Shown: one piece after another, positions 1 through 26,378 of the stretch
Layout: each line of letters opens with the position of its first letter
Position numbering within the stretch: position 1 is the first letter of the stretch
From: a virus
IMG/VR virus record: IMGVR_UViG_3300042389_000098
Location: 1 to 26,378 of that record
Length of the DNA stretch: 26,378 nt
Strand: one strand, 5' to 3'
Position numbers and translations under genes: made by a program
Notes under the pieces: generated by a model
Database searches by the model: none
What the model was told of the DNA's origin: nothing
The model's input: the letters and a program-made list of their open reading frames with translations, nothing else

Positions 1-347
1 CTCCGAAGTACTACGCGCTGTTTGGTCCTGACTCAGGCAACCCGACGGAGTTGACCTTTATCCTTGGCCCGACGCCTAGTGCCAATCTGTCAACAGAATT
101 GCACTACTTCTACTACCCGGTCAGTATTGTCACTGCCGGTACGTCTTGGTTGGGCGACAACTTTGAGTCCGTGCTGGTCAATGCGGTGCTGGTTGAAGCT
201 GCTCGGTTCATGAAGCAAGAGCCTGACATCGTGGCCGAGACGGACAAGCAGTACGTGCAGTCCCTGACGCTGCTGAAGAACCTGGGTGATGGTAAAAATA
301 GGATGGACGCATACCGTAACGGACAGTTGAGAACGCAGGTGATTTAA
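1..347 (+). CDS. Putative head-tail adaptor protein, C-terminal fragment
   Basis: The frame is open from the left edge (first full codon at 3), so this is the 3' end of a longer gene; the TTG at 51 is only an internal codon. The visible part starts PKYYALFG, then has an LGPTP turn and aromatic-rich beta segments, and then a helix containing LVEAARFMKQEPDIV. From memory this pattern is typical of the C-terminal half of phage adaptor proteins (T7 gp11/P22 gp4-like), which join the portal to the tail. Its position before other tail genes fits that role. The stop TAA shares one base with the ATG of the HNH gene (TAATG), so the two are translationally coupled or the HNH gene was inserted exactly here. 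The family call rests on remembered pattern only. Confidence 0.6.
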   Translation, partial: PKYYALFGPDSGNPTELTFILGPTPSANLSTELHYFYYPVSIVTAGTSWLGDNFESVLVNAVLVEAARFMKQEPDIVAETDKQYVQSLTLLKNLGDGKNRMDAYRNGQLRTQVI

Positions 348-967
348 TGGAAAAGCTGACACGGCAAGAGGCTAAAGAGCTTGGAACGCCTAAGTACTTT
401 GGGTCCGTGTGCGGCAAACACCCTGAGTTAGAGGGGCTGCGTCGGGTATCCGGGGCGTGTGTGGCTTGCGCCAAAAATATGTTAAACGCAAACAGAGCCA
501 AAAATAAAGAACGTACCGCCGTGCAAAGGCAAAAAGACTACAAAAAGCTAATTCAAAATGAAGCAAATGTAGAAAAGAAAAAGCTACGCGGCAAAGCCTA
601 TTACGAAAAAACAAAAGACCTGTTGTACGCAAAAACACAGGAATGGCTTACACAAAACCCAGAAAAGCGTAGTGTTTACGCGTGTCGGCATAGGCAAAAA
701 CACCCCGATGCTAAAAACGCTGACACCGCAAAGAGACGGGCTGATAAACTACAAAGAACACCGTGGTGGCTCTCAAAAGATGAGTTGTGGCTTATAAAAG
801 AAGCATATACCCTTGCAAAACAGCGCACAAAAATGTTTGGCTTTATATGGCATGTTGACCATGTAGTTCCTTTGCGAGGGCAGAGTGTTTCTGGGTTACA
901 CGTACCTTGGAATTTGCAGGTGATCCCGGCAAAAGCCAATATCACAAAAGGTAATAAGGTTATTTAA
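347..967 (+). CDS. HNH homing-type endonuclease
   Basis: This is a 206-aa protein. The HNH core is at the C-terminus: H169-V-D171-H172, then PLRGQSVSGLHVPWNLQV with N189, then N198 and N203. This arrangement (HVDHVVPL, WNLQV, NxxKGN) is typical of phage HNH endonucleases that bind one metal and nick or cut DNA. An N-terminal Cys cluster (C22, C38, C41) may bind zinc. The middle, about residues 45-135, is Lys/Arg-rich, helical and probably DNA-contacting. The gene is clearly A-richer than its neighbours: GC is 46 of 120 bases in 481-600. It interrupts a run of structural genes. Both facts suggest a mobile free-standing homing endonuclease rather than a virion protein. Confidence 0.88.
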   Translation: MEKLTRQEAKELGTPKYFGSVCGKHPELEGLRRVSGACVACAKNMLNANRAKNKERTAVQRQKDYKKLIQNEANVEKKKLRGKAYYEKTKDLLYAKTQEWLTQNPEKRSVYACRHRQKHPDAKNADTAKRRADKLQRTPWWLSKDELWLIKEAYTLAKQRTKMFGFIWHVDHVVPLRGQSVSGLHVPWNLQVIPAKANITKGNKVI

Positions 968-976
968 GGAAACAAC

Positions 977-1402
977 ATGCCTATCTCTCAAGCAATGTGC
1001 TCCTCGTTTAAGCAGCAGCTTTTCCTGGGTGAACACGACCTTGACACTGACACTATCAAGATGGCGCTGTATATCTCTGCTGCCACGCTGGACGCCTCAA
1101 CGACCGTCTACAGCACCTCTAACGAGGTGAGCAGTTCCGGGACCAATTACACCGCAGGTGGCAACACGCTGACTGGTGCGACGGTATCTCTGAGTGGCAC
1201 GACGGCATTCGTAGATTTTGCGGACACCTCGTGGGCTAGCGCGGCCTTTACGGCCCGTGGTGCGCTGATCTACAACAGTAGCAAGAGCAACAAGGCTATT
1301 GCGGTGCTGGACTTTGGTTCAGACAAGACTTCGACCAGCGGCACATTCACGGTGCAGATGCCTGCCAATACTGCTTCTGATGCGTTGATCCGTATTGCGT
1401 AA
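977..1402 (+). CDS. Small putative virion structural protein (141 aa)
   Basis: This 141-aa Thr/Ser/Gly/Ala-rich protein is likely beta-structured. It starts at ATG 977 with an AAGGA Shine-Dalgarno at 966-970 that overlaps the stop of the HNH gene. The N-terminal part reads FKQQLFLGEHDL followed by TIKMALYISAATLDAST, and the middle has NEVSSSGTNYTAGG. Small proteins with this 'ALY...A.L...T..Y....EV...GYTAGG' pattern are common in structural modules of environmental and Burkholderiales phages; I remember the pattern but not a named family. Its role is probably a minor tail or decoration protein, inferred from the neighbourhood. No catalytic motif or membrane segment is visible. Confidence 0.75.
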   Translation: MPISQAMCSSFKQQLFLGEHDLDTDTIKMALYISAATLDASTTVYSTSNEVSSSGTNYTAGGNTLTGATVSLSGTTAFVDFADTSWASAAFTARGALIYNSSKSNKAIAVLDFGSDKTSTSGTFTVQMPANTASDALIRIA

Positions 1403-1414
1403 CCGGAGCCTTTT

Positions 1415-1855
1415 ATGGCTGATAACGTAGGGTATACCCCAGGCGCTGGTGCGGTAATTGCTGCTGATGACATCGGCGGCGTTCTACATCAGCGCGTGAA
1501 AATTGGCGTTGGCGCGGACAACACGGCGGTTGATGTTTCTTCTGCCAACCCGATGCCGGTGGCAGATGCTGTTGCTGAGGAGTCTCGGCAGGACATTCTG
1601 CTTCTGCTTACGCGGATGCTGAACTACTTGAATAGCCCGATGGGTTATGACAAGAGTTTGCAGCGGCAGCGCGGTACGGTAACTGTTGAGTCTGGTACTG
1701 TCACCACTGTAAGCACGGTAACTACGGTAACTACGGTCAACACGGTCGCTGCTGTTACCTCTTTGAACAATATCGACACTTACAACGCTCGTATGACTGT
1801 GCTTGATACCAACCGCACGGCATGGGCACAGTGTGTACGCGCAAGGATTACTTAA
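1415..1855 (+). CDS. Putative virion structural protein with TV-triplet repeat (146 aa)
   Basis: This 146-aa protein starts at ATG 1415 behind a GGAG at about 1405. The N-terminal part (GVGADNTAVDVSSANPMPV) resembles the short leader seen on many phage tail-associated proteins. A helical stretch (EESRQDILLLLTRMLNYL) follows, and then a Val/Thr triplet run (VST, VTT, VTT, VNT) encoded by a 9-bp tandem repeat at 1709-1753. Such TV-rich segments occur in fibrous phage proteins. It has no enzyme motif. The stop TAA lies directly before the next ATG at 1856, so the genes are probably co-translated. A role in the tail or baseplate is inferred from context only. Confidence 0.72.
   Translation: MADNVGYTPGAGAVIAADDIGGVLHQRVKIGVGADNTAVDVSSANPMPVADAVAEESRQDILLLLTRMLNYLNSPMGYDKSLQRQRGTVTVESGTVTTVSTVTTVTTVNTVAAVTSLNNIDTYNARMTVLDTNRTAWAQCVRARIT
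1709..1753 (+). repeat. 9-bp tandem repeat, five units, in the 146-aa gene
   Basis: There are five consecutive 9-bp units starting at 1709, 1718, 1727, 1736 and 1745. Units 2 and 3 are identical (GTAACTACG), units 1 and 4 differ by two bases each, and the fifth keeps only the leading GT. They encode a Val-x-Thr triplet pattern. The repeat is in frame and its period is a multiple of three, so copy-number change would only lengthen or shorten the protein. Confidence 0.85.
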
Positions 1856-3481
1856 ATGGCAAACACATTCAAGAAAGTCATTGACACGTTGGTATGGCGG
1901 CAAGTTCCGCCTATGCCAAACGCACACGCTGCTGCGGTGGCGGTGTGTAGCGACCTGCGCAATGACATTTCTCGCAATCCGTTTGTCTACCAGTTGGTTT
2001 CGGCAGCAATCCTGAACCGCTACAACATCATCACCAAAGGCTCCGCGTTTGCGGTGAACCCTGGTCTTGGTGGTACGTTTGGTGCGGGTGCTGCATGTGC
2101 TTTTATACCTTCGTTTGGTCTTGTGGGCACGATTGCTGCGGGAGCAACGACAACCTCCGTAACGCTGACCACCGCACTGCCCACGGCTGTAGGTGTGAAC
2201 ATGCTCGCCAATCGGGGCGGTTCTGGAGAGTACGGCTACAAGCTGCGTATCATTGATAACGGCGTTGGCGGGTCGGGTAAGACGGCTGAGCGATACATCA
2301 CAGGCAACACGGCAAGCACAACTCCCGTTATCACGGTGTTGTCGGCGTTTGGCTTTACGCCGGTCAGCGGTTCGCGCTACGAAATTGTTGCAGGCCGAGT
2401 GGCAATGTTGTCGGCAGGTACGCTTGCTGCAACTTCATGGCGGTCGTTTGAAGTTGCAACGAATACGCTTGCGTCAATGACGCAAACCAACCTTCCCGCA
2501 ACCATCGGCACGGACTCAAGCCTGATGGTGCTGGATGAGCAGTATGTTCCTTTTAACAATTCTCCCGGCGACGGGATGATCAAGGGGGCGTACAACTACG
2601 ACACAGGGGTTGTTTCTCGTTACGCTTTGACTGCCACAGCTACGGCAGCAGGCACGCTGACAGGCCAAGCAACACTGGGCGATGCCGTTGTTTTGGCGAA
2701 CGAGTACCGGAATTTCCAGATCCGGGTCGTTGAAGACACAACGAACGTCACGGCGGTTGGGCAGCGGCGCATCATTGCTTCGCACACAGCAGGCCCGAGC
2801 CCTGTCTACACGCTTGGCACCAATTGGACGGTGACGCCTTCGGCAACGGCCAAGTACGTCATTGAGCTACCCAACCTGTGTCTGCTACGTTCGTCTGCAA
2901 CCACCACGGTGTACACGTACAACTACACCGATGCGACCATCAACAACGGCACCAACAATATTGTTGCCAACGCTTGGAGCACAGCGTACTTCGGCGCGGC
3001 TACTGCTGCGAATGCTGCGGGTGGAATGTGGGCACCCTCATGGGGAATTGAACCGGATCAAAACAGGTACGGTCGGCAGTCGTTCTGCTACTTCTTCCGA
3101 GGCGGCGCGGCAACGCTGGATGTGCTGGACATTGCAGGAGCAATCGCGGGCACTTGGACTGCCGCGATAACCTATGACGGATCGCCCGGAGCGCTGCCCG
3201 CTACGGGGTCGGGTGGGTGTTACAGCCCGTTTGATAACGAAGGGCGCATGTTCTACATGAACCTGTATGTAGCATCGCAGATTAGTCAGATTTATCGGTT
3301 TGACGTAGAAAACCGAGTGCTGTCTGTGTTTACTCCAACAGACTTCTTGCAGTCAGGTGCTGCAGCACTGGGGAATCGAGTGGCTTGCTACTGCGCCATC
3401 GACGGCACGGACACTTACGACACGGTGTTTTTGCAGTCTCATCTTTCCACGGTCGCACAAGAATGTGTGGTGCTGGTATGA
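1856..3481 (+). CDS. Putative tail/virion structural protein (541 aa)
   Basis: This 541-aa, Thr/Ala/Gly/Asn-rich protein has no enzymatic motif. The N-terminus (KKVIDTLVWRQVPPMPNAHAA) is helical; the rest is a succession of short beta strands with Gly/Asn turns, many Tyr/Phe/Trp, and a late segment (GIEPDQNRYGRQSFCYFFRGG) that looks like a blade of a beta-propeller. The length and composition suit a tail or receptor-region structural protein, which is an inference. The start ATG follows the previous stop directly, with an AAGGA about eight bases upstream. The last bases form ATGA with the next gene, so the 54-aa protein is probably coupled to it. Confidence 0.75.
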   Translation: MANTFKKVIDTLVWRQVPPMPNAHAAAVAVCSDLRNDISRNPFVYQLVSAAILNRYNIITKGSAFAVNPGLGGTFGAGAACAFIPSFGLVGTIAAGATTTSVTLTTALPTAVGVNMLANRGGSGEYGYKLRIIDNGVGGSGKTAERYITGNTASTTPVITVLSAFGFTPVSGSRYEIVAGRVAMLSAGTLAATSWRSFEVATNTLASMTQTNLPATIGTDSSLMVLDEQYVPFNNSPGDGMIKGAYNYDTGVVSRYALTATATAAGTLTGQATLGDAVVLANEYRNFQIRVVEDTTNVTAVGQRRIIASHTAGPSPVYTLGTNWTVTPSATAKYVIELPNLCLLRSSATTTVYTYNYTDATINNGTNNIVANAWSTAYFGAATAANAAGGMWAPSWGIEPDQNRYGRQSFCYFFRGGAATLDVLDIAGAIAGTWTAAITYDGSPGALPATGSGGCYSPFDNEGRMFYMNLYVASQISQIYRFDVENRVLSVFTPTDFLQSGAAALGNRVACYCAIDGTDTYDTVFLQSHLSTVAQECVVLV

Positions 3482-3642
3482 GCATTTCCGAACTAATCCA
3501 GCTTGTCAGTTACAAGCTGGCTGCGCTGAACTCTGCTCGTGCCTCCGCCGTTTCCGTGGGGGACTTATCTCAGGTGGTAGCACTTGACACGCAGATCTCG
3601 CAGACGCAACTGACGCTGGATCAGCTAAAGACACTGGAGTAA
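3478..3642 (+). CDS. Small helical protein, possible tail-associated (54 aa)
   Basis: ATG 3478 overlaps the stop of the upstream gene by four bases (ATGA), which decides the start even though the frame stays open further upstream to 3385. The 54-aa product starts MSISELIQLVSYKLAALNSA and ends TQLTLDQLKTLE. It is almost entirely helical with a heptad-like spacing of Leu/Ile/Val, so a short coiled coil is likely. Similar tiny coiled-coil proteins sit between structural genes in many phages, but I cannot assign a function. The gap to the next gene is three bases, and its GGAG serves as the next ribosome binding site. Confidence 0.72.
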   Translation: MSISELIQLVSYKLAALNSARASAVSVGDLSQVVALDTQISQTQLTLDQLKTLE

Positions 3643-3645
3643 TCC

Positions 3646-4461
3646 ATGCTGCTTACCCTGCTCCAATCTGCGGGGGCAGGGCCTGTCGTTGTTTTAGCGA
3701 CGGGGGTTCAAGCCACTGGACAGGTAGGAAACGTTGTTGCTACAGGCAACGCGCTTGTCCTTCTTACGGGCGTCCAGGCCACCGGGCAACTGGGGGCGGT
3801 AGAGGTTACAGGCGGCGCTGTTGTTGGCGTCACAGGCGTTCAAGCTACAGGCCAAGTCGGTACTGCCTCCGTCACCGGCACCGCGTTAGTTTCTGTCTCA
3901 GGTGTAAGTGCCACGGGCCAGATTGGCACTGTTGCAGCATCTGGCACTGCGGTTGTTGAAGTAGCCGGAGTTCAGACCACCGGGCAAGTTGGCGCAGTAA
4001 CTGTAGCTATCGGTGCACTTGCTACACCCACTGGGGTTCAGGCGACCGGGCAAATCGGCACGGTTACTGCAACCGGCACGGCGTCGGTCACGGTTCTTGC
4101 AGCGGGAGTTCAAGTCACCGAGCAAATCGGGACAGTTGTAGTAGCGCTCGACGCGCTGGCAATTTTGTCGGGAGTCCAGGCTCAAGGCTTTGTCGGCACA
4201 GTCACGGTCGCGGGCAGCGCTACCATAGTTCCCACTGGCGTTCAAGCCCTTGGACTGGTAGGATACGTAAAAGCCTTTTCTCATGACTGGGCCCCTGTGC
4301 CCACACCGCAGGTTCCTGACTGGGGGGTGGTGAGTGACACGCAAACACCGGGATGGACCGCAGCGGGAACAAGTCAAACGCCGGGATGGGCGGTAGTGCC
4401 CGACACGCAAGCCCCTGCATGGGCGCAGACCTCTAACACCCAGTCTCCGAACTGGAACTAA
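3646..4461 (+). CDS. Repeat protein: nine 22-aa GVQATGQ units plus five 11-aa Trp units (271 aa)
   Basis: Almost the whole 271-aa protein is repeats. Nine units starting with GVQATGQVG or a variant begin at residues 20, 42, 64, 86, 108, 130, 154, 176 and 198; the period is exactly 22 except for one unit of 24. From residue 215 the pattern changes to W-x10-W with Trp at 215, 226, 237, 248, 259 and 270, an exact 11-residue period with a T-Q-x-P-x-W core, ending in Asn. The first array alternates Val/Ala-rich strands with Gly turns and suits a beta-helix or fibrous fold. Its position between a structural protein and the S74 fibre suggests a fibre or adhesin component, which is an inference. A GGAG about nine bases upstream supports ATG 3646. 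No signal peptide is evident. Confidence 0.8.
   Translation: MLLTLLQSAGAGPVVVLATGVQATGQVGNVVATGNALVLLTGVQATGQLGAVEVTGGAVVGVTGVQATGQVGTASVTGTALVSVSGVSATGQIGTVAASGTAVVEVAGVQTTGQVGAVTVAIGALATPTGVQATGQIGTVTATGTASVTVLAAGVQVTEQIGTVVVALDALAILSGVQAQGFVGTVTVAGSATIVPTGVQALGLVGYVKAFSHDWAPVPTPQVPDWGVVSDTQTPGWTAAGTSQTPGWAVVPDTQAPAWAQTSNTQSPNWN
3703..4287 (+). repeat. 66-bp (22-codon) imperfect repeats, nine units
   Basis: Nine in-frame units each encode a GVQATGQ-like start followed by a V-rich strand and a TG turn. The unit boundaries fall every 66 bp (one is 72 bp). The conservation is at protein level; the DNA units have diverged at third positions, for example ggggttcaagccactgga versus ggcgttcaagctacaggc. 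This points to an old expansion kept by selection on the protein. Confidence 0.88.
4288..4455 (+). repeat. 33-bp (11-codon) Trp repeat, five units
   Basis: Six Trp codons (TGG) are spaced exactly 33 bp apart from 4288. The unit consensus is W-x-x-x-x-x-T-Q-x-P-x. It follows the 22-codon array directly, so two unrelated repeat types make up one protein. Confidence 0.88.
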
Positions 4462-4464
4462 ATC

Positions 4465-6057
4465 ATGCCTTCATATTCCACCAATCTTCGTTTGATTCAG
4501 CCTTCTGTTGGGGAATACCCTGGGAGTTGGGGCACTGAAGTCAACAACAGTTTGACTGCGCTAGTCGATAGAGCCATTGCGGGTACGGCAAACATCACGA
4601 TGACAGCGGGCAACTACACGCTGAACAACGCTAACGGCGTGGATGACGACGGCAAGGCCATGTTCCTTGTATTGGGTGGAACGCCGGGGGCTGCGTATCA
4701 AGTCATTTGCCCAGCCATCAGTAAGCTGTACTTCGTGACCAACAGCACGGGGTTTGCTCAGACGGTCAAGACTGCTGCTGGTTCGGGCATCTCCGTCCCC
4801 AACGGGGCTTCCATGACGCTGCGGTGTGATGGCACCAATGTGGTTAACGCAATGGACCGCTTCCTGTTTACTTCGGGGTCTGCGGCGCTCCCGTCCATTG
4901 CGGTCAATGGCGACACCGATACGGGCATGTGGGCCCCTGCAGCCAACACGCTGGCGTGGAGCAATAACGGCGCAGAGACGATGCGTCTCGACGCGTCCGG
5001 CAGCCTCGGGATTGGGACGAGTTCGCCTGCACAAAGATTGGACGTCTCTGGGGCACAAAATTCTGTGCAGGCCCGGTTTGGAAATGTTGCGGGGCGTGGT
5101 CTGGAAATATCGACGGCTCTGATTGCTGGCACTAACGACGCTGGAAGCGTTTTGAACGCAAAAGGCGCTACTTCAGGGACACTAATTTTCCAGACTGACA
5201 GCACCGAGCGCATGCGCCTCGACGCCACCGGCAACCTCGGCTTGGGGGTGACGCCGAGTGCTCAGGGCGTTTATCGAACAATGCAGTTCGGCAACTACCT
5301 GACCATTGGTCAGCAAACAACTGGTACTTCACAGTCGTTCTTTGGCTGGAATGTACGTGGTAGCTCCACTGCAAACCAATATCTTTACAACGTAACCGCA
5401 GACAAGGCAGCGCTCTACGAAATAGTTTCCGATGCCTCTCACCGCTGGTCTGTCACAAACACATCCGGCACCGCAGGCAACGCGATCACTTTCACGGAAG
5501 CGATGAGGCTGGATGCTTCCGCCAACCTGCTGGTGGGCTTGGCAAGCCCCACGTTCGTCAGCACTCGGACTGAAATCCTTGCAGCAACAAACAACAACGC
5601 CTTGGGTGCCAAGACGACGCAGAACAACTATGCGCCGCTGATGGCATGGAACAGCGCAACCACGGGCGACAACCTGTTCCAGTATTTCTACACGGAAGGC
5701 ACGCTCACGCTGCGGGGCTCCATCGACTACAACCGCGCTGGCGGGCTGGTCCGATACAACACCACCTCCGACTATCGCGCCAAGGACATCCTCGGGCCTG
5801 TTGCTGATCCCGGCGCAACCATCGACGCGCTGAAGGTCTACGAAGGCCGGATGAAGGGCGCAACGCAGTCCCGTCCGATGCTGGTGGCGCATGAGGCGCA
5901 GGAAGTTACCCCCTACGCGGTCAGCGGCGTCAAGGATGAGGTCAACGAGGACGGCACGCCGAAGTTCCAGCAGATCGATGTGTCCTCGCTGGTGCCGCTT
6001 CTGCTGGCCGAAATCCAAACGCTGCGCGCCCGCGTGGCTGCACTGGAGCAAGCATGA
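4465..6057 (+). CDS. Tail fibre/spike with C-terminal S74 self-cleaving chaperone domain
   Basis: This is a 530-aa protein. The N-terminus (STNLRLIQPSVGEYPGSWGT) is a virion-attachment type leader common to phage fibres. The middle carries three copies of an E-x-MRLDA-x-G-x-L-x-x-G element, with MRLDA at residues 173, 250 and 347. The C-terminal 100 residues match the intramolecular chaperone (Peptidase_S74) family: S435-D-Y-R-A-K440 gives the Ser/Lys dyad, followed by VAHEAQEV and a terminal coiled coil (LLAEIQTLRARVAALEQ). In known members the domain trimerises the fibre and then cuts itself off in front of the catalytic Ser, so about 96 residues would be released here. The fibre should bind the host receptor. 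The stop overlaps the next start (ATGA). Confidence 0.9.
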   Translation: MPSYSTNLRLIQPSVGEYPGSWGTEVNNSLTALVDRAIAGTANITMTAGNYTLNNANGVDDDGKAMFLVLGGTPGAAYQVICPAISKLYFVTNSTGFAQTVKTAAGSGISVPNGASMTLRCDGTNVVNAMDRFLFTSGSAALPSIAVNGDTDTGMWAPAANTLAWSNNGAETMRLDASGSLGIGTSSPAQRLDVSGAQNSVQARFGNVAGRGLEISTALIAGTNDAGSVLNAKGATSGTLIFQTDSTERMRLDATGNLGLGVTPSAQGVYRTMQFGNYLTIGQQTTGTSQSFFGWNVRGSSTANQYLYNVTADKAALYEIVSDASHRWSVTNTSGTAGNAITFTEAMRLDASANLLVGLASPTFVSTRTEILAATNNNALGAKTTQNNYAPLMAWNSATTGDNLFQYFYTEGTLTLRGSIDYNRAGGLVRYNTTSDYRAKDILGPVADPGATIDALKVYEGRMKGATQSRPMLVAHEAQEVTPYAVSGVKDEVNEDGTPKFQQIDVSSLVPLLLAEIQTLRARVAALEQA

Positions 6058-6257
6058 CCAACACCCAACTCATCCTGGCCGCCCTGCGCTCGCGCACGGT
6101 GCAGTTCTCCATCGCCCTGGCGGTGCTGTCGCTGCTGCAAGGCTTCGTCCTTCAGCTTCCGATCCCCGCATGGGGCCACGCTATCGTGGGCAGTGTTGTC
6201 GCGGTGTGCATCGTGATCCTGCGGGCCATCACCACGCAGCCTCTGTCGGAGAAGTAA
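6054..6257 (+). CDS. Small two-helix membrane protein, possible holin
   Basis: This 67-aa protein has two predicted membrane helices, about residues 17-34 (QFSIALAVLSLLQGFVLQ) and 41-58 (GHAIVGSVVAVCIVILRA), joined by a Pro-containing turn (LPIPAW). The tails are short and polar, and the last residues TTQPLSEK are hydrophilic. It overlaps the fibre gene by four bases and abuts the next membrane protein gene, which is followed by the endolysin. This fits a holin or antiholin of the lysis cassette. No named family is recognised, so the function is inferred from topology and context. Confidence 0.75.
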   Translation: MTNTQLILAALRSRTVQFSIALAVLSLLQGFVLQLPIPAWGHAIVGSVVAVCIVILRAITTQPLSEK

Positions 6258-6752
6258 ATGCTCCCCATCGTTGCATCCATCGTTTCAGGTCTGATCTCCA
6301 ACGGCCTGCCAAAGATCGCTGACGCCGTTCTGGAAAAGGGTGTGGACTACGTTGAGCAAAAGCTCGGTGTGGCGCTCAAGCCTGAGGATGAGATGAAGCC
6401 CGAGGATGTCAAAGACCTTCGGGAGCGTGCCATGCAGCACGCTGAGTTCATGGCAGAACTTGACGCCAAGGACCGAGCCAGTGCACGGGATCGTGAGATT
6501 CAAATCTCCACCAACGACAAGGCCCCGCTGATCAACAAGATCGTGACCCCGGTGTTGGCTCTGGGCGTGGTGTCTTTGGCGTTTGCGCTTTTCGGTGTTC
6601 TGCTATTCATTGAGGTCAAGCCTGAGGCCAAGGACATCCTGATATACGTCTTGGGTGTTCTGTCTGCTGCAGTGACGCAGATCCTGTCCTACTACTTCGG
6701 CTCCAGCCAGGGCAGCAAGGACAAGAGTGAACTCCTCAAGGAGCAGAAGTGA
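6258..6752 (+). CDS. GTA/phage 3TM-type holin
   Basis: This 164-aa protein resembles the holin_3TM family first described for gene transfer agents. It has a short hydrophobic N-terminal helix (about 3-18), a charged middle containing DRASARDREI (72-81), and two strong membrane helices at about 97-119 and 127-147. The tail YYFGSSQGSKDKSELL is typical of this family. It would form inner-membrane lesions that release or activate the endolysin. The start ATG follows the previous stop directly, with GGAG upstream. The end overlaps the endolysin start as GTGA, so holin and lysin are coupled. Confidence 0.82.
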   Translation: MLPIVASIVSGLISNGLPKIADAVLEKGVDYVEQKLGVALKPEDEMKPEDVKDLRERAMQHAEFMAELDAKDRASARDREIQISTNDKAPLINKIVTPVLALGVVSLAFALFGVLLFIEVKPEAKDILIYVLGVLSAAVTQILSYYFGSSQGSKDKSELLKEQK

Positions 6753-7351
6753 TCACTGAGCAGCATCTGGCCGCTGCAGGGGTGAAGAACCCCGGTGAGT
6801 GGCTTGCTGCCATCCAGTCAGCCTGCGCTGAGTTCCAGATCAACACGCCCAAACAGGTCGCTGCCTTCATTGCCCAGACTGCCCATGAGAGTGCTGGATA
6901 CACCCGCCTGACGGAGAACCTGAACTACAGCGCCGAAGCATTGATGCGCGTCTGGCCCAAGCGCTTTCCCACCAAGACCGTTGCCGATGCCTTCGCCCGC
7001 AAGCCAGAACTGATCGCCAATCAGGTGTACTCAAGCCGCATGGGTAATGGTCCCGTGCAGAGCGGTGACGGATGGAAGTTCATCGGTAGAGGGCTTAAAC
7101 AACTCACCGGCAAAGACAATTACACTCGCTGCGGCAACGCGCTTGGTTTCAATCTGGTCGAGAGCCCAGAGCTACTACTCCTGCATGTTGGCGCTGCGCG
7201 GTCTGCGGGTTGGTTCTGGAGCGTAAACGGCTGCGCTGCCTTGGCCGACGCGGGAGAGTTTGAGCAGTTGACCAAGCGGATCAACGGTGGTCTCATCGGG
7301 CTTGCAGATCGTAGGGCGCGGTACGCCCGGGTGCTGGCGATAGGAAACTGA
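6749..7351 (+). CDS. Endolysin, GH19 chitinase-like lysozyme
   Basis: This is a 200-aa enzyme of the glycoside hydrolase 19 type that cuts peptidoglycan glycan strands. The catalytic Glu is E47 in AQTAHESAGYTRL, and the second acidic residue is E56 in TENLNYSAEAL. The later signature GWKFIGRGLKQLTGKDNY (109-125) matches the family's GRGxxQLTGxxNY block. No signal peptide or cell-wall domain is present, so export would depend on the holin. The start is GTG 6749: AAGGAG at 6738-6743 is five bases upstream, and the codon overlaps the stop of the holin gene. The length is normal for a stand-alone phage GH19 lysin. Confidence 0.92.
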   Translation: MITEQHLAAAGVKNPGEWLAAIQSACAEFQINTPKQVAAFIAQTAHESAGYTRLTENLNYSAEALMRVWPKRFPTKTVADAFARKPELIANQVYSSRMGNGPVQSGDGWKFIGRGLKQLTGKDNYTRCGNALGFNLVESPELLLLHVGAARSAGWFWSVNGCAALADAGEFEQLTKRINGGLIGLADRRARYARVLAIGN

Positions 7352-7352
7352 T

Positions 7353-9275
7353 ATGCCGCTCAAAAAGCTACAACTCAAGCCCGGAGTCAACCGAGAAGGA
7401 ACCCGTTATTCCACTGAAGGCGGTTGGTTTTCGTGCGACAAGATCCGCTTTCGTTCAGGGCAGCCTGAAAAGATTGGTGGCTGGGCGCAGGTTACGAACA
7501 GTCAGTTCCTTGGTATCTGCCGATCCTTGTGGACTTGGGCATCGCTTGGCGGAGCGAAATACATTGGGCTAGGTACAAACCTAAAGTACTACATTGCACT
7601 TGCTGGCGGCGGTATATACAACGATGTCACGCCAATTCGTTCGTCTGTAACCATCAACAACAATCCGTTTGCTTTAACGGCGTCACCAACGGTTACCGTT
7701 ACTGATACAGCGCACGGCTGCATTACCGGAGATTTTGTTACGTTCAGTGGGGCAGTAGACATTGGTGGTCTCGGAACAAATGTGACTGCTGCGGTCTTGA
7801 ACCAAGAGTACCAAGTCACGGTAATTGACGCTAACACGTACACCATCACGCTATCCGTAACGCCCAACGCTACAGCTATAGCCGGGTCACCGGGCGGCGG
7901 GGCAGCGGTTGTTGCGGCTTACCAGATCAATGTCGGTGACGAAATCCAGACCGTTCTTTCAGGTTGGGGAGGCGGCGGGTGGAGTGGCGGAAGCTGGAGT
8001 GTTGGCGCTGCAACAACCACAACCATCAGGATTTGGAACCACGACAATTTTGGTCAAGACCTGATTTACGGCCCCAAGGATGGGCCGATGTACTACTGGG
8101 ATCAAACGGCTGGTTTGACCGTTCGCGGAGTTGCGTTGACTTCGCTTACCGGGGCTTCTGATGTTCCAGTGATTCAACACCTATTGTCAGTGTCAGACAC
8201 CTCTCGGTTTGTCTTGGCGTTTGGGTGTAACGATTATGGAAGCTCAACACAAGACCCGATGCTGATCCGGTGGTCGGACCAAGAGAGCGCAGTGAACTGG
8301 ACTCCTGCGGCGACGAACCAAGCGGGCAGTGTGAGACTGTCCCACGGCTCAAGAATTGAAGCTGTAGCGCAGGTTCGCCAAGAGTTCTTGGTCTGGACTG
8401 ATACCGCCTTGTACTCCTTGCAGTACCTTGGCCCGCCGATTGTTTGGGGTACGCAGCTTCTTTCAGACAATACTTCCATCGTCAGCGACAGAGCCTGGGC
8501 CACTGCCGCAGGTGTCACTTACTGGATGGGTAACGGTAAGTTCTACCGCTACGACGGTCGGGTTGAAACGCTGGTCTGCGATCTAAGGCAGTATGTCTTC
8601 AGTGACTTTAACGTCAATCAGCCTGATCAAGTGTTTGCGTCTACCAACGAACAGTTCAACGAGATCTGGTGGTTTTACTGCTCTGCAAACTCTACGGTTG
8701 TAGACCGTTATGTGATCTACAACTACATTGAGAAGGGGTGGTACTACGGTAACCTGGGCCGCACTGCTTGGATTGACACCAGCATTTCTAGCGATGTGCC
8801 GATGGCGACGGACTACAACAGGCGTTTGCTCAACCAAGAAACGGGTATAGACGACAACGCCACGGCCACGACCCTGCCGATTGAAGCCTACATCACCTCT
8901 TCAGAGTTTGACATCGATGATGGTCACAACTTGGGCTTTGTCTGGCGGGTTATCCCTGACGTAAATTTCACGGGGTCTACGGCTGTTAGCCCGACGATGA
9001 ATCTGACGCTGCTGCCTTTGCAGAACTCAGGCTCAGGGTATACCCGAGGAATCACGCCTGTTCCTTCTGTGACGTCTGATATGTCGGTAGCTGGAGAAAA
9101 CTCCTTTCCGGTGGTGCGCAGTACGACGGTGCCAATTGATCAGTACACAGGGCAGGTAAACATCCGCGTGCGTGGTCGGCAGATGTCTATCAAGGCGGAA
9201 TCCAGTCAGATCGGTGTGCAATGGCAGTTGGGTTCGCCACGTATCGACATCAAACCTGATGGGCGTAAATCATGA
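7353..9275 (+). CDS. Putative tail nozzle/stabilisation-like structural protein (640 aa)
   Basis: This 640-aa protein starts MPLKKLQLKPGVNREGTRYS followed by EGGWFSCDKIRFRSGQPEKIGGW. That opening recurs in tail proteins of many environmental podoviruses that are usually annotated as stabilisation or nozzle proteins (P22 gp10-like position and size). The body is rich in beta strands with Trp/Tyr, plus a Gly/Trp loop (GWGGGGWSGGSW) near residue 207, compatible with a beta-propeller. A segment around residues 95-190 (TASPTVTVTDTAHG) looks like an inserted beta-sandwich. No catalytic motif is seen. The stop overlaps the next gene's start by four bases (ATGA). The family assignment is from memory of the N-terminal pattern. 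Confidence 0.75.
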   Translation: MPLKKLQLKPGVNREGTRYSTEGGWFSCDKIRFRSGQPEKIGGWAQVTNSQFLGICRSLWTWASLGGAKYIGLGTNLKYYIALAGGGIYNDVTPIRSSVTINNNPFALTASPTVTVTDTAHGCITGDFVTFSGAVDIGGLGTNVTAAVLNQEYQVTVIDANTYTITLSVTPNATAIAGSPGGGAAVVAAYQINVGDEIQTVLSGWGGGGWSGGSWSVGAATTTTIRIWNHDNFGQDLIYGPKDGPMYYWDQTAGLTVRGVALTSLTGASDVPVIQHLLSVSDTSRFVLAFGCNDYGSSTQDPMLIRWSDQESAVNWTPAATNQAGSVRLSHGSRIEAVAQVRQEFLVWTDTALYSLQYLGPPIVWGTQLLSDNTSIVSDRAWATAAGVTYWMGNGKFYRYDGRVETLVCDLRQYVFSDFNVNQPDQVFASTNEQFNEIWWFYCSANSTVVDRYVIYNYIEKGWYYGNLGRTAWIDTSISSDVPMATDYNRRLLNQETGIDDNATATTLPIEAYITSSEFDIDDGHNLGFVWRVIPDVNFTGSTAVSPTMNLTLLPLQNSGSGYTRGITPVPSVTSDMSVAGENSFPVVRSTTVPIDQYTGQVNIRVRGRQMSIKAESSQIGVQWQLGSPRIDIKPDGRKS

Positions 9276-10642
9276 CGATTTGGGCCACCATCATCAAGCG
9301 CTTCAAAGCGCCGCCACTGCCCAAGCCTACGCCGGATTACGACAAGGGGTATCTTGACAACCTCGTCAACATCCTTCGCCTGTACTTCAACCAACTAGAC
9401 AACCTGCTGGAGCAGATCGTGACTACAACAGGAAGTGCAGTCCCTGTCTCTATTGGTGGGACCAACGTCGATGCTTTCGGGCGACTGCGTGTAAGCGCTC
9501 CTTACACAATATTTGACTCTCAAAACCGCTACGCTATTGACAATCAGTTTGACACGAGCACCGCCACTGGAGGCTCAACCACGTACCTGCCCAACGAATC
9601 ATCGGTGCGGATGGATGTCACTACTTCTAGTGGCTCGGAGGTTGTAAGACAGACTTACAGGTGCATGCCGTACCAGCCGGGTAAGGGGTTGCTGCTGCTG
9701 GCTACATTCGTGATGAACACCGCTAAGACGGGGCTTCGCCAGCGGGTTGGGTACTTTGGAACCCAGAACGGCGTGTTCATTCAGCAAGCGGACAGCACTG
9801 TCTCGTTTGTTTTGAGGTCTTACATCTCAGGATCGGTCAGCGATGCGCGGACGGTCGACCAAGCGGATTGGAACGGCGACAAACTGGACGGGACGGGAGC
9901 CTCTGGATACACCCTGGATCTGACCAAAGCACAAATTTTGTGGATGGACTTTGAGTGGCTTGGGGTTGGATCTGTTCGATGTGGGTTCATCATTGACGGC
10001 AACTACATCGTCTGCCACACCTTTGAGAATGCAAACGACATCACTTCTGTGTACATGACCACGGCCATTCTGCCGATTAGGTATGAGATTACAAACACCG
10101 CAGCAACCGCAAGCGCTTCGTCCATGAAGCAAATTTGCTCCTCGGTGGTTTCAGAAGGCGGGTACGAGCAGACATCCATTGAGCACGTTGCCCGCAGGAC
10201 AGCGACTAGAACTTCAATCAGCACAACATTTGTGCCGCTGGTGTCCATCCGGCTGGCTTCCACTGCGCTAAACGCAGTGGTACTGCCCGTAAAATTTAAC
10301 GTGATGCCGACCTCGACGGGGGATGACTTTGAAGTCATTCTGGCAAAGAACAGCACGGGGCTGACCTCAGCCTCTTGGGCTGCGGTCTCAAGTGATGCCA
10401 ACGTGGAGCAGGACACTTCTGCCACGGCCATGACGGTGGGCACCATCGTAGATATCCAGTACGTGAAGTCCACCAATCAGTCCAGCGGTACGATCAACCA
10501 GCCTGCGGCGTACAACTGGGATCTTCAGTTGGGTTCTTCCTTGACTGGTACGAGTGACATCTATACGCTGGGCATCCGGGTGCTGTCGGGCTCTGCCGGT
10601 GCGGCCATCGGGTCTTTGACCTTCTACGACTTGACGCAATGA
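9272..10642 (+). CDS. Putative tail-associated structural protein, lectin-like middle (456 aa)
   Basis: The 456-aa protein has two parts. Residues 1-55 are Pro-rich then helical (DYDKGYLDNLVNILRLYFNQ), a leader found on its own as a small protein in other phages. From about residue 60 a beta-rich part begins (DAFGRLRVSAPYTIFDSQNR) and continues as a likely jelly-roll or concanavalin-like sandwich to about 270, followed by a second beta domain. The 'FGRLRVS.PYT.FDS' segment recurs in marine and freshwater phage structural proteins. The role is probably tail decoration or host recognition, inferred from fold guess and neighbours. Both ends overlap neighbouring genes by four bases. Confidence 0.72.
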   Translation: MTIWATIIKRFKAPPLPKPTPDYDKGYLDNLVNILRLYFNQLDNLLEQIVTTTGSAVPVSIGGTNVDAFGRLRVSAPYTIFDSQNRYAIDNQFDTSTATGGSTTYLPNESSVRMDVTTSSGSEVVRQTYRCMPYQPGKGLLLLATFVMNTAKTGLRQRVGYFGTQNGVFIQQADSTVSFVLRSYISGSVSDARTVDQADWNGDKLDGTGASGYTLDLTKAQILWMDFEWLGVGSVRCGFIIDGNYIVCHTFENANDITSVYMTTAILPIRYEITNTAATASASSMKQICSSVVSEGGYEQTSIEHVARRTATRTSISTTFVPLVSIRLASTALNAVVLPVKFNVMPTSTGDDFEVILAKNSTGLTSASWAAVSSDANVEQDTSATAMTVGTIVDIQYVKSTNQSSGTINQPAAYNWDLQLGSSLTGTSDIYTLGIRVLSGSAGAAIGSLTFYDLTQ

Positions 10643-12537
10643 TCCGCAACTCCAACATCCGCAGCCTTGCTCCCGAGCAGGAGTACGAAGATCAGGGCAC
10701 TGACTGGGGGTTCATTCAGGATGTAGTTACTCCGGCTCCTGCCCCCGTGGCGGCCCCTGCCCCTGCTCCTGCTGCTCCCGATTGGTCACAAGGTAATCAG
10801 GTTATCGACGGGTTGATGTACCAGCCAATCTATGATGACTTTGGCAGCTTGCAAGAAGTGCTTCGGTATCAGCCTGGGCAGATAGGTGCTGGGCAATCTT
10901 ACGAGAGGCTTAACCCCACCACGCTTCAGGCATCAGGAACGGGGCAGTTCAAAGAAGTTGGGAATGCACTGGATCTTGCAAAGAGCGCTGCGATTGACCT
11001 AGCCCCACTTGCAACTTTTGCTCTCGGCGTAGGCCCGCTTGGCGGGATGCTTGGTGGGTCAATTGCAAGCGCTTTAGGTATCCCAGTCGCTGCCTCAGCG
11101 GGTGCTGCTGGTTTGAGCGCCGCACAGGTAGCCGCACTTGGCTCTGCAGTAGGTAATGCAGGCATTGGATTAGCGCAAGGCAAAGACATTGGTGATGTAC
11201 TAGAAGGCGCAGCAAAAGCGGTATTGCCATCACTTATATCTACTGGGCTTAAACTCCCGGATTCTCAAATACCGGGCTTAAACGAAATTGTCGGTAACGC
11301 ATTCCCAGACACTGTAAATGACTCTATTGTAAGAGGCGCACAAGATCTTGCTTCTGCTGCGGTCAAGTCCGTCGTTACGGGGCAAGATCTAGACGTTGTT
11401 AACGCCCTACTCCCATCCGTGGTTGGCGAGGTCACAGACGTTACAGGGTTACCAAAGCCTGTTGTGCAATTGGGCATTCAATCCTTGCTGGGCGGCGAAC
11501 TAACGCCTGAGGGCATATTCAAAACTATCGTACAGAGCGCGCCAAAGATACCTTCAGGTATTAAGGCCGAAGATGAAGATACGTCCCCGGTAACGGACAC
11601 GAGCCTGCCAGCGGAGATTGACACTGCTGAAAGCGATCAAGACTTTAGTGCGTTTTTCCCTGAGTTTGAAGCGCCGTTACTGACCGCACCTGCTGATCAG
11701 CGAGTTGAAGTTGTAGCTCCGCAAGCTCCGGTAGATGTAATGGACTACCTCGAAAGCCTGCAGCCGCAGCCTAATCCTGTGTCGCCCATTGAAGAGTTCA
11801 AATTCCAAGAAGCCAATGTGATGCTAGAGGGGCCTCAGCAGGTAGTCACAACGGCGGAAAAGGAAGCGGCACTGCCAGAAGTTCTTACGCAGCCAACGCC
11901 GCAAGATGTACAAGACTACATCCAAAGCGTCGTCAATGCTGAAGCGGCACTGCCTGTGGATCAGACGGTGACAACTACGGGCCAACTGTTACCAGAGCAG
12001 ACGTTCTACGAATTGCCAGAAGCGCCGTCAATGCAGGATCTGTATCAACCTCCGGGCGTGATTGAGGGGCCGTCCAAAATTGAGGTGGCAGGCGCAAAGG
12101 AAAAGCCTTCGCTCTTCCCTGAATTTGATCAGCCACTGCTGACTGCGGAAGAACCCCGCTATGTAAACGTCACTGAAGGGGAAACCCAGAAGATTGATGT
12201 GACCGGTAAGAAATATGAACCGCCCATCATTCCGCTAGAGGACATTCCTGAGATCAAATATCCTGACATCTTGCCGCAGGAGCCCATCTACGAGCAGCCG
12301 CCTACACCGGCTCCGTCACCTGCACCTTCTCCGGCTCCGTCAACTGCACGGCCCCCTAGCCCTGCGCCCGCCCCTGCGGCACAATCACCACAGATGACTC
12401 CAGAGCTTGCAGCGTTTATTCAGGAATTGATGCGGACAGAAGAAGCGGATCTGGAAGCAATGACCATCGTGCGCCAAGCAGAGCGCGAAGAAAAGCGCAA
12501 AGGCGCTCGTGAAAAACTGAAGTCTAGAAAGGCTTGA
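10639..12537 (+). CDS. Putative internal (ejection) virion protein with Pro-rich segments (632 aa)
   Basis: No named family is recognised. The protein runs: Pro/Ala linker (31-47), a globular part (50-110), a Gly/Ala-rich hydrophobic stretch (about 116-195, with LAPLATFALGVGPLGGMLGG) that could insert in membranes, a region of amphipathic helices to about 310, and then a long acidic Pro/Gln-rich disordered half. That half has duplicated elements: FPEF-x-x-PLLTA at residues 340 and 493, and DVMDYLESL versus DVQDYIQSV. The end is a basic coiled coil (REEKRKGAREKLKSRKA) after a PAPSPAPS run. Its position before three more large proteins suggests a protein packed in the capsid and ejected with DNA. 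This is inferred. Confidence 0.7.
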   Translation: MIRNSNIRSLAPEQEYEDQGTDWGFIQDVVTPAPAPVAAPAPAPAAPDWSQGNQVIDGLMYQPIYDDFGSLQEVLRYQPGQIGAGQSYERLNPTTLQASGTGQFKEVGNALDLAKSAAIDLAPLATFALGVGPLGGMLGGSIASALGIPVAASAGAAGLSAAQVAALGSAVGNAGIGLAQGKDIGDVLEGAAKAVLPSLISTGLKLPDSQIPGLNEIVGNAFPDTVNDSIVRGAQDLASAAVKSVVTGQDLDVVNALLPSVVGEVTDVTGLPKPVVQLGIQSLLGGELTPEGIFKTIVQSAPKIPSGIKAEDEDTSPVTDTSLPAEIDTAESDQDFSAFFPEFEAPLLTAPADQRVEVVAPQAPVDVMDYLESLQPQPNPVSPIEEFKFQEANVMLEGPQQVVTTAEKEAALPEVLTQPTPQDVQDYIQSVVNAEAALPVDQTVTTTGQLLPEQTFYELPEAPSMQDLYQPPGVIEGPSKIEVAGAKEKPSLFPEFDQPLLTAEEPRYVNVTEGETQKIDVTGKKYEPPIIPLEDIPEIKYPDILPQEPIYEQPPTPAPSPAPSPAPSTARPPSPAPAPAAQSPQMTPELAAFIQELMRTEEADLEAMTIVRQAEREEKRKGAREKLKSRKA

Positions 12538-12539
12538 TC

Positions 12540-14267
12540 ATGTCAGACTACGCTGAATGGGATTCCTCTGGCGACACCGCAGACTGGGATGTCCCGGGTG
12601 CCAATATTGACACCAACCCCGCTCTAGACTACTCCTCGCTTCTGCCCACATCAGATCCTCTGCCTGCTGGCAGCTATGACATTGACAAGGATCTTGCAAG
12701 TTGGACTGGCGGTGCAAAAGATATTCTTGGCACCTACAAGAAGCTCTTTGAGAAGATCAAGTCAGGCAATGCGGGGGCTACTGAATACGCCGCTGCCGCT
12801 GGCATTCTTGGCCTTTTGATGCCAAGTCTTAACCAGCCCAAGACCAAGGGCTGGAAGGGATCAATTGACTTAAATCGTCAGTTCACCCGCACGCCCATCG
12901 CTCAGCCTGCGTTTACACCGTATGCACAAAGCGCTGCCCCAGTCATGGGGCGACAGTTCTTTAACTCGACGTATGGTGCTGCGCCTGCTGCGGCACCTGT
13001 TGCTCCGCCGCCGACAACTGCTCCAACGGAGCCGGTTGCGCCTCCAAGTGATTATGCGCAAGCAAATCCAGGCATCACTGACCCGCAATATAAGGAGTCG
13101 GCTGGCGCTGCAGAAGGTGGTCTGATGGGCTATGCCCGTGGTGGCAAAGCAATGCCTCCTCGCTATCTGCGTGGTGAAACTGACGGTATGGAGGATAAGA
13201 TTCCCAGCAACATTGATGGGGTTCAACCTGCCAAGCTCAGCCACGGTGAGTTTGTGATCCCTGCTGATGTGGTCTCTCACCTTGGGAATGGCAACTCTAA
13301 CGCTGGAGCCAAGGTTCTGTACAAGATGATGGACCGCGTTCGTCAGGCCAGGACCGGCAACAAGAAGCAAGGTAAACAGATTAACCCGGAGAAATTTACA
13401 CCGGGCGGCATTGCTGGCTATGCCGGTGGTGGTGCTGTTGCGTTCCAGACGGGTGGCAGCACTACTGCGCCGCTGGGTGCTTCTAGTGAGCAGAACATCT
13501 CTGAATGGGCTGGTCCCTATGTAGGCGACATGCTCAGCAAGACTGCTGCGTTGACCAACACGCCTTACCAAGCCTACCAGGGGCCACTTGTTGCTGGAAC
13601 ATCTCCGCTGCAGAGCAAGGTGTTTGGTGGCCTGGAAGGCTTGAGCTTCCCCGGCCAACTGGGTCAATCTTTTACGGCACAAGGTGCATATCAACTGCCC
13701 AGCATGACTTCTACGGGAGCCACCGGCCCAACAACAGGGCCTACTGGCATCGCGTCTCAGTACATGAATCCGTACCTAAACGCTGTGCTGACGCCTCAAC
13801 TGGAAGAGCTTCGCCGTCAGTCTCAGATCACGCAGATGGGCACGGCTGGCAAACTAGCCCAGGCGGGTGCGTATGGCGGTTCTCGTCAGGCCATCATGGA
13901 CGCCGAGACCCAGCGTAACCTGCTACAGGAGCAGAACAAGGCAATCGGCACTGGGTATTCCAACGCCTATGACAGGGCTATGGGGCAGTTCAACACTGAA
14001 CAGCAACAAGCCAAAACTCTTGCAGACATGATGGAAGAGGCTGGTCAGAAGCAACGCGGCATCGAACAAGAAGGCATCACCGCAGTTCAGAAGCAGTACG
14101 AGACTGAGTTGCTTGATCCGTTTACAAAGCTGCGATTTCAGAAGGAAATGCTGCAAGGTCTGCCGGTTGCCACAGCTTCCACCACTGCCAATCAATCCAC
14201 GATGGGGCAGCTTGGTTCCGGGTTTGAGAATATTGGCAAGCTGATGAAAGAACTCGGCCTTTCCTGA
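12540..14267 (+). CDS. Putative internal virion protein with GG-x-x-G-Y-A and IPADVVSHLGNG motifs (575 aa)
   Basis: ATG 12540 is preferred over the in-frame TTG at 12534: it lies two bases after the previous stop, with AGAAAGG about nine bases upstream. The 575-aa protein has an acidic N-terminus, an Ala/Pro linker (about 135-170), and EGGLMGYARGG at 192. A conserved-looking block at 215-275 contains DGMEDKIPSNIDG, LSHGEFVIPADVVSHLGNG and VLYKMMDRVRQARTG; PGGIAGYAGGG follows at 288. The C-terminal 200 residues are Gln-rich helices (EELRRQSQITQM, EQQQAKTLADMMEE). The IPADVVSHLGNG block recurs in uncultured marine and freshwater phages and remains functionally undefined. The gene order suggests an internal core protein. 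Confidence 0.75.
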   Translation: MSDYAEWDSSGDTADWDVPGANIDTNPALDYSSLLPTSDPLPAGSYDIDKDLASWTGGAKDILGTYKKLFEKIKSGNAGATEYAAAAGILGLLMPSLNQPKTKGWKGSIDLNRQFTRTPIAQPAFTPYAQSAAPVMGRQFFNSTYGAAPAAAPVAPPPTTAPTEPVAPPSDYAQANPGITDPQYKESAGAAEGGLMGYARGGKAMPPRYLRGETDGMEDKIPSNIDGVQPAKLSHGEFVIPADVVSHLGNGNSNAGAKVLYKMMDRVRQARTGNKKQGKQINPEKFTPGGIAGYAGGGAVAFQTGGSTTAPLGASSEQNISEWAGPYVGDMLSKTAALTNTPYQAYQGPLVAGTSPLQSKVFGGLEGLSFPGQLGQSFTAQGAYQLPSMTSTGATGPTTGPTGIASQYMNPYLNAVLTPQLEELRRQSQITQMGTAGKLAQAGAYGGSRQAIMDAETQRNLLQEQNKAIGTGYSNAYDRAMGQFNTEQQQAKTLADMMEEAGQKQRGIEQEGITAVQKQYETELLDPFTKLRFQKEMLQGLPVATASTTANQSTMGQLGSGFENIGKLMKELGLS

Positions 14268-14276
14268 GGAATAGAT

Positions 14277-15914
14277 ATGTACGCAGCACAGCAATCCTCA
14301 ATCGATCCAGCACTGGCCGCGCTGATGCAAACAGCGCAGATGGTGACGCCTGACAACACGCCGACCGTCGCGGCTCAGGTGGCACAGGCAGCTAAACAGA
14401 AGATGGCCCCTCAGGGCATCGCCCAAGGAATGCCTGAGGCTCAGGAAGACTTCCAAGCTGCTATGCCGTCCATGATGCGCAACATGCAACAGCAGCAGAT
14501 GCAGCAGATGGTTAAACAGGCCATGCAGCCACAGCCTGCCGGGATTGAAGGTTTACCCGCACCCAACATGCAAAGCATGGCTGAAGGTGGAGTGGTGGGG
14601 TTTGCTGGTGACGGCGAATTTGGTTCTTCTGTGCCAGATCCGGCTGCCATAGCAATGGATGAGTCGCGGTCTGCCGAATTTCAACGCAAACGTCAAGAAG
14701 AGTACCAGCGGCAAAAAGCCGCCAACGCAGCGTACCGTGCAAACATAGCTCGTCAAAAACAAGAAGAACAGCAGCGTGCGCAAGTGGAATTTTTGGAACA
14801 GTCTCAAGCTGGTGGCGCAGCGGGTGAGGTTGCTGCAGCATTGCGCCGACAAATGGAACCACCGCAAGCGTCTTACAGCAATGAAAATCGCCGGGTCGCT
14901 GCACCCGCTCCGCAACCTGCTCCTAACTCACAGCCCCGGTCCCAACCAAGACCTCAAGCTGCACAACCGGCTGCCGGTATAGAGCAGTTGGTAGAGCCCA
15001 AGTTCCGTGGAGAGGGCGTACCAACTGCAGGCCAAGAAATCTTGAGGGAGACTGAAGAGTCAATTAAACGCAGGAGAGAAAACGAAGAGGCTCGTGCGGC
15101 AGCTAAAGCCAAGATGCCTGACCTGAATGAGCGCGGTATTGCTGCTCTGCAAAGGGCAGAGGCAGAGCGCAAACGGCTTGGTGAGGTTGACCGCTCAGAT
15201 GATGAGCGCCGCCGCTGGGCGGGTGTGTTCCGTGGCTGGGGCGGTGACCGTGATGCGTATGACCGTATCCTCACTGGAATTGCTAACCGGGACAGCGCAG
15301 CCAACCAAGCTCAATTGCAGTTTGAACAAGCTCAGATTAAGCTGCAGCAAGCCCAACAAGCAGAGGCACTTGGTCAGTTTGACCGTAAAGATGCGCTTGA
15401 GAAGGAAGCTGCGGAAGCAATGTCTAAGGCACGCAAGAATTTCTTGGATGCTCAGCAAATTGCAGCCAACTTGGCTACAAGTCAGTTTGCCACTGAGGCC
15501 AATCTCTTCGGCACTAAGAGTAGTGCCCAGCAGCGTGAACTTGATCGTGTGCAGCAAGCCAAGATTGAAGGAGCAAAACTCCAGCAACAGGCTGAGCAAA
15601 ACAATCAAATGAAACTTGCCAACCTAATTAACTCGGCAAACATTACTGTAAACAGCGCCATCGAAAAGATGGAGAAGACGCTTGCAAATAAGTATGGCGC
15701 GATGATTAACATCATCAACACCATGACACCTGAGATGCTGCAAAAGCAACCTCAGATGGCGGCGACATACGATGCTTATCTTAAGGATAAAGACGCTCTT
15801 TACAAGCAAACGGTTGAGCCTGCGGTTATGCAGAGAAATAGATTGGCCTCACAGGTCAGTGGCGCTCAAGATTTGTCAAAATGGGGTGAACCTACAGTCA
15901 AAAAAGGTGGTTAA
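14277..15914 (+). CDS. Putative internal virion protein, coiled-coil rich (545 aa)
   Basis: The start at ATG 14277 follows a GAGGA. The 545-aa protein is dominated by Ala, Gln, Glu, Arg and Lys. A Gln/Met-rich N-terminus is followed by EGGVVGFAGDGEF (103-115), a charged helix (about 132-175, RKRQEEYQRQKAANAAYRAN), a Pro/Gln linker (about 205-235), and a long coiled coil (about 255-480, for example KKRRENEEARAAAKAK-like repeats and QLQFEQAQIKLQQAQQAE). The GG-x-x-G-F-A motif is shared with the preceding protein. No enzyme motif is seen. A rod-like or channel-forming component of the ejectosome is the most likely role, inferred from composition and from its place directly before the giant polyvalent gene. 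Confidence 0.72.
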   Translation: MYAAQQSSIDPALAALMQTAQMVTPDNTPTVAAQVAQAAKQKMAPQGIAQGMPEAQEDFQAAMPSMMRNMQQQQMQQMVKQAMQPQPAGIEGLPAPNMQSMAEGGVVGFAGDGEFGSSVPDPAAIAMDESRSAEFQRKRQEEYQRQKAANAAYRANIARQKQEEQQRAQVEFLEQSQAGGAAGEVAAALRRQMEPPQASYSNENRRVAAPAPQPAPNSQPRSQPRPQAAQPAAGIEQLVEPKFRGEGVPTAGQEILRETEESIKRRRENEEARAAAKAKMPDLNERGIAALQRAEAERKRLGEVDRSDDERRRWAGVFRGWGGDRDAYDRILTGIANRDSAANQAQLQFEQAQIKLQQAQQAEALGQFDRKDALEKEAAEAMSKARKNFLDAQQIAANLATSQFATEANLFGTKSSAQQRELDRVQQAKIEGAKLQQQAEQNNQMKLANLINSANITVNSAIEKMEKTLANKYGAMINIINTMTPEMLQKQPQMAATYDAYLKDKDALYKQTVEPAVMQRNRLASQVSGAQDLSKWGEPTVKKGG

Positions 15915-15919
15915 ACGCC

Positions 15920-16039
15920 ATGCCGATCTACAGCATTCAAGGCCCTGATGGCACCATCTACGAGATTGAAGGCCCAGAGGGCGCTACCAAGGCTCAAGTT
16001 GTAGCGGCTGTTCAAGCAAAGATGCGGGCTCCTGAGCCC
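15920..16039 (+). other. N-terminal GPDG-x-x-Y-x-I-x-GPEGAT module of the giant protein
   Basis: Residues 1-40 form two short strands with paired GP turns (IQGPDG and EGPEGAT) and then a helix (AQVVAAVQAKM). This module recurs at the N-terminus of large internal proteins in environmental phages, as remembered. It may be a packaging or sorting signal that brings the protein into the capsid; that role is a guess. Confidence 0.55.
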
Positions 16040-19000
16040 GCGTTGCAACCTCGACCCGTCATTGAGCCTCCCAAGAAAGAAGGTCTTGGTGCGGCGTTTG
16101 GCAAAGGGCTGGAGAGCTTGCTGGGATCTAGCCGCACTGCCATTGGCGCGTTTACAGGATCTCCTGAAGAAGCTGCCCTGGCTGCTCTGGAGAGGCAGAA
16201 GCAGTCTCCCTACGCCGACCAAGTCAGCTTAGAGAAGGTCTCAGAGGCCGCTAAACGAGGCCTGCTGCCCGCCGCTGGTGAGGTGGCTAGGCAGGTGCCC
16301 CTGGCTATCATGGAGCAGGCTCCGAACGTCCTGGCAACACTTGGTTCTGCAAAGGCTGGCTCTTTGCTTGGCGCAAAGCTGGGGACGGCTGTCGCGCCGG
16401 GAGTCGGTACAGCAATTGGCGGTATCGGTGGCGGCATCTTTGGTGCAATTGCACCGTCTTTGCTCCAGCAGTTTGGCGGGAATATCCAGCGTCAAGCCCA
16501 AGAGCAGCAAGCTCAAGGCAAGCCCATCGACATCAGCAGGACATCAGCAGGCTTGGCTGCTGTGCCCCAGGCAGGTCTTGATGTTGCTGCATCTCTGATC
16601 CCCTTGGGCAGGACGTTTGCTGGCAAAGTTCTAGGCCCGCAAGTTGAAGAACTGTTGAAACGCGGGGCAGTTGAAGGCGCAGAGCGTTTAGCTCGTGAGA
16701 GCCTGCCCACTGTGTTGGGCAAGGGTGCTGCGATCAGCATCGCTACTGAAGTCCCGACCGAAGTTATCCAGACCATGCTTGAGCGTTCTCAGGCTGGTCT
16801 TGCCCTGACCACCCCAGATGCTTTAGCTGAGTATGGCAATGTGGCCTACCAAGCTGGTCTGCTTGCGCCTATTGGTGCTGTGGGTCGTGTGGGTGAGCGT
16901 GCTGCAGCGCGGAATGAAGCTCTCCTGCCCGGTCAACGCCGTGGTGAGTCCGATATGGACTTCGCCAACCGGCTGAGTCAAGAGATCGGGAATGATCGTG
17001 CTTATGTTGCAATGCAACAAGCAGAGCAGGCAGAAGCGGCAAAGCGTCAAGCTGCGCTGGAAGAGATGAAAAAAGCCATCGGGGATGGCTTGCTAACGCC
17101 CGAAGTGATTAAACAGTGGGGCTTTGGGAAAGGCTCCATCTTTGATTCTCTGGTCAACAAGAACCTAAGCAATCCTGAAGATGCGTCCTTTGTGGCCGAT
17201 GTCTTGTCCGCTTATCGGTCTAAGGCTCATCCCAATACGCAGGTCAAGATTGATGATGCGCTGGCTGGCATTGAGGCCATGTTTGGTGCCAAGCCAACCC
17301 CGCAAACTGAAGGAGCAGCAGATGTTGGAACGGCTATCACCGAACCAAGTGGAGCGGGCGTTCAAGTGGCTGGCGAGCCCAGTGCAGGAGCCGCCACCCC
17401 AAGACTTGGAGCCCCTGAACCAGCAGGAGTGGTTCCTCCTGTCGCGGATGTTGGACAACCTGCTGGAGGAGCAGAAGCAGCACCGCCTGCAGTAGCTGCG
17501 CCTGTTGTTGAGCCTGTCGCTGCAGAGCCAAAGACAGAAAAACAAAAGGTGCTCGACACGCTTGCATTCTTGAACTTGCAGAACACGCAAGCACAGCAAA
17601 TATCCATCAGTGGTCTGACGGAAGACCAGAAGATCTCTTTTGAGGGCGACCCGCGTAGAGCAAAAGGAGGCGCAAAGGCTCTTCTTGATACCGTCAACGC
17701 GGCAATGGCTCTCAAGATCTCTCCTGCGGAGATCGTAGAAGCAGCCATGTCTCGGCTCAAGCCAGCAGAGGCTGCGCCAGTGACGGAGCCCGCTGCTGTT
17801 GCTCCGCCAGTAACCACGCCTGTTGCAACTGTTCAAACGCCTGAGACTGAAACGCAGGCCAAGGAGCAGCACGCGGTCCAAGGTCTGCCCATCATTGAGG
17901 CTCCGCTTGATCAACTGACGCTGTCCAAGGATGTGCCTCAGTTTAAGAGTGACGCGGACGAGAAGGGCGTTGTGGAGAAGCTGGGCGGCAAGTTTGACCG
18001 TACCGGTGTTGCTCCCATTCAAGTGTGGCGCAGGACTGATGGCCGGATGGAGGTCATCTCTGGCCGTCACCGTCTTGATCTTGCTCAGCGCAGTGGTGAA
18101 GCAACCATCCCTGCCCAGATTCATGACGAGGCCCAAGGCTTTGATGCCAAGCGGGCTGCAATGCTGGATGCAGAACTAAACATCCGCGACCAACAAGGCA
18201 AGGTTAAGGACTATGTCAACTACTTCGAAAACGCAGGAATCAGCCAAGCAGATGCCGACGCAAGAGGTCTTCTGGCGCGGCCTCCGGGGCGGCAAGGGTT
18301 CGCAATCGCAACCCAAGGAAGCCCAGACCTCATTGCCTCCCATCGTGCCAATGTCGTCAATGACGCAGAAGCCTTCGGCATCGCAAGCGCAGCCCCAGGC
18401 GATGCCCGCCTCCAAGCCTTAGGCATCAAAGCCGTCAGCGACGGCAAGAATGTAAACGGCGCTGTGAACATGATGAAGGCGGTCAAGGCATTGGCCGCTG
18501 AGCGTGGTGTCACCGAAGATGCTGGTGACCTCTTTGGCTTTGATGACAGCGCTATGCGCGAAGCTGAAGAGATGGCAAAGATTGCCTCTCGCAAGCAGTC
18601 CGAGGTGGCTAATCGCCTTTCTGCTATCTCCGGTGCCAGCAAGCGCCCGGAAGTTGCCAAGAAGGAAGGCATTGACATCAAAGATCCCGAGGCGTTGAAA
18701 CGCAGGGAAAAGGAACTGCGTCAGCAGAAGGCATCCTGGGACAACTGGTCGAGCAGTTCAGAGTTGATTCACGAGATCAAGGCTGAGATGGTCAAGCCCT
18801 CGTTGGCTGAAGCTGCACCAGAAGCACTGCCCATCACGCCCGAGATACAGGAAAAGATTGATCAACTTGAGAAGGTTCTCAAGAAGATCATGAACAAGTT
18901 TGGCCTGAAGGATGTCGCTCTCAAGCTGATCGACAACATGAAGGCAGAAGGCGAGTACGCACAGAGCGTGGTTCGTCTGGCCCTGGATGCTGTAAACCCG

Positions 19001-22000
19001 GTTCAGGCCTTGAGGCATGAATCCATCCATGCTCTGAAAGAACTGGGCTTCTTCTCGCCCCAGCAATGGGCAGTGCTTGAGAAGCAGGCCAAGAGCAAGT
19101 GGATCGATCAGTACCTCAAGACCAAGAACATCAACAAGGAAGACCTAGAGGAGGGCCAAAAGTCCCGCTATGACGCATACATGGAGCTTTACAAGGGCGA
19201 CATGGACGCGATCATTGAAGAGGCTATTGCGGACGCCTTTGGAGACTTTGATGTAAACAAGGCTCCTCCGGGCCTGATGCAAGCCATCCTGACCCGGCTG
19301 CGTAACTTCTTTGATGCGGTCAAGACTGCCTTTGGTGGCGAGGTAACCGCAGAGCAAGTGTTCCGCAAGGTTGAGAAGGGTGCGCTGAAGGCGGAAACCA
19401 AGGCAGAAGCTGCCCCGGCTAAACAAAGTTTGCGTGAAGTTCCTCTGTCCACTCGTGGGTTGATGGAAGTTCAGCCCATCGTAGCGATGCAAGAGCTTGG
19501 GCTTAAAACAGATGCTGTCCGCAAGCCGGGTGGCATTGAGTTGTTTAACGATGTCCGCTCCATCGCTCTTGCGCTTAACCAAGACACCATCCGAAACAAG
19601 GGAAAGATCGCCAAGACCGATACCTCATTGACCTCTGAAAAAGAACTTGCCAGGGCAATGGTTGATGAGATTGGCTACCAGCTAAAGGCAACTGCAGGGA
19701 CTGGCACGGGCAAAGGTTGGTACTCGGACAACTATCCCAAGGCAGTTAAGAAGCTGGGCAAGTTGTTCCCAGAGCTTGAGACAGATCCATATGCAAGAAC
19801 TGTTTTCTCTGCCTTGGTTGCCATTACCTCCAATGGAGAGAAGGTATCTCTCAACGTAAAGAACGCTATTAAGCTCTACGAAGACATTCGTATGGGCAAA
19901 GACCCGCGCAATATTGGGTCTCGTCGCAAAACTGCGCTAGACAACAACATCGCAGTTGTCCTGCAGTTAATGAAGCAATATGGTCCAACTGGAATGCGCA
20001 ATGAGTTGTTGCGTGAGATTACAGTTAAGGACATGAACGCTATTCTGCGTTCACGCGGAGAAAAGCCCGACACCTCTTATCTTGCAGATACCAAAGTACC
20101 TGCTGCTGCCTTGTATTTCGGGCCAAAGCTGGGCGCATTCTTCTCCAATCTGGAAGGGGCAGAGGGCTATCTGACAATGGATATGTGGTGGACCCGGACG
20201 GTCAACCGCATGCGTGGGCAGTTGGAATCAAAGGCCACCGAGGCATCCATCAAGAAGTTTGCCGCGATGATGGGTAAGCCCAATGCCACCCGAGATGAAG
20301 TGGTGGCAGCAACCATTCCTCTGCGTAACAAGTACGAAGAGTTTGGCTGGCACACAGAACTAGAAGAGTTGGTGGGCCGCAAAGAGCCAGCAGAAGACAA
20401 GGACAAGCCAGCCTGGACCGCAAGGGCGAAGCGGCAAGCTGGCCCCGCATATGAGGCTCTTCTGTTTGAACACCGTCTTGAGAAGATGGCTAACACCATC
20501 TACAAGAACGAGTACGAGTTGCTGGAAGAGGCTCCGTTTACACCAAGCGACCGAGAGTTCATGTACCGAACGGCTAGGCGGACTCAGAGTTTGCTCAAGG
20601 CCGAAGGTGTCAACCTGTCACTAGCAGACATCCAGGCCGCTCTCTGGTACTACGAGAAGCGCCTGTATCAACATTTGAGTGGAAGGAAAGCAGATGACAT
20701 CGGATACGACGAAGCCATCACCCAACTCGCAGGGGAAAGTACTCGACCCGCAGGACCCTCTGTGGTCTTCGCTGGACAACCTGTTTCTGGGGCTGGAGCC
20801 GCAGGAGCGGGCGCAGCAGTTGCTGGAGTTAGTGCGCAGCCTGCCCAGCCAAAGCCAAGCCTTCGCATAGTTGGTCAGCCTGCCACACGCGGTAATGTGG
20901 TTGCTGCAATGGAAAAAGCGCAGGAACTACAGCCGTACATAAATTGCCAGTTGTGCGTGCAAATAGCAACCGGGACTCCCAATTTGTTGAGGTTGCCAAA
21001 AGTTAAAACAGCGACAGTTGGCGATGTTTACACATTCAACGAACGCCAAGATATGGCGTCTCATTACGCTATCGATATTGGCGCTGGCGATGTAATTGAG
21101 GTGGAGGCCTGGGGGGAACCTGTCCGTGTCGTTCCGTTGGCTAATGTTGTTGCCGAGTACGATCAGCCAAGCTCTATTCGCCGCCCTCCTATGACGGCTT
21201 ACAGCAAGCAGGCATTTGTAAAACCCAGCCTGCGCTCTACAGAGAAAGAAAAAGCCGCTCAGGATTGGATAAACAAAGTCTACGAGCCTCTGCCTCGCAA
21301 CCCCATGAACCCTCGTCAACGTGTGATGATGTTTGGGGAAGAGGAAATGGCTTTGCTTGAGCTTGGTCCAAGTGGAGTTAACCCTGGCGCTGTTGAGATC
21401 AAATGGTTCCAGGCATATCCTCTTCGGTCTGGCGTCGGCACCAAGGCTATGCGAGAACTGCAGCAGATGGCTGCCGATGAAAACATTACGCTCGACCTAT
21501 TTGCGTGGGACAAGGGAAATGTCAGCCAAGCCAAGCTGATCAAGTTCTACAAGTCAGTTGGATTTAAGTCCGCCCAGGGTCGTGGAAATATGATTTGGCA
21601 GCCTGACGGCGAAGTGACTCGCCGCAGTGAGCCAGATGGAGGAGTAAAGCCAAGCCTGCGTGATGCCTCTTGGACTCCAAAAAGAATTGATTTCCTCATT
21701 GAGGACCAGGGGTATACGGACGGCAAAACCAAAGGGTTTGCCGCCTTTATCGATCCCAAGGATTTCGTCCGCGCAACCACATCTAGCAAGGAACAGTACC
21801 AGAGCATCTTTGATGAGGCTGGCCCTCTGCGCGAAGAAGACTTGCGCAGGCCAACAGAGCCTCCGCGTTTATTCATAAGCGAAGATTGGAAAATCACGGG
21901 CCACGAGGGTCGGCATCGGATGGCGGCAATGGCTGCTTCTGGTGTGACTCGTGCTCCCGTTTTCCTTAAGCTACTTCGTGGAGAGCAGCGCTCTGAGCAT

Positions 22001-24733
22001 GACTTCAAAACGCTTTCTGGACAGAAGTTTGATGATGGTGCTGGTTCATCAGTTGTAGTCTCAGACCTGACTCCGTTGAACTATGAAAACAGAGCCCTGC
22101 TTAATGAGCGTTTTGGTGGCGAAGCCAAGGTTAAGTACAGCCTTCGTGTAAACATCCCGGCAAGCGCACGCGCACGGGTTGTTGCCACCATTGCCTCCCG
22201 GCAAGAGAAGGGCTTTGTTGAACGCCTCATGGAGGCGATCTCTCCAACGTCCTACTCCGACTTCCGTGCCCAAGCTCTGAACCGTTACAACCAACTTGGT
22301 GTTTACGACAAGATCCGCGCCAAGAAGATGGGTGGTGCTGCGCTGCTTGCTGATTCCAGCGCTGAGTCTGCTGCCCTGCTGTCTGACCTGGGTGCTGGTC
22401 TAACCGCTTCCGCGCTGGGTGTGCATGATCGGATGGGGGGCATTCCTGTGTTCAGGAACGGCATCACCATCATCAGCAACCAGAACGGCACGATCAAAGG
22501 GCCAACCGCGATCTTTGCCCCGTTGGCTGCTGATCCGGCTCATTATCAGGACTATCAGTTCTGGGCTGGCGTGAAGCGTGGTTCGCGCTACATGCAAAAC
22601 CCACAAGGCAAGTACGAAGAGAAACTGTTTACACCATCAGACGTCAAAGAGGCGGAAGTAATTCGCAAGGCATACCTCAAGGCGGGGATTGACTTTGAGG
22701 CCATGCAAAAGGAGTGGATCAAGTACAACGACGGTCTTGTTCAGTACATGGTCGATACCGGCGTGCTCTCAAAGGAGCGTGCTGACCTGTACCGTAAACA
22801 CGCAGACTATCTGCCCTTCTATCGGCAGATGGACGGCAGAGAAACCATTGGCCCGAAGGTTTTTCAAGCTATTTCTGGTGTTAAGCCACCCAAGGCAGCT
22901 AAGGGTGGAGAGGCCTTAATTGATGACTTTTTGGAAAACATCGTCCGTAATACGCAAGCTGCTATCCAAGCTGGCGTTAAGAATGTCGCAGCCCAAAGAG
23001 CCGCCAAGGTGGCTATGGACATCGGCATGGCATCGCGGCTGGGCTTCAAGTCCTCCGCAGCCGGAACCTTTGATGTTCTGGAGAACGGTCAGGTTGTCAC
23101 ATACCAAGCCAAGGACGAGCTTTTCATCAACGCCATCAAGAGCCTTGGTATTCCTGACCTGCCGTTTATAGGACTGTTGTCTGGCCCCGCGAACTTGCTT
23201 CGCAATCTGGTAACCAAAGACCCAGGCTTCATGCTTGCCAACCTGATGCGTGACTCAATGTCTGCATGGGTTACCTCCGGCGTGAAGATGACCCCGATGG
23301 TAAACACCTTCACCAACTTTGGTGCTGCTATCGCAGGCAAAGACCCGGCCTTCCAAGCTCTGATGAACGCAGGCATCTTGGGCGGCTATGAGTTCTCACA
23401 GAACGTGGAGCAGAGCGGGCGTGAGTTCGGCAAGGCTCTGAGGAAGCAAGCCAAGATCAAGTCCACCGGGCTCAAGGGTGTAGCAGAGATGGGCGCTAAA
23501 CCGTTTACATCTCTGTGGGATGCGCTGGAGAAAGGTTCCACTGCATCTGACGCAGCTACCCGGATGGAGGTCTACAAGCGCACGCTGGCCGAGACCAACA
23601 ACGAAGCAGAAGCCCTGTTTAGAGCGCTTGAGGTGATGAACTTCAACCGTAAAGGATCTTCCGCCGTGGTAAGAATTCTTACTGCTGCGGTCCCGTTCTT
23701 AAACGCACGTATGCAGGGCCTGGATGTTCTGTACCGCGCAGCTTCGGGGCAGATGAACGCTCGTGATGCGGCGCAGATCCAGAAGCAGTTCTTTGTGCGC
23801 GGCGCAATGATTGCATCCTTGTCTGCCGCTTACTGGTTGCTGACTCATGACGATGAGGAATACAAGAAGCAGGAGCAGGAGACAAGAGACAACTACTGGC
23901 TTCTTCCTTCGCTGGGCGTCAAGATCCCGATCCCCTTTGAAATCGGTGTGCTGTTCAAGGTAATCCCTGAGCGCATCCTTGGGTACACATTTGGCAGCGA
24001 CACGGGAGAAGACTTCTTGAAGTCGATGGCTCGTCAGTTGACCAGCACCCTTGCGTTTAATCCAATCCCGCAGGCGGTCATGCCTCTTGTGGAAACAACG
24101 ACCAACTTCTCCTTCTTCACCATGCGCCCAATTGTTGGGCAGGGCCTGGAGGGGCTGCAACCTGCGTACCAAGTTGGGCCGGGTACGTCTCGTCTGGCAG
24201 AAGGCTTAGGAGAGATGACCAAGGGGATGGCAAAGGAGTTGCAAGTCTCCCCAATGAAGATCGATCAGTTGATCAGCGGGTACACCGGCACGATGGGCAT
24301 GTATCTGATGAACCTGATGGATGCCGTTTACGACATGAACACGGACTCGCCCAAGCCTGCCAGAAGGTTTGAGCAGATGCCTCTGATCCGTCGCTTTGCA
24401 ATTGATCCTGAGGCCCGTGGAAACGTCACTGCGTACTACGAACTCAAGAACTCGGTGGACTCCATCGTCCGCACCTCCAACATGCTTGAGAGGACGATGA
24501 ACTACGAGGAGTTGCCCGGTTACCTGATGGACAACATGCGGATGTTGGCCTCCAAGGATTACATCCTTGATCTTGAGAAGACCATGAAGGAGTTCCGGGA
24601 GATGAAGATCCTGATCCGCTCAGCTTCTATGGATGCAGATGCCAAGAAGGACGCCATCCTGGCAATCGATCAGATGGAAAACCAATTGACATCCAACATC
24701 CAGTACATGAAGAAGCTGGCTAAGGGAGACTGA
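15920..24733 (+). CDS. Giant polyvalent internal virion protein (2937 aa)
   Basis: A single 2937-aa frame with many domains, of the type named polyvalent proteins in phages and conjugative elements, which are thought to enter the host with the DNA. In order: an N-terminal IQGPDGTIYEIEGPEGAT motif (6-23); a Gly/Ala hydrophobic region (135-182); a disordered A/P/G linker (about 455-540); a ParB-like domain (655-860); a HExxH metallopeptidase (985-1150); an uncharacterised helical domain (1173-1590); an NlpC/P60-like domain (1650-1760); a GNAT domain (1773-1895); a second ParB-like segment (1912-2065); and a LPD38-like C-terminal region (2100-2760) with one hydrophobic helix near 2624-2643. Modules from 959 on are bounded by K-x-S-L-R tags. 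The gene ends 14 bases inside the convergent nuclease gene. Domain functions are inferred from motifs. Confidence 0.9.
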   Translation: MPIYSIQGPDGTIYEIEGPEGATKAQVVAAVQAKMRAPEPALQPRPVIEPPKKEGLGAAFGKGLESLLGSSRTAIGAFTGSPEEAALAALERQKQSPYADQVSLEKVSEAAKRGLLPAAGEVARQVPLAIMEQAPNVLATLGSAKAGSLLGAKLGTAVAPGVGTAIGGIGGGIFGAIAPSLLQQFGGNIQRQAQEQQAQGKPIDISRTSAGLAAVPQAGLDVAASLIPLGRTFAGKVLGPQVEELLKRGAVEGAERLARESLPTVLGKGAAISIATEVPTEVIQTMLERSQAGLALTTPDALAEYGNVAYQAGLLAPIGAVGRVGERAAARNEALLPGQRRGESDMDFANRLSQEIGNDRAYVAMQQAEQAEAAKRQAALEEMKKAIGDGLLTPEVIKQWGFGKGSIFDSLVNKNLSNPEDASFVADVLSAYRSKAHPNTQVKIDDALAGIEAMFGAKPTPQTEGAADVGTAITEPSGAGVQVAGEPSAGAATPRLGAPEPAGVVPPVADVGQPAGGAEAAPPAVAAPVVEPVAAEPKTEKQKVLDTLAFLNLQNTQAQQISISGLTEDQKISFEGDPRRAKGGAKALLDTVNAAMALKISPAEIVEAAMSRLKPAEAAPVTEPAAVAPPVTTPVATVQTPETETQAKEQHAVQGLPIIEAPLDQLTLSKDVPQFKSDADEKGVVEKLGGKFDRTGVAPIQVWRRTDGRMEVISGRHRLDLAQRSGEATIPAQIHDEAQGFDAKRAAMLDAELNIRDQQGKVKDYVNYFENAGISQADADARGLLARPPGRQGFAIATQGSPDLIASHRANVVNDAEAFGIASAAPGDARLQALGIKAVSDGKNVNGAVNMMKAVKALAAERGVTEDAGDLFGFDDSAMREAEEMAKIASRKQSEVANRLSAISGASKRPEVAKKEGIDIKDPEALKRREKELRQQKASWDNWSSSSELIHEIKAEMVKPSLAEAAPEALPITPEIQEKIDQLEKVLKKIMNKFGLKDVALKLIDNMKAEGEYAQSVVRLALDAVNPVQALRHESIHALKELGFFSPQQWAVLEKQAKSKWIDQYLKTKNINKEDLEEGQKSRYDAYMELYKGDMDAIIEEAIADAFGDFDVNKAPPGLMQAILTRLRNFFDAVKTAFGGEVTAEQVFRKVEKGALKAETKAEAAPAKQSLREVPLSTRGLMEVQPIVAMQELGLKTDAVRKPGGIELFNDVRSIALALNQDTIRNKGKIAKTDTSLTSEKELARAMVDEIGYQLKATAGTGTGKGWYSDNYPKAVKKLGKLFPELETDPYARTVFSALVAITSNGEKVSLNVKNAIKLYEDIRMGKDPRNIGSRRKTALDNNIAVVLQLMKQYGPTGMRNELLREITVKDMNAILRSRGEKPDTSYLADTKVPAAALYFGPKLGAFFSNLEGAEGYLTMDMWWTRTVNRMRGQLESKATEASIKKFAAMMGKPNATRDEVVAATIPLRNKYEEFGWHTELEELVGRKEPAEDKDKPAWTARAKRQAGPAYEALLFEHRLEKMANTIYKNEYELLEEAPFTPSDREFMYRTARRTQSLLKAEGVNLSLADIQAALWYYEKRLYQHLSGRKADDIGYDEAITQLAGESTRPAGPSVVFAGQPVSGAGAAGAGAAVAGVSAQPAQPKPSLRIVGQPATRGNVVAAMEKAQELQPYINCQLCVQIATGTPNLLRLPKVKTATVGDVYTFNERQDMASHYAIDIGAGDVIEVEAWGEPVRVVPLANVVAEYDQPSSIRRPPMTAYSKQAFVKPSLRSTEKEKAAQDWINKVYEPLPRNPMNPRQRVMMFGEEEMALLELGPSGVNPGAVEIKWFQAYPLRSGVGTKAMRELQQMAADENITLDLFAWDKGNVSQAKLIKFYKSVGFKSAQGRGNMIWQPDGEVTRRSEPDGGVKPSLRDASWTPKRIDFLIEDQGYTDGKTKGFAAFIDPKDFVRATTSSKEQYQSIFDEAGPLREEDLRRPTEPPRLFISEDWKITGHEGRHRMAAMAASGVTRAPVFLKLLRGEQRSEHDFKTLSGQKFDDGAGSSVVVSDLTPLNYENRALLNERFGGEAKVKYSLRVNIPASARARVVATIASRQEKGFVERLMEAISPTSYSDFRAQALNRYNQLGVYDKIRAKKMGGAALLADSSAESAALLSDLGAGLTASALGVHDRMGGIPVFRNGITIISNQNGTIKGPTAIFAPLAADPAHYQDYQFWAGVKRGSRYMQNPQGKYEEKLFTPSDVKEAEVIRKAYLKAGIDFEAMQKEWIKYNDGLVQYMVDTGVLSKERADLYRKHADYLPFYRQMDGRETIGPKVFQAISGVKPPKAAKGGEALIDDFLENIVRNTQAAIQAGVKNVAAQRAAKVAMDIGMASRLGFKSSAAGTFDVLENGQVVTYQAKDELFINAIKSLGIPDLPFIGLLSGPANLLRNLVTKDPGFMLANLMRDSMSAWVTSGVKMTPMVNTFTNFGAAIAGKDPAFQALMNAGILGGYEFSQNVEQSGREFGKALRKQAKIKSTGLKGVAEMGAKPFTSLWDALEKGSTASDAATRMEVYKRTLAETNNEAEALFRALEVMNFNRKGSSAVVRILTAAVPFLNARMQGLDVLYRAASGQMNARDAAQIQKQFFVRGAMIASLSAAYWLLTHDDEEYKKQEQETRDNYWLLPSLGVKIPIPFEIGVLFKVIPERILGYTFGSDTGEDFLKSMARQLTSTLAFNPIPQAVMPLVETTTNFSFFTMRPIVGQGLEGLQPAYQVGPGTSRLAEGLGEMTKGMAKELQVSPMKIDQLISGYTGTMGMYLMNLMDAVYDMNTDSPKPARRFEQMPLIRRFAIDPEARGNVTAYYELKNSVDSIVRTSNMLERTMNYEELPGYLMDNMRMLASKDYILDLEKTMKEFREMKILIRSASMDADAKKDAILAIDQMENQLTSNIQYMKKLAKGD
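16322..16465 (+). other. Gly/Ala-rich hydrophobic segment of the giant protein
   Basis: Residues about 135-182 are almost free of charge, with GAKLGTAVAPGVGTAIGGIG and GGIFGAIAPSLLQQFGG. Such glycine-zipper stretches in ejected phage proteins are candidates for membrane insertion or oligomer packing. Activity is not shown by sequence alone. Confidence 0.55.
17311..17315 (+). promoter_or_regulatory. Internal Shine-Dalgarno for nested gene A
   Basis: AGGAG within the giant coding region, six bases before ATG 17322. The spacing is optimal and lies in the frame-shifted linker, so it is not explained by a conserved protein motif of the giant frame. Confidence 0.6.
17322..17495 (+). CDS. Nested 57-aa gene in the +1 frame of the giant gene (candidate A)
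   Basis: ATG 17322 is preceded by AGGAG at 17311-17315 with a six-base spacer, an excellent ribosome binding site. The 57-aa product (ERAFKWLASPVQEPPPQDLE, then NQQEWFLLSRMLDNLLEE and a basic tail KQHRLQ) has the look of a compact helical protein with a Pro break, three Trp/Phe pairs and an amphipathic C-terminal helix. Small proteins of the form 'AF.WL..P.. ...L..L...EW..L...L..LL.E' occur in other phages as I recall, but I cannot name one. In the giant frame the same bases encode an Ala/Gly/Pro linker (residues about 468-526). The whole gene lies inside the giant gene. No function is assigned. Confidence 0.62.
   Translation: MLERLSPNQVERAFKWLASPVQEPPPQDLEPLNQQEWFLLSRMLDNLLEEQKQHRLQ
17882..18499 (+). 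other. ParB-like nuclease/NTPase-fold domain (first) in the giant protein
   Basis: Residues about 655-860. The opening strand (GLPIIEAPLDQLTLS) is followed by GVAPIQVWRRTDGRMEVISG and the signature S714-G-R-H-R-L-D-L-A, then AELNIRDQQGKVKDYVNYFE. The GRHR element with the preceding strand is the ParB/sulfiredoxin-fold signature; the AELNIRD part is like the ParB domains of polyvalent (DdrB-like) proteins. It may bind nucleotides or nick DNA early in infection; this is inferred from the family. Confidence 0.75.
18872..19369 (+). other. HExxH zinc metallopeptidase domain in the giant protein
   Basis: Residues about 985-1150. H1033-E-S-I-H1037 provides two zinc ligands and the catalytic Glu within RHESIHALKELGFFS. 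E1100/E1101 in IIEEAIADAFGDF is the likely third ligand on a downstream helix. The HESIHAL plus EEAIADAF pair matches the metallopeptidase associated with polyvalent proteins. Substrate unknown; cleavage of the giant protein itself or of a host factor are both possible. Confidence 0.75.
19436..20689 (+). other. Uncharacterised helical domain of the giant protein
   Basis: Residues about 1173-1590 lie between K-x-S-L-R tags 2 and 3 and do not match a family I can name. Distinctive pieces are GTGTGKGWYSDNYPKAV, PYARTVFSALVAITSNGEKV, GAEGYLTMDMWWTRTVNRM and ADIQAALWYYEKRLY. The clustered Trp/Tyr and conserved-looking charged residues suggest an enzyme or nucleic-acid binding fold rather than a spacer. 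Confidence 0.5.
20683..20687 (+). promoter_or_regulatory. Internal Shine-Dalgarno for nested gene B
   Basis: AAGGA six bases before ATG 20694, inside GGAAGGAAAG. It is purine-rich by chance possibilities too, since the giant frame encodes GRK here. Confidence 0.48.
20694..20870 (+). CDS. Nested 58-aa gene in the +1 frame of the giant gene (candidate B)
   Basis: ATG 20694 follows AAGGA at 20683-20687 with a six-base spacer; an in-frame GTG at 20679 is a poorer start. The 58-aa product has a polar N-terminal half (SDTTKPSPNSQGKVLDPQD) and then an amphipathic helical half (WSSLDNLFLGLEPQERAQQL, LELVRSLPS). In the giant frame these bases give the linker between the helical domain and the NlpC/P60-like domain, including a GAGAAGAGAAVAG run and tag 3. 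The relative frame is the same as for nested gene A. The composition is protein-like, but the ORF is short and no family is recognised. Confidence 0.5.
   Translation: MTSDTTKPSPNSQGKVLDPQDPLWSSLDNLFLGLEPQERAQQLLELVRSLPSQSQAFA
20867..21199 (+). other. NlpC/P60-like cysteine peptidase domain in the giant protein
   Basis: Residues about 1650-1760. An N-terminal helix carries N-C1676-Q-L-C1679-V, followed by VGDVYTFNERQDMASH with H1715, then YAIDIGAGDVIEVEAWGEPV. The order Cys on a helix, GDV strand, S-H-hydrophobic strand and G-x-G-x-V-I-E strand is that of NlpC/P60-like peptidases, which often cut peptidoglycan stem peptides. The domain is short and the family call is tentative. In an ejected protein it could help breach the cell wall. 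Confidence 0.5.
21236..21604 (+). other. GNAT acetyltransferase domain in the giant protein
   Basis: Residues about 1773-1895. The acetyl-CoA binding motif A is visible as IKWFQAYPLRSGVGTKAM, with R1836-S-G-V-G1840 matching R-x-x-G-x-G. A helix, the strand ITLDLFAWD and the motif B region KLIKFYKSVGF follow. It would acetylate an amine on a protein or small molecule. The substrate is unknown; host protein modification is a guess from the polyvalent context. Confidence 0.78.
21653..22114 (+). other. Second ParB-like (GRHR) segment of the giant protein
   Basis: Residues about 1912-2065. The core is LFISEDWKITGHEGRHRMAA with H1995-E-G-R-H-R2000, then SGVTRAPVFLKLLRG. The GHEGRHR turn and helix resemble the ParB/sulfiredoxin-fold signature, as in the first domain, but the upstream part (FAAFIDPKDFVRATTSS) is different. 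Sequence similarity to the first copy outside the turn is low, so it is not a recent duplication. Confidence 0.55.
22217..24199 (+). other. LPD38-like C-terminal region of the giant protein
   Basis: Residues about 2100-2760. Landmarks are HADYLPFYRQMDG, DPGFMLANLMRDSMSAWVTS (from 2434), EVMNFNRKGSSAVVR (around 2574), AVPFLNARMQGLDVLYRA, a hydrophobic helix from 2624 (GAMIASLSAAYWLL) and NYWLLPSLGVKIPIPFEIG. The series recurs at the C-terminus of very large phage proteins and is known as large polyvalent protein-associated domain 38, as I recall. It probably supports assembly in the capsid or passage through the envelope. Confidence 0.6.
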
Positions 24734-24983
24734 GCTTCTTGACCGTGTCATTGAGCACGGTCATCTCGTCCTTCTTGTAAACAGACCAGATCCTGGCCTG
24801 CCCGTGGATGCCGTTAAAGCTGCCTTGGTGGCAGTCCTTGCATAACGGTATGCAGAGATAGTGGAGCCCCTGCTTGATGTGGTGAGCATCAGAGGGGCCT
24901 CTTGCCTCACAGACCCCGCATGGGAGCGCTTTGATTCGAGCCAAGTGTTCCTTGTCTAAGGAGGTCAGGTTTTTGCTGTTCAT
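24720..24983 (-). CDS. Ref-like HNH nuclease (RecA-dependent nuclease family)
   Basis: This 87-aa protein starts at ATG 24983, preferred over TTG 24995. The core is C22-G-V-C25, SDAHHIKQGLHY with H34-H35, LCKDCHQG with C48, C51 and H52, then GIHGQ with H60. This matches the recombination-enhancement (Ref, RecA-dependent nuclease) family, where the HNH site cuts DNA in a RecA-made D-loop. Free-standing phage versions are of similar small size. The start overlaps the upstream DUF3310 gene by 77 bases, and the 3' end overlaps the convergent giant gene by 14 bases. It is probably involved in phage recombination or repair. Confidence 0.8.
   Translation of the reverse strand: MNSKNLTSLDKEHLARIKALPCGVCEARGPSDAHHIKQGLHYLCIPLCKDCHQGSFNGIHGQARIWSVYKKDEMTVLNDTVKKLSLP
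24741..24762. terminator. Hairpin at the convergent junction, possible bidirectional terminator
   Basis: GACCGTG at 24741-24747 pairs perfectly with CACGGTC at 24756-24762 across an eight-base loop. It begins eight bases after the stop of the giant gene and lies within the 3' coding end of the opposing nuclease gene. The following + strand bases are only moderately T-rich (ATCTCGTCCTTCTTG), so intrinsic termination would be weak; on the - strand no T-run follows. It is the only clear inverted repeat I see at this junction. Confidence 0.4.
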
Positions 24984-25212
24984 CTGCAATCTCAATGAGT
25001 TTCTGGAGATAGTGCGCAGCTTTTTTAATATCAGTCACGCCGCCCTTGGACGGGTTCCCAATGGTGTTGAAACGCGCCAAATATCCAATGGCAGACCCCA
25101 GCAGGAAACCTTGAAATTGTTCTGGCGTCATCCACGCCTCCATGGCATCCCAAGGTTCCACGCCCAATTCTTTGTAGTGCGAGCCGCCAACCATATATTT
25201 ATTCGCGCTCAA
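24907..25212 (-). CDS. DUF3310 family protein (SaV-like)
   Basis: This is a 101-aa protein. The N-terminus MVGGSHYKELGVEPWDAMEAW (split here by a break after EPWD) is the DUF3310 signature, followed by FLLGSAIGYLARFNTIG and DIKKAAHYLQKLIE. The family is widespread in phages; it is often linked to nucleotide metabolism or found fused to related genes, but its activity is not established. The start is TTG 25212, supported by GAGG seven bases upstream and by overlap with a TGA at 25211-25209; ATG 25194 is an alternative. The tail beyond residue 75 (ADEQQKPDLLRQGTLGSNQS) is unlike the family and overlaps the nuclease gene. Confidence 0.85.
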   Translation of the reverse strand: MSANKYMVGGSHYKELGVEPWDAMEAWMTPEQFQGFLLGSAIGYLARFNTIGNPSKGGVTDIKKAAHYLQKLIEIADEQQKPDLLRQGTLGSNQSAPMRGL

Positions 25213-25270
25213 AATAGGGCCTCGCCTGCTTCTGTAGCCTGCGCATAAGCGGACTTACGCGGGGCAGTGT

Positions 25271-25486
25271 TTACAAAACATCTTCCGTCTTTGTAGCTGT
25301 AGAGAAACGGCCACTCGGGTCGCGCTTTTGTCCGTGTCTCCAGCCGCCTGTCTTCAGCACTATGACAGTCTCCACCGTCGAGAACTTGTGCAGGTTCGCA
25401 CATCTGTAGCGACGGCGGCGCGATCCATCGGCCCTCAAAACTGACTCCAGAATTTCTGTCCATGTTCCGCACTCTGGGCATTTCAC
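25271..25486 (-). CDS. NrdR-like zinc-ribbon protein (71 aa)
   Basis: This frame encodes K-C-P-E-C-G-T-W-T, RADGSRRRRYRC, then C-A-N-L-H-K-F-S-T-V-E: two Cys pairs or Cys-x3-His that bind zinc, separated by an Arg-rich strand. The arrangement resembles the N-terminal zinc ribbon of NrdR and phage zinc-finger regulators. GTG 25486 is chosen: it overlaps the upstream stop as GTGA, with GAGAGGAGG just upstream. An ATG at 25501 in the same frame is possible. There is no ATP-cone, so it is not full NrdR. The C-terminal third (KTGGWRHGQKRDPSG) is featureless, and another frame is open over the same bases. Probably DNA-binding and regulatory. Confidence 0.68.
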   Translation of the reverse strand: MKCPECGTWTEILESVLRADGSRRRRYRCANLHKFSTVETVIVLKTGGWRHGQKRDPSGRFSTATKTEDVL

Positions 25487-25830
25487 AATCCTCCTCTCCA
25501 TTCAAAGACGCTACGTGCAGCGTCTGGTTTGGTTACTTTCATCCGCCTTCTGTACTTGTTACAGCGTTCACTCTCGGTGATCAGAGGTGGTTTGGGTGCA
25601 TCCTTCTTTTTGCCCAGCGCGTAAACAGCGCGTAGGTACGTGCGGCCTATCCCCTCACGGGTCCATGAGTGGATGTAAACCTGCTTAGCCGCCACCTTCC
25701 TGCGCATAGCAGAGAGCACAGAGCCCACGTTCTGGTACGGCACATCGGGGAAGTACACAGCCACCTCACGCATGGTCAGCGGCCCGCAGGTCTGCAGAAC
25801 TTCACGCACGGCGGAGTAGCTGAGTTTCAC
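25483..25830 (-). CDS. Winged-helix-like DNA-binding phage protein (115 aa)
   Basis: This 115-aa protein starts at GTG 25830, overlapping the previous stop as GTGA. The first 65 residues (SYSAVREVLQTCGPLTMREVA, then FPDVPYQNVGSVLSAMRRKV) have the helix, turn and recognition-helix spacing of winged-helix domains, followed by a wing (YIHSWTREGIGRTYLRAVYAL). A Lys/Arg-rich tail follows (KKKDAPKPP, ERCNKYRRRMKV). Proteins of this design with a 'REVA.YFP...Y..V...L..M' core are common in betaproteobacterial phages, from memory. A role as a regulator of the early operon is likely but inferred. It overlaps the zinc-ribbon start by four bases. Confidence 0.72.
   Translation of the reverse strand: MKLSYSAVREVLQTCGPLTMREVAVYFPDVPYQNVGSVLSAMRRKVAAKQVYIHSWTREGIGRTYLRAVYALGKKKDAPKPPLITESERCNKYRRRMKVTKPDAARSVFEWRGGL
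25490..25495 (-). promoter_or_regulatory. AGGAGG Shine-Dalgarno shared by two possible starts
   Basis: A perfect AGGAGG on the - strand lies three bases before GTG 25486 (zinc-ribbon frame) and eight bases before ATG 25481 (the overlapping 90-aa frame that ends at 25209). The shift AGAGG gives six bases to the GTG. The site therefore does not decide between the frames. Confidence 0.65.
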
Positions 25831-26006
25831 TCCTTACCCCCAAACGCAACTCTTGTCACGCCATACTGCTTGCCCGTGGACTTGGCGTTCTTCTGGTCAG
25901 CAAACGCGGTTGCTTCTTTGCGCGTTGCAAACGCAGCGACAGGCCACGGGTGCGTTATGGCGATAGGGCTGTAACTCCAACCCAAAACAACATACACGGA
26001 CTTCAT
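25827..26006 (-). CDS. Small hypothetical protein (59 aa)
   Basis: This gene is easily overlooked because of its length. ATG 26006 overlaps the stop of the 82-aa gene by four bases (ATGA), and its TGA overlaps the next GTG (GTGA). The 59-aa product (KSVYVVLGWSYSPIAITHPW, then AAFATRKEATAFADQKNAKS and a basic tail) looks like a short beta strand pair followed by a charged helix. GGGGGAG lies just upstream. The double overlap in a coupled operon is strong support for the gene. No family is recognised; an anti-host or accessory role cannot be excluded. Confidence 0.75.
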   Translation of the reverse strand: MKSVYVVLGWSYSPIAITHPWPVAAFATRKEATAFADQKNAKSTGKQYGVTRVAFGGKE

Positions 26007-26251
26007 TTCTCCCCCTTCAGATACCGCTCAACCGCCCGAGCGAAGTGATGGTGGAACCCACTGTTCTGGTGCCACAGATCAGCGATGACCTCGTCGGTGA
26101 GGGTGCGGTCTGTCTGTTGCAACGCTGTGCGGAGGGAGTCAATTGCTTGCCATCGTTCAGGTCTGTTTGCCTTTTGCGTAAAGCCCCATTCGTCTGCCAT
26201 GAACTCCAACGCCTCCAGCGCCTGACGCGCAGCGCTTCGCAGATCACTCAT
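26003..26251 (-). CDS. Small hypothetical phage protein, WHQNSGFHHHFARA motif (82 aa)
   Basis: ATG 26251 is chosen because GGAGG lies six bases upstream; upstream in-frame codons reach to 26290 but have no ribosome site. The 82-aa protein is helical: MSDLRSAARQALEALEFMAD, ERWQAIDSLRTALQQ, then LTDEVIADLWHQNSGFHHHF and ARAVERYLKGEK. The closing 'LTDE.I..LW.....GF..FARA.E' segment is common in small proteins of Burkholderiales phages, function unknown. It overlaps the partial upstream gene by eight bases and the downstream 59-aa gene by four. Confidence 0.78.
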   Translation of the reverse strand: MSDLRSAARQALEALEFMADEWGFTQKANRPERWQAIDSLRTALQQTDRTLTDEVIADLWHQNSGFHHHFARAVERYLKGEK

Positions 26252-26378
26252 CTTCCACCTCCACAAAGTCTCCGTTAGGACACGGACCATGCCCGACCCA
26301 CGGGCCGATCCACGTTTGCCATGTGCTGTCGGGATGCACAGGATTCATGTGCACGTTCCTTGCGCATTGTTTGCACTG
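26244..26378 (-). CDS. C-terminal fragment of a Cys-containing small protein (44 aa visible)
   Basis: The frame is open to the right edge and ends at TGA 26246-26244. The visible 44 residues start Q-C-K-Q-C-A-R-N-V-H, continue PVHPDSTWQTWIGPWVGHGP, and end C-P-N-G-D-F-V-E-V-E-D-E. A C-x2-C pair with later His and Cys could bind zinc. The start lies outside the window. It overlaps the next gene by eight bases, as the rest of this operon does, which supports it. Function unknown. Confidence 0.6.
   Translation of the reverse strand, partial: QCKQCARNVHMNPVHPDSTWQTWIGPWVGHGPCPNGDFVEVEDE

Follow-up and report, generated by a model that had tools for sequence, protein, structure and literature searches.

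A phage-borne family of 22-residue repeat proteins ending in aromatic arrays of mostly four or six members, candidates for an optional tail fibre stalk

Results

Layout of the locus and repeat arithmetic

The window, by which we mean the whole stretch of viral DNA analysed here (26,378 nucleotides, positions 1 to 26,378 of IMG/VR record IMGVR_UViG_3300042389_000098), contains a gene for a repeat protein, hereafter the stalk gene, whose parts and main neighbours are as follows.

3..347, + strand: adaptor protein fragment (SU10_adaptor, PF24175; from Pfam), conserved upstream neighbour
977..1402, + strand: phrog_644 protein, function unknown, conserved upstream neighbour (PHROG match and relatives' loci)
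3646..4461, + strand: stalk gene with its W array, 271 aa (open reading frame list and relatives)
3646..3702, + strand: N-terminal 19 residues (MLLTLLQSAGAG...), from the sequence
3703..4287, + strand: array of nine 22-residue units, the sixth of 24 residues and the ninth incomplete, with two predicted beta-strands per unit
4033..4104, + strand: the 24-residue unit, which breaks the exact period
4273..4287, + strand: AFSHD, about four residues beyond most relatives between the last unit and the first W (17 vs 13)
4288..4458, + strand: aromatic array, six W at 11-residue spacing, at the extreme C-terminus
4465..6057, + strand: tail fibre gene with a conserved N-terminal domain (GE-x2-G-x-WG motif; phrog_18345 and other tail fiber PHROGs)

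The first-pass annotation had described the protein as nine GVQATGQVG units, with an exact period of 22, running straight into five W-x5-TQ-x-P-x units. Nine units, of GV(Q/S) type, were indeed found, starting at 3703, 3769, 3835, 3901, 3967, 4033, 4105, 4171 and 4237, and the ninth does run into the W array, but because the sixth unit has 24 residues the 22-residue period is not exact throughout. The six W residues, all between residues 215 and 270 and spaced by 11, 11, 11, 11 and 11, delimit five complete 11-residue units; these carry PQVP, TQTP, SQTP, TQAP and TQSP, so that Q-x-P is present in all five while TQ occurs in only three, and the consensus is Q-x-P rather than TQ-x-P. Identities at lag 22 in the window protein numbered 79 compared to 24.1 after shuffling (s.d. 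4.4; 2000 shuffles), and those at lag 11 in its W part 18 compared to 4.5 (s.d. 2.0). Within the 22-residue array no excess was seen at lag 11 (23 observed vs 25.8 shuffled).

The earlier view that the DNA has diverged under a protein period maintained by selection was borne out. Tandem Repeats Finder reported no array at the stalk gene in the window DNA, and base identity between pairs of window units ranges between 44 and 64%. Across relatives, with 31 non-overlapping pairs out of 148 pooled, dN/dS was 0.20 for the 22-residue array and 0.17 for the W tail, which indicates purifying selection; in the comparison of the window with its relative L002 the values were 0.22 for the 22-residue array and 0.66 for the W tail, the latter based on nine differences only.

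Relatives of the putative stalk protein

The stalk family is large, uncharacterised and phage-borne. A protein scan of IMG/VR with the window protein as query confirmed 343 related stretches, scans with two divergent relatives found 286 and 36, and a scan with an alignment of the family (A1, in which 15 of the 57 listed relatives were left out) found at least 503; no more than 80 relatives per scan were taken into the sequence sets, and a further alignment, A2, excludes L003 and L065. Before counting, 3'-open reading frames were dropped, as were copies identical over the last 150 or 200 residues. In bacterial genomes the stalk protein had a single match, in a contig titled as a Dehalococcoidia MAG (L393), which could be a prophage or mis-binned phage. 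No convincing match of the window protein was found in Pfam, PHROG or PDB, and the search of the PDB by sequence returned nothing relevant. Weak matches to phrog_11583, a group of unknown function, were seen for 13 of 42 relatives (best E 8.6e-06) and not for the window protein. A literature search on the repeat, the W strings and the family, conducted outside subscription journals, found no description.

As the first-pass annotation had proposed should be compared, the repeats are kept in homologues, and their number varies from 4 to 28 units per protein (regular-expression count, 195 distinct 3'-closed reading frames). Across 60 distinct proteins taken from the first set, gaps between unit motifs equalled 22 in 506 of 589 cases (gaps of 8 and 14 reflect a second motif match within one unit) and W gaps equalled 11 in 228 of 239; in the 195 reading frames, 592 of 613 W gaps were 11. 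The first W lies 13 residues past the G of the last unit in 138 of 181 arrays and 35 residues past it in 31, the latter corresponding to one undetected 22-residue unit (169/181 at 13 or 35); in the window the array begins at 17, four residues later than in most relatives. The distance from the last W to the protein end is 6 residues in 154 of 181 reading frames. The N-terminal modules are exchangeable among relatives and include the window type (MLLTLLQSAGAG...), a GWG-rich type and LTPALYTNTNTFYSPTV repeats; the FY module has a spacing of mostly 22-23. Two relatives, L083 and L248, end in a different W-rich tail (WNGSAWVQKPLRHWTGTAW type) that replaces the 11-residue array.

Relatives in named phages are DSL-LC04 and, weakly, MW202675. 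WJZ48131.1 of DSL-LC04, a hypothetical protein, has the same layout before a fibre, with 4 W, 11 apart, and 31% identity. Gp68 of Pelagibacter phage HTVC023P, also a hypothetical protein, shares this layout, its three W lying at 11-residue spacing, and was found only via the fibre, and gp68 of HTVC027P has a reduced form of this layout.

Size and alternation of the aromatic array

In spite of the wide variation in the number of 22-residue units, the aromatic array has four or six members in 174 of 195 reading frames. Four aromatics were counted in 111, six in 63, three in 14, two in 4 and one in 3, and five-member arrays in 0 of 195; before counting, seven loci whose first aromatic is Y rather than W had been moved from three to four. 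The median number of 22-residue units is 10 in both four-member and six-member proteins. When array sizes are mapped onto a tree built from the adjoining fibre domain (178 rows and 112 columns, with 65 of the 159 inner branches open), sizes 4 and 6 need 32 exchanges, and the starred branches alone require label 6 to change at least 18 times and label 3 at least 4 times; such counts could be inflated by recombination between the stalk gene and the fibre gene. What is new here, then, is that unit number is variable while array size is mostly four or six and never five, with repeated interchange between these sizes.

A strict even-number law, which held in 55 of 55 cases in the first set, failed in the wider one. 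Arrays of three (14/195) and two (4/195), more of which were found at loci fetched through the fibre, mean that the even numbers represent a bias and not a law. Three seemingly five-member arrays (L314, L316 and L338) turned out to be four W followed by the F of the last 22-residue unit. L038, scored as a two-member array, in fact has two W pairs, separated by an apparently inserted Gly-rich domain of about 300 residues.

Neighbouring 11-residue units alternate. N stands directly before W in 89 of the 178 odd units compared to 11 of the 105 even ones, and over 73 non-redundant proteins its frequency was higher in odd units in 53, lower in 5 and equal in 15. In six-member arrays similarity at lag 22 exceeded that at lag 11, with only 2 of 2000 shuffles as high, whereas no such excess appeared in four-member arrays when whole units were compared (the observed value was reached in 1640 of 2000 shuffles). 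These tests used arrays built wholly of 11-residue units and sharing no more than 70% identity with one another.

Genomic neighbourhood and the survey from the fibre side

The fibre gene starts 3 nt past the stop of the stalk gene, and the stalk gene has adaptor and fibre genes beside it, as a proximal fibre protein would. The N-terminal fibre domain was found at 183 of 192 distinct stalk loci (177 of the 181 that have 400 nt or more downstream), a phrog_644 relative upstream at 145 of the 179 loci with room, and an adaptor-like gene upstream at 110 of 143 with room. Searches of the PDB by sequence returned nothing relevant for the adaptor, and the antibody matches to phrog_644 lay above E 0.05; no fibre domain was found in bacterial genomes. 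Also present in the window are an endonuclease VII-like gene (phrog_1035; 347-967) between the adaptor and phrog_644 genes, a 541-residue protein adjoining the stalk gene (1856-3481), which matched nothing in Pfam or PHROG at E < 0.1 and has relatives at only 6 of the 192 stalk loci, in each case immediately upstream of the stalk gene, and a 2937-residue reading frame that occupies a third of the record (15920-24733), its C-terminal part matching the large polyvalent protein domain LPD38.

Among 83 distinct reading frames upstream of such fibres, a 22-residue array was followed by four W in 31, six in 14, three in 3, two in 5, and a number scored as five, four on inspection, in 3; 6 had a W array with fewer than three detected units, and 21 had neither array. 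At seven further fibre loci the sequence upstream was too short for a judgement. The two-member arrays at fibre loci (L376-L379 and L382) are seemingly genuine. Of the six with fewer than three detected units, L321 and L384 look like diverged 22-residue arrays, and L370 resembles an unrelated enzyme in which the W residues occur by chance.

In the other three (L289, L364 and L369) a W array follows a different repeat stalk and directly precedes the fibre. One of these is L289 (2700-3986), where 20-residue SETATALDSV repeats are followed by twelve W spaced by 11, with the same fibre type downstream. Given that the stalk repeat of L369 has a period of 22, the FY module one of 22-23 and that of L289 one of 20, a shared period of 22, though frequent, is no requirement. 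A search with a narrow, exact DNA pattern for W arrays that lack any other repeat gave two matches, both unrelated low-complexity translations.

Fibres without a stalk also exist. The closest fibres to that of the window often stand directly after phrog_644, as the fibre of CRP-901 does; L287, for example, has a fibre domain 95% identical to the window's with phrog_644 about 9 nt upstream of it, and its 13.5-kb record gave no match to alignment A1. A near-identical fibre domain lacking a stalk means that docking on this domain is not obligatory.

Predicted structure

The AlphaFold2 model (42 sequences) places strand pairs throughout the 22-residue array (for example 27-33, 37-45, 49-55 and 59-67), with pLDDT of about 90 over residues 21-120 and of 65-89 onward to about 210. 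The beta-helix stem that had been envisaged is thus supported by a predicted two strands per unit and by a resemblance to curli-type beta-solenoids. The W array, on the other hand, has pLDDT near 30 in the whole-protein model (residues 219-271), and the C-terminal 96 residues modelled alone, from an alignment of 58 sequences with six-member arrays, gave a mean pLDDT of 58.7 and no secondary structure. Monomer prediction hence yields an ordered 22-residue array and an unfolded W array, so that a beta-stem is supported and the suggested tryptophan cap is unproven. The AlphaFold models of the stalk also disagree among themselves (mean pLDDT 69.4 to 51.3).

Foldseek returned no PDB match at E < 0.001 for the stalk model and two uncultured-phage proteins at E < 0.001 among predicted viral proteins. 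In a second look with VIA-align, CsgA (8c50_A) ranked first (Z 18.5, 242 residues), followed by EtpA (Z 14.4, rmsd 2.9, 207 residues); the predicted strands fit a curli rung, but the rmsd to 8c50_A is 9.7. Over 1457 distinct 22-residue units, the autocorrelation of mean hydropathy is highest at lag 11 (0.52; permutation P 0.04 for lag 11 and 0.06 when all lags between 2 and 11 are considered), while in the window's own units it is only 0.17. With the W unit aligned to the stem in the register that it has in the protein, the two hydropathy profiles correlate at -0.39.

Discussion

We consider it about an even chance that the stalk protein belongs to the virion of short-tailed phages and provides an optional stalk of variable length between the adaptor region and the tail fibre. 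A place between adaptor or phrog_644 and the fibre, a variable number of rungs and a near-constant, portable tip together suggest such a fibre-extending element. The N-terminal module would attach the stalk to the tail, the 22-residue units would stack as a beta-solenoid with two strands per rung, their number, which we showed to vary, setting the reach, and the C-terminal aromatic ladder may form a tip of controlled size, serving either to dock the fibre that follows or to cap the solenoid. Beta-solenoids rise 4.8 A per rung, and nine rungs would accordingly measure about 4 nm and 28 rungs about 13 nm. Several findings weigh against parts of this reading. The W array is unfolded in both predictions and the AlphaFold models disagree; arrays of three and two exist, and four-member arrays lack the lag-22 excess; 21 of 83 reading frames upstream of such fibres had neither array; and the case for docking by the ladder, which we infer, suffers from the existence of fibres that have an almost identical N-terminal domain but no stalk.

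The closest parallel in gene place is phage SU10, whose adaptor bears a two-part long fibre, gp12 being proximal and gp13 distal (PMC9509320). Like gp12, which lies between the adaptor gp11 and gp13, the stalk gene has an adaptor upstream and a fibre directly downstream; unlike in SU10, phrog_644 intervenes, and the likeness is one of gene place. The SU10 gp12/gp13 fibre is described as trimeric, with a coiled-coil part (PMC9509320).

Compatible with a fibre stalk, although on balance we would not bet on it, is the possibility that the W array continues the solenoid, each 11-residue unit being half a rung with its W stacked inside, so that the ladder caps the stem. The phase at which arrays start (169/181 at 13 or 35), the alternating units and the preference for four or six members would fit, as would the Gly-rich insertion tolerated between the W pairs of L038, since solenoid arcs tolerate such insertions, and in curli the half-motifs of one rung are offset by 11 (PMC10192328). 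Low confidence of both models in the W array, a hydropathy pattern that does not match the stem's phase, three-member arrays and the W array placed after 20-residue repeats in L289 argue the other way. The notion that both arrays stack on one structural repeat, 11 being half of 22, gains indirect support from a weak 11-residue pseudo-symmetry in the hydropathy of the 22-residue unit, from the alternation and sizes of the W arrays and from the curli offset, although identities at lag 11 in the window array show no excess.

Somewhat less probable in our opinion is that the missing size of five reflects a mutational habit, two units being duplicated or lost together, and not a structural rule. 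Some six-member arrays do resemble a duplicated pair (L060 compared to L067, for example), but single-unit steps apparently occur (four to three in the L055 lineage), and single 22-residue units are freely gained and lost. We hold with similar reserve that the W tail might be an undescribed portable docking module, a quantised ladder of alternating 11-residue half-rungs that couples stalks of any length to one fibre family; its half-rungs would then be gained and lost mostly as 22-residue pairs.

The protein might instead be a separate adhesin standing beside the fibre and no part of it, its W ladder forming a surface-exposed strip that binds glycans or receptors, a reading we find unlikely. 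Aromatics set at regular intervals on a polar surface are typical of carbohydrate-binding strips; the array is also C-terminal, with 6 residues after the last W in most reading frames (154/181). Receptor-binding tips, however, often vary fast, and a W tail with dN/dS of 0.17, a nearly fixed size and a near-constant linkage to one fibre domain favours a structural partner. Very improbable is that the protein is no part of the virion but an amyloid-like relative of curli that infected cells export, for although CsgA was the top match in the second fold search and pelagiphages carry curli genes (PMC9599517), the stalk gene sits in the tail cluster and no Curlin match (Pfam) was found at E 0.1 in 42 family members or in the window protein.

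The resemblance to CsgA deserves comment in its own right. Like CsgA of Pontibacter korlensis (8c50), the stalk would have stacked repeats of about 22-23 residues with two predicted strands per rung and possible half-motifs 11 apart, and its repeat number varies, as it does in curli, where it ranges from 4 to 62 (PMC10192328). Unlike CsgA, it lies in a phage tail cluster, carries a C-terminal W array and lacks a Curlin Pfam match. No Pfam match to CsgG or CsgF was found among 18 window proteins or pieces, in a record that is possibly incomplete.

This family is common in viral metagenomes and yet has neither name nor function. Its strong preference for arrays of four or six yields a concrete structural prediction, namely that whole 22-residue pairs are the units of the tip. 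Were the protein truly a fibre stalk, these phages would tune the reach of their fibres through the gain and loss of rungs while keeping the size of the tip nearly fixed.
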